Positions 1 to 64,000 of a stretch of 64,000 nt of DNA are shown piece after piece; within the stretch, counting starts at the first letter, position 1, and every line of letters begins with the position of its first letter. The DNA lies in the NCBI GenBank assembly GCA_016872835.1, contig VGYX01000007.1, positions 73,184-137,183 of the forward strand, given 5' to 3'. The notes beneath the pieces were generated by a model. It searched no databases. It worked only from the letters and a program-made list of their open reading frames with translations, and was not told the DNA's origin. The position numbers and the translations under genes were made by a program. Source of the DNA: Planctomycetota bacterium. GTDB lineage: Bacteria > Planctomycetota > Phycisphaerae > Phycisphaerales > SM1A02.

Positions 1-1
1 G

Positions 2-976
2 AACGCGCCCGTCGAACTGGATGTGCGTGCTCCGGTGGAACATGGGCCGCTGGTCATCCACGTGATGGATCGGGCAGGAACCACCATGGACCAGCTCGCG
101 GTCACGGCAGGCGTGGTCGATCTCTCGCCGCTGATGAAGGAACTCGAACGCGCCGATCGTGCGCGTTGGCTGCAGTTGCGTGAATCGGGCCAGCCGGTCG
201 GAGCGCCTGTCTGGTTCGTGCCCCTGCGGGCCGCGCCTCCGGTGCGCACCGTTCGCTCGATTCGCGCAAGCACCCAGCAGCCCTATCTCCGCGTGGTGGG
301 CTGGGGCGATCGGGCCTATGACCCGACCGATGCGGAGACGGCCGCGGTCATGCCCACGTGGACCGCGCCGGATCCGATCGTGACCTCGGGGTTCCGACTG
401 GAGCCGGCCGTCGACGTGATCCTGCACACCGATGCGGGGCCACTTCGTGTGGCACTGGTTCCAGACGCGGCGCCCGCCACCGTGGAGAACTTCCTCCGCC
501 TCGCGCGCGAGGGCTTCTTCGACGGCACCATCTTCCATCGGGTGGTGCCGCTGGATCGCGAAGGTCGGCCCTTCGTGATCCAGGGAGGCGATCCGACCGG
601 CACCGGCGATGGCGGGCCGGGATGGAACCTTGCGCTGGAACCCAGCGATCTGCCCCACGACCGCGGCGTGCTGGGCATGGCGCGCGGCGACGATCCGCAC
701 AGCGCGGGCAGCCAGTTCTACGTGTCGCTGTCGCGCGAGGGCACGGCACGGCTTGATGGGCAGTACTGCACCTTCGCCGTGCTGATGGATGGATGGGACA
801 CGCTCGACGCCATCGCCGCCGGCACCATCGGTGACGCGACCACCGGGCGCCCCGCGGTGCCCGTGCGCGTCGAACGCGTGGAGATCGTGCCGGCACCGCC
901 GCGAGGCGAGTCGCCGCTGTGGCCAGGGCCACCAAAGCCCGAGATCGTCAGCCCTTCGCCGACTCCGCAGCGCTGA
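2..976 (+). CDS. Cyclophilin-type peptidyl-prolyl isomerase, 5'-truncated by window edge
   Basis: The reading frame is already open at the first bases of the window, so the true start lies upstream and the GTG at position 23 is probably internal. The last ~190 visible residues form a cyclophilin domain. It contains FHRVVP with the catalytic Arg, the QGGDPTGTG loop, and the HSAGSQFYV active-site strand. Cyclophilins catalyse cis-trans isomerisation of Xaa-Pro bonds. The preceding ~125 residues are unassigned, and a Pro-rich tail ends the protein. It converges on a second cyclophilin gene and overlaps its end by 29 bp. Cellular location cannot be judged without the N-terminus. Confidence 0.85.
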   Translation, partial: NAPVELDVRAPVEHGPLVIHVMDRAGTTMDQLAVTAGVVDLSPLMKELERADRARWLQLRESGQPVGAPVWFVPLRAAPPVRTVRSIRASTQQPYLRVVGWGDRAYDPTDAETAAVMPTWTAPDPIVTSGFRLEPAVDVILHTDAGPLRVALVPDAAPATVENFLRLAREGFFDGTIFHRVVPLDREGRPFVIQGGDPTGTGDGGPGWNLALEPSDLPHDRGVLGMARGDDPHSAGSQFYVSLSREGTARLDGQYCTFAVLMDGWDTLDAIAAGTIGDATTGRPAVPVRVERVEIVPAPPRGESPLWPGPPKPEIVSPSPTPQR

Positions 977-1433
977 CCTTCGTCATCTTGGGAAGGCTGC
1001 CGGTCGGCCGACCGCTTCGATCCACCGGCACCGCCGCGATCTTCTTCACGATCTCCATGCCCTTCGTCACCTGTCCGAAGCCGGTGTACTGGCCATCGAG
1101 ATGCTGGCACTGCTCGCGTGTGAGGCAGATGAAGAACTGGCTGCCGGCGCTGTCGGGATCGGCGCTGCGCGCCATCGAGAGCGTGCCAGGCTGATGCGGA
1201 CGCTTGTTGAACTCGGCCTTCACGCGCCAACCGGGGCCACCGGTGCCGGTGCCCTGCGGGCAGCCACCCTGGATCACGAAGCCCGGAATGATGCGATGGA
1301 ATCCGACGCCGTCGTAGAAGCCTTGTCGCGCGAGCTTCTGGAAGTTCGCGACGTGGTTCGGCGCCACGTCGTCCCAGAGTTCCACCTCGATGTCGCCGAA
1401 TTCCGTTCCGATGGTTGCGGTTGGATATGCCAT
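948..1433 (-). CDS. Cyclophilin-type peptidyl-prolyl isomerase (single-domain)
   Basis: This 161-residue protein is almost entirely a cyclophilin domain, the usual size for a minimal bacterial PpiB-like enzyme. Landmarks are FHRIIP, the GFVIQGG loop, and DSAGSQFFICL. There is no signal peptide, so it should be cytosolic. The ATG at 1433 is preceded at 6 nt by TACCCT (1440-1445 on the minus strand) and by no Shine-Dalgarno, which suggests a leaderless message. Its 3' end overlaps the convergent cyclophilin gene by 29 bp. It is similar to that neighbour, and the two may be an old duplication. Confidence 0.93.
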   Translation of the reverse strand: MAYPTATIGTEFGDIEVELWDDVAPNHVANFQKLARQGFYDGVGFHRIIPGFVIQGGCPQGTGTGGPGWRVKAEFNKRPHQPGTLSMARSADPDSAGSQFFICLTREQCQHLDGQYTGFGQVTKGMEIVKKIAAVPVDRSGRPTGSLPKMTKVSAAESAKG

Positions 1434-1458
1434 TGCGCAAGGGTAGCGCCGCGCGCGC

Positions 1459-2457
1459 TCACCGACCGAGCGCGCGTCCCGTCCGGATCTGGCTCACGAC
1501 CGTGGGCAACAGATAGGCCCTTCCCTCGAAACGAGTCACCTGGCCGCTGAGCACCACCGAGAGCGGCTCCTGCGAGCCGCGCGCCTGCCGTTCCAGTCGC
1601 TCGAGCACCGCGCACGGAAGCAGCGTGGCCTCGCGTTCCCCGATCTCGCCGCGCGAACTTTCGAAGATGAATCGCCACTGCCCCGTGATCGGATCGCGCG
1701 TCACGATGCCATGACGATCCTGCACCGGACGTGCAGGCTCAAGCCAGGGCCGCTGCGTGAGCGGATCGACGCCACCGCCGGCCATCTGGGTCGCGAGCTG
1801 GCGCACCTCGGACTGGCGCTCCTCAGGCGCAAGGTCCGACGATCGCTGCACCTGCCCGATGCGATCGAGCAGATCACGCTCGACCTCGTCCGCCTGGACA
1901 GGTCCGCCCTGCACGATCGCTCGCTCGCGCGCGGCGCGCGCCTGCGGAAGCAGCGGAACCCAGCGGATGCCGAACGCCTCCGACGGATCCTCCACGCGCC
2001 GCATGGTCTCCAGATCGACCTCCGAATCGTCCTCGGCCGCCGGTTCGGCGATCGCTGCGCCTGGCGGGCGAAGTGTGGTGGATCCCGTACTTGACGCGAG
2101 TTCCGCGATCGTGGTGGCGAACATCGGCAGCGCCGCGTTGCGACCGTGGTACGTGGTCACGCGCGCGGACATCTCGAAGTTCGCCTTCGTGCCCGACGCC
2201 AACGATTCGAAGCGGCGCTTCATGTCCTCAAGCGTGGCACTGGGAAGAAGGTCGATGAGACGATCTCGCTGTCCCTCGACCGTTCCGTGCAGACGGAACG
2301 TCCAGCCTCGGCCTGCCGCGGGTGGCTCGAGGGTGCCCTGAACGTGGGTCAGGAACGCACCGTCTTCGAGCAGAGGTCCCTGGTCAGGCACCGCCAGGGC
2401 CAGGGAAGGGCCCGAGAGCGCCGCGGAAAGCAGCAGGATCTGCACGAGATGCGACAT
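1459..2457 (-). CDS. Exported protein of unknown function
   Basis: A 332-residue protein begins with a plausible signal peptide (hydrophobic core LLLSAALSG, AxA-type end LALA). I recognise no domain. The mature part is rich in charged and Gln residues and includes a predicted helical stretch near ERDLLDRIGQVQRS. The frame remains open far upstream through the tRNA gene, but the ATG at 2457 is chosen because the signal sequence begins there. A TATCCT box about 45 nt upstream could be its -10, giving a leadered transcript. It lies just downstream of the small cyclophilin gene on the same strand, though an operon is unlikely because that gene has its own box. Confidence 0.7.
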   Translation of the reverse strand: MSHLVQILLLSAALSGPSLALAVPDQGPLLEDGAFLTHVQGTLEPPAAGRGWTFRLHGTVEGQRDRLIDLLPSATLEDMKRRFESLASGTKANFEMSARVTTYHGRNAALPMFATTIAELASSTGSTTLRPPGAAIAEPAAEDDSEVDLETMRRVEDPSEAFGIRWVPLLPQARAARERAIVQGGPVQADEVERDLLDRIGQVQRSSDLAPEERQSEVRQLATQMAGGGVDPLTQRPWLEPARPVQDRHGIVTRDPITGQWRFIFESSRGEIGEREATLLPCAVLERLERQARGSQEPLSVVLSGQVTRFEGRAYLLPTVVSQIRTGRALGR

Positions 2458-2517
2458 TCGAGGTTCGCCCTGCGTTGACGGCACGGGGCTTGGCTGCAAG
2501 GATACGGATCCTGCCAC

Positions 2518-2590
2518 GGCCGTGTACCCAAGTGGCCTAAGGGAACGGATTGCAAATCCGTGATTCGTGGGTTCAAATCCCACCACGGCC
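2518..2590 (+). tRNA. tRNA-Cys (anticodon GCA)
   Basis: This is a 73-nt cloverleaf. The seven-base acceptor stem GGCCGTG pairs perfectly with CACGGCC. The anticodon arm ACGGA/TCCGT carries the loop TTGCAAA, so the anticodon is GCA, reading UGC/UGU cysteine codons. The T arm contains GTTCAAATC. CCA is not encoded. A GC-rich hairpin and an intrinsic terminator follow directly. Confidence 0.95.
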
Positions 2591-2593
2591 TTT

Positions 2594-2616
2594 GCGGCGC
2601 CCCACCTCGGCGCCGC
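2594..2616 (+). other. GC-rich hairpin after tRNA-Cys
   Basis: GCGGCGCC (2594-2601) and GGCGCCGC (2609-2616) can form an 8-bp stem with a 7-nt loop. It sits between the tRNA 3' end and the terminator and may help 3' processing. That role is an inference. Confidence 0.5.
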
Positions 2617-2624
2617 AGAACAAG

Positions 2625-2664
2625 GCGAAGGGCCCCTCCGGACGGAAGGGCCCTTCGCGTTTTT
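2625..2664 (+). terminator. Intrinsic terminator of the tRNA-Cys transcript
   Basis: An 11-bp perfect stem, GCGAAGGGCCC (2625-2635) with GGGCCCTTCGC (2648-2658), is followed by five T residues at 2660-2664. The T run is on the plus strand, matching the tRNA direction. Confidence 0.9.
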
Positions 2665-2691
2665 CAGATGCACCCTGGATCGCGGTCGAGG

Positions 2692-3831
2692 TCAGCCGCA
2701 ACTGCCCATCGTTAGCAGGATGAGGGAGATGTCTCCACCACCGACCTCGCCGTCGCCATCGACATTCGCGCGGCACCCGGAGCAGAGACCGAAGTCGAGC
2801 AACACCATAGCCACGTCGCCCGCGTCGACCTCACCGCTTCCGTCGAGATCTCCGAAGCAATCCGGCGCGTGCAGCACCACGTTGTAGTCGCCCACGGCCA
2901 GGAACTGCTCGACCTGCCCCGGCACGCGCGAGGCGTCCGCCTCGCCGTCGAAGTTGGTGCCCCAGCCGAACCAGTTTCCGGCGGAGTCGCGCGCAAAGGC
3001 GTGATCGGTGCCAGCCTGGACCTCCACCCACGTGGCTCCTTCCGAGGGCTCCGCGGGAGCGCCCGACACCTGCGCGAAGTAGTCGTCGCCCCACGACACC
3101 AGCGCGCCATCGCTGCGGAGCGCCACGGCGAAGGTGCCGGCGAAGCTCATCTGCGTGAACCGCATGCCCGATGGCAACGCAGGCACCATCGAGGCGCCGT
3201 AGTAGTAGTCCAGACCCCAGCTGATGATCTGGCCGTCGCTGCGAAGCGCGAGCGCCACGTCGTAGCCGATGCCGAAGTCGACCCACCGCAGGCTTGGCGC
3301 GATGGAGGGCACCGTGAGCATCTGCGACTGCTGCGAGACGTTGAAGGTCGGCTGGTTCGCCCCCCACATCACGATCGATCCATCGTCGCGAAGCCCGCCG
3401 CCGTGGAAGTAGCTGGCGGTGGCCTTGGTGTACTTCCTGCCGGGCGGGAGCGGTGCCACGTTCGCCTGACCGACGGCGTTGCGTCCCCATGGCAGCAGCC
3501 GGCCCTGATCAGTGAGCCCGAAGAACGTGAATCCCCAGCCGCCGAAGACCTTGGTGAAGGTCTGGCCGGCCGGTGCCGTCGGCACGGCGCTGACCTCGCC
3601 GTTCATGTCGTAGCCCCATGCGATGATCGTTCCGTTGGAGCGCACCGCGGCGACCGAACGACGGACGGCGCCGACATGCACCACATCCGTCAGGCCGTCA
3701 GGCACCGTCCCCTGCCCGTAGATCGTGACGTCACCGAACACGCTCACCACGCCCTCCGCGAGCGCAGGCGACGATGCTCCGGCGATCAAGGCCAGACCAA
3801 GCGACAACGGAAGCCTTGCGGATGGATGCAT
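2692..3831 (-). CDS. Exported RCC1-repeat protein with dockerin-like C-terminus
   Basis: This 379-residue protein starts with a signal peptide (SLGLALIAGASSPALA). About six RCC1-type beta-propeller blades follow, each showing the DG..xxWG signature (AWGYDMNG, PWGRNAVG, SWGLDYYY, SWGDDYFA and others). The last ~48 residues are two dockerin-like calcium loops, DLDGSGEVDAGD and NVDGDGEVGGGD. RCC1 propellers bind protein or DNA in eukaryotes; bacterial exported versions are of unknown ligand. The dockerin-like tail is usual for exported Phycisphaerae proteins and need not bind a cohesin. TACCTT (3838-3843) lies 6 nt before the ATG, consistent with a leaderless mRNA. Confidence 0.88.
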   Translation of the reverse strand: MHPSARLPLSLGLALIAGASSPALAEGVVSVFGDVTIYGQGTVPDGLTDVVHVGAVRRSVAAVRSNGTIIAWGYDMNGEVSAVPTAPAGQTFTKVFGGWGFTFFGLTDQGRLLPWGRNAVGQANVAPLPPGRKYTKATASYFHGGGLRDDGSIVMWGANQPTFNVSQQSQMLTVPSIAPSLRWVDFGIGYDVALALRSDGQIISWGLDYYYGASMVPALPSGMRFTQMSFAGTFAVALRSDGALVSWGDDYFAQVSGAPAEPSEGATWVEVQAGTDHAFARDSAGNWFGWGTNFDGEADASRVPGQVEQFLAVGDYNVVLHAPDCFGDLDGSGEVDAGDVAMVLLDFGLCSGCRANVDGDGEVGGGDISLILLTMGSCG

Positions 3832-3889
3832 GGCCCCAAGGTAAACCCGAAAGTCCCGGCAAAAAGTTCCGGGAAGCCGGATTTCATAA

Positions 3890-3906
3890 ATTTGTTGGTT
3901 TGCAAA
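3890..3906 (-). promoter_or_regulatory. Possible operator/UP-like element upstream of the RCC1-dockerin gene
   Basis: On the minus strand, TTTGC is followed after 5 nt by AACAAAT. It lies in an AT-rich patch about 50 bp upstream of the -10 box at 3838-3843. Very similar words occur upstream of the lectin-dockerin gene (30952-30964), and GACAAAT occurs upstream of the dockerin gene at 57376. The match was seen by eye only. Confidence 0.25.
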
Positions 3907-3926
3907 CGCTTCCGAGGCGCGCTGCG

Positions 3927-5774
3927 TCAGGTGTACAGCAGCACCAGGAGCGCGAGGTCACCCGAGTCGACCTCGCCGTTGCCGTCGAGATCGCTCGCGC
4001 AGCCGCCACAGGCACCGAAGTCCAGCAGCAGCATCGCGACGTCGCCGGGGCCGACCGTGCCGTCGCCGTCAAGGTCGCCCTGCAGTCCCGTGCCAACGGT
4101 CACCGTGAGCGTGACCTGCACATTGCGGATCTGCTCGCCGGCCACCGCCTCGTCGCTGGTTCGAACCGTCGCCACCGTGCTGTACTCGCCCGGCGTGGCA
4201 CCGTTGGAGTCGAAGGCGAACTGCAGCGTGCGCGCACCCGTCGCGAGGTTCGCGCCGACGCCCTGCGGCATGGTGAACCGAGACGCGAAGGCTCCGCTGA
4301 AGGTGACCTGGTCCACGTCGAGCTTGGACTGCGAGGCGTCGTAGCCGAAGTTGTAGAGCGGCGTCGTGACCGTGGCGGCGCCCGTGTCCGGCTCGCACTC
4401 CAGCGTGAGGGCGATCGAGTTCAGATCGCTGGCAAGGGCAAGCGAGGGGTTGCTTCCGCGAATGACGCTGACCGAAACGGGAAGCGAGACCGCCGCCGGC
4501 TCGACTGCCTCGCTGGAGCTCGTCACACTGACGGTGCCTGTGGCCGTGCCCACCGTGGCGGTGTTCAGCGACACGTTCACGGTCGTGGAAGACGGCTGGA
4601 GCGCCGCAGTGCCCGTGGCGGTTCCGGTGACCTTGCCCGAGCTCGTCACGCTGTAGGACAGGTCGTCCACGCCCAGCGCGTTCACATAGGTCGCCACGTT
4701 CTGCACGCGCACGGGCAGCGCGACCGTGGCGTTCTGGATGGCGCGCGTCGGCAAGGCCGACACGAAAGCGGCCGACAGCTTGGCCGGCACGGTGAACTCG
4801 AGAATCTGCGGGATGTGGTCGCTGGCGATCTCCAAGTCGTCGGCCAACGCATTGGAACGGGCCAGTTCGCCCGGGAAATACGTGTTGTTTCCAAAGCCGA
4901 TGCCCTTGTCGAAATGCGCGCCGTCGTTGCCCACGTTGCGCATGGTGCCCGCGATCATGGAGATGCCGTTGCCATCATTCGCCGCAAGACTCGGCATCAC
5001 GAAGTCGAAGCGGTCATCCATGCCGCCACCGACAAGGCCACAGCATGGGTTCACGGCCGGTGCCTGCGAGTGCTTGATCGCCTGCATGGCACCGGCCCAA
5101 GTGCCCGTGCCGAACGGATCCACGGCTTGCGCCGGACCCGCCGAGATGAGTTCCTCGTAGCCAGGCTCCGTGTTGCTGTAGAAGTTGTAGTCACCCGTGT
5201 AGAGGATCGGGTATCCGGCGGGCAGTGCGTCAGCGTTGTTGCGGATGGCCACCGCTCCGTCCAGTCGCAACGCCTCGTTCGACGGACCGCTGCTGGCCTT
5301 CAGGTGCGAGCCGTACACGTACACACGGGCCTTCGTGTCGCTGTAGCCCGTCAGTTGCAGCAGCCAACGGTCGGTGTAACGACCGGCCTCGGTGAAGATG
5401 TCGGCATGGCCCGAGGTGATTTCGGAGAAGCGGTCGCTGCGATAGAACATCGCCTGCGCACCACTTGCGCTGGTCTCGCCGCTGGCCGAGGTGTATGTGG
5501 CGAGCGTGTAGGTCACACCCGTCGGCGCCGCGCCGTTCACCAGCGACTGCAGTGAACTCAGGGATCCTGTCGTGACCTCGTTGAAGGTGATGATGTCGAC
5601 CGGCTGCGCCCAACCTGCCTTGTTGTCCGCATGCAACGCCTGAAGCACGCGCGTGAGCGCGGCGGGGTTGCCCTTCAGGGCGCAGATGTTCCAGTGCGCC
5701 ACCCGGATCTGCGCATGTGCAGAAACAGCCAGACCAACCACCGACAGGAGGGCCAGCAGGCGGGAGGGTCGCAT
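3927..5774 (-). CDS. Exported endonuclease/exonuclease/phosphatase-family protein with dockerin-like tail
   Basis: A signal peptide ending in SAHA/Q is followed by an EEP (DNase I-like) domain at residues ~24-325. All expected active-site positions are visible: HWN (N29), NE (E66), GSHLKA (H157), TGDYNF (D195, N197), DDRFD (D254/D257) and SDH (D319-H320). Such enzymes cut phosphodiesters of nucleic acids, lipids or phosphoinositides; the substrate cannot be told here. Residues ~330-560 form a Thr/Ser/Val-rich region that looks like beta-sandwich modules. The last ~50 residues are paired dockerin-like loops (DLDGDGTVGPGD, DLDGNGEVDSGD). The start at 5774 is fixed by the signal peptide and by TATCCT 8 nt upstream. 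Length is 615 residues. Confidence 0.87.
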   Translation of the reverse strand: MRPSRLLALLSVVGLAVSAHAQIRVAHWNICALKGNPAALTRVLQALHADNKAGWAQPVDIITFNEVTTGSLSSLQSLVNGAAPTGVTYTLATYTSASGETSASGAQAMFYRSDRFSEITSGHADIFTEAGRYTDRWLLQLTGYSDTKARVYVYGSHLKASSGPSNEALRLDGAVAIRNNADALPAGYPILYTGDYNFYSNTEPGYEELISAGPAQAVDPFGTGTWAGAMQAIKHSQAPAVNPCCGLVGGGMDDRFDFVMPSLAANDGNGISMIAGTMRNVGNDGAHFDKGIGFGNNTYFPGELARSNALADDLEIASDHIPQILEFTVPAKLSAAFVSALPTRAIQNATVALPVRVQNVATYVNALGVDDLSYSVTSSGKVTGTATGTAALQPSSTTVNVSLNTATVGTATGTVSVTSSSEAVEPAAVSLPVSVSVIRGSNPSLALASDLNSIALTLECEPDTGAATVTTPLYNFGYDASQSKLDVDQVTFSGAFASRFTMPQGVGANLATGARTLQFAFDSNGATPGEYSTVATVRTSDEAVAGEQIRNVQVTLTVTVGTGLQGDLDGDGTVGPGDVAMLLLDFGACGGCASDLDGNGEVDSGDLALLVLLYT

Positions 5775-5829
5775 CTCGGTAGAGGATATCCCCGAAGCCG
5801 CGAAGTCCAAGAACTCGTGGCCAGGAACC

Positions 5830-5860
5830 TTGAAACGGTCAGGGCTGGTGCGGGTATACC
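5830..5860 (+). promoter_or_regulatory. Sigma70-type promoter for the M16 peptidase operon
   Basis: TTGAAA (5830-5835) and TATACC (5855-5860) are spaced by 18-19 nt. The predicted leader of ~60 nt ends in a GGAG site (CTGGAGACC) before the ATG at 5926. It lies back to back with the short promoter of the divergent EEP gene (TATCCT, 5783-5788 on the minus strand). Confidence 0.6.
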
Positions 5861-5925
5861 TGTCCTCCCCGCAGGGTTCCCGGTCGCTCCGGCCCTGGCT
5901 CTCGGACTCGAACTGGAGACCTCTC

Positions 5926-7827
5926 ATGACCCGGATGCTCGCGATCGCCACCGTCCTGACCGCCCTGCTGGCCCCCCGCCCCGCCGCCGCGCAGCAGGTC
6001 GACGTGCAGGAGTTCAAGCTCGCCAATGGCATGCGCTTCCTGCTGGTGCCCCGCACCGACCAGCCCAACGTGATCGCGGCCGGCTGGCTGGCGAAGGTGG
6101 GCAGCGTGAACGAGCGCCCCGGCATCACCGGCATCAGCCACTTCTTCGAGCACATGATGTTCAAGGGCACGAACACCATCGGCACGCGCGACGCGGCAAA
6201 GGACGCCGACTACCGCGCCAAGCAGAAGGCGCTGCGTGACCGCATCAACGCGATGGTGTGGAACGACCAGTACGTGCGCTTCTTCCGCGGCGAGATCGAC
6301 GATCCCTGGAACCCCGCCAACGACACTCCCGAGCTGAAGGACCTGCGCGCGCAGCTGAAGACGCTGATGGACAGCCAGCAGGGACGTGGCATGGGCGAGG
6401 AACTCACCACGCTGAAGAAGGACCTGGCCGCCGTGGACACCAAGGCCCCCGACGCGGCCGCGAAGACCGACGTGCTGAAGAAGCGCATGGCTGAGATGGA
6501 GCTCGCCCAGTCCGCCGCCGGCAGCATCGTGAAGGACGAGTTCGACCAGGTCTACAGCAAGAACGGTGGCAGCGGCATGAACGCCTTCACCAGCCACGAC
6601 CTGACCTTCTACTTCATCAACGTGCCCAGCAACAAGTTCGAGCTGTGGGCATGGATGGAGAGCGACCGCCTGAAGGACAGCGTTTTCCGAGAGTTCTACA
6701 GCGAACGCGACGTGGTGCACGAGGAGCGCCGCCTGCGCACCGAGAGCACGCCGACCGGCAAGTTCCAGGAGCAGTTCGACGCGATGTTCTGGGTGAGCTC
6801 GGGCTATGGCTGGCCGGTCATCGGCTGGACCAGCGACCTGAACAGCTACACGATGGAAGAGGCGATGAAGTACTGGAACATCTACTACCGGGCCAACAAC
6901 CTGGTGGGCATCATCGTGGGCGACTTCAAGCCCGACGAGGTGAAGGCGACCATCGAGCGCTACTTCGGTCGGCTCGAGGCGGGCAAGGAGATGCCACCCC
7001 AGGTCGTCACGCTGGAGCAGAAGCAGAGTGCCGAGATGCGCATGAACGCCGAGGGCGACTTCCAGCCGCAGGTCGAGGTGCGCTACCACACCGTGCCCGC
7101 GGGCCACAAGGACAGCTACGCGCTGGAGATGATGGCCGAGATCCTGAACGGCAAGACCGGTCGCCTGTACAAGACCATGATCGAGGGTCGCAGCATCGCC
7201 AGCAGCGGCCGCGCACAGAACGACGCGCGCAAGTACGCGGGCCTGTTCGCCTTCGAGGCCGAGACCAAGGGCGACGCGACACCCGATCAGCTGGAGCAGG
7301 CCTGGTACGAGGAACTGAAGAAGCTGCAGGACGCGCCCGTGGACGAGCGCGAGCTGCAGAAGGTGAAGAACCAGGTCGCGGCCGACAGCTATCGCCGGCT
7401 GCAGAGCAACTTCTTCCTGCTGGTGCAGCTGGCCTACGCCGAGTCGATGATGAGCTGGCGCGAGCTGAACGAGGCGCCGAAGAAGCTGCAGGCCGTGACC
7501 GCCGCGGACATCCAGCGCGTGGCGAAGGCCTACTTCGACGTGAACAACCGCAGCGTGGCGACCTACAAGCGCAAGGCTGGCGCGGCGGCCTCGGACGATC
7601 CGGAACTGGCGGCACTGCCCGCGCCGATGCGTGCGCGCGCCAAGCAGATGGCCGCGCAGCTGGGTCAGATGCAGGATCCGGCGGAACTGCGCCAGACCAT
7701 GGAGGCCTTGGAAGCGCAGTCCGCGCAGGTGCCCCCGCAGATGAAGCCCATGTTCGAGTACATGAAGAAGAAGATGTCGGAGCGCCTGCAGCAGCTCGAG
7801 AGCGGCGCAGCACCCGCCGGCAAGTAA
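5926..7827 (+). CDS. M16-family zinc metallopeptidase, catalytic subunit, exported
   Basis: The 633-residue protein has a signal peptide (LTALLAPRPAAAQQ) and an M16 peptidase fold. The inverted zinc motif HFFEH is at residues 72-76, and the third ligand is in VVHEERRLR (E266). About 190 residues separate the two, whereas classical M16 enzymes have roughly 75. The excess is a charged, Lys/Glu/Ala-rich insertion at ~85-205 that looks helical. The C-terminal half carries the second M16-like domain. A GGAG site precedes the ATG. The next gene starts 31 nt downstream and encodes an M16 protein without the zinc motif, so the pair probably forms a heteromeric periplasmic peptidase acting on peptides. 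Confidence 0.92.
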   Translation: MTRMLAIATVLTALLAPRPAAAQQVDVQEFKLANGMRFLLVPRTDQPNVIAAGWLAKVGSVNERPGITGISHFFEHMMFKGTNTIGTRDAAKDADYRAKQKALRDRINAMVWNDQYVRFFRGEIDDPWNPANDTPELKDLRAQLKTLMDSQQGRGMGEELTTLKKDLAAVDTKAPDAAAKTDVLKKRMAEMELAQSAAGSIVKDEFDQVYSKNGGSGMNAFTSHDLTFYFINVPSNKFELWAWMESDRLKDSVFREFYSERDVVHEERRLRTESTPTGKFQEQFDAMFWVSSGYGWPVIGWTSDLNSYTMEEAMKYWNIYYRANNLVGIIVGDFKPDEVKATIERYFGRLEAGKEMPPQVVTLEQKQSAEMRMNAEGDFQPQVEVRYHTVPAGHKDSYALEMMAEILNGKTGRLYKTMIEGRSIASSGRAQNDARKYAGLFAFEAETKGDATPDQLEQAWYEELKKLQDAPVDERELQKVKNQVAADSYRRLQSNFFLLVQLAYAESMMSWRELNEAPKKLQAVTAADIQRVAKAYFDVNNRSVATYKRKAGAAASDDPELAALPAPMRARAKQMAAQLGQMQDPAELRQTMEALEAQSAQVPPQMKPMFEYMKKKMSERLQQLESGAAPAGK

Positions 7828-7858
7828 TCCCCACGAACACGAACAAGGAAACCCAACC

Positions 7859-9403
7859 ATGCGACACCTGATCACCGCCATCGCGATGACGCTCACGCTG
7901 CCCGCTCTCGCAGGCAGCGACGCCACCACCCTGCCCAAGCGCCCTGAGGAAATCTCCTTCGGCGCGCTGAAGTTCGATGCGCCCGACGCGGCGAAGTTCC
8001 GCCACACCCTGAAGGACGGGACGCCCGTCTATCTGGCCCCCAGCAAGGAGTTCCCGCTCATCAGCCTGAGCATGACCTTCAAGGGCGGTAGCAACCTGGA
8101 TCCGACCGACATGGTCGGTCTGGCCGGCATGACCGGCCGCATGATCCGCGAGGGCGGCACGGCCACCATGAAGCCGGGCGACCTGGACGAGGCCTTGGAC
8201 TTCATGGCCACGCAGGCCAGCGCGGGCTGCGCCGACACCACCAGCAGCGCCAGCCTGAACTGCCTCTCGAGCAACTTCGACGAGAGCCTGAAGCTCTTCG
8301 TGGACATGCTGCGCAACCCGGGCTTCGACGTGGCGCGTCTGGATACCAACCGTGGACAGGCGCTCGAGGGCATGAAGCAGCGCAACGACGACGCGCGCGG
8401 CATCCAGGGTCGCGAGTGGACCGCCCTGCTGTACGGGCGCGAGCACTTCGAGGCGCGACAGCCCACCGAGACGAGCTTGAAGGCGATCACCCCCGAGGCG
8501 ATGAAGGCCTTTCACAAGCGCATCTTCCATCCGGGCAACGTGATCATCGCGGTCAGCGGTGACTTCGAGCCCAAGGAGATGCTTGCCAAGCTGGACGCGG
8601 CCTTCGACGGCTGGGAGCGCGGCGAGAAGCAGGCGGATCCCGTGGCGCCCACGCAGAGCCTGAAGCCGGGCCTCTACCACGTGCAGAAGGAGATTCCGCA
8701 GGGCAAGGTGCAGATCGGTCTGCGCGCCATCACGCGCGATGATCCGGACTACATCCCCTACATGATGCTGAACGACATCCTGGGTGGCGGTGGCTTCACC
8801 AGCCGCATCATGACCCAGGTGCGCAGCAACGAGGGCCTGGCGTACTCGGCGGGCAGCCGCATGGGCGCGAAGGTGTACTACCCCGGGGAGTGGCGCGCGA
8901 GCTTCGAGAGCAAGAACCCCACCGTGGCGCTGGCCACCAAGATCGTGCTCGACGAGATGCAGAAGATCCGCGACAACCCCGTGACCGACGAGGAGCTGGA
9001 GACCACGAAGAAGCAGCTCATCGAGACCTTCCCGCGCACCTTCGAGAGCAAGCCCGCGATGCTGGGCGTGTTCGTGAGCGACGAGTGGACCGCCCGACCG
9101 AAGGACTACTGGACCACCTTCCGCGACAAGGTGAACGCGACCACCAAGGAAGACCTGCAGCGCGTGGCGAAGAAGTACCTGCAGCCCGACCAGGTGGCGA
9201 TCCTGGTGGTCGGCGACTGGAAGACCATCGCGCCGGGCGACCTGAACGGTCGCGCGAAGATGGCGGACTTCTTCGGCGGCAACGTGACCCACCTGCCGCT
9301 GCGTGACCCGATGACGATGGAGCCGATCGCCGAAGCGGGTGCCAAGCCCGCGCCGACGAGCCCCTCCGCTCCCGCAGGCAAGGCGCCGGCCAGCCAAGGC
9401 TGA
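7859..9403 (+). CDS. M16-family peptidase-like partner subunit (zinc motif lost), exported
   Basis: This 514-residue protein has a signal peptide (ITAIAMTLTLPALAG) and the M16 fold, including a GGGGFTSRIM stretch and a glycine-rich FKGGSNLDP segment. Where active members have HxxEH, it reads GMTGR (residues 90-94), so all three metal-motif residues are replaced. Non-catalytic M16 partners are known from mitochondrial processing peptidase and from bacterial two-gene M16 systems. The ATG has AAGGAA 9 nt upstream and lies 31 nt after the catalytic gene, so the two are surely cotranscribed. A Pro/Ala-rich tail ends the protein. Confidence 0.92.
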   Translation: MRHLITAIAMTLTLPALAGSDATTLPKRPEEISFGALKFDAPDAAKFRHTLKDGTPVYLAPSKEFPLISLSMTFKGGSNLDPTDMVGLAGMTGRMIREGGTATMKPGDLDEALDFMATQASAGCADTTSSASLNCLSSNFDESLKLFVDMLRNPGFDVARLDTNRGQALEGMKQRNDDARGIQGREWTALLYGREHFEARQPTETSLKAITPEAMKAFHKRIFHPGNVIIAVSGDFEPKEMLAKLDAAFDGWERGEKQADPVAPTQSLKPGLYHVQKEIPQGKVQIGLRAITRDDPDYIPYMMLNDILGGGGFTSRIMTQVRSNEGLAYSAGSRMGAKVYYPGEWRASFESKNPTVALATKIVLDEMQKIRDNPVTDEELETTKKQLIETFPRTFESKPAMLGVFVSDEWTARPKDYWTTFRDKVNATTKEDLQRVAKKYLQPDQVAILVVGDWKTIAPGDLNGRAKMADFFGGNVTHLPLRDPMTMEPIAEAGAKPAPTSPSAPAGKAPASQG

Positions 9404-9430
9404 GCGCACTCCATCCTGAAGCAAAAGCGC

Positions 9431-9458
9431 GACGGGCCGCACCCTCCTGCGGCCCGTC
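9431..9458 (+). terminator. Probable terminator hairpin after the M16 operon
   Basis: GACGGGCCGCA (9431-9441) pairs with TGCGGCCCGTC (9448-9458) around a 6-nt loop. The following sequence, ACACTTCGTCTT, has only scattered T residues, so termination efficiency is uncertain. Confidence 0.6.
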
Positions 9459-9649
9459 ACACTTCGTCTTGGCTCCACTCGGCACTCCCCGCCGCGGGCC
9501 TCCCTTTGCTGCGCGCACCTCTGGGTGTCGGCCCTTGGCACGGCCCTTTCCTTCACCGAATACGGAGCTGGGGGGCGGTGTGTGAGATGGCTTGGTGAAA
9601 TGCCGTATCCAGGGCCCGCGGGGCGGTTTTCCAGCGCACACGCGCCCCC
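9459..9649 (+). other. Gene-free stretch with possible pseudoknot upstream of mqnE
   Basis: No convincing gene is seen here. TTCACC (9552-9557) is complementary to GGTGAA (9594-9599), and ATACGG (9560-9565) to CCGTAT (9603-9608). The interleaved order a-b-a'-b' is that of an H-type pseudoknot. A G-rich stretch GGGGGGCGG lies between them. It ends just before the short mqnE promoter, so it would be transcribed only from an upstream start. It may equally be chance. Confidence 0.3.
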
Positions 9650-9662
9650 TACCATCGACGGA

Positions 9663-10955
9663 ATGCCGCTGACCGCCGAAGTTCCGATTCGTCCCCTGCC
9701 CCCGGGCCGTGACACGCGCATGGACGCCATCGAGCGCACCGTGCGCGCGGGTGGACGCCTGAGCGAGGCCGATGGACTGGCGCTGTACGAGACGCCCGAC
9801 GTGCACCGCGTGCTGGCGCTGGCCGATCTGGTGCGTCGCCGCCTCCACGGCCGCGCCGCGTACTTCAACATCAACCGCCACATCAACTACAGCAACATCT
9901 GCGCGCTCAGCTGCAAGTTCTGCGCCTTCCATCGCAAGAAGGACCAGGACGGCGCGTACGAGATGGACACCGCTCGCATCGTGCAGGAGGTGCAGGGCGC
10001 GGCGGCGGCCGGCGCCACCGAGATCCACATGGTGGGCGGGCTGCACCCGTGGCTGCCCTTCCAGTGGTACTGCGACACGCTTCGCGCGATGAAGGCCGCG
10101 GTGCCCGCGATGCACATCAAGGCGTTCACGGCGGTCGAGATCGTGCACCTGCAGCGCATCTCCAAGCGCGGCGCCGAAGGCTTCGAGGGGATCAAGGCCG
10201 TGCTGCGCGACCTGCGCGAGGCGGGTCTTGGAAGCCTGCCGGGCGGCGGCGCCGAGGTGTTCGACGACCGCGTGCATGACGAGGCCTTCAAGGGCAAGAT
10301 CCGCGGCGAGCAGTGGCTGGACGTGCACCGCGCGGCGCATGAACTCGGGCTGAATTCGAACGCCACGATGCTGTATGGCCATGTCGAGCGCCGACCGGAG
10401 CGGATCCGCCACATGCGGCTGCTGCGTGAGCAGCAGGATCGCACGCTGGCCGACTGGGCACGCGCGCAGGGCATCGCCGCGGGTCCTGACGGCGCGATCG
10501 TGCTGACGGGCCCGGAGACCAGCTATCCGAAGCGTCGTCTTCCGATGCCGGGGCAGGAAGGACTTTCGACCGGCTACTTCCAGACGATCATCCCGCTGCC
10601 CTTCTATCCCAACGAGAGCGAACTGGAGCGGCTGCCTGCACCGACCGGACTGGAGAACCTGCGCACGCTGGCCATCGCGCGCCTGATGCTGGACAACTTC
10701 CCGCACGTGAAGGCATTCTGGATCATGCAGACGCTGCCGATGGCCGAACTCATGCTGGGCGCGGGCGCCGACGACATCGACGGCACGGTGGTGTGGTACG
10801 ACATCACGAAGGCGGTCGGTGAAGGCAACCACCAGGAGACGAGCGTGAAGGACCTGGCGAAGGCGATCCGCGACGCCGGCTTCGAGCCCGTGGAGCGCGA
10901 CACGCTCTACCGCCGCGTGGTGCGCGATGGCGCCGCGTGGGACGTGGCGGAGTGA
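9663..10955 (+). CDS. mqnE: Aminofutalosine synthase MqnE (radical SAM)
   Basis: MqnE joins 3-[(1-carboxyvinyl)oxy]benzoate to S-adenosylmethionine to give aminodeoxyfutalosine in the futalosine route to menaquinone. The radical-SAM motif CALSCKFC places the cluster cysteines at residues 80, 84 and 87. Other family marks are NINRHINYSN, MVGGLHPWLP and WYDITKAVG near the C-terminus. The segment ~260-303, between LREQQD and GYFQTIIPLPF, looks like a family-atypical insertion of ~40 residues. The start is set at the ATG at 9663, 7 nt after TACCAT (9650-9655), with no Shine-Dalgarno; an alternative is the ATG at 9720. Other men/mqn genes are not in the window. Length is 430 residues. Confidence 0.92.
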   Translation: MPLTAEVPIRPLPPGRDTRMDAIERTVRAGGRLSEADGLALYETPDVHRVLALADLVRRRLHGRAAYFNINRHINYSNICALSCKFCAFHRKKDQDGAYEMDTARIVQEVQGAAAAGATEIHMVGGLHPWLPFQWYCDTLRAMKAAVPAMHIKAFTAVEIVHLQRISKRGAEGFEGIKAVLRDLREAGLGSLPGGGAEVFDDRVHDEAFKGKIRGEQWLDVHRAAHELGLNSNATMLYGHVERRPERIRHMRLLREQQDRTLADWARAQGIAAGPDGAIVLTGPETSYPKRRLPMPGQEGLSTGYFQTIIPLPFYPNESELERLPAPTGLENLRTLAIARLMLDNFPHVKAFWIMQTLPMAELMLGAGADDIDGTVVWYDITKAVGEGNHQETSVKDLAKAIRDAGFEPVERDTLYRRVVRDGAAWDVAE

Positions 10956-10976
10956 GGACGAACCCCCAATGAAACA

Positions 10977-11100
10977 GCGCCGCGCGAAACGATCTGCGCG
11001 GCGCCGCGGAGACGGCGGGGAGAGGCCGCGCCAGAGCTTGGCGCGGCCGGCAGGGACGGCTGTGTGGGCGTTGACCAGACAACTCGGTCATCCCTGCCGG
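10977..11100. other. Three stacked hairpins between convergent mqnE and murJ
   Basis: The 204-bp convergent gap contains GCGCCGCGC/GCGCGGCGC (10977-10985/10996-11004), GGCCGCGCC/GGCGCGGCC (11024-11032/11040-11048) and CCGGCAGGGA/TCCCTGCCGG (11047-11056/11091-11100). None is followed by a clear T run. They may act together as a two-way transcription barrier. The remaining bases show nothing recognisable. Confidence 0.45.
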
Positions 11101-11159
11101 CATCGAATACGGGGCGTGCGGCACCGTGTGAATCGGAATGATCGGATTGTCGAGGCGTC

Positions 11160-12755
11160 TCACGTGGCGTCGGCCGGGGGCGCCGTGTCGGTCTCGGCCA
11201 TGCCCAGCGCCCAGCGCCACTCGGGCATGCGGAGTTGCCGCGCCACAACGAACACCGTCGCCGCACCCATGCACGTGAGCGACACGAGCCGGCCGAACTG
11301 GTTCCACCAGCCATCACCGAACGGCAGCGCCGTCGAGACGCCCCACGTGACGACTCCCATGATCGCGGTGGTCACGAAGATGCGACCGACGCTGCCCCAC
11401 GTGTGGTCGTCCATGACGCGCCCCACACGGCGGCGAAGCGCGCGCGACAGGAGGATCCACTGGATGTACGAGCAGATGGTCGTGCTCCACGCCAGTCCCG
11501 TGATGCCGAGCGGTGTCCAGATCAGCGTGACGTTGAGCAGCAGGTTCAGGCCGACCATCTGCGCACTCAGCAGCGTGGACGTGCGGTGGTCGTCGAGCGC
11601 GTAGAAGGCGCGCGCGTAGAGCTGCATGACGCTGTAGGCGACCACCGCGGGCGCGTAGGCAACCAGCACGTCACCGATCTGGCGCACGTCGGCGGCCGTG
11701 CACTTGCCACCCTCGTAGACCACGCTGGACAAGGCGTGACCCACCAGCATCAGGCCCAGGCTCGCGGGCGCGGCGATGAACATGCTCAGGCGCACGCCGC
11801 GTCGCAGCGAGTGCAGGAACGCGGCTTGCTCCTTCGCCTGCCGCGAGAGCAGCGGGAAGATCACGGTCGCCACCGAGATGCCGAAGACGCCCAGCGGGAA
11901 CTCGTAGAGCCGGGTGGCCCAGTTCATCACGGGGTTCGCGTGCTCATCCAGCGGGAACTGCAAGCCCGCGAAGGTCGGTCCGAAGAAGAGCGGGTAGCAC
12001 GCGATCATGCTGTCAATGAACACGTTCAGCTGGAACACCCCTAACCCCAGCAGCATGGGCAGCGCGGCCTTCACCGTGTCGCGCAGTTGCGATCGGGTAC
12101 GCGCGAGATCGAATCCAAGCCGTACACCTGCCTTCCCCATCGCGCGGATCATCCAACCAAGCTGTGCGACTCCCGCCAGCAGCACCGCCATCGCCATCCA
12201 GCCGATGCGTTCCGACGCGCAGGCGCCGCTCTGGCACGGCACCAGCCACACCAGCAGCGCCGCGCCGATGATCGACAGGTTCAGCAGGATCGGACTGAAC
12301 GCTCCCGGGCCGAAACGGCCGTGCACGCCCAGAAGCGCCGCCATGAGCGCCACCACGCACACCATCGGCATGTAGGGCAGCATGGTGGCGAGCAGTCGCA
12401 AGCTCATCGAGCCAGAGTCGGTCGTGACCGGCAGCGCGAGCGCCACCACGACGCCGACCAGCGTGATCGCGGAGAGCAGGATCGCCAGCAACGAGAGCAG
12501 CGTGCCCGCATAGGCACGCGCAAGGGCCGGATCGTCACGGTCGAGGCGCGTGTAGATGGGGACGAAGCTCGCGGTGAGCGCCCCCTCGCCGAACAGGCGT
12601 CGGAACAGGTTGGGCACTTGAAAGGCGAACGCGAAGGCTCCCATCACGGGGCCCGTGCCGAAGACGCGACTCTGCACAGCATCGCGAGCCAGCCCGGAGA
12701 AGCGGCTGAGCAGCGTGAGCAGGGTGACGGTTCGGGCATGCTTCTCGAAGGCCAT
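11160..12755 (-). CDS. murJ: Lipid II flippase MurJ
   Basis: MurJ moves undecaprenyl-linked peptidoglycan precursor across the inner membrane. The 531-residue protein begins with the classical TLLSRFSGLARD segment. It has about 14 hydrophobic helices, the FGEGALTASFVP motif of MVF-family proteins, and YEFPLGVFGISVATVIFP. The chosen ATG at 12755 fits the family N-terminus; an ATG at 12788 would add 11 residues. Presence of MurJ implies peptidoglycan synthesis in this planctomycete. It is divergent from a lipoprotein gene. Confidence 0.93.
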   Translation of the reverse strand: MAFEKHARTVTLLTLLSRFSGLARDAVQSRVFGTGPVMGAFAFAFQVPNLFRRLFGEGALTASFVPIYTRLDRDDPALARAYAGTLLSLLAILLSAITLVGVVVALALPVTTDSGSMSLRLLATMLPYMPMVCVVALMAALLGVHGRFGPGAFSPILLNLSIIGAALLVWLVPCQSGACASERIGWMAMAVLLAGVAQLGWMIRAMGKAGVRLGFDLARTRSQLRDTVKAALPMLLGLGVFQLNVFIDSMIACYPLFFGPTFAGLQFPLDEHANPVMNWATRLYEFPLGVFGISVATVIFPLLSRQAKEQAAFLHSLRRGVRLSMFIAAPASLGLMLVGHALSSVVYEGGKCTAADVRQIGDVLVAYAPAVVAYSVMQLYARAFYALDDHRTSTLLSAQMVGLNLLLNVTLIWTPLGITGLAWSTTICSYIQWILLSRALRRRVGRVMDDHTWGSVGRIFVTTAIMGVVTWGVSTALPFGDGWWNQFGRLVSLTCMGAATVFVVARQLRMPEWRWALGMAETDTAPPADAT

Positions 12756-12782
12756 GACAGGGTCGCCGATGATGTGAACGGG

Positions 12783-12788
12783 TAGCAT
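12783..12788 (+). promoter_or_regulatory. Short -10 box of the lipoprotein gene
   Basis: TAGCAT ends 10 nt before the GTG at 12799, favouring that start over the ATG at 12826. The 43-bp gap to murJ must hold both divergent promoters. Confidence 0.4.
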
Positions 12789-12798
12789 CGACCACACC

Positions 12799-13275
12799 GT
12801 GACGGGCTCTCCACGAATCGTCCCGATGCTGCTCGTGGCCGCGCTGATGGCCGGCTGCGCCGTCCGCGCGGTCTCCAAGGTGAGCCGGGTGTTCGGGGGC
12901 GAGAACGAGACCATCCTGGAAAGCGACGTGGCCGCCCCGCCCGACATGGAGAACCGCCACTCCTCGGGCATCGAGCAGACCGGCGACACGCTGGTGGGTG
13001 GGCAGTTCACGTTCCGCGGCCACATCGAGGAGACCGTGACGTTCTCCAACGAGATCATCGAGCGCTACAAGGAGCGTGGGTGGGGCATCGGCCGTCGCGA
13101 GGTCGAGACCAACCACGGTCGACTGACCTTCCGCAAGGATGATCGCGAGGTCGAGGTGGACTTCCGGGGCAACCCCGTGAATCCATGGATGAGTCAGGCA
13201 ACGGTGATCGTTCGGCGTCTGGCAGGGTCAGCGCCGCAACCAGCCGGCGGCGGCGGCGGCAGCGGCCCGGCCTGA
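12799..13275 (+). CDS. Small lipoprotein of unknown function
   Basis: A 158-residue protein begins with a hydrophobic stretch ending in the lipobox LMAGC, so it is likely lipid-anchored in the envelope. The body is charged, with an Ile/Glu-rich segment around TFSNEIIERYKERGW, and ends in a Gly-rich tail. I recognise no family. The start is GTG at 12799 (ATG at 12826 would still keep the lipobox). Its last 48 bp overlap the 3' end of the convergent flavin oxidoreductase gene. Confidence 0.75.
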   Translation: MTGSPRIVPMLLVAALMAGCAVRAVSKVSRVFGGENETILESDVAAPPDMENRHSSGIEQTGDTLVGGQFTFRGHIEETVTFSNEIIERYKERGWGIGRREVETNHGRLTFRKDDREVEVDFRGNPVNPWMSQATVIVRRLAGSAPQPAGGGGGSGPA

Positions 13276-14508
13276 GCGCATCGCGGCGTCGATCGAGCCC
13301 TCGGAAACGCCGTCGCCCGCCAGAAACAGTCCGTCGCCTCGATCGATGCGCGGACGGGCGGCCATGTCCTGCGGGCGCTGCGCGGGCAGGGCGTGCCGAA
13401 CCTCGTGTGCGCGCAGCAACCGCCACGGCGCCAGATCGATGCGGAACCATCGGGCCAGTTGCGCGCGCACCTGGCGCTCCATGCCCGCGGCACCCGCGTC
13501 GGAGAGTTGCAGACCCACCACGTTGGCACTGACCAGCGCGCGCCCGGCCGGTGCACACGCCACCCCTGCCGCCGAGATGTTGACCAGGTGATTCACGGGG
13601 CCATCGCCCATCCCATCCAGATGCAGCGTGGCTCGGCGAAGCGTGTCCGGCATCGAGGCCTCGGGCGCGTCAAAGGCGAACTGGATCGTGCTGCGCCAGG
13701 CCGTCGCGGGCGTGTCGTCCAGCGCGATCGGCGCGATGGCGCGGGCAGCCTCGCGATCGGTCGCGAGAATCAGCGCGGAGGCCGCAAGCGTTCTACCCGG
13801 CGTGCGCACGCGCCAACCGGTCGGCGTGCGCTCCATGCCGTGCACGGGTTCACGAAGGCGGACGCTGCCGGCGCGAAGCGGTGCGGCGAGCGTGTGCGGA
13901 AGCGCCTCCATGCCATGCCTTGGAATCGCCGCGCCCCCCCGCATGAACATGGCCAGCAGGAACTCAAGCAGGCCCGCATCAAACTCGAGCGATCGGTCCA
14001 GGAAGACGCCGCCGAAGAACGGGCGGATGAAGCGGTCCGTGAAGGCGCGGCCCGCGTGTTCCCTGCGCAGAAGTTCCTGTGCGCTGATGCCACGCAGACA
14101 GGGCGCCGTGGGCGCGGGGTGCGTGATCACGCGAATCAGGCGCGGCAGCATGAAGCGAAGCGCACCGGGACCTGCCACGCCGCCGAGGATCGCGTTGATC
14201 GGACCCTGCGGCAGGGTGAGCGGGCTTCCCACATGCACGAAGCGGCGACCGTTCCACACCTGCGCCTCGAGCGGCAATCGGCACAGATCGAGTCGATCGA
14301 GGTCGATCCATGCACCCGCCTCGGGATAGGCCGGAAGGTGCACCTGGAAGCCGCGGTCGATGCGAAAGCCGTTCACGGCATCGGTCGCCACACGTCCACC
14401 GATGCGGTCCGACGCCTCGAGCACCACGCTCTCGACACCCCCGCGCTGCAGCGCGCGCGCCGCGGTGAGTCCCGCAAGACCGGCACCGATGATGACGACG
14501 GGATCCAT
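13228..14508 (-). CDS. FAD-dependent amine oxidase/protoporphyrinogen oxidase-like oxidoreductase
   Basis: The N-terminus VVIIGAGLAGLTAARAL is a dinucleotide-binding fold with GxGxxG. It is followed by LEASDRIGGRVATD, the RxGGR motif of the amine-oxidase superfamily. The C-terminal FLAGDGVSEGSIDAAMRSG is the second FAD-contact region. Length is 426 residues. Relatives oxidise amines, carotenoids or porphyrins; the substrate cannot be assigned. GAAGGAAC lies a few bases before the ATG at 14508. It follows the ParA-type gene by 40 nt on the same strand, so the two may be cotranscribed. Confidence 0.88.
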   Translation of the reverse strand: MDPVVIIGAGLAGLTAARALQRGGVESVVLEASDRIGGRVATDAVNGFRIDRGFQVHLPAYPEAGAWIDLDRLDLCRLPLEAQVWNGRRFVHVGSPLTLPQGPINAILGGVAGPGALRFMLPRLIRVITHPAPTAPCLRGISAQELLRREHAGRAFTDRFIRPFFGGVFLDRSLEFDAGLLEFLLAMFMRGGAAIPRHGMEALPHTLAAPLRAGSVRLREPVHGMERTPTGWRVRTPGRTLAASALILATDREAARAIAPIALDDTPATAWRSTIQFAFDAPEASMPDTLRRATLHLDGMGDGPVNHLVNISAAGVACAPAGRALVSANVVGLQLSDAGAAGMERQVRAQLARWFRIDLAPWRLLRAHEVRHALPAQRPQDMAARPRIDRGDGLFLAGDGVSEGSIDAAMRSGRAAAAAAAGWLRR

Positions 14509-14548
14509 GTGTTCCTTCGCTCCTGAGATCGACGGGCGTGCGGCGGGT

Positions 14549-15406
14549 TCAGGCCTTCGCCGCGGGTGCAGGCGCGTCGGCGTCGGCGCGTTCACGCCAC
14601 ATCGAAAGCACGCTCTCCGCAAGACGCCGATAGTCCTCGGCCCCAGGGCACTTCGAGTCGTAGTCGAAGATGGTCTTTCCGAAACTCGGCGCCTCGGCCA
14701 GCTTGATGTTGCGCCGGATCGGAGGCGCAAGCAGGCGGCAATCACGCCACGGCACGTCGGCGCCACGGAACTGCTCCAGATGCCCGCGAATCTCGTCGAC
14801 CACGGCCTTGCCATGGCTGGAAAGCGTCTCATGCATGCACAGGATCACGCCGGAGGCGACCAGATTCGGATTGAGCCCGGCGGCCACGAGCTGCACCGTG
14901 CCCAGGAGCTTCTCTAGACCGCGCAGGGCGAGGTACTGCGCCTGCATGGGCACGAACACCTCGTGCGCCGCGGTGAGCGCGTTCACGCTGAGCACGCCAA
15001 GGCCCGGCGGGCAGTCGAGCAGGATCACGTCGAACTTCTTCGCCACCTTCGTCAGCGCGTCGCGCAGCACCGTCTGCACGCCGTCACGGCCGGCGAGCTC
15101 GCCCTCGACCAGCGCCAGCTCGGTGTCGGCGGGGATGAAGGAGAGGTTGTCGCGCCCCTTCACGATGCAGTCCTCGACCTTCGACGGTGGCTGCGAGAAG
15201 AGCGAACCGGTGCTCGGGCGGCCCTCGTCGGTCTCCACACCGAAGTGCAGCGACAGGTTCGACTGCGGATCCATGTCGACCAGCAGCGTGCGCAGCCCCG
15301 AGACCGCAAGCGCAGCACCCAGATTCACCGTCGTGGTGGTCTTGCCGACACCGCCCTTCTGGTTCAGCAGCGCGACGATGCGGGGACCGGACGGGCGGGA
15401 AGACAT
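14549..15406 (-). CDS. parA: ParA/Soj-family chromosome-partition ATPase
   Basis: This 285-residue P-loop ATPase has the deviant Walker A motif KGGVGKTTTT (residues ~17-26), the MDPQSN segment, and DVILLDCPPGLGVL. ParA proteins bind nucleoid DNA as ATP dimers and, with ParB, move the replication origin; relatives position other cargo. No parB follows in the window, so plain chromosome partition is not proven. TATACT (15415-15420, minus strand) ends 8 nt before the ATG and supports this start over upstream in-frame codons. Confidence 0.88.
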   Translation of the reverse strand: MSSRPSGPRIVALLNQKGGVGKTTTTVNLGAALAVSGLRTLLVDMDPQSNLSLHFGVETDEGRPSTGSLFSQPPSKVEDCIVKGRDNLSFIPADTELALVEGELAGRDGVQTVLRDALTKVAKKFDVILLDCPPGLGVLSVNALTAAHEVFVPMQAQYLALRGLEKLLGTVQLVAAGLNPNLVASGVILCMHETLSSHGKAVVDEIRGHLEQFRGADVPWRDCRLLAPPIRRNIKLAEAPSFGKTIFDYDSKCPGAEDYRRLAESVLSMWRERADADAPAPAAKA

Positions 15407-15414
15407 CGGCACCG

Positions 15415-15420
15415 AGTATA
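15415..15420 (-). promoter_or_regulatory. -10 box of the parA transcript
   Basis: TATACT is the closest match to the sigma70 -10 consensus among the short promoters here. It ends 8 nt before the ATG at 15406. Confidence 0.5.
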
Positions 15421-15458
15421 GAAGCGCACGAGGCATCGAACGCCCGGGCAACGGCGTG

Positions 15459-15738
15459 TCAGACGTCCTTCCACTCGACCGGCAGCGTCGGTGTCGCGGC
15501 CAGTCGTGCCTTGCGCAACGCATCGATCTTCGCGTTGACGGCGGGCATGCGGCTTGCCGCGGGGCCCTTGGATTCGGCCAAGCTCTCGGCCCGCATCCGA
15601 CCCGTCCTCTTCGGAGCCGCCAGAGGAGGCGTTGCGCTGCGCGCGCACCTCCTCACGTTTCAGGATCGCATCGCTGGTCTTGCCAAGATGCAGTGGCAGC
15701 CGTGCATGGCTGATGACGACATCCTGCGTGTCATACAT
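15459..15738 (-). pseudogene. Small gene with apparent frameshift, coupled to the upstream exported-protein gene
   Basis: The upstream gene ends in TGATG, in which an ATG at 15738 shares one base with the stop codon, a classical coupled start. The first ~48 codons (MYDTQDVVISHARLP...) look coding. From about 15600 the good codon pattern moves to the +1 frame and ends with LPVEWKDV and a TGA at 15459-15461. Read with one +1 shift, the product is ~93 residues. Without it, the first frame runs to 15364 as an Arg/Cys-rich tail that overlaps parA. A sequencing error, a real mutation, programmed frameshifting, or two small genes (the second from ATG 15596) are all possible. No function is recognised. 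Confidence 0.4.
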
Positions 15739-17501
15739 CACTCCGGCGGGCCGAAGTTCGGTCGCTTTGGCGCGGGGGTCGCCGCTTTCGGCGTCGGGGC
15801 CTCTGTGACGGGCGCGGGCGCAGCCTCGGGCACGGAGGACTCGGACGCCGGAATCGAAGGTTCCGATGTCGTCAGCGGCATCGGTGACGAGCCACTCCAC
15901 CACGCACTCGCGTCGAGCGTCGCGAGCGGTATCGGCATCCAGTCCGGCACCGCGATCACGCCCGTCTGACGCGTGCCTGCACCCCCGGGTGAACGAGCGA
16001 CCCCCACCATGAGCGCACCTTGGCGCGGCACCCACGACTCGGGGAGTTCGATCGTGCAGCGCCAGCGATCCAAGAATGAACCACGCTGCACACGCGGCGC
16101 GACGATGCCGGGCGCACCATCGACGATCGGCTCTCCCACCTCATGCATCCGTACGCGCGCGGAGCCAACGCCCTCGCCGGCGACGACGAGTTCAAGTTCA
16201 TCCAGGTCGATCGACTGCGGCCGCAGACACTCCGCGAAGACCTCCCACCGACCGAATCGCTTGCGCAGGCTCGCGGTGGTCAGCCACTCCGCGGGCGGAG
16301 GTGCGATGCGCTGGCGCTGCGCATCGGCCAAACTGAGTGGCGGCCGAAGCACACCGAACGCATAGCCAGGTGGCCGGGGCACGATCCGCGCCGGAGGGAC
16401 CGGGAGGCGCGTCTCCCAGCCCTTGCCCGAGATCAACAGCGTGCCAGAACCCGGCGCGGCGTTTCGCGTGAGCGGATCCGGCATCAACTCCGCGGGCCGA
16501 TCCAGATTGCGACGGGCGACGCCGCCTGCGGCCAACTGGATCTCCACGGGCGACGCGAATCGACTTTCGACCCACGAGATCCGGAGCGCGACAGGTTCTG
16601 GCGAGGCATTGGCGCACGCCAGACGCAGGGAGGTTCCTGCATCAGCCTCGACCCAGCAGGTCACGCACACGCGCTCACGCACACGCGTGAGGGCCGCCTC
16701 CATCACCTGCTCATCCGTGCGAGTGACATCGAGCAGGGTCGAGAGCAGCGCCGCAAGCTCGTCGGCACGCGCAATCCACGCAGCCACGCGCACGGTGCGA
16801 TCGCCGCGCTGATCCACGCAGGTGGCGGTGAGATGCTCACGCAGCTCACGCGCGACACCTGGACTCACGCGCTCCACTCGATCGAGTCCCGCCTGCCAGA
16901 GCTGCGCGCGATGAAGCGCGTACAGCACGCTTTCGCGATCACCCCGCGGCTCGGGCGGGCTGCATCCGGCCTCGTCCGCCAGCAGCCACCAGCGGAACCA
17001 CTCCGCCGGCGCAAGCAGATCGGGGCGGTCCAGCGTGGGCGTGTCGCCCGCGGCGAGCGCTGGCTTGCGCGCATCAGGCCTTGGCTCGGACAGCGGAAAC
17101 CATGCGGGATCCACCTGCGTTCCTGCCACGCGCAGCGAGCCCCCCCGAAGGTCGGGTGGCAACTCCGCAAGCAGCACCACCACGCCAGGAGTCGTGGCGT
17201 CGGCCGGTGCGCGCGCGATGGGGCGAACCTCCAGTCGCTCATCGGCCCGCGTCCAGCCGCGCTCCAGCATGGGCGAACTCGCCACGATCCATGCCAGCGT
17301 GCCCTCGATCGGGGCGCCCCCATCGACGCGTTCCACGCGCATTCGCTCCGGCCAGCGATCGCCCTCGGAACGCTGCATTGGAATCACCAACACACCTCCC
17401 GCCGCGACGGCAGGCTGCGTCATGGCCGGCTCGATGGTGCGTGCGCTCGCGTGGGCCGCCAGCAGCACGAGCATCCACGCACCAAACTGGTGGTGGCTCA
17501 T
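15738..17501 (-). CDS. Large exported protein of unknown function
   Basis: A 587-residue protein has a signal peptide (GAWMLVLLAAHASA). A mixed central region contains several Cys and Trp residues (VCVTCWVEAD). The C-terminal ~60 residues are a Pro/Ala/Ser-rich low-complexity tail. I recognise no catalytic motif or named domain. Its ATG overlaps the stop of the preceding gene as ATGA, and its stop overlaps the next small gene as TGATG. It is therefore the middle of a tightly coupled unit downstream of birA. Confidence 0.75.
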   Translation of the reverse strand: MSHHQFGAWMLVLLAAHASARTIEPAMTQPAVAAGGVLVIPMQRSEGDRWPERMRVERVDGGAPIEGTLAWIVASSPMLERGWTRADERLEVRPIARAPADATTPGVVVLLAELPPDLRGGSLRVAGTQVDPAWFPLSEPRPDARKPALAAGDTPTLDRPDLLAPAEWFRWWLLADEAGCSPPEPRGDRESVLYALHRAQLWQAGLDRVERVSPGVARELREHLTATCVDQRGDRTVRVAAWIARADELAALLSTLLDVTRTDEQVMEAALTRVRERVCVTCWVEADAGTSLRLACANASPEPVALRISWVESRFASPVEIQLAAGGVARRNLDRPAELMPDPLTRNAAPGSGTLLISGKGWETRLPVPPARIVPRPPGYAFGVLRPPLSLADAQRQRIAPPPAEWLTTASLRKRFGRWEVFAECLRPQSIDLDELELVVAGEGVGSARVRMHEVGEPIVDGAPGIVAPRVQRGSFLDRWRCTIELPESWVPRQGALMVGVARSPGGAGTRQTGVIAVPDWMPIPLATLDASAWWSGSSPMPLTTSEPSIPASESSVPEAAPAPVTEAPTPKAATPAPKRPNFGPPE

Positions 17502-18130
17502 GGCTTCGGGGCAGGCGATGCGGCGGGCTCGATCCGCTTCGAATCCGGCGGCACGGCGTGCGCCTCGGTGACCGGAGGCGCGGGCTTCGAATCTGGAGCG
17601 TGACGCTCGTCGAGGCGCGTTTCCACACGCGGCGAGGAGAGCCGCGCATCAGGAACACGCGCATCACGGACCACGTGACGCTCGTCGGGAGCGCGCGCAT
17701 CGGGCTGTCCGCCGGACGATGAAGCTTCATTCGTGCGAATGCCGGGTGCCGGCAGCATGGTGCCCTCGGTGTCCATGCGGATGCCCGGCACGCGCACGTT
17801 CGTGAAGTCGGGCCGACCGATGAAGAACTGCGTGCCCGAGGGCCACACGGGCAAGCCCACGCCCTTCCATGAGACGTACTGGCCCTGATCGAACACCGCG
17901 TACATCCCGCCCTGACTGCGCACCAGAAGATCCGGGCGCCCCGCGACACCGTACAGGCGCATGAAATTGGTGCTCTCGTTCAGTTCGACGGGCATCACGC
18001 GCAACGTGGTCTGCGTGGCCGAGACGTCGACGGTGCCCGCCTCCACCGGAACCAGATCACCGGGCTTCGACTGCTGGGCAAGCGCCGGAGCCGCGAACGC
18101 AAGAAGAAGGATGCGCGCGAAGATGGTCAC
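17498..18130 (-). CDS. Exported protein of unknown function
   Basis: A 210-residue protein with a GTG start has a signal peptide (FARILLLAFAAPALAQQ). The mature N-terminal ~115 residues appear to be beta-rich and the rest is a Pro/Asp/Arg-rich disordered tail. No family is recognised. It begins 17 nt after birA and overlaps the next gene by 4 nt, suggesting that the two exported proteins work together. Confidence 0.72.
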   Translation of the reverse strand: MTIFARILLLAFAAPALAQQSKPGDLVPVEAGTVDVSATQTTLRVMPVELNESTNFMRLYGVAGRPDLLVRSQGGMYAVFDQGQYVSWKGVGLPVWPSGTQFFIGRPDFTNVRVPGIRMDTEGTMLPAPGIRTNEASSSGGQPDARAPDERHVVRDARVPDARLSSPRVETRLDERHAPDSKPAPPVTEAHAVPPDSKRIEPAASPAPKP

Positions 18131-18147
18131 GGGGCCGGCAGTGTAGT

Positions 18148-18933
18148 TCACGCCCCCCAGAATCCCGCTTCGACACGCGTGGTGGCCGCAGGAAGCCAGA
18201 TTGGGCCGTCCGCTGTCCGCACTTCCAGACCCCGCATCGCGTCGCATCGCAGCACGACGCCCTCCACCGGCCCGGACACGGACTGGAAGCGAAGTCGAAG
18301 CCCCACCGTGCGATCGAGTTCCGCGAAACGCGCCGAAAGCGCCGCGGGCTCCATGGAGAGCGCCTCGTCCATGCGCAGCAGGAGCCGCTCGATCACCTGA
18401 AGTCGATCCGCGACGGAGCCGAGCTGCGCCAGACTCACGGCTCGATCACCCAGTTCATCAGGGAATCCTGACTGCAGCACGTTGACGCCCACGCCGATCA
18501 AGGCGCGCCCCTCACGAACCTCGACCAGCACGCCCGCAAGCTTGCGAAGCGCTCCATCGTCACAACGTGCGAGCAGGTCATTGGGCCACTTCACGCCCAC
18601 GCGCTCGACCTGCGCGGCAGGAAGCGCGTCGCGGGCGGCCATCGCCACGGCGACCGCCGCACCGATGGAGAGCGTCTCGACCGCGCGCGGCTGCACCGCG
18701 AAGGTGCAGGCGACGCCCATGTTGGCCGTGTCCGCCCATGCGCTGCCGAGGCGGCCTCGACCTGCGGTCTGTCGCCCAGCCGTCACCAGCAGGCCCCCGT
18801 CCACGACCCAGGTGCACGCCGCATCCTGCGTGCTGGCCGTCTCGCGAAGCACCCGTACCTGTCGGATGTGCCGCGTCCCGGCGCACACGCGCTCCAGCGC
18901 GTCAGGCCACGCTTCCAGAGGCCGATCCAGCAC
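18148..18933 (-). CDS. birA: Biotin-[acetyl-CoA-carboxylase] ligase
   Basis: BirA activates biotin as biotinyl-5'-AMP and attaches it to the carrier protein of acetyl-CoA carboxylase and similar enzymes. The 261-residue protein shows TAGRGRLGSAW, the adenylate-binding loop, and KWPNDLL. There is no N-terminal helix-turn-helix, so it is a ligase without the repressor function seen in the E. coli protein. The start is taken as GTG at 18933, 2 nt after the nadC stop, which marks an operon. Confidence 0.92.
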   Translation of the reverse strand: MLDRPLEAWPDALERVCAGTRHIRQVRVLRETASTQDAACTWVVDGGLLVTAGRQTAGRGRLGSAWADTANMGVACTFAVQPRAVETLSIGAAVAVAMAARDALPAAQVERVGVKWPNDLLARCDDGALRKLAGVLVEVREGRALIGVGVNVLQSGFPDELGDRAVSLAQLGSVADRLQVIERLLLRMDEALSMEPAALSARFAELDRTVGLRLRFQSVSGPVEGVVLRCDAMRGLEVRTADGPIWLPAATTRVEAGFWGA

Positions 18934-18935
18934 GC

Positions 18936-19844
18936 TCAGTCCTCCACGATGTCCAGACCGAAGTCGACTTGTGGCGCGGAGTGCGTGATCGAGCCGACGC
19001 TGATGAAGTCCACACCACTGCGCGCGATCGCCGGAACGCTCGCGGTCGTCACGCCGCCGCTGGCCTCGAGCTTCAGCCATGGCACGGTGCGATTGCGCAA
19101 CGCCACGATGCGCCGCATGCGCGCCGGCGACATGTTGTCCAGCAGCACCGCGTCGACCACACCACGCGGCAACGCCAGCAGCGCCACGAACTGCGCTTCA
19201 GTGTCCACCTCGACCATCGTGAAGGCGAGCGGTGCACGCCGTCGTGCACGCACGACCGCGCGCTGCAGCACGCTGGCGATCCGCTCCAGCGGCACGCCCG
19301 CGAGATGGTTGTCCTTGGCCAGGAAGGCGTCGAACAGTCCGGCACGGTGCGACACGCCTCCGCCGCAGATCACCGCGGCCTTCTCGAGCGCGCGCAGGCC
19401 CGGTGTGGTCTTGCGCGTGTCGCGGATGCGCACGGGCGTGCCCGCGGCGGCGTCGACCATGGCGCGGGTGGCCGTGGCGACCCCCGACATGCGGCCGAGC
19501 AGGTTCAGCATCACACGCTCGACACGCAGGATTCCACGCAGCGGACCGTGGAGCGACAGCACAGGCGAACCACGATGGAACCGTGCGCCGTCGCGAGCAA
19601 GCACGCGACAACGGACACCGGGCGCACCCAGCGCCACGAGCCGTCGCGCCACGGCGACGCCCGCCAACACGCCAGGGCAACGCGCACGCACCATGGCGGT
19701 CGCGCGCCGCTCCACCGGCACCATCGCGAGACTGGTCAGGTCGCCGTGCTCGCCCAGATCCTCGCGCAGGAACGCGCGCAGTTGCGCGTCGAGATCGCGT
19801 GGCGAGCGTCGCACGGACGGCTTGATTCGCTTTCTGGCGGGCAC
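18936..19844 (-). CDS. nadC: Nicotinate-nucleotide pyrophosphorylase (quinolinate phosphoribosyltransferase)
   Basis: NadC converts quinolinate and PRPP into nicotinate mononucleotide, CO2 and PPi in de novo NAD synthesis. Landmarks are RDTRKTTPGLR, the basic quinolinate/PRPP-binding segment, followed by EKAAVICGGGVSHR, and LEASGGVT and ISVGSITHSAP near the end. Length is 302 residues, slightly above the usual ~285 because of a basic N-terminus. The start is GTG at 19844, supported by TACCAT 6 nt upstream. It heads the nadC-birA operon; nadA and nadB are not in the window. Confidence 0.94.
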   Translation of the reverse strand: MPARKRIKPSVRRSPRDLDAQLRAFLREDLGEHGDLTSLAMVPVERRATAMVRARCPGVLAGVAVARRLVALGAPGVRCRVLARDGARFHRGSPVLSLHGPLRGILRVERVMLNLLGRMSGVATATRAMVDAAAGTPVRIRDTRKTTPGLRALEKAAVICGGGVSHRAGLFDAFLAKDNHLAGVPLERIASVLQRAVVRARRRAPLAFTMVEVDTEAQFVALLALPRGVVDAVLLDNMSPARMRRIVALRNRTVPWLKLEASGGVTTASVPAIARSGVDFISVGSITHSAPQVDFGLDIVED

Positions 19845-19850
19845 GCACGA

Positions 19851-19884
19851 ATGGTACGGCCCTGCGCCACGGCACCGTTACCCT
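19851..19884. promoter_or_regulatory. Divergent pair of short promoters, nadC and HIT gene
   Basis: TACCAT on the minus strand (19851-19856) serves nadC with a 6-nt gap to GTG. TACCCT on the plus strand (19879-19884) serves the HIT gene with an 8-nt gap to ATG. The -10 boxes are only 22 bp apart, so the two initiation complexes must overlap and probably compete. Confidence 0.5.
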
Positions 19885-19892
19885 GTGCCGCC

Positions 19893-20306
19893 ATGAGCAT
19901 CTTCACGCGCATCATCCGAGGCGATATCCCCTGCCACCGACTGCTCGAGAACGAACGGGTGATCGCGTTCCTGGACGTGAACCCGCTGAGTCCGGGCCAT
20001 GCGCTGGTGGTTCCGAAGGAGGAGAAGGTCCACCTGCATGAACTCAGCGAGGCGAGTGCCGCGGCGCTGGGTGCGGCCCTGCCGCGCGTGGCCGCCGCGA
20101 TCCTGTCCGAGACCGGTGCCACGGCCTACAACGTGCTGCAGAACAACGGCGTGCTGGCGCATCAGGCGGTGATGCACGTTCACTTCCACGTGATCCCGCG
20201 CTTCGACGACGGTCGCGGCCTCGGCATCGCGTGGAAGGCCGCACCGATCGACCATGCCGCGGGCGCGGCGCTGGCGGACAGGATCGCGGCTCGACTGCGC
20301 GGATGA
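19893..20306 (+). CDS. HIT-family nucleotide hydrolase/transferase
   Basis: The 137-residue protein has the histidine-triad motif HVHFHVIPR, in which the middle histidine is the expected nucleophile. It also has the N-terminal FTRIIRGDIPCH segment of the HINT/PKCI branch. Members of this branch hydrolyse nucleoside phosphoramidates such as AMP-lysine; the natural substrate is unknown. There is no signal peptide. Its 3' end faces gdhA across a ~95-bp gap in which I see no clear terminator. Confidence 0.92.
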   Translation: MSIFTRIIRGDIPCHRLLENERVIAFLDVNPLSPGHALVVPKEEKVHLHELSEASAAALGAALPRVAAAILSETGATAYNVLQNNGVLAHQAVMHVHFHVIPRFDDGRGLGIAWKAAPIDHAAGAALADRIAARLRG

Positions 20307-20401
20307 TCCGCTCGCTCAACCGACGTTGCGAATGATCAAGGTGGCGTAGCGAGGAGGACCCGGGGGCCACGTGCAGTGGACGTCGCTGTCTCGCATGGGC
20401 A

Positions 20402-21757
20402 TCACGGGAACACGCCGCGCAGCTGGTGCACCCGACTGATCTGCTCCAGCGCCGAGGCGATCGCAGCGGTGCGCAGATCGCTCTCGAACCGATGGCGCGC
20501 AAGCCGCACGCGACGCGCCGCCTCGGTCATGTGCTGCCCGAGGCGCTCCTCCATCTCGGTGGCGGTGATCATGGTGGAACTCTTGTTCAGGGTCCACTCC
20601 ATGTGGCTCGCCACCAGTCCCCCGCCGTTGCAAAGCAGGCTCGGCAGCACCTCCACGCCACGCTGCAGCAGCACATCGTCGCCCTCGGGCGTGGTCGGCA
20701 GGCTCGCGGCCTCGGCCACCACACGCGCGCGGATCAGCTGCGCACTCTCGCCATCGATCATGCCCTCAAGCGCGGCCGGGATGAACAGGTCGACCGGCGC
20801 ACGCAGGAAGCCCTCGCGCTCCACGGCGTCGGCCTGCGAGAAGCCCCGGATGCCTCCGACCAGCTGCACATGCTCGGCCAGATCCGCCGCGTCGAAGCCT
20901 CGATCGTTCCGCACCGCGCCCGTGTCGTCCATCGCGGCCACCAGCGTGGCGCCTCGCTCCTGCAGGATGCGCGCGATCCAGCTGCCCACCTTGCCGAAAC
21001 CGAGCAGGCTGAAGCGAAGTCCCTTCACCTGCATGCCAAGATCGGGCAGCATCTCCTCAAGCACCATGATCATGCCCATCGCGCTGGCGCGATCACGACC
21101 GGGCACGCCGCCCAGCTCGATCGGCTTGCCCGTGACGGCGCGCGAGGTGTCTTGGCGCCCGTGCTCGGGCGTGGTCTGCGCGAAGGTGTCCACGAACCAC
21201 GCCATGGTCTGCGAGTCGGTGCCCACGCCAGGACCTGGAATGTCGTAGTCGGGACCGATCTGGTTGCTGATCGCGCTGCAGAACCGGCGCGTCACGCGCA
21301 TCTGCTCGTCGCGGCCCAGTTCGCGCGGATTGCAGCGCACGCCACCCTTGGCGCCACCGAACGGCAGCCGCAGCAGGCTGCACTTCAGGCTCATGATCAT
21401 CGCAAGACCCTTCATCTGGTCCAGCGTGACGTGCGGATGGAAGCGCAGGCCGCCCTTGTACGGCCCGAGCGCGTTGTTGTGCTGTACGCGGTAGCCAGTG
21501 AACATACGGTGATGACCGTCGTCCATCAGCACGGGGAAGTGCACCACGATCTCGTTCTTGGGCTGCGCGAACATGAGTTGATGCTCGCGTCGCATGCCCA
21601 CCATCGGCGCCGCGGCGAGCACCTGCAGAAGCACCTGATGAAAGAGGCTTCCCGGTTCGGGCGCGACTTCGAGTTCCTCAAGCATGCGGGCGGGTGACTC
21701 GACCGCGCCGGGCTGGTCGAGTGCGGAAAGCGTGGGATCGTCTCGATGCTGGTTCAT
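20402..21757 (-). CDS. gdhA: Glutamate dehydrogenase (Glu/Leu/Phe/Val dehydrogenase family)
   Basis: The enzyme interconverts glutamate and 2-oxoglutarate plus ammonia using NAD(P). The 451-residue protein has the substrate-binding segment KGGLRFHPHV, the catalytic-lysine loop LPFGGAKGGV, and PGPGVGTD. The Rossmann motif LGFGKVGSW lies in the second half. An N-terminal ~35-residue extension before the core is somewhat long. No -10-like box abuts the ATG, so the message probably has a normal leader. It is convergent with the HIT gene. Confidence 0.92.
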   Translation of the reverse strand: MNQHRDDPTLSALDQPGAVESPARMLEELEVAPEPGSLFHQVLLQVLAAAPMVGMRREHQLMFAQPKNEIVVHFPVLMDDGHHRMFTGYRVQHNNALGPYKGGLRFHPHVTLDQMKGLAMIMSLKCSLLRLPFGGAKGGVRCNPRELGRDEQMRVTRRFCSAISNQIGPDYDIPGPGVGTDSQTMAWFVDTFAQTTPEHGRQDTSRAVTGKPIELGGVPGRDRASAMGMIMVLEEMLPDLGMQVKGLRFSLLGFGKVGSWIARILQERGATLVAAMDDTGAVRNDRGFDAADLAEHVQLVGGIRGFSQADAVEREGFLRAPVDLFIPAALEGMIDGESAQLIRARVVAEAASLPTTPEGDDVLLQRGVEVLPSLLCNGGGLVASHMEWTLNKSSTMITATEMEERLGQHMTEAARRVRLARHRFESDLRTAAIASALEQISRVHQLRGVFP

Positions 21758-21854
21758 GGTGCTTCCGTGAAGGACTGGAAAGGAGATTTCGCAGGTTGAC
21801 GCGCCGCGGCTGCGCCAAATGCGCAGTTTCCGGCACCGCCCATAACCGACAGGC

Positions 21855-22637
21855 TCACTGTGTCCGGACGAACTGGATTCGTCCCCAGTGCTGTGGCTCC
21901 ATGACGTGCGCGTTCCAACTGGGTGCCCAAGCCCGCGTGTCCACCGTTCGCTCCGGATCCGACTCGGTGCCCTCAGGCAGATCGTTGCGCAGGAAGTTCG
22001 CGCGCCACACGTCGCCCGGCGCCGGCATCGAGGTGCCCAGACACTCCCAGGGAATCGCCATCTCGACGGTCCACGAGCGATCCTGATCCGATGCGTCGTT
22101 CAGCGTGCCCTGCACACGCACGCCACCATCCAGTGCCGGACAATTCCAATCAAGCTCCTCCACACCACCCTGCGACGGCGGCTTGGCGAGGCGCACATCG
22201 CGGATCACGCCGTGGGCGTTCGTGAGGATCGCGAAGAGGTCGCGACCATCGCCGGCCGGATCAAGAAGCAGCGTGAAGTTGTCCTCCTGATCCAGCGCCG
22301 CATCGTGCGTGGTGCGGCTCGCCTGCACGTCAGGTGTCTCGACCAACGCGCCGACGTACAGGAAGCGGTCGTCCCACATCAGCTTCACCCAGGTTCGCGT
22401 GGCCCCCGCCCGACCGTCGCCGGAAGCGTGCATGAATGGATCGCTCCAGGGCGTGTTCGACCAGGGCACATTTTCCACCGCGCCGCTGAGATCCGGTCGC
22501 GTGCGCGTGAAGTGACACGCGCACGCAGGCTGCGTGCCGAGCATCGGTCGCTTGGGCGAGGGCCCATAGGCCCTGTTCTGACAGGCCACGAGACATGCGA
22601 GCGCAGGAAGGAGCAGCGATGCGAGTGCGCGCTTCAC
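21855..22637 (-). CDS. Lipoprotein with family-9-like carbohydrate-binding domain (A)
   Basis: A 260-residue protein with lipobox CLVAC is followed by a domain resembling CBM9/DOMON-like sugar-binding folds. Its typical run is LSGAVENVPWSNTPWSDPF, then KLMWDDRFLYVGALVE, a DNFTLLLDP strand, and WTVEMAIPW. Such domains bind sugars or haem on the cell surface. The start is GTG at 22637, which overlaps the preceding gene's stop as GTGA. The upstream gene encodes a paralogue with the same order of motifs, so the pair is a tandem duplication. Confidence 0.82.
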   Translation of the reverse strand: MKRALASLLLPALACLVACQNRAYGPSPKRPMLGTQPACACHFTRTRPDLSGAVENVPWSNTPWSDPFMHASGDGRAGATRTWVKLMWDDRFLYVGALVETPDVQASRTTHDAALDQEDNFTLLLDPAGDGRDLFAILTNAHGVIRDVRLAKPPSQGGVEELDWNCPALDGGVRVQGTLNDASDQDRSWTVEMAIPWECLGTSMPAPGDVWRANFLRNDLPEGTESDPERTVDTRAWAPSWNAHVMEPQHWGRIQFVRTQ

Positions 22638-23455
22638 GGCGCGAACTCTACCGCGCCCCAGCCTCGGGGCTCGGCAGGGTCGGCAGGAGGCTGCCAGGCT
22701 GCGCGTTCAAAGCCGTCGGCCTCGGGCGCCCCGTCCTCGCTCGCCGTCATCGGATGCCAACTCGTGCGACCAAGATCCACGCGCCACACCGCACCCGGCT
22801 TCGGCGCCTCGACAGGTCTGGCCGGCGAGCGACCCTGCGGCGCGAGCGAGCTCCACGGCAACGCGAGCACCACGGTCCAGCGCTGCGTGGCGCCGTCGCG
22901 GGATCGCTGCACCAGCGTTCGAAGGCCACGCGCATCCCACTGGTTGCGGGCCTTGGCCTTGCCCTGCGGATCCGCCTCGAACCATGCGTCCACGACCGTG
23001 CCCATGCCGATCAGTTCCACTTGATAGCCGCCCATTTCCGGATCATCGGCGAGCATCAGATCGACGTCGTGTCGCTGCGGTGGCTTGCCCTGCTGCGGCG
23101 CGTTCTGAGGTTCCAGCAACTCGACCGCGCAGTACAGGTACGCGTCGTCCCACAGCATCTTCGCGCGCGTACGCACCGGCGCCACGGGGCCGCGCCGACG
23201 CACCACCACGAACTCCTCGGTCCAGGCGGCGCGCTGCCACGGGCCGTCCTCGAAGGTGCCCTCCAGCGCAGGCGGTTCCGAGGCCCGCTCGCACCGATAG
23301 GAGCGGATCGGCGCAGCCGACTCCGCAACGATCGCGGGCGACGCATCTCCGCTCGCCTGCGCATCCGCGAAGTCGGGCCGCGGACCGCGACACGCGGCCA
23401 CCGCGGCCAGCATCGCCAGCGACAGGAGGATCTGGATGCCCGCCACGAGCCGCAT
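22634..23455 (-). CDS. Lipoprotein with family-9-like carbohydrate-binding domain (B)
   Basis: The 273-residue protein has the lipobox AVAAC and the same domain as its downstream neighbour: LEGTFEDGPWQRAAWTEEF, KMLWDDAYLYCAVELLE, DVDLMLADD, and WTVVLALPW. It heads a two-gene unit. TAGGCT (23462-23467, minus strand) lies 6 nt before the ATG, and TTGGGA can be read 17 nt upstream of that box, one of the few short promoters here with a plausible -35. A role in surface polysaccharide binding is inferred. Confidence 0.82.
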   Translation of the reverse strand: MRLVAGIQILLSLAMLAAVAACRGPRPDFADAQASGDASPAIVAESAAPIRSYRCERASEPPALEGTFEDGPWQRAAWTEEFVVVRRRGPVAPVRTRAKMLWDDAYLYCAVELLEPQNAPQQGKPPQRHDVDLMLADDPEMGGYQVELIGMGTVVDAWFEADPQGKAKARNQWDARGLRTLVQRSRDGATQRWTVVLALPWSSLAPQGRSPARPVEAPKPGAVWRVDLGRTSWHPMTASEDGAPEADGFERAAWQPPADPAEPRGWGAVEFAP

Positions 23456-23529
23456 GGGCGGAGCCTAACGACCTGCCGCCGATTTCCCAACCCAAACAAG
23501 GGTTTCGATTCACCGAAGAATGCGAACGC

Positions 23530-26349
<2,820 letters not shown>

Positions 26350-26433
26350 CGGCTGCTCTTTCCTTGGAAGGCCCGGAACGCGCCGGGCGAATGGGAGTGC
26401 GTTGCCTGCGGCGGTCGCCGCAAAGGCGCAACA

Positions 26434-26462
26434 AGAATAGTGAGATGCACCGCCTCGGGAAA
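26434..26462 (-). promoter_or_regulatory. Predicted ppdK promoter
   Basis: On the minus strand TTTCCC (26457-26462) and TATTCT (26434-26439) are separated by 17 nt. This is a leadered promoter, in contrast to the divergent pabB box TAGGAT (26489-26494) on the plus strand. Confidence 0.45.
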
Positions 26463-26500
26463 GATTCGGGAAACCAGCCCCGAACCCCTAGGATCCGCGC

Positions 26501-27868
26501 ATGCCCGCTGACGCCCTGCCTTGGCGTTGCACCCCGCTTCAGGCGATGGCCCGTTGGCCCGCCGAGGTGCCGCTTGCCGCGCTGGTCTCGGGCGACGAGG
26601 GACCATGGAGCCGCTGGAGCGTGCTTGCGGTGCCGGGCGCATGGCAGTCGCTGCCCCACGACGCCGACGCGGGCGCCGCCAAGTCCTGGCTCGCGGCGCT
26701 GGAGCGCACCGCGCGTGGCGAGTCCACCTTGCCCGGCGACGGCGGGTGGCTTCTGCAGCTTTCCTACGAACTGGGCGCGGTGTTCGAGCCGGCCACGCAT
26801 GCCGCGCCGTGCGAAGCGGATCCGTGGCCGCTGGCGCAGGCGGCGCGCATCGAGACCGCCGCGGTGCACGACGCGCGCACGAATCGCTGGTTCCGCGTCG
26901 GCGGCGGCAGCGCGCACTGGCCACGCATCGAGGCCGCGATCGCGGCGGCGGACACGGGCGGTGCATTCGAACTCGACGCGCCAACCCCATGCACGAGCGA
27001 TGCGCACTACGCGGAGCTGGTGGCGCGCACCGTGGACCTGATCCGAGCGGGCGATCTCTTTCAGGCCAACATCGCGCGAGGCTGGCACGCGAAGGGCCGC
27101 GGCGACGCGCGCGCCTTCGGACTCGCCGCGCTGCAGGCAAGCCAGGCACGCTACGGCGCATGGCTGGAGACTCCCGCGGGTCACCTCGCCAGCATGAGCC
27201 CCGAGCTCTTCCTGCATGTCGATCGCGACCGCCGCGTGGTGACACGCCCCATCAAGGGCACGCGCCCCGCCGGCGCGGACACGCGGGAGTTCCTGCGCAG
27301 CGCCAAGGACGCGGCTGAACTGCACATGATCGTCGACCTCATGCGCAACGACCTGGCGCGCGCCTGTCGCGCGGGCAGCGTGCGCGTGCGCCAAGCTCGT
27401 GCCGCGGAGCCGCACGCCACCGTGCTGCACGGCGTGGCGGAAGTGGAGGGAGGCCTGCGAACGGAGGCGGATCTGGCCGACCTGCTGGCCGCGACCTTCC
27501 CGCCGGGCTCGATCACGGGTGCGCCGAAGGTGCGGGCCATGCAGGTGATCCGCGAACTGGAGGCCTTCGACCGTGGGCCCTATTGCGGCGCGATCGGGCT
27601 GCTGGGCGCGGATGGCACGCTGTCGCTGAATGTGGCGATCCGCACGGCCGTGCTTCGCGGCTCGAGCGCGTCCTGGCAGATGCGCTACGCGGCAGGATGC
27701 GGCATCGTGTCCGACTCCGATCCTGCGGAGGAGGTTCGCGAGACGCACGCCAAGTCCGCGGTGCTTCTGCGCGCGGCGGCGCACGCTCGACAGGCGACGG
27801 ATTGGAACGTACGCACGATCAGCGCTGCGGTATCTGCTTCGCCTGCACGCGCTGTACCTGACGCGTGA
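26501..27868 (+). CDS. pabB: Aminodeoxychorismate synthase component I
   Basis: PabB uses chorismate and ammonia from a glutamine amidotransferase partner to form aminodeoxychorismate for folate. The 455-residue protein is a chorismate-binding enzyme. RPIKGTRPAG carries the lysine typical of PabB, where anthranilate synthase TrpE usually has Ala. Other marks are DLMRNDLAR and GSITGAPKVRAM. No pabA or pabC is adjacent. TAGGAT lies 6 nt before the ATG. Its 3' end overlaps the convergent PilZ-like gene by 50 bp. Confidence 0.9.
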   Translation: MPADALPWRCTPLQAMARWPAEVPLAALVSGDEGPWSRWSVLAVPGAWQSLPHDADAGAAKSWLAALERTARGESTLPGDGGWLLQLSYELGAVFEPATHAAPCEADPWPLAQAARIETAAVHDARTNRWFRVGGGSAHWPRIEAAIAAADTGGAFELDAPTPCTSDAHYAELVARTVDLIRAGDLFQANIARGWHAKGRGDARAFGLAALQASQARYGAWLETPAGHLASMSPELFLHVDRDRRVVTRPIKGTRPAGADTREFLRSAKDAAELHMIVDLMRNDLARACRAGSVRVRQARAAEPHATVLHGVAEVEGGLRTEADLADLLAATFPPGSITGAPKVRAMQVIRELEAFDRGPYCGAIGLLGADGTLSLNVAIRTAVLRGSSASWQMRYAAGCGIVSDSDPAEEVRETHAKSAVLLRAAAHARQATDWNVRTISAAVSASPARAVPDA

Positions 27869-28664
27869 TCTGCGCGGTGACCACGCCCTGGTGGCCGGGG
27901 TTGAAGCTGAAGTCGAAGCTCACGCCCACGTAAGTGTTCTGCATGCTGTCGATGTGCGTGTGCACCACCTTCGCGGTGGTCACCAGCGGCACCGGTTCCT
28001 CGGCGCCCAGCGGCAGCTTCATCCAGAACACGCGATGACGGCCCAACACACCGGCTTCCGCGCTGCCCACGCGCAGGCCCACGCCGCCGCCGCCGATGTT
28101 CATCAGCGTGGCGGTGATCGGCGGTCCCACCTGCGGCATCAGCGCGTTGTCCTCCGGGCTTGGCGCGTCGCCGCGCATGACAGCCTCGAAGGCGAGTTCG
28201 TTGGCGCGCTCCGCAGGAATCACGGTCTTCGGGTCCAGCAGCGGCCACAGCGTCACCGTCGGGAGCTTCAGGCCCTGCAGGTCGAAACGGTCGAAGCGGC
28301 GCTGGCAGCGCTCGATCGCGGTTGGCGTGGACAGACGCACCATTTCCATGGGGCGCGGTCCGCCGCTGCGCACGCTGCCAAGCACGCTGGTGTCGAAGGT
28401 GAAGCGGTTCTGGCCGATCACGAAGGCCGCGACCAGCTGCACGCCGGACTGCAGCTCGATGCCCTTGCCAAGTGCCTGCGGGCGCTCGACCTCCAGAAAA
28501 TCGTCGCCGATCTGCGTGAGCTTGGTGCGCCAGACCAGATCCGCCTGCTGGTCACCGCGGGCGTCCTCGGCACGCGCGATGGCCAACTCCAGGCCGCCGC
28601 CCTTCTCCATGACCTGCTGAAGGCTGCGGCGCCACTCGGTGTTCCTGCTTCGACTTGCGGGCAT
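27819..28664 (-). CDS. PilZ/YcgR-like domain protein
   Basis: The 281-residue protein has an N-terminal beta-rich half resembling the YcgR/PilZN arrangement and a C-terminal half resembling PilZ. The arginine segment is ERCQRRFDRFD, and the following strand is NIGGGGVGLRVG. Canonical c-di-GMP binders have RxxxR and DxSxxG; here the second motif reads NIGGGG, so ligand binding is uncertain. It may be a degenerate or nucleotide-independent PilZ protein acting on motility or envelope. TACACT (28671-28676, minus strand) lies 6 nt before the ATG. Confidence 0.6.
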   Translation of the reverse strand: MPASRSRNTEWRRSLQQVMEKGGGLELAIARAEDARGDQQADLVWRTKLTQIGDDFLEVERPQALGKGIELQSGVQLVAAFVIGQNRFTFDTSVLGSVRSGGPRPMEMVRLSTPTAIERCQRRFDRFDLQGLKLPTVTLWPLLDPKTVIPAERANELAFEAVMRGDAPSPEDNALMPQVGPPITATLMNIGGGGVGLRVGSAEAGVLGRHRVFWMKLPLGAEEPVPLVTTAKVVHTHIDSMQNTYVGVSFDFSFNPGHQGVVTAQITRQVQRVQAKQIPQR

Positions 28665-28698
28665 GAGGCAAGTGTAGGGCCGCAGGCCGGGCGCAGTT

Positions 28699-29181
28699 TC
28701 AGCCGTCCTTGCGCGGCTTGATGCTTGGGTCGTACTGCGCGGCCTCGTCGTAGATGCTGCGGGCTGCGGGCGGCGTGTTCACCTCGCCTTGACCGCCGCG
28801 CTCAAGTTCGATCACCAGTCGGCGCGAACCGGGATCGATCGGAAGCTCGATCGGACTCTGCGCCGGACCGTATCCGGAACGCGTGGCGACGATCTCCCAG
28901 CGCTCGTCGGTCCAGCCCACGCCGAAAGTCTTGGTCTCCAGCGTGAAGGAACCGTCGCGCGCACTCGAACAGCTCGCGACCACCTCGCGACGCATGCGAT
29001 TGGGGTCGCGCACCAGCTGGATGCGCACGCCCTGCACACCGGCGCCCTGCAGGCGATCGTCCGAAGGATCGACCACCGTCACGGTGCCGAAGCCACCGTC
29101 GACCACGCGGCCTTGCAGCTGATAGCCGCAGGCGGAGAGCGCCGTCGCGCAAAGTAAGCAGGCCACACGCGTCACGCGCAT
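28699..29181 (-). CDS. Small lipoprotein, carboxypeptidase-regulatory-like fold
   Basis: A 160-residue protein has lipobox ALSAC. It continues with a single beta-sandwich-like domain (GVRIQLVRDP, DGSFTLETK, IVATRSGYGP) resembling carboxypeptidase regulatory-like/transthyretin folds. Such domains are usually structural or adhesive. The start at 29181 is chosen over an ATG 9 nt upstream because TAGATT (29189-29194, minus strand) lies 7 nt before it. It ends ~35 nt before the PilZ-like gene starts. Confidence 0.75.
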   Translation of the reverse strand: MRVTRVACLLCATALSACGYQLQGRVVDGGFGTVTVVDPSDDRLQGAGVQGVRIQLVRDPNRMRREVVASCSSARDGSFTLETKTFGVGWTDERWEIVATRSGYGPAQSPIELPIDPGSRRLVIELERGGQGEVNTPPAARSIYDEAAQYDPSIKPRKDG

Positions 29182-29220
29182 GGCCTGCAATCTAGCAGCG
29201 GGATCGTGGACTCCGATGAA

Positions 29221-30324
29221 TCAGGAGCACGGCCCGAAGTTCAGCAGCAGCATGGCGATGTCGCCCGTGTCCACCAGTCCGTTCATGTCCTGATCGGGCT
29301 GGATGAGGTCGGGATCGGTCAGGTCGCCAATGAAGAGCAGCGCGAAACCCAGATCGCCCGTGTCCACACTGCCGTTGCCATCCACGTCACTGAAGCAGTC
29401 GCAGATCGTGTTGCCGCCGTCGTCGAACAGCAGCCAGGTGTTCTCGCGCTTGCTCACCGCGCTCAGGTTCGAGCAGATGGTGTTGCCGGCGAGGACCACG
29501 CAGGCACGAGGCAGGCCCGAGGTGTTCACGGGGGCATGCAGTCCACCTCCACGGCCTTGCGCGGTGTTTCCGGTGATCACGCACTCCGTCACCATGCACT
29601 TGGCGCTCACCGAAGCGTCCGGCACCACGGAGACACCGCCGCCTTCGGACACCTGGGACCGATTGCCGGTCACGGTGCAACCCTCCAGCGTGGGGAAGCC
29701 GCTCTGGTACTGGACCAGGTGCACGCCACCGCCACGGTAGGTGCTCACGTTGTCGGTGATCATGCAGTTGCGAATCACGGGACTGCCGCCGAAGAACTGC
29801 AGGCCGCCGGCGTCGCTCGTGGCGACGTTCTGGCTGAAGGTGCAGTTCTCCACCAGTGCATTGCTGTACAGGCCGTACAGGCCGCCACCGTAGCCCGCGG
29901 CGTTGTTCACGAACGCGCAGTTGCGCACCGTGGGGCTGGCGTTGGCGATGTACATGCCGCCGCCGAGCCGCAGAGAGTTGCGCTCGGAGCCGACCGGACC
30001 CTTGCGGATGGTGAAGCCTTCAAGCACGGTCGCCGAGGTCTCGCCGGTCACCGCGCGGACCACCGAAGTTGACAGGCCTGTACCGTCGATGATCGTGTTC
30101 GCGCGGGCGCCGACAGCCTTCAGCGTGATCGCCTTGCCCTTGAAATCGATGGCCTCGTTGTAGGTGCCTTCGGAGACGAGGATGATGTTGCGGGTCGAGT
30201 TCGCCGCGTCAATCGCGCTCTGGATCGTTGAACGCTCGCCCGGTACCGTGATTGGTCCCTCACAGATATCGGGGATGCCGTTCGAGTTCGCGTCAGCGAA
30301 GAGTTCTGGCTGCAGATAGATCTG
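29221..30324 (-). CDS. 3' part of frameshifted gene: beta-helix domain with dockerin-like tail
   Basis: This fragment has no start of its own that makes sense. It opens with a Ca-loop-like linker (ADANSNGIPDICEG), then a right-handed beta-helix of ~270 residues (STIQSAIDAAN, GTYNEAIDFKGKAITL, repeated GGG and N-C-x-F rungs). It ends with dockerin-like loops DVDGNGSVDTGD and DMNGLVDTGD. Such parallel beta-helices occur in polysaccharide lyases and adhesins; no catalytic residues are assignable. Joined to the upstream fragment, it gives one protein of ~549 residues. Confidence 0.8.
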   Translation of the reverse strand, partial: QIYLQPELFADANSNGIPDICEGPITVPGERSTIQSAIDAANSTRNIILVSEGTYNEAIDFKGKAITLKAVGARANTIIDGTGLSTSVVRAVTGETSATVLEGFTIRKGPVGSERNSLRLGGGMYIANASPTVRNCAFVNNAAGYGGGLYGLYSNALVENCTFSQNVATSDAGGLQFFGGSPVIRNCMITDNVSTYRGGGVHLVQYQSGFPTLEGCTVTGNRSQVSEGGGVSVVPDASVSAKCMVTECVITGNTAQGRGGGLHAPVNTSGLPRACVVLAGNTICSNLSAVSKRENTWLLFDDGGNTICDCFSDVDGNGSVDTGDLGFALLFIGDLTDPDLIQPDQDMNGLVDTGDIAMLLLNFGPCS

Positions 30325-30871
30325 AACCAATATCGACGATGCCGTCGTTGTTGCAGTCGGCGGACCACTCCACGACGTAGCTTGGAGTCGCGGCATTTCC
30401 GCTGTACTCGCCCGGCCGATCATTCCACCGAAGGGAACCGCCGTAGTAGCAGATTCGATCTTCCCATGAGGCGCCGGTCGGCTCGCCGGCGGCCCACTCC
30501 GTGTAACTCCACGGCTCCCCAGTGCACCACCCGAACTGCAATGTCGTCGCATTCTTGACCGCACCAATCCAGGGCCCAACGACCGTTCCCGAGAGGGTCC
30601 GAACAACACCTGGCGTTGAAGTGATCAAGCTTCGCACGAAGTTCGCTTCCGAAACATCGGTGATGGTCACCAGGTGGCCACCCTTCGCACGCGCTTCGGC
30701 GTCAGCGACTGTCCAGGTGAAATACGTCGCCGAGGGAACCGCCTGATACCAATGCCCGTTTCCGCCGTCGCTCACCTTCCACTCGACGGCTTGAATTGAT
30801 TGCGCAGGGGCAAGTCCGTTGAAGGCGACAGCCACAACCACACACACCGCACGAAAGACGCTCTTACTCAT
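30293..30871 (-). CDS. 5' part of frameshifted gene: exported C-type-lectin-like domain
   Basis: The fragment has a signal peptide (VCVVVAVAFNGLAPAQS) and a C-type-lectin-like domain at ~30-170. Landmarks are KGGHLVTITD, GPWIGAV, EWAAGEPTG, WND and VVEWSADC. After CNNDGIVDIG it leaves the conserved frame and stops at 30293. The ATG at 30871 has GGGAGA before it and a leader of about 40 nt. C-type-lectin folds bind sugars or proteins, so the intact protein was probably a surface or secreted glycan-binding protein with a beta-helix. Confidence 0.82.
   Translation of the reverse strand: MSKSVFRAVCVVVAVAFNGLAPAQSIQAVEWKVSDGGNGHWYQAVPSATYFTWTVADAEARAKGGHLVTITDVSEANFVRSLITSTPGVVRTLSGTVVGPWIGAVKNATTLQFGWCTGEPWSYTEWAAGEPTGASWEDRICYYGGSLRWNDRPGEYSGNAATPSYVVEWSADCNNDGIVDIGSDLSAARTLR
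30324..30329 (-). other. Frameshift site: one extra base in GGTTCAG
   Basis: The minus strand reads GAT ATT GGT TCA in the upstream frame. Removing the T at 30325 gives GAT ATT GGT CAG ATC TAT, i.e. DIGQIY, matching the 'D-x-GQI' linker usual before the second Ca-loop in such proteins and joining the two frames exactly. Confidence 0.75.
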
Positions 30872-30916
30872 CGACAGATCTCCCGGAGCCCCGAAGCGGT
30901 GGCTCTCAAGCGGGCC

Positions 30917-30946
30917 ACGCTACCCGCGCACCCAAAGGTGATTCAA
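30917..30946 (-). promoter_or_regulatory. Predicted promoter of the lectin/beta-helix gene
   Basis: TTGAAT (30941-30946) and TAGCGT (30917-30922) on the minus strand are 18 nt apart. The TTTGC-n-AACAAAT words at 30952-30964 lie immediately upstream. Confidence 0.5.
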
Positions 30947-30951
30947 GCATG

Positions 30952-30964
30952 ATTTGTTCGCAAA
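30952..30964 (-). promoter_or_regulatory. Possible operator shared with the RCC1-dockerin gene
   Basis: On the minus strand TTTGC-G-AACAAAT sits 5 bp upstream of the -35 box. It differs from the copy at 3890-3906 mainly in the gap length. Confidence 0.25.
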
Positions 30965-31045
30965 TCCGGGATTTCAACTCGAATTGCCGGCGGGCCTGCT
31001 CATGTGCCGTGCGCTCCCGCCCGTATGCATGGCACGAGCCTGCGC

Positions 31046-32407
31046 CTACAACCCCCGCAGTCGGTCCACCGCGGGCAGCAGTTCCTGCCACTTCTCGGGG
31101 CCGAAGTCGCCATCCTCCATCTCCACGCGCCAGTCGGTGATGGTCTTCGGATCCAGCGTCACTTCACTGCCCGCATCCAGATCGTCGCGGCTGCGTGACT
31201 TCTCAAGCAGCGCACCCACCACTTTGCCCGCCTCGAAGCGCTTCACGCAGAGCCACGCCTGCTCCACGCGATCGGGATCCTTGCCGTTCTCCAACGGCGC
31301 CTGCACCGTGAAGCCGTTCTCGCGCACGTGCACAGCCGCCTCGCCCTCGGCCTTCTTCAGGCTTGCGAACGCGGTGGCGAAGGTCTCCCATCGTCGCTGC
31401 GCGCGCAGCATGCTGGCCTTGGTCGCGTGCTCGGTCGCGTAGAGCGCGGCCTGCCCGCCTTCGATCGCGGCCACCGCGTCGCGCGGCCAGGTCCACACCT
31501 TGCGGAACGCGCCCACGGCCTCGGGGTGACAGAGCACCGCGCGTACACCAAGCAGCGGACTCGCCTCGCCGGCGTGACCCGCTGCGGCTCGGAAGTCCGT
31601 CGAGCCGGGCATGCCCGCCTCCATCGTGGCCGCCACTTCGCGCCACAGCTGCAGCGTGATCGAGAGTCCGGGGCCGACCTCGAACACCTCGCCCGCATCG
31701 GGCATGTCGCCCTCGAGCAGCAGGCCCGCGACGGCGTCGAGCAGGATGAGTCCCGCGCGCACGTGCGAGGCCGGAAGTTCAAGTAATTCAAGTTCAGGCC
31801 GACCGCAGCGCCACAGGCCCGTGGTGAAGAGCATCGTGGGGTGCTCGCCGCCCTCGGTGGGCGACGCAAGACCCGCGCCACTCACGCGCCAGAGCCAGCG
31901 CTCATGCGGCAGCGCCTCGGGCGCCAGAAAGCCGCTCTCGAGCACGTTGCGCGGCAGGAAATGGCCGGTCACGGCGTCCAGGATGCCCGGCGAGTCACCG
32001 ATCGCACCCGCCATCAGCGCGACCAGCCTGAAATACGCCTCATGCGGCTCCTCGCTGGGCAGCAGCGCCTGCATGCGCACCACCCACTTGCAGCGCTTCA
32101 CCGAGTCCTCGACATCCTCACCCTCAAGGGACTGCGCTTCCTCGGCCCATACCAGCGCGGGAACCGGAAGGCCGTCCATCGAGAAGGTGAAGGCCCAGAG
32201 GGTGCCGTCCTCGTTCTCTTCGGGGCTTTCGCCCTCGAGTTCGTGGCCAAGCCAGGCGGCGAAGGCGGTGCCGATCTCGTCGCGGGTGGGCGCTTCGGTG
32301 TGCGGCCAGAAGATCACCCAGCCGGAGGGGCTGGGCTCGGGCAGTTCCCAGGGATCCTTGCTGGACGCGCTGGCTTCGGGATCGGATTCGGGCGCTGGAT
32401 CGCTCAT
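31046..32407 (-). CDS. DUF2314-containing protein of unknown function
   Basis: A 453-residue soluble acidic protein. The C-terminal ~90 residues fit DUF2314: FTVQAPLE, then VEQAWLCVKRFEAGKVVGALL, GSEVTLDPKTITDW. The N-terminal ~330 residues include an IFWPHTEAPTRDEI segment and could be a DUF4026-like arrangement. No catalytic motif is visible. The start is the ATG at 32407; a TAAGAT box ~29 nt upstream may be its -10. The ~170-bp gap between this gene's end and the lectin gene holds that gene's promoter and nothing else I recognise. Confidence 0.65.
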   Translation of the reverse strand: MSDPAPESDPEASASSKDPWELPEPSPSGWVIFWPHTEAPTRDEIGTAFAAWLGHELEGESPEENEDGTLWAFTFSMDGLPVPALVWAEEAQSLEGEDVEDSVKRCKWVVRMQALLPSEEPHEAYFRLVALMAGAIGDSPGILDAVTGHFLPRNVLESGFLAPEALPHERWLWRVSGAGLASPTEGGEHPTMLFTTGLWRCGRPELELLELPASHVRAGLILLDAVAGLLLEGDMPDAGEVFEVGPGLSITLQLWREVAATMEAGMPGSTDFRAAAGHAGEASPLLGVRAVLCHPEAVGAFRKVWTWPRDAVAAIEGGQAALYATEHATKASMLRAQRRWETFATAFASLKKAEGEAAVHVRENGFTVQAPLENGKDPDRVEQAWLCVKRFEAGKVVGALLEKSRSRDDLDAGSEVTLDPKTITDWRVEMEDGDFGPEKWQELLPAVDRLRGL

Positions 32408-32533
32408 GCAACGCGATGTCCGGCACCGCGGCACGCATCTTATGGGGTCCAGCGTGGACCATGAAATCGAAGAAGTTGCCGCAATTGGGCGTTCAACCTT
32501 GCCTGCGCCGCGATCCGGGCTACCGTTGCCTCG

Positions 32534-32671
32534 ATGTTCAAGACTTCACGCATTGCGCAAATCGCGCGCCGACTGAAGGCAGGCTTGACCGGACTTCTCC
32601 CCCGGCTCCCTATGCCCAAACCGGTGCCGATCCCTGTGCGCGTGAAGCCCGGATCTCGTCAGGCCCGTTGA
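32534..32671 (+). CDS. Small basic protein, 45 residues, in its own transcription unit
   Basis: An ATG at 32534 opens a 45-codon frame with about twelve Arg/Lys residues and a proline-rich second half (MPKPVPIPVRVKPG). It is preceded at 7 nt by TACCGT (32521-32526), with TTGCCT 16 nt further up. It is followed 26 nt later by a very strong terminator. The unit therefore has promoter, frame and terminator within ~215 bp. It could instead be a small RNA whose reading frame is accidental. No known family is recognised. Confidence 0.5.
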   Translation: MFKTSRIAQIARRLKAGLTGLLPRLPMPKPVPIPVRVKPGSRQAR

Positions 32672-32697
32672 TTCACCCTTTCGCGGCGGTCCTGAAA

Positions 32698-32736
32698 CGA
32701 CCAGACCCTGCCAGCAAGCAGGGTCTGTCGCTTTTT
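32698..32736 (+). terminator. Strong intrinsic terminator of the small transcription unit
   Basis: AGACCCTGC (32703-32711) pairs with GCAGGGTCT (32718-32726). The stem extends outward as CGAC/GTCG past a one-base bulge, and CTTTTT follows. On the other strand it lies 16 bp beyond the next gene's stop and may also terminate that transcript. Confidence 0.9.
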
Positions 32737-32752
32737 CGGTCATCACGCCGCC

Positions 32753-34612
32753 TCAGGTGCCGTCACTGTCCTTGTCATCTCCGTCGTCATCGCCGGCGGC
32801 GGCCTTGCCGTCGTTCTCGGCCTTCACTTCCTCCGACATCTTCTCGATCGAGGCGACCACGTCGCGCAGCTCAGACAGGTTCAGCTGCGTGCTCAGTCGC
32901 GCGGTGTTGCCCTGCACGCCCTGGCTGATGCGGAACATGAGGGGCTTGCCGCCACGCAGGTTCTTCATCGCCGCGGCCCCGTCGTCGGTTTCGAGCGAAT
33001 CCCCCACCATGGCCATCAGGTCCCGAAGGTCCATCGCTATGAACCAGTCCAGCGTGCCCCAGCTGCCGGTGACGAGCTCCTTTCGGATGTCGGTCGCCTG
33101 CGCGTTGCCCAGCTTCGCGATGTCGAGCGGCTTGCCCGCGAGTTCCTGCGAGACCAGGATCTCGTTGCCGCGGAACTGCATCGTGGTGGTCGAAGGCTGC
33201 ATGGCCTTGTTGAAGCTCTCGAGCGCCTCGGCGTCCATCGACTCGCGCGTGAGCACCTCGACCGCCTCCTTCAGACGGGCGGCATTGGGTTCGGCGCGTA
33301 CCGTGAGCGTGTCGCCCTTCTCCTCCACCTGCATGCGGCCGGCGCCGGAGCGCTCGAACGCGGGCGCGAGGTCCTTCAGCGCCTTGCGGAAGGTGGCCGC
33401 GTCCTGCACGCGCGTGGACATCACCTGAGCGGCGTCGCCTTCCACCTTCAAAAGCGCGACGCCGCCGACGATGCCGCCCTGCAACTGCTGCACCACGACG
33501 CGGGCGCGCGTCATCGCGTCGGTCCAGGCCTTGCGCTCCGCGTCGGTGGCGCCCAGGTTGACGATCGCGTCGTCGATGGACAGGCGCTCGCTGAACAGCG
33601 TGTCGAGGCCGTTGGTGGAGACGCCCCAGTAGGACTGCAGTCCGCGCGGAAGCGCGGCGGCAAGGCGCTCGACATCCTCGGCGGAGAGTCCCGCGGGGAA
33701 CGCGGTCTCGCGGCTCCAGTCGGCCCAGACGCGCAGATCGTCGCCGTCCAGCGTGACCGCGAACGAGGCGCGGCGAAGCGTCATGAGCGCGTCGATCAGC
33801 TGGTTCGCCTGCTCGACTGCGGACTGCGCCATCGCGCTCTGCATCTCCTCGCGGCGGCGTTCCTCGGGCGTGGCATCCTCGGGAAGCGGCTCCGACATGA
33901 GCGACATCTGCAGGAAGCCGGCCATCATCTTGAGCTGGTCGCCCTGCTCGTCGAGCAGGCGGCCGATGTCGATCCGGCCGCAGACCAGACTGGCGGGAAG
34001 GCGTTGCAGGAGCGCGCTCGGCGTGGCTTCGGCACCGGGGGCGGCGAATGGCTCGCGATCGCTCGAGACCACCACGAGATCGTTGGGCAGCACGCTCACC
34101 GAGGTGCCACGCGTGCGTGCGCGGACGGGCGCGGCGGGTCGCGACTTGGCGTCCTTCGCCTGCGCGGCCTCGGCGCGAGCCTTCTCCGCGGCGGCTGTGG
34201 CGCCTGGAATGCGGAAAGCCTGATGCGAGACGATCGCGCTCATGCCCATCGGCGGCTCGTCGCCATCTCCGGCGGGCTGGTCGATCCACCACAGCACGGG
34301 TTGGTTCAGCGGGATCTCGAGCTCGGTCCGCACCGAGTCCTTGAGGAGCCGACGGAGTTCGGACTGCACCGGCATGCCTTCGGCCAGCGAGCCCGCGGCG
34401 GTGCGGATGCGTGCGATGGCCTCATCGGCACGTTGCGCGTTGTCGACGAAGATCACCGCGATCGTGTCGGGCCCGGTCAGGCGCGCGAGTTCCGCGGGCA
34501 CCTCGACGGAGGGACCCGCCTCGGCAGCGGGCGTGACGGCGATCGGCTTGGCCTTGGGTGCGGGCGCGCCCTGCAGCGCGATCGAGAACGCTAGAAGAAG
34601 TTTCGCGAACAT
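32753..34612 (-). CDS. Exported protein of unknown function, DUF3352-like
   Basis: A 619-residue protein has a short hydrophobic leader (FAKLLLAFSIALQG). Repeated alpha/beta units of the type seen in exported planctomycete proteins follow, for example RLPASLVCGRIDIGRLLDE, FAVTLDGDDLRVW, and MQFRGNEILVS. The C-terminus is an Asp/Lys-rich acidic tail. The similarity to DUF3352 is by general pattern only. TATCCT (34620-34625, minus strand) lies 7 nt before the ATG at 34612, deciding the start against in-frame codons upstream. It sits ~115 bp after leuS, in a gap with no recognisable gene. Confidence 0.65.
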   Translation of the reverse strand: MFAKLLLAFSIALQGAPAPKAKPIAVTPAAEAGPSVEVPAELARLTGPDTIAVIFVDNAQRADEAIARIRTAAGSLAEGMPVQSELRRLLKDSVRTELEIPLNQPVLWWIDQPAGDGDEPPMGMSAIVSHQAFRIPGATAAAEKARAEAAQAKDAKSRPAAPVRARTRGTSVSVLPNDLVVVSSDREPFAAPGAEATPSALLQRLPASLVCGRIDIGRLLDEQGDQLKMMAGFLQMSLMSEPLPEDATPEERRREEMQSAMAQSAVEQANQLIDALMTLRRASFAVTLDGDDLRVWADWSRETAFPAGLSAEDVERLAAALPRGLQSYWGVSTNGLDTLFSERLSIDDAIVNLGATDAERKAWTDAMTRARVVVQQLQGGIVGGVALLKVEGDAAQVMSTRVQDAATFRKALKDLAPAFERSGAGRMQVEEKGDTLTVRAEPNAARLKEAVEVLTRESMDAEALESFNKAMQPSTTTMQFRGNEILVSQELAGKPLDIAKLGNAQATDIRKELVTGSWGTLDWFIAMDLRDLMAMVGDSLETDDGAAAMKNLRGGKPLMFRISQGVQGNTARLSTQLNLSELRDVVASIEKMSEEVKAENDGKAAAGDDDGDDKDSDGT

Positions 34613-34726
34613 GGCGCGGAGGATAGTCCACCAAAGAGGGTCAGAGGTTGTTACTGACCACCAGCAGCGGCGCGCCAAGGCGCTGCACGAGGCGACAGAT
34701 CGTCAATAAAAAACCCCTGAACCTTA

Positions 34727-37546
<2,820 letters not shown>

Positions 37547-37568
37547 GAAGGCGGACAGCCTAGCCGCG

Positions 37569-39077
37569 TCAGCCGCGAACGGTCTCGGCCCTCTCGCGCT
37601 CCTGGTTCAGCAGACGAAGCGTCTCGCCCACCAGATAGAAGCTGCCGGTCACCACGATCAGGTCCTCGCGACTCACCGCGCGGATCGCGAGTTCGAGCGC
37701 CTCGGGCAGCGAGCGCGCCACCTGACTCATCTTGCCACTGCGCTCGGCGAACATCTTCTGCAAGTCCTCAGGCGCAGCGGCGCGCGGCGTAGTGCTTGCG
37801 CGCGTGAAGATCACCTTGTCGGCGCCCAGGTTCACCTTGTCGAGCATCGCACCCACGTCCTTGTCGGCGCAGCAGCCGAAGACGCAGACCATGCTGTCGT
37901 AGGGAACGTGTGCACCCACGCACTTCATGAGCGTCTGCACGCTGATCGGGTTGTGCGCGCCGTCCACCAGCACGCGCGGACGCTCACAGACGAGTTCCAT
38001 GCGGCCCGGCACCTTCGTGTTCGCCAGGCCACGCGCGACCTTGTCCTCGGGGCAGTCGAAGCCGCGACCGCGCAGCACGTCCACCGCCGCGAGCGCCAGA
38101 CCGCAGTTCGAGCTCTGGTGCTCGCCAGGCATCGGCACGGGCAAGTGCTCGAGCCGGCTAGTCTTGGTGTAGAGGCACACGCGCGTGTGCGGCCCAAGAT
38201 CCTCGCTGGTGCAGAAGCGGCTGCTGAACTCGATGTCCTTGTTCACCACGCGCAGGTCCGCGCCGACCTTCTCGGCGACCTCGCGGAAGGCCTTGTCCAC
38301 CTCGCTCGGCGGATCGAACACCACCGCGGGCACGCCCTTCTTGAAGATGCCGGCCTTCTCGCGGGCGATGGCGCCCAGCGTGTTGCCCAGCAGCTTGGTG
38401 TGGTCGAAGTCGATCGTGGTGATCACGCTGACTTCCGGCATGATCACGTTGGTGCTGTCGAGCCGGCCACCCAGACCCACCTCGATCACCGCGATGTCGA
38501 CCGCCTCGTCCGCGAAGTGCTTCAGGCCCACGGCGGTCATCACCTCGAAGAAGGTCGGCTCGCTCGAGCACTTGGCGGCCGCCTTGGCGACCTTCCTCAG
38601 CAACTCCGTGAACGCAGGCTTGCCGATCAACTTGCCGTTCACGGTGATGCGCTCGCGCACGTCAACCAGATGCGGGCTGGTGTACTCGCCCACCACATAG
38701 CCGCAGGCGCGCAGCATGTTGGCGATCATGCTGACCGTGCTGCCCTTGCCCACCGTGCCCGCCACGTGCACCGTCTTCAGCTGCTCATGCGGATTGCCGA
38801 GGTGCTTCAGCAGCTCGCGCATGCGATCGAGCTTGAAGGCGTCGTCGCTGTAGCGTGCGTTGCGTTGGCGCTCGATGTCGGTGCGCTCGTGGAGCCACTT
38901 GAGGGCGTTCGCGTAGCTGCTCATGTCCGGCAGCTTGATGCGCGCAGGCTTCGGCTCGACCACACTCGAACGACGCGCGGCGGTCGCGGAACTTCCCCTC
39001 GTCGCGGGCTTTGCAGCCGCGGCCACCGATGTTCGGGATCCCCTCGACGCCGACTTACTGACAGCTGAGCGTGCCAT
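37569..39077 (-). CDS. folC: Folylpolyglutamate synthase/dihydrofolate synthase
   Basis: FolC adds glutamate to dihydropteroate and tetrahydrofolates. The Mur-ligase-type core shows VAGTVGKGST (P loop), VGLGGRLDSTN, and VDGAHNP. Length is 502 residues, longer than the usual ~430. The excess is a basic Ala/Arg/Ser-rich N-terminal extension of about 50 residues that looks disordered. TACGAT (39084-39089, minus strand) sits 6 nt before the ATG at 39077 and supports the long form over ATG codons further in. leuS starts just 22 bp beyond its stop. Confidence 0.92.
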   Translation of the reverse strand: MARSAVSKSASRGSRTSVAAAAKPATRGSSATAARRSSVVEPKPARIKLPDMSSYANALKWLHERTDIERQRNARYSDDAFKLDRMRELLKHLGNPHEQLKTVHVAGTVGKGSTVSMIANMLRACGYVVGEYTSPHLVDVRERITVNGKLIGKPAFTELLRKVAKAAAKCSSEPTFFEVMTAVGLKHFADEAVDIAVIEVGLGGRLDSTNVIMPEVSVITTIDFDHTKLLGNTLGAIAREKAGIFKKGVPAVVFDPPSEVDKAFREVAEKVGADLRVVNKDIEFSSRFCTSEDLGPHTRVCLYTKTSRLEHLPVPMPGEHQSSNCGLALAAVDVLRGRGFDCPEDKVARGLANTKVPGRMELVCERPRVLVDGAHNPISVQTLMKCVGAHVPYDSMVCVFGCCADKDVGAMLDKVNLGADKVIFTRASTTPRAAAPEDLQKMFAERSGKMSQVARSLPEALELAIRAVSREDLIVVTGSFYLVGETLRLLNQERERAETVRG

Positions 39078-39195
39078 ACGGCGATCGTAGCGAAATGAGG
39101 GGGGTCGGTTCAAATCATGTTGCATAAGTGCCTGTATCTGATGTACTTGCGACAGCCGGTCCGCGTGCCCGCTTGGCGTAGGCTCGGCTTTCAGC

Positions 39196-39966
39196 ATGGA
39201 AACCACGAACCGACCCGAGAATTCCGGCGCCGAGAGCTGGCGCGCCCTGCGCATCATGAGCGAGTTCGTCGACGCCACCGACGCCCTGGCCAATCTGGGA
39301 CCCGCGGTGAGCGTCTTCGGCAGTGCGCGCACGGTCGCGGACTCACGGTACTGGAGCATGGGTGTGCAGGTGGGTGCCGGCCTGGCCAAGTCCGGGTTTG
39401 CGGTGATCACCGGCGGCGGCCCCGGCATCATGGAGGCGGCGAACAAGGGCGCGATCGAGGCGGGTGGCAAGAGCGTGGGGCTGAACATCCTGCTGCCCCA
39501 TGAACAGAAGCCCAACCCGTACCAGACCCTCTCGCTCGACTTCCGCTACTTCTTCATCCGCAAGCTGATGTTCGTGAAGAGCTCCATCGCCACGGTGTGC
39601 CTGCCCGGCGGATTCGGAACGCTCGACGAACTCTTCGAGGCGCTCACGCTGATGCAGACCCTGAAGGCGACGCCCAAGCCGCTGGTCCTGATGGGCCGCG
39701 CCTTCTGGCAGGAGATGTTCGCGTGGCTGCGTGGCGGACTGCTGGAGAAGCATGGCTACATCGCCGAGGTGGACCTGAACCTCATGCACATCACCGACGA
39801 TCCCGCCGAGGCCGTGCAACTGATCAGCGACGTGCACGCGGGCCGACGCGCCTGGGCGCCGCACCTGCCGCGCTTCCCCGAGGATGCCGGCACCGAACTG
39901 GGCGAGGGCACGCGTCTGGGCACGCGTCGGCACACCGGCGAGGGATTCGTGTCGGGAACCGACTGA
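39196..39966 (+). CDS. LOG-family (TIGR00730) Rossmann-fold protein
   Basis: A 256-residue protein has the two LOG signatures, GGGPGIMEAANKGA and PGGFGTLDELFE. Proven members are cytokinin-activating phosphoribohydrolases that cleave nucleoside monophosphates; bacterial members are often of unknown substrate. There is no signal peptide. TAGGCT (39179-39184) lies 11 nt before the ATG. Its 3' end meets the convergent hrpB gene with one base between them. Confidence 0.9.
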   Translation: METTNRPENSGAESWRALRIMSEFVDATDALANLGPAVSVFGSARTVADSRYWSMGVQVGAGLAKSGFAVITGGGPGIMEAANKGAIEAGGKSVGLNILLPHEQKPNPYQTLSLDFRYFFIRKLMFVKSSIATVCLPGGFGTLDELFEALTLMQTLKATPKPLVLMGRAFWQEMFAWLRGGLLEKHGYIAEVDLNLMHITDDPAEAVQLISDVHAGRRAWAPHLPRFPEDAGTELGEGTRLGTRRHTGEGFVSGTD

Positions 39967-39967
39967 T

Positions 39968-42469
39968 TCAGCGCCATTCGTGGCGCGGATAGCGGCGTCG
40001 CAGTTCGTTGCGGAGCTGCGGATAGAGCACCGTCCAGAAGTTCGCCAGGTCGCTCGTGACCTGCAACGGCCGCATGTTCGGACCAAGGATCTCCAGCGTG
40101 ACCGGCACCCGACCACCGGCGACCGCGGGTGTGCGATCGAGCCCGTACAGCCACTGGATGCGCGCGGAACCCTTGGGAGGCTGACCGGTTTCGTAGCGAA
40201 GGCGCATGCGTCGACCATCGGGCAGCGGCAAGTCCCCGGGCGCCATGCGATCCACGAATCGCTGCTGCTCGTGCTCGAGGGCGCCACGCACCACGCCGAG
40301 GCACTCGCGATCCTGGACTTCGCTGGCCCGATGCGCGCCACTGCACACCTCGAGCTGCAGCATCTCGATCTCGTCGGGCGTGTACTGCATCAGGCCCTGC
40401 TCCGGGAACCACGCCGCCACGCACCGCACACGCGCGATCCACTGCTCGACCGATTCGTCCCAGCCTGCGAGCGTGATCGTGCCGTCGCGCACGCGCTCCC
40501 ACAGCAAGCGCTCCGCCTCGGTGCGATCCTCGGCGCGCGGAGGCCGCGCCGTGGCCTCGAAGGGGGTGCCCTCGAAGCACGCCTCCTCGATGCGTTCCAC
40601 CGCCCGCGAAGCGGGATTCCAACGCAGCGACTCGATGGTCTCGAAGCGATCCGGAAGCGCCTCGTACACCCAGGCGACCTCGAGCGGCGAGGCCATCGAG
40701 AGGATCTGCGTGGCAGGGTCCGCGGGATTCTCGTCCGCCTGCAACGCGAGCAGAAACCCCTGCCCCTGCACCACGGAATCGCGATCGATCACCGCCTTCC
40801 TGCGGCCGCCAGCCAGAAGGTGCGGTCGATTCGCGTCAGGTCGCCACGCCACGCCATCGCCGAAACCGACGAGCATCGCAAGGCTCACCTCGCGCAGGCC
40901 CACCTCCGGTCCGTCGCGTGGTCCGCGCGGAACGGCGCCAGCCAGCCGATCCGCCGCGCGCACCGCCTCGCGTGCGGATTCCTCGAAGAGTTGCAGTCCA
41001 GCAGGAAGGCGAGCGCCACCCGCCAGCCGCTCCAGGATCCGCTCGCGCACCACAAGATCGCTCGGCGCATCGCCCTCGTGCAGACACGCCAGCAGCGCGC
41101 GCCGATCGGCGCTTCGGATGAAGTCCCGCTCGCTCGCCACGGCGGCCCATCGCGCCACGCGCGTCACGCAGCCAAGTCGCGCGGCCTCGACCAGCGCCGC
41201 AGCGAGCCTGGGCGCGGTGGGCACCCGCGCCATCCGTGTGCCACGCTCGGTGATGCGGCCCGCCTCGTCGATCGCGCCGAGTCGCTGCAGCAGCGTGCAT
41301 GCGCGTGACCACGGTTCCTCCGGTGGCGGCTCGATCCACGGGAAGTCGCGCACCGATCCCGTGAGCGCCGCCACCTGCAGGGCGGTGTCGCTGAGTTCGG
41401 CGCGCGCGATCTCGGGCTCGTCGAAGGCGGCGCGGCGCGCATGATCGGTCTCGCTCCACAGGCGCACGCATCGCCCCGCCTCCATGCGGCCCGCACGCCC
41501 CGCACGCTGCTCGGCCGCCGCGCGGCTGATGGGCTCGAGGCGCAGCGCGTCCAGACTGCGTCTGGCATCGACGCGATGCACACGCGCGAGGCCGCTGTCG
41601 ACCACGCCGCGCACGCCGGGCACCGTGATCGACGTCTGCGCCACGTTCGTGGCCACCACGATGCGCGGCCGCGACGAGGGCTCGAGGGCCTGATCCTGCT
41701 CGCCAGGCGGCATCGATCCATGCAGCCGACGAAGATCGAAGCACGCCGCCGCCGGAATCGACCGCATCGCCTGCAGCGTGCGCTCGATCTCCCGCACCCC
41801 CGGCATGAACACCAGCACGTCGCCGTCGACCTCCTGCGCAAGTTGCGCCGCGTGCTCGGCCGCGCGCTGGCAGAGATCCTCCCCCTGTCGAAGCGGTGCG
41901 TGGTTCACGCGGACCGGATGGGTGCGCCCCTCGACATGAAGCCGCTCGGCGCCGAGCGCTCCCGCCAGGCGATCCGCGTCGAGCGTGGCGCTCATGACGA
42001 TCAGCTTCAGGTCCGGGCGGAGCGACTCCTGCACACGGCGCACCGCCGCCACCGCCAGATCCGCCTGCAGGCTGCGCTCGTGGAACTCGTCGACCACCAC
42101 CGTGCCCACGCCATCAAGCCTTGGTGACTCAAGCAGCATGCGCAGGAAGACCCCCTCCGTCAGGAAGCCGATGCGCACGGCCTCGCTCCACGCCGCGTCG
42201 AATCGCGTGCGCCAGCCCACGCGATCCCCGGGTCGCGTGCCCTGCTCCGCGGCCACGCGTCGCGCGACCATGCGGGCCGCGAGCCGGCGTGGCTCGAGCA
42301 CCAGCACCTGCCCTGGCGACCCCGCCTCCAGGATCAACTGCGGCACCTGCGTGGTCTTTCCGGAACCGGTCTCGGCCGTGAGCACCAGACGGTTCGATCG
42401 CGTGAGCGCCTGCGCGATCTCCTGCGCGCGACCGCGCACGGGAAGCGTGTTGCGCTCGGTCGGCTTCAT
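39968..42469 (-). CDS. hrpB: DEAH-type ATP-dependent helicase HrpB
   Basis: The 833-residue protein has helicase motifs in order: TAETGSGKTTQVP (Walker A), DEFHERSLQ (motif II), SATLDAD, VATNVAQTSITVPG and QRAGRAGR. The C-terminal HrpB-specific region ends with QWLYGLDRTPAVAGGRVPVTLEILGPNMRP in part. HrpB is a putative RNA helicase of unclear role. The ATG follows the stop of the membrane protein gene by 4 nt, placing it third in a pseudopilin-membrane protein-helicase operon. Confidence 0.93.
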   Translation of the reverse strand: MKPTERNTLPVRGRAQEIAQALTRSNRLVLTAETGSGKTTQVPQLILEAGSPGQVLVLEPRRLAARMVARRVAAEQGTRPGDRVGWRTRFDAAWSEAVRIGFLTEGVFLRMLLESPRLDGVGTVVVDEFHERSLQADLAVAAVRRVQESLRPDLKLIVMSATLDADRLAGALGAERLHVEGRTHPVRVNHAPLRQGEDLCQRAAEHAAQLAQEVDGDVLVFMPGVREIERTLQAMRSIPAAACFDLRRLHGSMPPGEQDQALEPSSRPRIVVATNVAQTSITVPGVRGVVDSGLARVHRVDARRSLDALRLEPISRAAAEQRAGRAGRMEAGRCVRLWSETDHARRAAFDEPEIARAELSDTALQVAALTGSVRDFPWIEPPPEEPWSRACTLLQRLGAIDEAGRITERGTRMARVPTAPRLAAALVEAARLGCVTRVARWAAVASERDFIRSADRRALLACLHEGDAPSDLVVRERILERLAGGARLPAGLQLFEESAREAVRAADRLAGAVPRGPRDGPEVGLREVSLAMLVGFGDGVAWRPDANRPHLLAGGRRKAVIDRDSVVQGQGFLLALQADENPADPATQILSMASPLEVAWVYEALPDRFETIESLRWNPASRAVERIEEACFEGTPFEATARPPRAEDRTEAERLLWERVRDGTITLAGWDESVEQWIARVRCVAAWFPEQGLMQYTPDEIEMLQLEVCSGAHRASEVQDRECLGVVRGALEHEQQRFVDRMAPGDLPLPDGRRMRLRYETGQPPKGSARIQWLYGLDRTPAVAGGRVPVTLEILGPNMRPLQVTSDLANFWTVLYPQLRNELRRRYPRHEWR

Positions 42470-42473
42470 TCAG

Positions 42474-43196
42474 TCAACGCGGCGCGATCATGCGCGATCG
42501 CACGTCATCCAGAAAGCGCACGATCTGGCCCTGCTCGCGCGGGCTGCTGGATGGTTCCACCTCGCCCTGCCAGAGGTCCAAGAAGCCGTTCACGCCACGA
42601 TCGCTCAACTGCCCGCCGCCGGAGAAGCGCTCACGACGGCGCTCCGCGCGTTCGCCCTCGTTGCGCATGTCGGCGATCCGCTCCGCGTCGGTCTTGCCGC
42701 TGTCCTTGCCGGTCAGGCCGATCTCCGCGGTGCGCTGCCACTTCACGATCCAGTTGTCGATGTAGTCGCCGCGCTGGTGCGGCGGCAGTGCCATGTAGCT
42801 CTCGGCGCCCTCGGACAGCACGTCCTTCATCAGGTCGCGCACGTTCTCGCGAAGCTGCTCGCGCGCCGGCCCCGAGAGACCCGCCAGGAACGCGGCGGCG
42901 GCGGCACTCTCGCCCGGCTGCATGCCGCGGAAACGCTGCGCAAAGTCCAGCATGAACCTCACGCGCTCCTCCACGGGAAGCCGGCTGAAGTCCTTCAGCG
43001 CGAGGTAGCCCAGCGTGTCGTCGACGGGCGCGTCGAAGATGCTCGGCGGCTTGCGCACGCGCAGGAATCCCCACCACCACGCCACGATCACCACCAGCAG
43101 CAGTGCGCAGCCGCCGCCACCGATCGCGAGCCACTGGCGCCGCTCGAATCGACGGATCTCCCAGAGCGCCGAATCCAGCCAGCGCCATTCAGGCAT
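42474..43196 (-). CDS. Single-pass membrane protein of unknown function
   Basis: A 240-residue protein has one membrane helix near residues 24-45 (LAIGGGGCALLLVVIVAWWWGF). The short N-terminus is likely cytoplasmic and a charged helical domain is likely outside. Planctomycete relatives of this kind have no assigned role. The ATG at 43196 overlaps the preceding pseudopilin gene by 8 nt, so translation is coupled, and hrpB starts 4 nt after the stop. Confidence 0.75.
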   Translation of the reverse strand: MPEWRWLDSALWEIRRFERRQWLAIGGGGCALLLVVIVAWWWGFLRVRKPPSIFDAPVDDTLGYLALKDFSRLPVEERVRFMLDFAQRFRGMQPGESAAAAAFLAGLSGPAREQLRENVRDLMKDVLSEGAESYMALPPHQRGDYIDNWIVKWQRTAEIGLTGKDSGKTDAERIADMRNEGERAERRRERFSGGGQLSDRGVNGFLDLWQGEVEPSSSPREQGQIVRFLDDVRSRMIAPR

Positions 43197-43884
43197 CGCC
43201 GCCTCCCGACGCGTCGGCCGCGCCATCGTCCTCGGCCTCGTCGGCCTTGGCGTTTTCGCCCACGGAACCATCCAGGAAGAGCCCGTTGCGAGGCTCGCGG
43301 TTACCCGGATGGCGATCCGCCGAGTCGATCACCAGCGCGTACTTCGCGGCGCGAGGCCCACCGCCCCTGCTGCCGGCGTCGGGCTTCTCGATGCCCTCGT
43401 AGAAGGCCTCAAGCATGCGGGCCTCGAGATCGTTGCGAAGTCGCTCGCGCGCGCGCGGATCGAGCTTCGGCTTGCTCAGCACCTGCCGCGTCACCTGGAC
43501 CTGGATCTCCGGACTGAATCGAAGCAGCCCAGGCACATACAGGTAGCTCGTGCCCGTGGAGCGGCTCGCCTCGTCCAGATCCGACGGACAGAGCCAAACC
43601 TCGCTGGTGACCGGGATCATGCCGGCGAGCACCTGCGGCAGTCCGCCCTCCGGCCCCTTCGGACCCACCGCCGGCAGCATGTTGCACACGGGCATCTTCC
43701 CGCCGTTGGCGTCGCTGTAGGCCTTGTAGGGAATGAAGATCTGGCGCAGGTTGCTCAGGCAGACCGTGTTGCGACTGCTCGCCTGCGCCATCTTGAGCGT
43801 GGGGAACGCGATGCCCAGCAGAACGCCAATGATGCCGATCACCACCAGCAGTTCGATCAACGTGAATCCGGGGCGTCGCGCCAT
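43189..43884 (-). CDS. Type II secretion/type IV pilin-like pseudopilin with H-x12-DG tail
   Basis: The N-terminus RRPGFTLIELLVVIGIIGVL is a class III prepilin signal cleaved between G and F by prepilin peptidase. A C-terminal segment RHPGNREPRNGLFLDG resembles the planctomycete H-X9-DG prepilin-associated motif, but with 12 residues between His and Asp. Length is 231 residues. TACCAT (43891-43896, minus strand) lies 6 nt before the ATG at 43884, deciding the start. It heads the operon with the membrane protein and hrpB. A structural or secretion role is inferred. Confidence 0.88.
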   Translation of the reverse strand: MARRPGFTLIELLVVIGIIGVLLGIAFPTLKMAQASSRNTVCLSNLRQIFIPYKAYSDANGGKMPVCNMLPAVGPKGPEGGLPQVLAGMIPVTSEVWLCPSDLDEASRSTGTSYLYVPGLLRFSPEIQVQVTRQVLSKPKLDPRARERLRNDLEARMLEAFYEGIEKPDAGSRGGGPRAAKYALVIDSADRHPGNREPRNGLFLDGSVGENAKADEAEDDGAADASGGGDA

Positions 43885-43915
43885 GCCACCATGGTAGGAG
43901 CAGCGCGGGTCGGGA

Positions 43916-44845
43916 TCAGGCGGAATCCAGTCCCGTGAACAGGGCGTCGACGAATCCCTCCGGATCGAAAGGCTGCACATCCTCCGGGGTTTCACCCACA
44001 CCCACCAGTTTCACGGGCACGCCCAGCGCCTCCTGGATGCCCACCGCGGCGCCTCCGCGCGCGGTGCCGTCGAGTTTCGCCAGGAACACGCCAGTCACGT
44101 TGGCCACCTCGCGGAACACGCGCGCCTGCGCGATGGCGCTCTGACCCGTGGTCGCGTCGAGCACCAGCAGCGTCTCGTGCGGCGCGCCGGGAATGCGCTT
44201 GGCGAGCACCGTGCGGATCTTGGTGAGTTCCCGCAGCAGCCCCTCCTGCGTGTGCAGTCGCCCTGCCGTGTCCACCAGCAACGTGTCGACGCCGCGTGCG
44301 ATCGCGGCGTCGGCGGCGTCGAAGGCGACAGCCGCGGGATCCGCGCCCGCCTTGCCCTTCACGATGTCCACGCCGAGCCGCTCGCTCCACACGGTCAGCT
44401 GCGCCACCGCGCCGGCGCGATAGGTGTCTGCCGCAGCCAGCAGCACGGAGCGACCCTCGTCGCGCAGCGCCTTCGCGATCTTCGCCACGCTGGTGGTCTT
44501 GCCGCTTCCGTTCACGCCCACCACCAGGATCACGGTGGGCGCCTTCTCCGCGCGTGCAAGGCGCAGGTCGTCGCCTGAGAGCCGCGCCTTCAGTCGCGCC
44601 TTCAGGATGCCGATCGCGTCCTCGCCCTTGCGCGCCACGCCCTTGCGGAACTGCACGCGCACCTCGTCCACCAGTTCACGCGCAAGCGTCACGCCCACGT
44701 CGGCCGTGACCAGTGCCGTCTCGATCTGGTCGATGAGCGCCTCGTCAAGATCGCGACCGTACAGCAGCGATCGAAGCGACCCATCGATCGCCGCAGCCGT
44801 CCGGGCGGCACCCTTGCGAAGGGCCTCGAGCGCCTTGCGGAACAT
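43916..44845 (-). CDS. ftsY: Signal recognition particle receptor FtsY
   Basis: FtsY docks SRP-ribosome complexes at the membrane. The 309-residue protein is an NG-domain GTPase with GVNGSGKTTS (G1), AADTYRAGAVAQL, DTAGRLHTQ (G3) and KLDGTARGGAA (G4). It lacks the acidic A domain of the E. coli protein, which is common. The ATG at 44845 shares its first base with the nusB stop codon (TGATG), so it is the last gene of ribH-nusB-ftsY. Confidence 0.95.
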   Translation of the reverse strand: MFRKALEALRKGAARTAAAIDGSLRSLLYGRDLDEALIDQIETALVTADVGVTLARELVDEVRVQFRKGVARKGEDAIGILKARLKARLSGDDLRLARAEKAPTVILVVGVNGSGKTTSVAKIAKALRDEGRSVLLAAADTYRAGAVAQLTVWSERLGVDIVKGKAGADPAAVAFDAADAAIARGVDTLLVDTAGRLHTQEGLLRELTKIRTVLAKRIPGAPHETLLVLDATTGQSAIAQARVFREVANVTGVFLAKLDGTARGGAAVGIQEALGVPVKLVGVGETPEDVQPFDPEGFVDALFTGLDSA

Positions 44846-45264
44846 CAGGCGCTCCCCGAGTGCCGCTTCCACCAGCGATCGAGCACGGCGTTCACGAACG
44901 CCGGACTTCGCTCGCCACCGAACTCGCGCGCCAGCTCGACCGCCTGATCGATCGCGAGCGCGTGCGGCACGCCGCCGCGACGCATCTCGTACACGGCCAG
45001 CCGCAGCACGTTGCGATCCACGACCGGCTGCCGGTGCACCGGCCAATCCGTCACCAGATCGGCCAGGGCCTGGTCGGCCTCGTCGCGGAACTCCCAGGCC
45101 ATCGCCGCCAGCGCACGGCCCTGCTCCAGCGCGGCCGGATCACCCGGCGCGCCCGCGTCATCGGCGAAGGTGCCCGCCAGCGAGTCGCTACTGGCGCCCT
45201 GATCCATTTCGTACATGGCCTGCAGCGCGCAGCGACGCGCCAGCACCTTCGCGGCCATACTCAT
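44845..45264 (-). CDS. nusB: Transcription antitermination factor NusB
   Basis: NusB joins NusE/S10 at boxA in rRNA antitermination. The 139-residue protein is all helical. It shows ARRCALQAMYEMDQG at the start and PVVDRNVLRLAVYEM and ALAIDQAVELAREFG, the typical C-terminal helices. The ATG overlaps the ribH stop by 4 nt (ATGA), and the stop overlaps ftsY by one base. ribH-nusB adjacency is widespread among bacteria. Confidence 0.93.
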   Translation of the reverse strand: MSMAAKVLARRCALQAMYEMDQGASSDSLAGTFADDAGAPGDPAALEQGRALAAMAWEFRDEADQALADLVTDWPVHRQPVVDRNVLRLAVYEMRRGGVPHALAIDQAVELAREFGGERSPAFVNAVLDRWWKRHSGSA

Positions 45265-45746
45265 CGACGACTCGCCTTCTGGAGCGCGCCGATCTCCAGC
45301 GTGGCGCGGATCGCCGCACGCATCGCAAAGGCGCCCGCGTCGCCCTTTCGACCACCCGCGCGCTCTCGCGCCTGCTTCATGTTCTCCACGGTCAGTACGC
45401 CCAGTCCAACCGGACGTCGATGCTGTGCCGCGATCGCCGACAGCTGTGCAAAGACCGCATCCACGATGTGGCGATCGTGCCGCGTCTCACCACGCACCAC
45501 ACACCCGAGCGCCACGACGGCGTCGAAGCCGGCGGCCATGGCCGCCGCGACCACCGGAGGCAGGTCGTACACGCCGTCGACGGTGCTGACATGCAGGTTC
45601 GTCTCGCGACCACCCGATTCCACGAACGCCGCACGGGCGCCCGCGAGCAGCCGCGTATGGATGTCGTGGTGATAGTCGCCCGTCACGATGGCTACACGCA
45701 AGCCCTTGGCGCTGCGTGCTTCCGATGCGCTCTGGTCCTTCCTCAT
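45261..45746 (-). CDS. ribH: 6,7-dimethyl-8-ribityllumazine synthase
   Basis: RibH condenses 5-amino-6-ribitylaminouracil with dihydroxybutanone phosphate, the penultimate step of riboflavin synthesis. The 161-residue protein shows DYHHDIHTRLLAGA, GVYDLPPVV, ALGCVVRGETRHD (with His-Asp of the active site), and GVLTVENMKQA. The ATG at 45746 is preferred over one 12 nt upstream because TACCAT (45757-45762, minus strand) lies 10 nt before it. Other rib genes are absent from the window. Confidence 0.93.
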   Translation of the reverse strand: MRKDQSASEARSAKGLRVAIVTGDYHHDIHTRLLAGARAAFVESGGRETNLHVSTVDGVYDLPPVVAAAMAAGFDAVVALGCVVRGETRHDRHIVDAVFAQLSAIAAQHRRPVGLGVLTVENMKQARERAGGRKGDAGAFAMRAAIRATLEIGALQKASRR

Positions 45747-45756
45747 GGAACAGGTC

Positions 45757-45799
45757 ATGGTAGGAGAGCGGACGGTCCGCTGCAGCCGCGGCGTACCAT
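45757..45799. promoter_or_regulatory. Divergent pair of TACCAT boxes, ribH and UbiA-family gene
   Basis: Minus-strand TACCAT (45757-45762) serves ribH and plus-strand TACCAT (45794-45799) serves the UbiA-family gene. They are identical hexamers 31 bp apart. Confidence 0.5.
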
Positions 45800-45805
45800 G
45801 TGCCC

Positions 45806-46774
45806 ATGCGATCACTGGTCCTGCGCGCGCTTGCCACGCTGCAACTGGTGCGCATGCCGCTGGCGCTCGCGGTGGGAAGCGATCTCTGGCTCGCGACCCT
45901 GCTGACGCGCTGGAATCCCGCCGCCAACGCGCGCGCCGCAGCCACCATGCCCCTGTGGGTCGCGTTGACGATGGCCGCGCTGATCGGCGGCGGCATGCTT
46001 GGTTTCGCGGCTGGCATGAACGACCTGCTCGACCAGCGACGCGATCAGGCGCTCAATCCGGGCCGACCGCTGCCTGCGGGGCGCATGCGAACGCACCACG
46101 CCGTGCTGGTCACGTTCGGTTCGCTGGTCACGGCACTGATCGCGTCGGCGTCGTTCGGCGACGACTCGCTCAAGGTCGCGCTGCTGGCGGCCGGCGGCGT
46201 TACCGCGTGGAACGCGTTCGGCCGACATATGCCTGCCGCGGAGCTTCCCATGATGGGACTCGCACACGCCGGCGTGATGTTCATCCCGTGGCCGGCCCAG
46301 CCCTTCACATTGCCCGCGTGCCTGGTGTTCATCCAGGCCGTGATCACGGGCACGCTCATCCATCAGCGCAGCGGCAAGCGCCCCTCGATCGACCGGACCA
46401 CCGGCATGCTGTTGCTTGCGCTGTCGGCGGCCGCCGCGGTCGGACTCGTGCTCTTGGCACGCGCTCGCGACGCGTCGATCTGGCCGGCATTCGCCGCGCC
46501 AATCGCCGCCGCCTGGCTTCTGATCCCGCTCGGCGGTTTCGCATGGCTTGTCCGCGCGGCCTCGATCGAGTCGCGGCCCGAAGAATCGCTCATGCTGCTC
46601 CAGCGCGCGGCGGTCGCCACGCCTCCGGCCATGGCGGCCGCATGGTCGCTCGCGCTCGGCCGCCCCGTCTCGGCGGCCGCCTTCGCGGGCACCGCGGCGG
46701 CTTGCTGGTCGCTGGCTTGGGTGGCACGCGAGGTGCACGCCATGCTGGGTGCACCACCTGTCTGGCGCGGCTGA
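45806..46774 (+). CDS. UbiA-family prenyltransferase-like membrane protein
   Basis: A 322-residue protein has about eight hydrophobic helices and the first Asp-rich motif of UbiA enzymes, NDLLDQRRD (residues 72-80), followed by RPLPAGRM. UbiA enzymes attach polyprenyl chains to aromatic or lipid acceptors. The second Asp-rich motif is not clear, so activity and substrate are open; menaquinone (MenA-like) or lipid synthesis are candidates. The ATG at 45806 lies 6 nt after its TACCAT box, favoured over the GTG at 45800. Confidence 0.75.
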   Translation: MRSLVLRALATLQLVRMPLALAVGSDLWLATLLTRWNPAANARAAATMPLWVALTMAALIGGGMLGFAAGMNDLLDQRRDQALNPGRPLPAGRMRTHHAVLVTFGSLVTALIASASFGDDSLKVALLAAGGVTAWNAFGRHMPAAELPMMGLAHAGVMFIPWPAQPFTLPACLVFIQAVITGTLIHQRSGKRPSIDRTTGMLLLALSAAAAVGLVLLARARDASIWPAFAAPIAAAWLLIPLGGFAWLVRAASIESRPEESLMLLQRAAVATPPAMAAAWSLALGRPVSAAAFAGTAAACWSLAWVAREVHAMLGAPPVWRG

Positions 46775-46815
46775 TCCACGCGCTTCGCGGGCGGGCGCGC
46801 CGTTAGCATGCCCGC

Positions 46816-49800
46816 GTGCTTCGTCGAACCTTGGCCATCGCATGGATCGGGCTGCTGGCCGCCGCGCCGCTCGACGGCACGCCCGGTTCCGAATCCTTGC
46901 GAGAAGCGCCCATCACAGGCGACCGACTCAGCGGCTTCGTGCTGCCGATCGTGCCGCTGAAGACCGACCTCTCGCTGCAGGCCACCCGCGCGTTCCGATG
47001 GAAGGTGGACGACACCCAGCGCCTCGCGCTCGAGGGCGACATCCGAATCGTGATGGGTGGCTACAACTTCACCACGCGCAACGCGCTGGTCTGGATCAAC
47101 CGAATCCCATCCGCCGACGGCGTGATCACCCAGGTGGCGTTGTGGTTCGCGGATGTCGCGGAGAGTTCGCGCGGCGCGGGCCTTGGCGTCGAGGGTAAGA
47201 ACGTCTTGGTCACGGGCAGCCTGCGTGGAAGCGTCAAGTTGTCAGTGCCGGTCATGCTTGAGGAGCAGCCGTCGCGCGCGGTGACCTCGCCCGGCGAGGC
47301 ACGTGTGGCCGCCTACCTCAAGTCCATCGCGGCGGGACCGGCCACGCTGTCAAATCTCACCCGCGTGGACACGCCGAAGCCGCCGCCGGAGCGGCCGCTG
47401 CAAGTGGCGGGCGCGACCGCGAGTAGCGCCACACCGTCAGCGGCCACACCCATCGCACCGGCGGATCCCGCCGGTCCCTCCGCGCCGCCCGCCGCCGAGC
47501 CACCCCGCCGCGGCGACGTGATCACGTTCGCGGGCCGCGAAGTCAATGTCGAGGAGCAGTCCGACGTCATCACGGTGACGGGTGGTGCGCAGGTCGACGT
47601 GCTGGCGCGCGACCCCACGCAGCGCGGCGCCGAGATGCGACTGAGCGCCGAACGCGCCGTGCTGTTCCTGCGTGAGGGTGCGCTGCGCAGGATTCGTGCA
47701 GGCACCGGACAGGCCGATGCGGGCGACATCGAGGGCGTCTATCTCGAAGGCGACGTGCTGGCGAGCGACGGCGACTACTCGGTGCGTGGCGCGCAGGTCT
47801 ACTACGACATCGCGACGGGCCGCGCCGCCGCGCTGCAGGCGGTGCTGCGCACGTACATGCGCGGTGGCATCCCGGTGATCAGTCGCGCCGCCGAGGTTCG
47901 ACAGGTCGCGAAGGACCAGTTCGAGGCGCGCGACGCGAGCGTCTCGCTGAGCGAGTTCTACACGCCACATCTCTCGGTGGGCGCGGACCGTGTCGCGATC
48001 ACCAAGGGGTCCGCCGCCGATCCCACCACCGTGGCCGAAGCGCAACATGTCACGCTTCGCGCGGGCAGCATGCCCGTCTTCTACTGGCCCTCACTCAAGG
48101 GCGAGGCCGACAAGCCTCTGCTGCCTCAGGTCAGCGCCGGCTGGAACCAGTACCAGGGCGTGAACATCGGCACGCGGTGGGACCTTTGGCGGCTCGTGGG
48201 CTGGCAACCGCCGTTCCCGATGGAGGCCGAACTTGCGCAGGACCTCTACACCAAGAACGGCATCGGACTGGGCACGCGCTTCAGTGGCACGCCCGGCGAT
48301 CTGAGCCTGTACGGCTTCTACGACTTCCAGAACACGGAGCAGAGCTCTTCGGGCGTGCTCTACACGTCGCCCCAGAAATGGCGCGGCCTGATCGACGGCG
48401 CCACCACGGCTCCCCTGGACGGTGCCTCGCTGATCCAGGGCCAGCTTGCGTGGGTGAGCGACGGTGCGTTCATCAGCACCTTCAAGCAGCAGGACTTCGC
48501 GAATCGACGCGAGTACGAGACCAGCGGCTTCCTGAAGCTGCAGAACGGCAACAGCGCCTTCGACGCGCTGGTGAAGTACGACCTTGACCGCTATGTGGTG
48601 AACAGCTGGATGCTGGCGAGCCGTCCCTACAGCGTGTCGAAGTTCCCTGAAGCCTCCTACCGCCGCTACGGTGATTCGCTGTTCGACGGCCAGCTGAGCT
48701 GGACTCAGGAATACAACGCGAATGCGATGGCGATGCAGCTGGAGCGCGGCTCGCCGCAGGACCTCGCCGCACAGGGCGCATTCTTCAACGGTCGTGGTGG
48801 CGCCTTCGGCACCGCGATCGGGCAGAACACCGACATCAACACCGCGTACTTCGCCAACGGCTACAACGAGGAGACCTACGTCCGCACCTTCACGCGGCAG
48901 GAACTCGCCCTGCCGATGGGGGACGAGACCGTGCGCTTCGTGCCCTTCGCGCAGGGAACGGCGATCGGCTACCTCACGAACGAATTCCAGAACTACGCGA
49001 ACCTGAACGCGCCGGGCTCGGACGGTGGCACCTTCCGCGCGATCCTGGGCGGCGGCGTGCGCATGAGCACGACGATCAGCCAGAGCTTCGACGGTGTGCA
49101 GAGTTCCTTGCTGGACCTGAACCGACTGCAGTGGGTGATCGAGCCCAACAGCACGCTCTGGGGGGGCTACGACTCCGCCAACGACGGCGAGTACCCGATC
49201 TTCGACCAGGATGTCGAGGGCGCGACAGGCGCCGCGGTCGCGCAGTTCGGCGTGACGCAACGTTGGAAGACCTATCGCGGCGGACCCGGAGACTGGCGCA
49301 GCGTCGATTGGGCGATGCTCGACATCGGCGCAGTCGTGAACGATTCCGGTGCCAATTTCCAGCGGCCCTCCGACGGCTTGGGAAGCCTCGCCTATTACCA
49401 GAGTCCCACGCCGCAGTTCTTCACGTGGCGACCGGAGCTCTCGCAGTGGGGCAATCACGGCTACGCGCGCAGCACGCTGGCCCTCTCCAGCACGCTCTCG
49501 GCCTACGGCAGCACCATCCTGCTCTTCGAGGATCGCAACACCGCGGCGAACACGGGTCAGAGCAACTTCGCACGAGGATCCGTCGGTCTGTCGCTCGAGC
49601 ACTCCCCCGACGTCAGCTTCTTCTGCGAGTACCGGATGATCAACAACTTCTACAATTCCACGCTCTATCCCAACGATGAGCTGCTCCAGCCAGGCGTGGC
49701 CTACAAGATCGGGAAGCTCTACAACCTCAGCGCCGGTCCGCAGATCGATCTTGGCCAAGGCGACCTGCGTGCGCTGACAGCGTCGCTCACCCGCGCCTTC

Positions 49801-49971
49801 CCCGACTTCAATCTGGGCGCGGCGCTCGGCTACAGCGCGATCACCGACCAGTATTCGTTCGGCCTCAACCTGTCGATTCCCGCGGCCGGAAGCCGTGGCC
49901 TGAACACGGGCAACCTGAACTCCGACAGCACCGGGACGCCCTGGTCCGGCCTGAGCAACAGCGCCTTCTGA
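46816..49971 (+). CDS. LptD/OstA-like outer-membrane protein
   Basis: This 1051-residue protein has a leader (LAIAWIGLLAAAPLDG) and two LptA/OstA-like beta-jellyroll stretches (~50-180 and ~245-420; DIRIVMGGYNFTTRNALVW, EVNVEEQSDVITVTGG, GVYLEGDVLASDG). A Pro/Ala linker (~185-240) separates them. From ~430 onward there is a long region of alternating aromatic strands (LSLYGFYDF, YARSTLALS, SFFCEYRMI) ending in F, as expected for a beta-barrel. LptD inserts lipopolysaccharide into the outer leaflet. The start is GTG at 46816, 6 nt after TAGCAT (46804-46809). Other lpt genes are not seen here. Confidence 0.78.
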   Translation: MLRRTLAIAWIGLLAAAPLDGTPGSESLREAPITGDRLSGFVLPIVPLKTDLSLQATRAFRWKVDDTQRLALEGDIRIVMGGYNFTTRNALVWINRIPSADGVITQVALWFADVAESSRGAGLGVEGKNVLVTGSLRGSVKLSVPVMLEEQPSRAVTSPGEARVAAYLKSIAAGPATLSNLTRVDTPKPPPERPLQVAGATASSATPSAATPIAPADPAGPSAPPAAEPPRRGDVITFAGREVNVEEQSDVITVTGGAQVDVLARDPTQRGAEMRLSAERAVLFLREGALRRIRAGTGQADAGDIEGVYLEGDVLASDGDYSVRGAQVYYDIATGRAAALQAVLRTYMRGGIPVISRAAEVRQVAKDQFEARDASVSLSEFYTPHLSVGADRVAITKGSAADPTTVAEAQHVTLRAGSMPVFYWPSLKGEADKPLLPQVSAGWNQYQGVNIGTRWDLWRLVGWQPPFPMEAELAQDLYTKNGIGLGTRFSGTPGDLSLYGFYDFQNTEQSSSGVLYTSPQKWRGLIDGATTAPLDGASLIQGQLAWVSDGAFISTFKQQDFANRREYETSGFLKLQNGNSAFDALVKYDLDRYVVNSWMLASRPYSVSKFPEASYRRYGDSLFDGQLSWTQEYNANAMAMQLERGSPQDLAAQGAFFNGRGGAFGTAIGQNTDINTAYFANGYNEETYVRTFTRQELALPMGDETVRFVPFAQGTAIGYLTNEFQNYANLNAPGSDGGTFRAILGGGVRMSTTISQSFDGVQSSLLDLNRLQWVIEPNSTLWGGYDSANDGEYPIFDQDVEGATGAAVAQFGVTQRWKTYRGGPGDWRSVDWAMLDIGAVVNDSGANFQRPSDGLGSLAYYQSPTPQFFTWRPELSQWGNHGYARSTLALSSTLSAYGSTILLFEDRNTAANTGQSNFARGSVGLSLEHSPDVSFFCEYRMINNFYNSTLYPNDELLQPGVAYKIGKLYNLSAGPQIDLGQGDLRALTASLTRAFPDFNLGAALGYSAITDQYSFGLNLSIPAAGSRGLNTGNLNSDSTGTPWSGLSNSAF

Positions 49972-49978
49972 GCGCCGC

Positions 49979-51007
49979 TCAACCCTCGAACAATTCCGCG
50001 TTCTCGATGCGTTCGCCGATGCGCGCCGCGCCATCGGCGGTCAGGCGACGCCCCTGCCGCGTGCGCGCCAGCAGTCCGCTGCGCAGAAGGAACGGCTCCA
50101 CCAGGTCCTCGAGCGTGTCGGCGTCCTCGCCGATGGTGGCCGCAAGGGTCTCGAGCCCGACGGGTCCGCCCCGATAGGTGCGCGCGAGCGTGCGCAGGTA
50201 CTTGCGATCGAGTTCATCGAGTCCGTACGCGTCGACGCCCTCGAGTTCCAGTCCGGCCCTCACCGCCACCGTGTCGACACGTCCGTGTCCGCGCACCTGC
50301 GCCCAGTCGCGCACACGCCGCAGCAGTCGCAGCGCCACACGCGGCGTGCCGCGGCTGCGCTCCGCAAGCGTGGTCACCGAAGTCGCGTCCACCGCCACCC
50401 CGAGCAGGTCCGCCGCACGTGCGACGATGCGCTCGAGTTCCTCTTGCCCGTAGAAGTCCAGGTGATGCGAGAGGCCGAAGCGACTTCGCAGCGCCTGCGT
50501 GAGCAGGCCGGCTCGCGTGGTCGCACCGATCATCGTGAAAGGCTTGATCGGCAGCGTCACCATGCGCGCGTGCATGCCTTGGTCCACGGTGAAGTCGACG
50601 CGGTACTCCTCCATCGCGGGATACACGTACTCCTCGACCGCGGCAGGAAGCCGGTGGATCTCGTCGATGAACAGCACGTCGCCGGCACCCAGGCGCGTCA
50701 GCGTGCCGACCAGGTCACCGGCCTTCGTGAGGGCGGGGCCGCTGGTCACCACCGCGCGCGTGCCCATCTCGGCGGCGATGACGTGCGCAAGCGTGGTCTT
50801 GCCGAGTCCCGGTGGACCGTGCAACAGCACATGGTCGACCGGCTCACCGCGACGCTTCGCGGCCTGCACCGCGATCCGCACGCGCTCGACGAGATCCGTC
50901 TGGCCCACGTACTCGTCGAGTCGCCGCGGCCGGAGCGCCGGGCCGCTCGCTGGCGACTCCTCGTCCTCGACCCGGGATTCCGCGGAGACCAGCCGCTCAC
51001 GGGCCAT
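49979..51007 (-). CDS. ruvB: Holliday junction branch-migration helicase RuvB
   Basis: RuvB is the AAA+ motor of RuvAB. The 342-residue protein has HGPPGLGKTTLAHVIA (Walker A, K70), LFIDEIHRLPAAVEE (Walker B), GATTRAGLLTQALRSRFG (sensor 1/box VII) and a C-terminal winged helix. The start follows the lemA stop by 2 nt, making it last of a same-strand group LON-EVE-lemA-ruvB. ruvA and ruvC are not adjacent. Confidence 0.96.
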   Translation of the reverse strand: MARERLVSAESRVEDEESPASGPALRPRRLDEYVGQTDLVERVRIAVQAAKRRGEPVDHVLLHGPPGLGKTTLAHVIAAEMGTRAVVTSGPALTKAGDLVGTLTRLGAGDVLFIDEIHRLPAAVEEYVYPAMEEYRVDFTVDQGMHARMVTLPIKPFTMIGATTRAGLLTQALRSRFGLSHHLDFYGQEELERIVARAADLLGVAVDATSVTTLAERSRGTPRVALRLLRRVRDWAQVRGHGRVDTVAVRAGLELEGVDAYGLDELDRKYLRTLARTYRGGPVGLETLAATIGEDADTLEDLVEPFLLRSGLLARTRQGRRLTADGAARIGERIENAELFEG

Positions 51008-51009
51008 CG

Positions 51010-51576
51010 TCAGAACGCCACCTTCGGCGCCACGCGTACGGCCTCGTCATCTTCCTTCAGGAAGGGCAGTGATCGGAATCCGAAAATGCCGGCGATCAGG
51101 TTGTTCGGGAAGACGCTCAGCGTCTCGTTGTAGCCGCCGACCGATCCGTTGAAGCCGTTGCGGCGTGAGGCGATGCGGTTCTCGGTGTCGCTCAGTTCAC
51201 CCTGCAGGCGCATGAAGCCTCCATCCGCCTTCAGTTGCGGATAGGCCTCGGCGACCGCCATCAGTCGACCGAGGCCGCGCGACAAGGCGGACTCAGCCTC
51301 CACGCGCTCACCGATCGATCGTGCGGCGGTCGCGGCGGCACGCGCCTGGATCACGGCTTCCAGCGTCTGCCGCTCGTGCGACGCGTAACCCTTCACGGTC
51401 TCGACCAGATTCGGCACCAGATCGTGGCGTCGACGCAGCTCCACGTCGATGTTGGAGAACGCGCCTTCGGCGGCGATCCTCGCGCGCTGCAGCGCGTTGA
51501 ACACGCCGATCACCCAGAGCGCCACCACGATCAACACGCCCACTGCTACCAGAACGCCAATCGGCAATCCGCCCAT
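51010..51576 (-). CDS. lemA: LemA family protein
   Basis: The 188-residue protein has one N-terminal membrane helix (VLVAVGVLIVVALWVIGVFN) and then the conserved LemA helical bundle: RRRHDLVPNLVETVKGYASHE, LGRLMAVAEAYPQLKA, YNETLSVFPNNLIAGIFGF. LemA proteins are membrane-anchored and of unclear function. GGAG lies before the ATG, and a TAGCCT box ~35 nt upstream may be the -10 of a leadered transcript. Confidence 0.93.
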   Translation of the reverse strand: MGGLPIGVLVAVGVLIVVALWVIGVFNALQRARIAAEGAFSNIDVELRRRHDLVPNLVETVKGYASHERQTLEAVIQARAAATAARSIGERVEAESALSRGLGRLMAVAEAYPQLKADGGFMRLQGELSDTENRIASRRNGFNGSVGGYNETLSVFPNNLIAGIFGFRSLPFLKEDDEAVRVAPKVAF

Positions 51577-51629
51577 GATGATCTCCTTCCACGCCGGGAA
51601 CCAGACCCGTGCTCCGTCAGGCTACCCGC

Positions 51630-52094
51630 TCAGGCCTTCGCCATCCGCAGGATCCGCTCGAACTCCGCCGCGGTCACGGGCAGCACGCTCAGGCGGTTGC
51701 CCCGCGCGAGCAGCTTCATCTCGGCAAGGGCCGGCTCCGCGCGCAGCGAGCCGAGTTCCACGCAGGCCTTGAACCGGCGCTCGAACCGCAGCGTTCGAGC
51801 CCACCAGACCGGGTTCGTGCGCGTCGCACGGGGTTCGAAGGCCTCGTCACCCTTGCGAAACTGCGTCTCGTCCGGCATCGCCTCGCCCACCACCGTGGCC
51901 GTGCCAACCACGCCGGTCGGATCCGCATTGGAGTGATAGATGAGCGCGAGATCCCCGGGTTTCATGCCCTCGCGCAGCGAGAGCTTCGCCTGATGGTTTC
52001 GGACACGATCCCAGACGGTCGTCCCGTCGCGTTGCAGGTCCTCGATCGAGTAGACCTCGGGCTCCGTCTTCACAAGCCAATGTCCCTTGGCCAT
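51630..52094 (-). CDS. EVE domain protein (THYN1-like)
   Basis: The 154-residue protein is a single EVE domain: HWLVKTEPEVYSIEDL, TVWDRVRNHQAK, GDLALIYHSN, and PVWWARTLRF. EVE domains belong to the PUA-like fold and are thought to bind modified bases in DNA or RNA. No restriction-modification gene lies next to it here, so a housekeeping RNA- or DNA-related role is likelier than defence. It starts 3 nt after the LON-domain gene. Confidence 0.92.
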   Translation of the reverse strand: MAKGHWLVKTEPEVYSIEDLQRDGTTVWDRVRNHQAKLSLREGMKPGDLALIYHSNADPTGVVGTATVVGEAMPDETQFRKGDEAFEPRATRTNPVWWARTLRFERRFKACVELGSLRAEPALAEMKLLARGNRLSVLPVTAAEFERILRMAKA

Positions 52095-52097
52095 GGC

Positions 52098-52817
52098 TCA
52101 GTTCCAGCTCAGGCCCTTGGGCCAGCTCTCGGGGTGCTGCGCCTCGGCGCCGGCCACCACGCCCTCCAGGTGCGCGATCGCCTGCGCCACCATGCGCGCG
52201 CGTTCCCACGGATCCCCGCTCGCGAGCATCGCGTAGCGCGCGGGCTCATCCTGCAGCAGCGCCGCACCGACCAACTCGATCATGGCATGCGTCGGAATGT
52301 CACCGCGCTCGGCCCATGGCATCACGGACTTCACGCTCGCCATGCGCTGTACACGGGGTCGCAGCAGCAGTTGCCGAAGCGCGCGGCGCGCCTCGGGCAT
52401 CCGCGGGGGCGTCCGAGTCGGCGGTTCGATCGGTCGCAGCACGGCCTCGCGATAGAGCCGCTTGCCGTCCGCCTCGTCGATGCGCTCGATGCGCGCACGA
52501 CAGATGCCATGCAGCAGGATCGTGTGGCGGCCGTCGGCCAGCCGCTCATGCTGCACGATCTGGCCCACGCACACGGCAGGGCGAAGCGGCACGGACACAC
52601 CATGCACGCGCCCGCCACCCGCGATCGTGGCCATGGCGATCGGACGCGCCGTCAGCAGCGCGCCCCCGCGCACCTCCGACAGGCACGCCTCGACCATCTG
52701 GCGATAGCGCGGCTCGAAGACGTGCAGCCCCTGCACGGCGTGCGGCAGCAGCACCGTTCCGCCAAGTGGAAACAGCGGCACGGGCCGGGAGAAGTCGATC
52801 GTGATGGAGCGTTCCAA
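52098..52817 (-). CDS. Stand-alone LON substrate-binding-domain protein
   Basis: The 239-residue protein resembles the N-terminal domain of Lon protease with no ATPase or protease part: VPLFPLGGTVLLPHAVQGLHVFEPRYRQM, VGQIVQHERLADGRHTILLHG. Such stand-alone domains are common and of unknown function. No ATG fits; TTG at 52817 is used, 8 nt after TAGCAT (52826-52831, minus strand). The EVE gene follows 3 nt later. Confidence 0.82.
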   Translation of the reverse strand: MERSITIDFSRPVPLFPLGGTVLLPHAVQGLHVFEPRYRQMVEACLSEVRGGALLTARPIAMATIAGGGRVHGVSVPLRPAVCVGQIVQHERLADGRHTILLHGICRARIERIDEADGKRLYREAVLRPIEPPTRTPPRMPEARRALRQLLLRPRVQRMASVKSVMPWAERGDIPTHAMIELVGAALLQDEPARYAMLASGDPWERARMVAQAIAHLEGVVAGAEAQHPESWPKGLSWN

Positions 52818-52825
52818 CGGTTGCC

Positions 52826-52831
52826 ATGCTA
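52826..52831 (-). promoter_or_regulatory. Short -10 box deciding a TTG start
   Basis: TAGCAT lies 8 nt before TTG 52817. A nearby ATG at 52827 is out of frame, so the box and the protein N-terminus together point to TTG. Confidence 0.4.
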
Positions 52832-52850
52832 GGCACCGACCTTCGCAGGG

Positions 52851-55349
52851 TCACGCCGTGGCCGAGATCAGCAGTGCGCCGCGCGCGCCCGCCTCGCGAC
52901 GCCGTGAGGTCACGAGTCGGTGCAGGGTGAGCAGGTCCTCGGCGTCGACCGATCCGATGCTGGAGTTCCCGAGCAGGTCCCCGTCGACGGCCGGAACCTT
53001 TCCGTCCGACAGGACCGTCAGTCGTCGCAGCGTGTCCAGATGCGCCCATCCATCCGGCACGCTCGCCGGGGCCGGCGCGTCCGACAAGGGACCGCCCCAC
53101 GGATCCTGCTGAGGCGGCGAGTCGATCACCGCACCATCCGCGTCGGCCCCCCACTGCTGCAGGAACGTCGCGACCCATGGCGAACTGACGCGCAGCCGCT
53201 CGAGCCTCGGAAGGATCCATGGATGGGGAAGCCCGGGCGGATGCGCGGATCGACGCGACATGAGCGCGTGCAGACCCTCGATGCCGCGAGCGAGGTCATC
53301 CGTGCCCATCATGCGCCGATAGCCGGCCGAATCCACCGCGTGCAGGTCCACCGTGATGACGTCCACATCGATGTCCTTCAGCTGGTCGATCGAATGCGGT
53401 GCGATGAGTTCGGTGCGGATCTCGATCGCGAGCGCCCCCGCCGCGCGGATCCTGCGCACGAAGTCGTGCACATCCGGATGGATGAGCGGATCGCCTGCTC
53501 CGGCCAGCGTCACTGCCACGTCACGGGCCTCCGACACGCGCGACAGGATGCGGTCCAATCGGCGCTGGGTCATTGGGGGCCGCTGCAGCGAGCCGAACCG
53601 GTGTGGACTCGCGACACCGCAGCCGCGCCGACCCGTGTTCAGCTCGATGATCAGGTGCTGCGGCGTGAAGGCGGGCAACGCCTCCGATTGCCGCGCGACC
53701 GCCGCGATCATCAGGTCCTGCGGAAGTTCGTGAGCGCCGTGCAGCAACGGTTCCAGTGCTCGACGGATCCTGCGAATCGACCGCGGCGTGTCCATCACCA
53801 GACGCTCGCGAAGCAGCGCGATCGATGACGGCGGGCGAAGTCGCTCCACGCGCCTTGACCAGTCCACGCGCCGCTCCAGCCACGCTCCGACGCTCGGCAC
53901 GTCGCCACGCGCAAGCGACTCCATCGCGCCACGCGAAAGCAGACAGCCGCTCATGCCGGCGGGCCCCGGCGCGAACTGCATCCACGGGCGCTCTGGAAGC
54001 GTGGCGAGCCGATCCACCATCGCGTCGACGCCCCACGGCTCCCGGACCGACACCAGAGGCCAGTCCGGTCCGCACAGGAACACTTCCGTCGCACTCTCGC
54101 GCTGCGCAGCCTCCAGCATCACGCGCGGCGCCAGCACCTCATCGAAGACGCTTCGTCCACCCAGGCCACCGCGCCAGCAGGCGTCGGCCCATGCGCGAGC
54201 CGCTTGACGACTCCCGATCGAACCCGACAGCACGCCTCCATCGACCCACATCCAGGCAAGCCGCGCGCCACCATCCAGGCCGTCTAGCGCCTCGCCAGGA
54301 TCCCATCCGGTCGGCGCCGCGATCACGATGCGCTCCAGACGTCGCGACGAAAGCAGCCGCTCGAGCGTCCGCCTGAAGATGGTGCACCCGCCAAGTTCCG
54401 ACTCCAGGCGCCTGGCCACACCGGTTCCGCCACGCGCGGGATCCACCGGCACGAACGCGATGGCCCGCGCGGCCTCCTGCGTCACGCGAGCGTCCGCGGC
54501 CGTCGCCGTGCGCACGCGTGCCGCACGGACTTCCGGCAGCACGGGAGTGCGGCGCGAGGCGAGTCGCTCCAGCACCATCGCCAATGGCCGCTGCTCGGTG
54601 TGACGCTTCGTGCAGCCTCCCTCGGTGGCGTCGATCACCTGCAGACCCGCGCGCCGATCCTCGTCGAACGCGGACTCCAGCATCGCGCGCTCACGATGCA
54701 GCATGTGATCGGTCAGCACCGCGCGGCCGCCACGATCGGGCTCTCGAAGCAAGCCGCCCTGCCGCGATGCGATCCGCCGCGCATGCAGCCAGTCCCAGCT
54801 ACGGAACGGGTTCGTCTCCAGCGCCCACGCGTAGTCGATCGCGTGGCCCGGGGCATGCGCGATGCCGTCCACGAACGCCAGATCGACCCCTACCAGCGCG
54901 ACCGGATCGCAGCCGAGGTGCCGGATCAGCAGATGCGCGACGAAGGTCTCCTCGCCATCACTGGCGTCGCACTCGATCACGTGCGCCCCCTCACCGGACA
55001 ACGCGTCGGCCGCCGCCGATCCCAACGCCACGATGCGCGATCCGAACTCCTTCGCGGCCTCGAGGTCCACCAGTCGTGGCTCCTCGCACGCGACCACCAC
55101 GTCCGGTCGCGCGCCGAGCCGCTGCAGCGGGCCCATGCTGTCGATGGTCGCCACGATCAGTCGCCGCCCCGCATGCCGCGGATCCGCCAGCAGGAACCCG
55201 TTGCGCGCCAGGCTCGGCCCCGCGGACACGACGATTCCAAGGCATCCCTGCGCCACATGCGACCACGCGGTGCCGACCGGTGACGCCACCAGCGCCTGCC
55301 ACAGCGCGGCGCGACGGGCCGCGAGCGCTTCCGTCTTCTCGGTCGACAT
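52851..55349 (-). CDS. Triple fusion: MptE/Maf-like (DUF115), cytidylyltransferase-like, and cysteine-less radical-SAM/SPASM-like domains
   Basis: An 832-residue soluble protein. Residues ~35-215 fit the MptE/motility-accessory-factor family (GIVVSAGPSLARN, RPDVVVACEEPR, ALVGVDLAF), which includes sugar transferases for flagellin. Residues ~295-480 resemble SpsF-type cytidylyltransferases (AFVPVDPARGGTG, FRRTLERLLSSRRLERIVIAAP). Residues ~563-700 follow a radical-SAM barrel (LIIELNTGRRGCGV, AGAGDPLIHPDV), but the CxxxCxxC cluster motif is absent. Residues ~770-805 match a SPASM segment (LTVLSDGKVPAVDGDLLGN) with its cysteines replaced too. A glycan-decoration role is inferred from the first two domains. 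TAGGCT (55356-55361, minus strand) lies 6 nt before the ATG. Confidence 0.72.
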   Translation of the reverse strand: MSTEKTEALAARRAALWQALVASPVGTAWSHVAQGCLGIVVSAGPSLARNGFLLADPRHAGRRLIVATIDSMGPLQRLGARPDVVVACEEPRLVDLEAAKEFGSRIVALGSAAADALSGEGAHVIECDASDGEETFVAHLLIRHLGCDPVALVGVDLAFVDGIAHAPGHAIDYAWALETNPFRSWDWLHARRIASRQGGLLREPDRGGRAVLTDHMLHRERAMLESAFDEDRRAGLQVIDATEGGCTKRHTEQRPLAMVLERLASRRTPVLPEVRAARVRTATAADARVTQEAARAIAFVPVDPARGGTGVARRLESELGGCTIFRRTLERLLSSRRLERIVIAAPTGWDPGEALDGLDGGARLAWMWVDGGVLSGSIGSRQAARAWADACWRGGLGGRSVFDEVLAPRVMLEAAQRESATEVFLCGPDWPLVSVREPWGVDAMVDRLATLPERPWMQFAPGPAGMSGCLLSRGAMESLARGDVPSVGAWLERRVDWSRRVERLRPPSSIALLRERLVMDTPRSIRRIRRALEPLLHGAHELPQDLMIAAVARQSEALPAFTPQHLIIELNTGRRGCGVASPHRFGSLQRPPMTQRRLDRILSRVSEARDVAVTLAGAGDPLIHPDVHDFVRRIRAAGALAIEIRTELIAPHSIDQLKDIDVDVITVDLHAVDSAGYRRMMGTDDLARGIEGLHALMSRRSAHPPGLPHPWILPRLERLRVSSPWVATFLQQWGADADGAVIDSPPQQDPWGGPLSDAPAPASVPDGWAHLDTLRRLTVLSDGKVPAVDGDLLGNSSIGSVDAEDLLTLHRLVTSRRREAGARGALLISATA

Positions 55350-55427
55350 GGCGACAGCCTATCCCGTGGAATCCCCCGTTTCATCGCTTTCTGCACCGCA
55401 TGCACGCAGCTGTCCGATCTCCCTGTC

Positions 55428-56165
55428 ATGCGCACCATCGCCCGGATCCTCGTCGCGGCCGCGTGTATCGGCCTGCTGCTTGGCGGTGGCTGGCTCGCGG
55501 TGTCGCTGGTGCAGACGGCGCGCCTGCAGCGGCAGGTCGCCGAACTGGAACGCGCGATCGAAGCGGAACGCGCACTGCGCGCCCGGATTCTCGAACGCCT
55601 CGGCAGCGAGCGTCGACTCGCACGGATCGAGGTCGTGCAGCAACATCGTTCGGACGATCCTTCGGCGCGCGCGCTGAGCGCCGCCAGCGTCGCCGAATTG
55701 CCCGCATCCGGCATCCTCACGACGCTCGACTTCATCGAGCTCGATCCCGATGGCCGCGAGATCGGTCGTCGTCGCGTGCGTGTGCCGGGCACCACCGTGT
55801 ATCTCGACGCGTGGACCGTCCGATTCCCGCAGGAGTCAGTCGCGGAGGCCGATCCGCTCCGTGGTCGCACGCTCACGCTGCTGCGACGCGTCTACTCCGA
55901 TCGCATGCCCCCTTCCGATGGTGTGGCGCTGGACACGCCCGGCGCGGTGCCGGGCGGCTACGCCGCAAGCGAGGGCGCGCGTTTCGAGCAGGCGCTCTGG
56001 AAGCGCTTCTGGAGCCTGGCCACCGACGCGGAAGCGGCGCGCAAGGCTGGCGTGCGCGTGGCGCAGGGTGAGGCGGTGTACAAGCCCGTCGCCCCGGGTC
56101 AGCGCTACGACCTCGAGATCGAGAGTTCCGGAGGCCTGATTCTCAAGCCCGCGGACGCGCCGTAG
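55428..56165 (+). CDS. Membrane-anchored coiled-coil protein of unknown function
   Basis: A 245-residue protein has one N-terminal membrane helix (ILVAAACIGLLLGGGWLAV). A short coiled coil at ~35-65 (RQVAELERAIEAERALRARI) and a likely extracytoplasmic beta-rich domain follow. The later part, ESVAEADPLRGRTLTLLRRVYSDRMPPS and GAVPGGYAASEG, gives a family feel, but I cannot name one. It is divergent from the triple-fusion gene across 78 bp and precedes ltaE by 63 bp. Confidence 0.72.
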   Translation: MRTIARILVAAACIGLLLGGGWLAVSLVQTARLQRQVAELERAIEAERALRARILERLGSERRLARIEVVQQHRSDDPSARALSAASVAELPASGILTTLDFIELDPDGREIGRRRVRVPGTTVYLDAWTVRFPQESVAEADPLRGRTLTLLRRVYSDRMPPSDGVALDTPGAVPGGYAASEGARFEQALWKRFWSLATDAEAARKAGVRVAQGEAVYKPVAPGQRYDLEIESSGGLILKPADAP

Positions 56166-56228
56166 GTCGTCCGAGCGTGTGACCGCGCATGCGCCATGGA
56201 GGCGCCCGACGCACTACCTTGTGCGTCC

Positions 56229-57266
56229 ATGCATCTCGTCGACCTTCGCTCCGACACCGTCACACGCCCCACGGCCGCCATGTGGGATGCCATGCGCCGC
56301 GCACCGCTTGGCGATGACGTGCTCGGCGACGAGCCCACGGTCACCGAGCTCGAGCGTCGGCTCGCGGCGATGCTTGCCAAGGAGGCCGCCCTCTTCGTGC
56401 CCAGCGGAACCATGGCGAATCAGCTCGCCATCCGGTGCCACTGCGAGTCCGGCGACGAGATCGTCGCGCACCGCGACAGTCACATCATCCATTACGAGAC
56501 CGGTGCGCCTGCGGCGCTTTCTGGATGCATGATCCATCCGCTCGACGGCGAGAGTGGCCTCTTCACGCCTGAAGCCGTGCTCGCCTCGCGACGCAGTCGC
56601 GCGACCTACGCACCTCGGCCCAGCCTGCTTGTCGTCGAGAACACGCACAATCGCGGAGGAGGAACCATCTGGTCGTTGGAGCGTTTCCATGCCGTCGCCC
56701 ATGCCGCGCGATCGCTCGAGATGCGCGTGCATGTCGACGGCGCACGACTCTGGAACGCGTGCGTCGCCGCGGGCTACGCACCGGCGGAGTTCGCCCGGCA
56801 TGCTGACACGGTCAGCGTGTGCTTCTCGAAGGGCCTCGGTTGCCCGGTCGGCAGTGCGCTTGCGGGTCCTGCCGACGTGATCGATCGCGCACGCCGCTTC
56901 CGAAAAATGTTCGGTGGCGGAATGCGCCAGAGTGGCCTGCTGGCGGCAGCGGCGCTCCACGCGCTTGATCACCATGTCGATCGAATCGCCGAAGACCATC
57001 GCCATGCCATCCGACTCGCGACCGGTGCTTCGACCTGTCGGGGCATCTCGCTCGCCATCGCGCCCGACCACACCCCCACCAACATGGTCTTCCTGCACAT
57101 CGATCCGACGATCTGCACTGCCCAGGAGCTGTCCGACCGGATCGCGCGTCAGGGCGTGCATGCCCTCGCTCTCGATCCCCAGCGCCTTCGGCTCGTCACG
57201 CATCTGGACATCACGACCGCAGGCATCGACCATGCCGTCGAGGCGATCCGATCCGCGCTCGGCTGA
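56229..57266 (+). CDS. ltaE: Low-specificity L-threonine aldolase
   Basis: This PLP enzyme cleaves threonine or allo-threonine to glycine and acetaldehyde. The 345-residue protein has LRSDTVTRPT at the start, GDDVLGDEPTV, FVPSGTMANQLA, HVDGARLWNA, and CFSKGLGCPVGS with the PLP lysine at 201. TACCTT (56215-56220) lies 8 nt before the ATG. There is no signal peptide and the gene appears to stand alone. Confidence 0.93.
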   Translation: MHLVDLRSDTVTRPTAAMWDAMRRAPLGDDVLGDEPTVTELERRLAAMLAKEAALFVPSGTMANQLAIRCHCESGDEIVAHRDSHIIHYETGAPAALSGCMIHPLDGESGLFTPEAVLASRRSRATYAPRPSLLVVENTHNRGGGTIWSLERFHAVAHAARSLEMRVHVDGARLWNACVAAGYAPAEFARHADTVSVCFSKGLGCPVGSALAGPADVIDRARRFRKMFGGGMRQSGLLAAAALHALDHHVDRIAEDHRHAIRLATGASTCRGISLAIAPDHTPTNMVFLHIDPTICTAQELSDRIARQGVHALALDPQRLRLVTHLDITTAGIDHAVEAIRSALG

Positions 57267-57375
57267 GCGCGGGGGCGTGAGGCAGATTTTCTCGGACTTC
57301 GGCCGGACAAATCTTTGCCTTCCTCTGAACCTGCCTTTGGATTGCCGCCGACCGGAGTCACAATGCGGTGAGTTG

Positions 57376-60231
57376 ATGCGCAGGCTCATCACGAAGAGTG
57401 GCTCGTTGCTCTCCGTCGCGTTGGCGTCGACGTTGTGCTCCACCGCCTGGGCGAACGATCCGACATGCTGCTGCACGGCGCACGTCACACCATCCTGCAG
57501 CGACGCCGCGTGCTCAGCGAAGGTCTGCGCCATCGATCCATACTGCTGCAACACCCGGTGGGACGCGATCTGCGCGACGAAAGCGGCGCAACTGTGCGGC
57601 GCCGCAGCCCCCTACTGCATCGACTCGAACCAGGACAACACCCCGGACATCTGCGCCGCCGGCGGCGGAGGCGGCGGAACGGGCGGCGCCGACTGCGACA
57701 ACGACGGTCAACCGGACACGCTTCGCAACGGCCCCGCAGGCAAGAGTTCATGGAGCGGCCCCACGAACGGCTTCCATTTCTTCGAACCCGAGCAGAACTG
57801 GACGCTCGGTCGTCCAGGCGCGCTGACGTTCGCGGAAGTCGCCGTTCCCTACACGCAGTACTACAACGCGCTGCAGATCAAAACGGACTGCGACAACGCC
57901 GTCCGATCCCTCGAGGTCACCGACGGCGGCACGTCGAACCTGCACGACCTGACGTTCGACCTGAACATGCGGACCCTGCGCTTCGCGGGGCCGGCTGCGC
58001 ACTCGGTGCTGGTCACGCCGAACTCCTTCGACACGCTTCGCCTCGAGTTCCGCAACGGTTCGATCGACGGCACCAGCAATCCGTTCTCCATCACCAGCAC
58101 CGGAGCGCTGCAGCTGACCTTCGGCAACATCGACCTCCAGAGCGATTCGTTCTCCTGGAAGACGACCTCAAGCTGGACCGCCGATCCGATCCTGCTGGTG
58201 GACTCGGATTTCAAGATCAGAAGCTGGGACTGGCCGAAGAATGCGGCAGGTGACGATCTCTTCGCCTACCTACGACTCTCGAAGAGCCGGCTGCTCTTCC
58301 AAGGTCAATCCCCCACCTTCACGGTCCCGGATCAGGCGTGGATCAGCGTCTACTCGAACACGACCTACGACTACAGCGAGATCACGGGAACCGGCGGCGT
58401 CAAGATGATCACCGAGCCCGGCTCGTTGATCACACTGGACGGTACGCTGACGGTTGACTCCCTCGCCATCGACGGCGCACTGCAGATCCGTCCGCACTGC
58501 CTCACGCTCGCAGAGGGCTGCCGCCCCAGCAGGCTCGGCGCGCAGGAATTCAGCTGCGGCGTGAACTCCAAGGCGTCGATCACCTGCAGCGTGGATCTCT
58601 CGGGCAACTCAGGCACCACGCCGTTCGGCTCGGCCGTGATCTCCGCCTCGGTGGAGGCCGATGTCGGCGGCATCCTGAACATCAACGACATGTCCAACGG
58701 CGAGCCGGTCCTCGAGGGCTACGCCGTGCCGCTCATCTGGGCCGCGAACTTCCTGCCGGGTGGATCGAACTTCGATGTCGTCCGCATGCTCGGCGCGGGC
58801 CTGTCCGGCGGCCTCTATGTGACCACGACCGAATCCGCGGGCACGATCTCGCTCGAGGTCCGTCGCGGCTTGCAGGTTGCCGCCGCGCCCGTCGCCAACG
58901 CTTCCATTCCGCAGGCTCCGGTGAAGAGCGTCATGCTTGACGACGGTTTGATCAGCGGCATCCAACGAATCGCCTCGGTCACCAACGGTGGCCAGAATTT
59001 CTCCTTAATCCGTGTCGACAAGCTGGATCCACAGTTCGGATTCTTGCAGGAGTGGGTGACCTACGGCCCCGCCGATCCGACTGATCTCGATGTCGGCGAC
59101 ATCGACGGCGACAGCAAGGTGGACATCGTCGTGAGCTTCGGCAGCCCTGGAAAGGTGATCGCCTACAAGCAGGTCGCCAACAACGGCGTGCCCTCCTTCG
59201 TCACCCTCTGGCAGAACCAGCTCGAGGCAGGTCGCCGCGCTGAGTGTGTCGCCATCCTTCCACCCGACGGCCCTCGCGCCTCGCTCCTCCCGACTGGAGC
59301 CACCACCGCCACCGGCACCTCGAAGAACGGCTCCGGAAGCATCACCACCGTCAGCTCGACCGGCACCACCACCGGCACCGCCGAGACCGCCGCAGTGCCG
59401 CGTACGGTCCGCGGCACCGACATCGACAACGACGAGGACACTGATGTGGTGGCAGGTGGCGGTTCCGACGCCGCCGAACTGCTCCCCTCGGGTCCCGCAG
59501 GATTCATCCAGGTCATCCAGCGTGATGTCACCGGCGGATTCTCGTCGCGTCCCGCGATTCCCACGGCTGGCGTCCCGAACTCGATCGCGATCGGCGATCT
59601 CGACGGCGACGGATATCCCGATGTGGCGGCGAGCTGCGACGGCATCTCCGGCTCGTTCCCCAACGGAGCCCGGCCCACAGGCATCGTCCTGCGCGGCGCG
59701 CCCGTGACCGGCCCGGGTTCGCGCCCGTCCCTGCTCCGCAATCCGTGCCCGGTCGACGTGGGAGGCCTCTCCGCACAAGGCAAGGGCGTCTCGATCCTCG
59801 ACGGCGATGGCGACGGCAACCCGGATCTGGCGCTCGCCTGGGAGAGCAACGACTTCCAGACTCCCTCGGGCGGAGCCGCGATCTTCCCGATCCGAGATCC
59901 GCGACCGACCGGCGGCCTCTCGATCGCCACCCCCGCGCAGTTCGTGACCGGTCCCGTCCTGCAGATGATCCCGGCTGGCCGCGCTGGCCTGATCACCTTC
60001 ACGCAGTCGACGCAGAACCTCACTGGCGGTGTCGATGTCGACCAGACCGAATTCGGAGCGGCGGCCATCGCGGGCGACCTCGATGGCGATGGTCTCGTCG
60101 GCCCCTCGGACATCTCCATCCTGCTGCTCGAGTTCGGTGCATGCACCAGTTCGAACTGCCCCGCCGATCTCGACGGCACGGGCTTCGTGGACAACGCCGA
60201 CATCTCGCTGCTGCTGCTCTTGTTCGACTGA
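57376..60231 (+). CDS. Exported Cys-rich/VCBS-repeat protein with dockerin-like tail
   Basis: A 951-residue protein. After a signal peptide (ending STAWAND), residues ~29-75 are a Cys-rich module (PTCCCTAHV, CSDAACSAKVC, CCNTRWDAICATKAAQLC) with 13-14 cysteines. A Gly-rich spacer (GGGGGGTGG) and a Ca-loop follow. The middle is beta-rich, and the later part holds FG-GAP/VCBS-like calcium repeats (DVGDIDGDSKVDIV, AIGDLDGDGYPDVA, ILDGDGDGNPDLAL). The final loops are DLDGDGLVGPSD and DLDGTGFVDNAD. VCBS repeats often build a surface propeller. GACAAAT (57306-57312) and TTGGAT-n16-CACAAT upstream may form the promoter. Confidence 0.85.
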   Translation: MRRLITKSGSLLSVALASTLCSTAWANDPTCCCTAHVTPSCSDAACSAKVCAIDPYCCNTRWDAICATKAAQLCGAAAPYCIDSNQDNTPDICAAGGGGGGTGGADCDNDGQPDTLRNGPAGKSSWSGPTNGFHFFEPEQNWTLGRPGALTFAEVAVPYTQYYNALQIKTDCDNAVRSLEVTDGGTSNLHDLTFDLNMRTLRFAGPAAHSVLVTPNSFDTLRLEFRNGSIDGTSNPFSITSTGALQLTFGNIDLQSDSFSWKTTSSWTADPILLVDSDFKIRSWDWPKNAAGDDLFAYLRLSKSRLLFQGQSPTFTVPDQAWISVYSNTTYDYSEITGTGGVKMITEPGSLITLDGTLTVDSLAIDGALQIRPHCLTLAEGCRPSRLGAQEFSCGVNSKASITCSVDLSGNSGTTPFGSAVISASVEADVGGILNINDMSNGEPVLEGYAVPLIWAANFLPGGSNFDVVRMLGAGLSGGLYVTTTESAGTISLEVRRGLQVAAAPVANASIPQAPVKSVMLDDGLISGIQRIASVTNGGQNFSLIRVDKLDPQFGFLQEWVTYGPADPTDLDVGDIDGDSKVDIVVSFGSPGKVIAYKQVANNGVPSFVTLWQNQLEAGRRAECVAILPPDGPRASLLPTGATTATGTSKNGSGSITTVSSTGTTTGTAETAAVPRTVRGTDIDNDEDTDVVAGGGSDAAELLPSGPAGFIQVIQRDVTGGFSSRPAIPTAGVPNSIAIGDLDGDGYPDVAASCDGISGSFPNGARPTGIVLRGAPVTGPGSRPSLLRNPCPVDVGGLSAQGKGVSILDGDGDGNPDLALAWESNDFQTPSGGAAIFPIRDPRPTGGLSIATPAQFVTGPVLQMIPAGRAGLITFTQSTQNLTGGVDVDQTEFGAAAIAGDLDGDGLVGPSDISILLLEFGACTSSNCPADLDGTGFVDNADISLLLLLFD

Positions 60232-60330
60232 CGCGCCGGGCGAGGCGTGGGTTCTGGACCGTGCCTGACCCAACGCACGCCCCGGGCCCGTCACGAGACC
60301 GGCACGCTCAGCCGGGCTACCCTCATCGCC

Positions 60331-61464
60331 ATGCTCATGGATCCTCGTGTCTGCCGCCTCGCGGACCTGCTCGTGAACCATTCCGTCCGCACCGGCAAGG
60401 GCGATCACGTGCTGATCGAGACCTTCGACTGCCCTGACTTCGTCGCGGCCGCGCTGGTCGAGGAAGTCCAGAAGGCCGGCGGCCACGCGCACGTCGCCCA
60501 GCGCAGTTCGCGTGTGATGCGTGCCCTGAACCTCGGCGGCGAGGACGCGCTGCGCGCCTGGGGCGAGTACGACCGCGAGCGCATGAAGCGCATGCAGTGC
60601 TACATCGGCGTGCGCGGTGCGGACAACGCCAGCGAGATGAGCGGCATGCCCGAGGCGCAGATGAAGTCGGTCGGACGCCTCTACAACAAGCCCGTGCACT
60701 TCGACCAGCGCGTGAACCACACCCGCTGGTGCGTGCTGCGCTGGCCAAACGCCAGCATGGCGCAGCTTGCCCAGACCTCGACCGAGTCCTTCGAGGACTT
60801 CTACTTCCGCGTGTGCACGCTTGACTACGCCCGCATGACCAAGGCCGCCATGCCGCTGGTGGAGCGCATGAAGCGCACCGATCAGGTGCACATCAAGGGC
60901 CCGGGGTCCACCGACCTTCGCTTCAGCATCAAGGGCATCGGCGTGGTGCCCTGCTGCGGCGACCGCAACATCCCGGACGGCGAGGTCTTCACCGCGCCGG
61001 TGCGCGACAGCGTGGAGGGCGTGCTGCAGTACAACACGCCTACGCTGCACAACGGCAACACCTTCACGAACATCCGCCTGGAGTTCAAGAGGGGCAGGAT
61101 CGTGAAGTGCGACTGCGAAGGCGGCGACCGCAAGCTCCTCGAGAGCATCTTCGACACCGACGAGGGCGCACGCCACATCGGCGAGTTCGCCATCGGATTC
61201 CACCCGCACATCCGCGAGGCGATGAAGGACATCCTGTTCGACGAGAAGATCGCCGGCAGCTTCCACTTCACGCCCGGTCGCTGCTACGAGGAGACCGAGA
61301 ACGGCAACCGCAGCGAGATCCACTGGGATCTGGTGTGCATCCAGCGCGCCGAGCACGGCGGTGGCACCATCGCCTTCGACGGCGAGGTGATCCGCAAGGA
61401 CGGCCTTTTCGTGGTGAAGGACCTCGAAGGGCTGAATCCCGACAAGCTCGGCGCGCTCTCGTGA
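60331..61464 (+). CDS. M29-family aminopeptidase-like protein
   Basis: A 377-residue protein resembles thermophilic metalloaminopeptidases AmpS/PepS (family M29). Landmarks are ADLLVNHSVRTGKGDHVLIE at the N-terminus, NIPDGEVFTAPVRDSVEG (the metal-ligand Glu loop), HIGEFAIGFHPHIREAM, and SEIHWDLVCIQ with His and Asp ligands. Members remove N-terminal residues using two Co or Zn ions. The HxxLG-like segment between the last two reads FHFTPGRCYEE, slightly different from the usual form. TACCCT (60318-60323) lies 7 nt before the ATG. It is cytosolic. Confidence 0.87.
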   Translation: MLMDPRVCRLADLLVNHSVRTGKGDHVLIETFDCPDFVAAALVEEVQKAGGHAHVAQRSSRVMRALNLGGEDALRAWGEYDRERMKRMQCYIGVRGADNASEMSGMPEAQMKSVGRLYNKPVHFDQRVNHTRWCVLRWPNASMAQLAQTSTESFEDFYFRVCTLDYARMTKAAMPLVERMKRTDQVHIKGPGSTDLRFSIKGIGVVPCCGDRNIPDGEVFTAPVRDSVEGVLQYNTPTLHNGNTFTNIRLEFKRGRIVKCDCEGGDRKLLESIFDTDEGARHIGEFAIGFHPHIREAMKDILFDEKIAGSFHFTPGRCYEETENGNRSEIHWDLVCIQRAEHGGGTIAFDGEVIRKDGLFVVKDLEGLNPDKLGALS

Positions 61465-61465
61465 A

Positions 61466-61735
61466 TCAACGCGGGGGCTGCGGCTGACCCGCAGGCTTGG
61501 GCCTCGGCGAAGGTGCCGTTCCCTGATCGATCGTGTCCTGGATCGCCTGGTTGTAGGCCTCCGCCTGCTTCTGCACGTCCTCGGCGCGATCCATCAACTG
61601 CCCGGGAAGACTGGTGCGCCCACCACCGGGTGACTGCCCTCCAGCCGCGTGCGGAGGAGGTGCCGTCGGGCTTCGATCGCACGCCGCGAACGTCAGCGCA
61701 CCAAGCGCAAGCGCAAGGTGTCGTGAACTCAACAC
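61466..61735 (-). CDS. Small lipoprotein
   Basis: An 89-residue protein with a GTG start has lipobox TFAAC. The rest is Pro/Gly/Gln-rich with one helical stretch (MDRAEDVQKQAEAYNQAIQD). No function is recognised. It begins 1 nt after the FKBP gene stop and is probably cotranscribed; its own stop lies 1 bp from the convergent aminopeptidase gene. Confidence 0.7.
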   Translation of the reverse strand: MLSSRHLALALGALTFAACDRSPTAPPPHAAGGQSPGGGRTSLPGQLMDRAEDVQKQAEAYNQAIQDTIDQGTAPSPRPKPAGQPQPPR

Positions 61736-61736
61736 G

Positions 61737-62654
61737 TCAGTTCCCGGCCGGCTTCTGTGTCGGCTGCGAGGTCGGCATCGGCGGCACCGGCGCGGCCGGA
61801 GGCGCCATGTCGGCGTCCAGCAGCTCCACGTCGAAGATCAGCGTGGCCTTGGGCGGAATGGTCGGCGGGCGGCCCTGCTCACCGTAGGCCATCGCGTACG
61901 GGATCACAAGCTTGCGCTTCTCGCCCACCTTCATCGCCTGCACGCCCTGTGTCCAGCCCTTGATCACGCGGTTCAATCGGAACTCGACAGGCTTGCCCGT
62001 CTTGGTGCTTGAATCGAACATGCGGCCATCGACCAGATAGCCGGAGTAGTTCACCTTCACCATCGAATCGGCACTCTTCGGGATCGCGCCGGTGCCTTCC
62101 TGCATCACGATCCACTGCAGTCCACCGGCCTCGCCCTGCAGCGGCACCTCGGTCGGCTCGCCCGGGAAGCGCTGCTGCACCTCGTCCGAGATCACCTCGC
62201 CGCTCATCGCGTTCACGGTGACCATGTGCGCCTTGCCCTCCGAAAGCACCAGCACGCTCCACACCGGCGGCTCTGCCATCGGATCGCTCGTCATCATGCC
62301 CACGCGACCGGACACCTTGGCGGTGGCCGCCTTGGCCGCGTCCGTCGCACCGATCTTCGCGGCCTTCACCTCGGCGCTCTGACCATCCACGATCGCGCGG
62401 CGAGGCGAGCCATCCGCGACCATCGCCTCGTAGACCCACTTGCCGTCCTGCTGGATCAGCCGGATCGCGCTCACCTTGCCGCCGCTCTTCTCCGCCTCGG
62501 CCGCGGCGCCCGCCGCGTCGACCTTCAGGCCCTCGATCGTCTTCTGGAGCTCCACGGGATCCGGCGGAAGCGTGGTGAAGTCGTCACCGGACGGCGTCGA
62601 GGCCTGGGCAAGCGCTGCGAGTGAGAGGACGGCGAGACGGGCTGCGATGCGCAT
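61737..62654 (-). CDS. Exported FKBP-type peptidyl-prolyl isomerase
   Basis: A 305-residue protein has a signal peptide ([13 protein letters not shown]). A ~150-residue N-terminal part contains beta-rich PepSY-like elements ([26 protein letters not shown]). One FKBP domain at ~185-290 follows ([47 protein letters not shown]). It ends in a Pro-rich tail. It should fold proteins in the periplasm. AAGGAG lies before the ATG; TACGAT (62694-62699, minus strand) would give a ~39-nt leader. Confidence 0.9.
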
Positions 62655-62716
62655 GGGCTTCTCCTTGCTGGGCACTGGATCGGTGCAGAGATCCATCGTA
62701 ACGCCGAAGACGTGCC

Positions 62717-63172
62717 TCAGCGACCCTGCGTGGCCTCGATCGACAGCACCTTGTCCAGACGACGTCGATGCCGCGGCTCGCCCGTGAACTTCGCGGCCAG
62801 GAAGGCCCGCATCATCTCCTCGGCCACGGCCACGCCGATCACCCGGCCGCCAAGCACCAGCACGTTCATGTCGTCGTGCTCCACCCCCTGGTGCGCGCTG
62901 TAGTGGTCCATGCAGTTGCCGGCCCGGACACCCTTCACCTTGTTCGCGGCCACGCTGGCGCCGATGCCGCTGCCGCAGAACAGCAGACCTCGCTCCGCCT
63001 TGCCGCCCACGATCGCCTGACCAAGCGCCAACGCGAAGTCGGGGTAGTCGTCGTTCGGATCGTCCGAGTGCGCGCCCAGATCGATCACCTCATGGCCCAG
63101 CTTCACCACGATCGGCTTGAGCGCCTCCTTCAGTGGAAGGCCCGCATGATCGCTTGCCATGGCGATCCTCAC
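62717..63172 (-). CDS. rpiB: Ribose 5-phosphate isomerase B
   Basis: RpiB interconverts ribose 5-phosphate and ribulose 5-phosphate. The 151-residue protein shows [35 protein letters not shown] with the catalytic Cys, and [21 protein letters not shown]. The start is GTG at 63172, overlapping the transketolase stop as GTGA, so both enzymes of the non-oxidative pentose phosphate pathway are translated together. Confidence 0.94.
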
Positions 63173-64000
63173 CGCGCACCGCCCTTGGCGACCTTCGCCA
63201 TGCTGGCCTTCACCGCCTCGACGACCTTGCCGGCCTCGAAGCCGAAGTGCTTCGCGACCACCTTGAAGGGCGCGCTGGCGCCGAAGCTGCGCATGCAGAC
63301 CGTCGTTCCGTCGAGGCCCACCCAGCGACCCCAGCCGAAGTCCGCGGCCATCTCCACCGCGGTGCGCGCGCGCACCGCGGTCGGCAGCACCTGCTCACGG
63401 TACGACTCGTCCTGACGCTCGAACAGCTCCCAGCACGGCATGCTGACCACGCGCACACGCACGCCTTCCTTCGCAAGAAGCGCCTGCGCCTCCAGCGCCA
63501 GGTGAATCTCGCTGCCCGTCGCGATCACGATCGCCTGCGGCGCGCCGCCCTCGGCTTCGCTCAGCACGTAGGCACCGCGCGCACAGCCCGCAGCCGCTCC
63601 GAACTTCGCGCGATCCAGCGTCGGCAGATCCTGCCGCGACAGGGCCATGATCGACGGGCCATGGAAGGTCATCGCCGCGCGATAGCACTCCACCACCTCG
63701 TTCGCGTCGCCGGGGCGGAACACGCACACGCCGGGCAGCGCGCGCATGCCGGGTATCTGTTCGATCGGCTGGTGCGTCGGACCGTCCTCGCCCACGCCGA
63801 TCGAGTCGTGCGTGAAGATGTACATCACGGGCAACTCCATGATGCTGCTCAGACGGATCGAACCGCGCATGTAGTCGCTGAAGATCAGGAAGCCGCTGCC
63901 GTAGGCGCGCAGCCCGCTCAGCGCGAGTCCGTTCACCACGGCGCCCATCGCGTGCTCGCGGATGCCGAAGTGCAGGTTGCGCCCCGTGGGCGTCTCTCCC
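63169..64000 (-). CDS. tkt: Transketolase, 3' part only
   Basis: The frame stays open to the window edge, so only the C-terminal ~277 residues are present. [19 protein letters not shown] at the edge and [22 protein letters not shown] are the transketolase pyrimidine-domain motifs, including the catalytic Glu of REH. The C-terminal domain has [13 protein letters not shown]. Transketolase moves two-carbon units between sugar phosphates using thiamine diphosphate. It is directly upstream of rpiB with a 4-nt overlap. Confidence 0.95.

Follow-up and report, generated by a model that had tools for sequence, protein, structure and literature searches.

What can a protein do that has the predicted fold of a radical-SAM/SPASM enzyme and carries cluster cysteines at neither site? 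This question is raised by a gene in the window, which is the whole stretch of 64,000 nucleotides of planctomycete DNA that we analyzed. When we checked the translation, the CxxxCxxC motif was absent from the whole window protein and its SPASM-like tail was free of cysteines. The first-pass annotation had read the protein as an MptE/Maf-like, an SpsF-like and a radical-SAM-like domain in this order, and the folds matched by these parts (5mu5, 6oew_B and SuiB/MoaA/BtrN) bear this out. The features are as follows:

52851..55349, minus strand: whole gene, four-part protein of 832 amino acids (open reading frame; same neighbours around orthologues in related genera)
54495..55265, minus strand: shortened Maf glycosyltransferase core, residues about 29-285 (5mu5 fold; PF01973 below cut-off; alignment; motif count)
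53649..54473, minus strand: SpsF/IspD-like nucleotidyltransferase fold lacking R..G..P.K, residues 293-567 (6oew_B fold; motif comparison)
53070..53666, minus strand: radical-SAM-like barrel lacking CxxxCxxC, residues about 562-760 (PF04055; SuiB, MoaA and BtrN folds)
53607..53630, minus strand: former cluster loop RRGCGVAS, residues 574-581 (alignments; column counts in 50 rows of the window's order)
52905..53069, minus strand: SPASM-like tail without cysteines, residues about 761-815 (alignment to cysteine-keeping relatives and PF13186 matches in those)
52971..53021, minus strand: LTVLSDGKVPAVDGDLL, residue 777, counterpart of DGxVxxCxxD (translation; alignments with relatives)
52098..52817, minus strand: downstream gene with a LON substrate-binding domain (PF02190, 3.2e-22; conserved neighbourhood of target gene, LON, LemA and RuvB)

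In the 832-residue translation, NTGRRGCGV occupies residues 571-579 and AGAGDPLIHPDV stands at residue 616. Upstream of the target gene lies a divergent gene of 245 amino acids (55428-56162), which is kept in the congeners G162 and G168 (53% identity) and belongs to no Pfam family. A large FG-GAP repeat protein (56914-60228) ends in a dockerin-like DxDGDG..D tail, as judged by eye.

Profile scores and predicted structure

When the window protein was scanned with Pfam, PF04055 (Radical_SAM) scored above its gathering cut-off despite the missing motif (32.3 vs. 29.5 bits, residues 591-696). PF01973 (MptE-like) remained just below its own cut-off (32 vs. 34.6 bits, best stretch residues 38-102) and exceeded the gathering score in the relatives L002, L006, L012, L032 and L044. 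For the SPASM model PF13186, no match was obtained in the window protein at an E-value of 10, and no Pfam model named the SpsF-like domain. In relatives, this part gave weak NTP_transf_3, CTP_transf_3 or IspD matches, and it is because of these matches and the predicted fold that we call the domain SpsF-like.

Residues 285-832, as modelled with AlphaFold2 (pLDDT 85.6, pTM 0.88), aligned with 6oew_B, a Leptospira cytidylyltransferase (Z 19.5, rmsd 3.2, 226 residues aligned), and with the radical-SAM structures SuiB 5v1s_A (Z 18.9, rmsd 3.4, 262 aligned), MoaA 2fb2_A (Z 18.7, rmsd 3.3, 253 aligned) and BtrN 4m7t (Z 18.6, rmsd 2.9, 216 aligned). Residues 1-290 (pLDDT 84.4, pTM 0.85) resembled the Maf structure 5mu5 (Z 18.9, rmsd 4.5, 227 aligned), followed by SteA, an archaeal HPPK and sialyltransferases. 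In the predicted model, the partial barrel of radical-SAM enzymes is kept as a fold, and the fold retention claimed in the first-pass annotation was confirmed at this level (Z 18.6-18.9 for residues 285-832). A chance resemblance to radical SAM is ruled out by the fold matches and the Pfam scores. Annotation based on fold would label this gene a radical-SAM enzyme, which may serve as a warning.

Relation to described families

Among named families, TIGR04321 (spiro-SPASM, NCBIfam), a spirochete family by name, comes closest and gave the best match for the window protein, at 2.9e-12 and 46 bits. For 15 of the 16 other proteins scanned, the best NCBIfam match was either TIGR04321 or a Maf part. 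TIGR04321 matches span the SpsF-like, radical-SAM-like and SPASM parts (e.g., profile positions 75-506 of 510 in L082), but the curated cut-off of 250 bits was never reached, the highest score among scanned relatives being 159.2 (L082). The spirochete members are not known to carry the radical-SAM cysteines either. The haloarchaeal pseudo-SAM/SPASM family TIGR04347 matched weakly in L084 (2.4e-11) and L086 (3.7e-4); for the window protein, no TIGR04347 match was listed by NCBIfam at an E-value of 0.01. It had been stated earlier that no role is described for this domain combination. A named relative does exist, but among open-licence PMC papers we found none that uses the spiro-SPASM name or deals with the combination. 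An excerpt of one paper gives a single T. pallidum protein as SPASM iron-sulfur binding (PMC4403809).

Barrel and tail are alike in fold to the SPASM maturases (SuiB, anSME, PqqE) and to MoaA (Z 16.8-18.9), whereas the window protein lacks a cluster cysteine at either site. In this protein, a fold familiar from peptide modification is linked to Maf glycosylation.

Radical-SAM cysteines among homologues

A homologue is present in 159 of the 201 sampled genomes of the window's order. We extracted 50 rows from 50 genomes of six families, and CxxxCxxC occurs nowhere in any of them; a sequencing error or a lone decayed copy is ruled out by this uniformity. In four families (f1-f4), the protein is encoded by a single gene, and in f5 and f6 by two adjoining genes, Maf and SpsF-radical-SAM. 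Outside the order, a profile search of 392 genomes from the phylum gave matches in 190, mostly to the radical-SAM part alone. Among 38 proteins fetched from these, CxxxCxxC was absent from all 19 SpsF-linked relatives and present in all 19 that match the radical-SAM part alone, the latter being the best-scoring of such matches and not all of them. Thus, the radical-SAM cysteines are absent throughout the examined SpsF-linked family.

For phylogenetic analysis, 79 of 89 rows were used (10 near-copies were dropped) and the motif columns were excluded. The cysteine-bearing rows lie on one side of a branch with an SH-aLRT value of 98, and one change suffices to explain the radical-SAM cysteine state. 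Support was weak on 35 of the 76 inner branches. Because the tree was obtained by a quick search with midpoint rooting and SH-aLRT instead of bootstrap values, the direction of the cysteine change is inferred. Since all examined SpsF-linked homologues lack CxxxCxxC, the radical-SAM cysteines may never have been there within this family. The first-pass annotation had proposed that both cysteine sets were gone from this protein. Both are indeed absent and the SPASM loss can be seen within the order, but the radical-SAM set was not lost in this protein, as the 50 homologues of the order and the 19 SpsF-linked relatives outside it already lack it. This outcome comes close to one that the annotation itself had named as speaking against its reading.

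A scan of the genome contigs returned a single locus, in a congener. In a plasmid tblastn search, the best 15 of 25 matches comprised only radical-SAM proteins, which covered 40-48% of the query.

Stepwise loss in the SPASM tail

When the SPASM site was scored at the GxVxxC position in the 79 rows of the tree, 30 rows had cysteines at neither site, 30 at the SPASM site only, 19 at both and none at the radical-SAM site only. This cysteine is kept in all examined SpsF-linked relatives outside the order and in the fused rows L044 and L120. Two-gene relatives keep a fuller SPASM set and pass PF13186; cysteines and score were both found in relatives such as L032, L035, L038 and L082. On the tree, no fewer than three changes are required to account for the SPASM state. 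The sequences compared show a loss of the SPASM cysteines that would have been later than that of the radical-SAM cysteines and inside the order. Intact, half-lost and fully lost forms are all extant, and they would provide a dated path from a radical enzyme to a non-catalytic module, on which the SAM cluster disappeared before the auxiliary cluster, and the motifs of the partner enzymes went last.

Because the GxVxxC cysteine is retained in 30 of the 60 rows without CxxxCxxC, the tail of these proteins may have kept a cluster along with a redox function. One could go further and assume that it holds a 4Fe-4S cluster for electron transfer or cluster-dependent sensing and that decay has gone further in the window protein, an assumption that would agree with the PF13186 scores above cut-off in relatives. 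However, among those fused forms of the order that still occur together with flagellin and neuB, most have lost the cysteine. The role that they share can therefore do without the cluster, and we consider this explanation quite improbable.

Motifs of the nucleotidyltransferase and Maf parts

The SpsF-like part is alike in fold to SpsF and CMP-sugar synthetases (6oew, PF02348; Z 19.5), but the nucleotide-binding motif R..G..P.K is missing in all 36 rows compared. In an excerpt of PMC7439481, SpsF is given as a putative cytidylyltransferase of the CMP-legionaminate pathway of B. subtilis. Both stand-alone CMP-transferases that we checked, encoded by the adjoining gene in L082 and L051, carry R..G..P.K, whereas the fused domain does not, and sugar activation is therefore probably carried out by the former. 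Judged by the missing motif, the fused SpsF-like domain is probably dead as well.

For the Maf part, residues 1-290 share their fold with Maf (5mu5 of Magnetospirillum magneticum; PF01973; FlagModPseD, NF050051). Relatives score well above the PF01973 cut-off and L032 matches NF050051 at 7e-17, whereas the window protein misses the former and, unlike its relatives, lacks the ALD-Y/W-H-x-I motif and the flanking Maf segments, including the N-terminal one. We scored this motif as the ALD-Y/W/H-H/S-x-I of neuB-bearing relatives, and its role is inferred. It is kept in 39 of 47 rows, and two more keep ALD with a variant; all 41 ALD-keeping rows come from genomes with NeuB. The six rows without it belong to G000, G117, G162, G168, G008 and G099, of which only G162 has NeuB. 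G099 (L018/L129) has flagellin and hook, NeuB was not found there, and its Maf core lacks ALD-H while the SpsF/pseudo-radical-SAM part is retained. This genome is an intermediate between the flagellated relatives and the window's genus.

Genomic context and proposed function

Among the 201 genomes of the order, 152 have both the gene and flagellin, 7 the gene only, 10 flagellin only and 32 neither (Fisher p 1e-21). The corresponding numbers for strong NeuB matches, from which 7 weak ones were dropped, are 149, 10, 4 and 38 (p 4e-27); both p-values ignore ancestry. The 7 genomes with the gene and no flagellin, together with the 10 of the reverse kind, indicate that flagella do not require the gene and that the gene does not suffice for them. 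Five genomes of the same family (G072, G081, G114, G132, G156) have flagellin and FlhA and neither the gene nor NeuB, and thus represent flagella without this glycosylation system. Outside the order, 16 of 17 SpsF-linked genomes carry flagellin compared with 184 of 344 others (p 7e-4); this table covers 17 of the 18 SpsF-linked genomes and leaves out G265, which has flagellin.

Both positions were given for 72 of the 159 genomes that have the gene, and in 65 of these neuB is no more than 5 kb away from it. Genes for NeuB, a NeuC-type epimerase, a CMP-transferase, a PglD-type transferase and a B12 radical-SAM protein are found as neighbours in L082, L086, L045 and L051. In L082, the gene of the B12-binding radical-SAM protein (4693-6171) is flanked within the nonulosonate cluster by those for the CMP-transferase and NeuB, and its product may modify the sugar. 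Of 17 loci outside the order, 10 have Maf directly adjoining the gene, and in the other 7 no Maf was found at this place. In L083 and L089, the Maf and SpsF-radical-SAM parts lie in different frames and are therefore neighbours, not a fusion. Taken together, these data show a widespread, vertically kept Cys-less radical-SAM/SPASM module that is tied to Maf and nonulosonate genes. The first-pass annotation had proposed to check the neighbourhood of homologues for nonulosonate or flagellar genes; nonulosonate genes were encountered there, and flagellin in most of the same genomes.

SPASM radical enzymes characteristically bind peptides, and flagellin is a known Maf client. As the module outlives each catalytic feature, we propose that the protein is a non-catalytic client- or ligand-binding platform (a pseudoenzyme) for Maf-type glycosylation, and we give this proposal an even chance of being correct. 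In motile relatives, the SpsF-like, radical-SAM-like and SPASM-like part, encoded with or fused to the Maf nonulosonate transferase and near neuB, would hold a flagellin-type client and/or the nonulosonate donor beside Maf during cytoplasmic glycosylation prior to export. The purpose of such a Cys-less SPASM protein can be tested directly in a motile planctomycete.

According to excerpts of the respective papers, Maf1 of Aeromonas caviae binds flagellin even without sugar and glycosylation by this enzyme takes place in the cytoplasm, ahead of chaperone binding and export (PMC4065374), and the central Maf domain resembles the sialyltransferase Cst-II (PMC11339370).

The role suggested at first pass, namely that the module serves structure or binding within a protein that modifies glycans, gains support from the folds, from purifying selection and from the flagellin and neuB context. 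The accompanying idea that a radical enzyme had been converted into such a module is supported in part. The radical-SAM cysteines are already missing from all SpsF-linked homologues examined, and the SpsF-like motif and, in this genus, the Maf motif are missing as well.

Residues in place of the cluster

The three cysteine positions (Cys1, Cys2, Cys3) are occupied in the window protein by Arg574, Gly578 and Ser581. Among the 50 rows of the order, the first column is Arg in all 49 rows having a residue there, the second is Gly in 40 of 48 and the third Ser or Thr in 36 of 48. Gly578 is invariant in the 19 chosen rows of alignment A1, yet not over the 50 rows of the order. Arg590 is conserved in 44 of 47 rows. 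Outside the order, Arg is found at the Arg574 position in 3 of 17 rows, which makes Arg574 an invention of the order.

These residues are the basis of the main rival to the binding platform. The emptied cluster pocket might be a specific site for a small anion, where the carboxylate or phosphate group of a nonulosonate or CMP-sugar is bound by Arg574 (and Arg590), and the module would then serve Maf by binding its donor or by allosteric control and not as a client holder. The strict conservation of Arg574 within the order, that of Arg590 and the adjacent neuB would be explained in this way, but the scarcity of Arg574 in rows outside the order and its persistence in genomes without neuB would not, and we regard this model as rather unlikely.

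The GxGDP/GEP loop of the barrel is kept. One might conclude from this loop that the barrel still binds SAM for non-radical chemistry such as methyl transfer. However, in radical-SAM enzymes it is the iron-sulfur cluster itself that holds SAM, and this cluster is missing here, which renders SAM binding extremely unlikely.

The gene in a genus without flagellin

The gene occurs without flagellin in seven genomes, namely in all five sampled from the window's genus g1 (G000, G117, G162, G168, G187) and in two of the sister genus g3 (G008, G135). In none of these seven were a rod/hook domain, FliD or FliG found. NeuB was seen in G162 only and is hence gone from four of the five g1 genomes. FlhA is present in all seven and FlhB in six, weakly in several; FliP was seen in G000. 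FliF was detected in g3 only, apart from one sub-threshold match in G117.

Despite these losses, the reading frame is open in G000, G117, G162 and G168; in G187, the gene is split by contig ends. LON domain, LemA and RuvB are the same neighbours in g1, in g3 and, for those reached, in G099. Pairwise comparison of G162, G168 and G187, congeners without flagellin, yielded dN/dS values of 0.120, 0.177 and 0.181 for the radical-SAM and SPASM part and of 0.15-0.16 for the overall gene. The G000/G117 pair is saturated at silent sites, and g3 is looser (dN/dS 0.27). These ratios show purifying selection that conserves the dead module. A plain pseudogene is ruled out by the values of 0.120-0.181.

The gene might also be a relic of lost flagella that is on its way out of this genus. 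The absence of flagellin, rod/hook, FliD and FliG from all seven genomes, that of neuB from six and the loss of the Maf motif would be expected for such a relic, but open frames, conserved neighbours and the overall dN/dS in the three congeners would not, and we judge this scenario highly improbable. If the protein is a binding platform, its module probably survives here, without flagellin, hook, Maf motif and mostly without neuB, as a simple factor for binding a client or ligand. It may serve the reduced flagellar export gate that the genus still encodes, which is the weakest step of our model. This gate, found without flagellin, rod/hook, FliD and FliG in five congeners, is possibly a filament-less export system.

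A bolder extension would be that an entire branch of flagellin glycosylation relies on dead enzymes, namely a pseudo-nucleotidyltransferase and a pseudo-radical-SAM/SPASM module, which present client or donor to Maf. The window's genus would then have lost filament, hook, sugar pathway and even the Maf motif and kept the fully dead four-part protein as adaptor for a stripped-down flagellar export gate that now exports something else. We consider this extension fairly unlikely.

Outside the window, at about 119.7-126.1 kb of contig C4 of G000 (L122:14705-19074 to L123:1111), genes for FliP, a divergent FlhB, FlhA, an SRP54-type GTPase and a sigma factor were observed.
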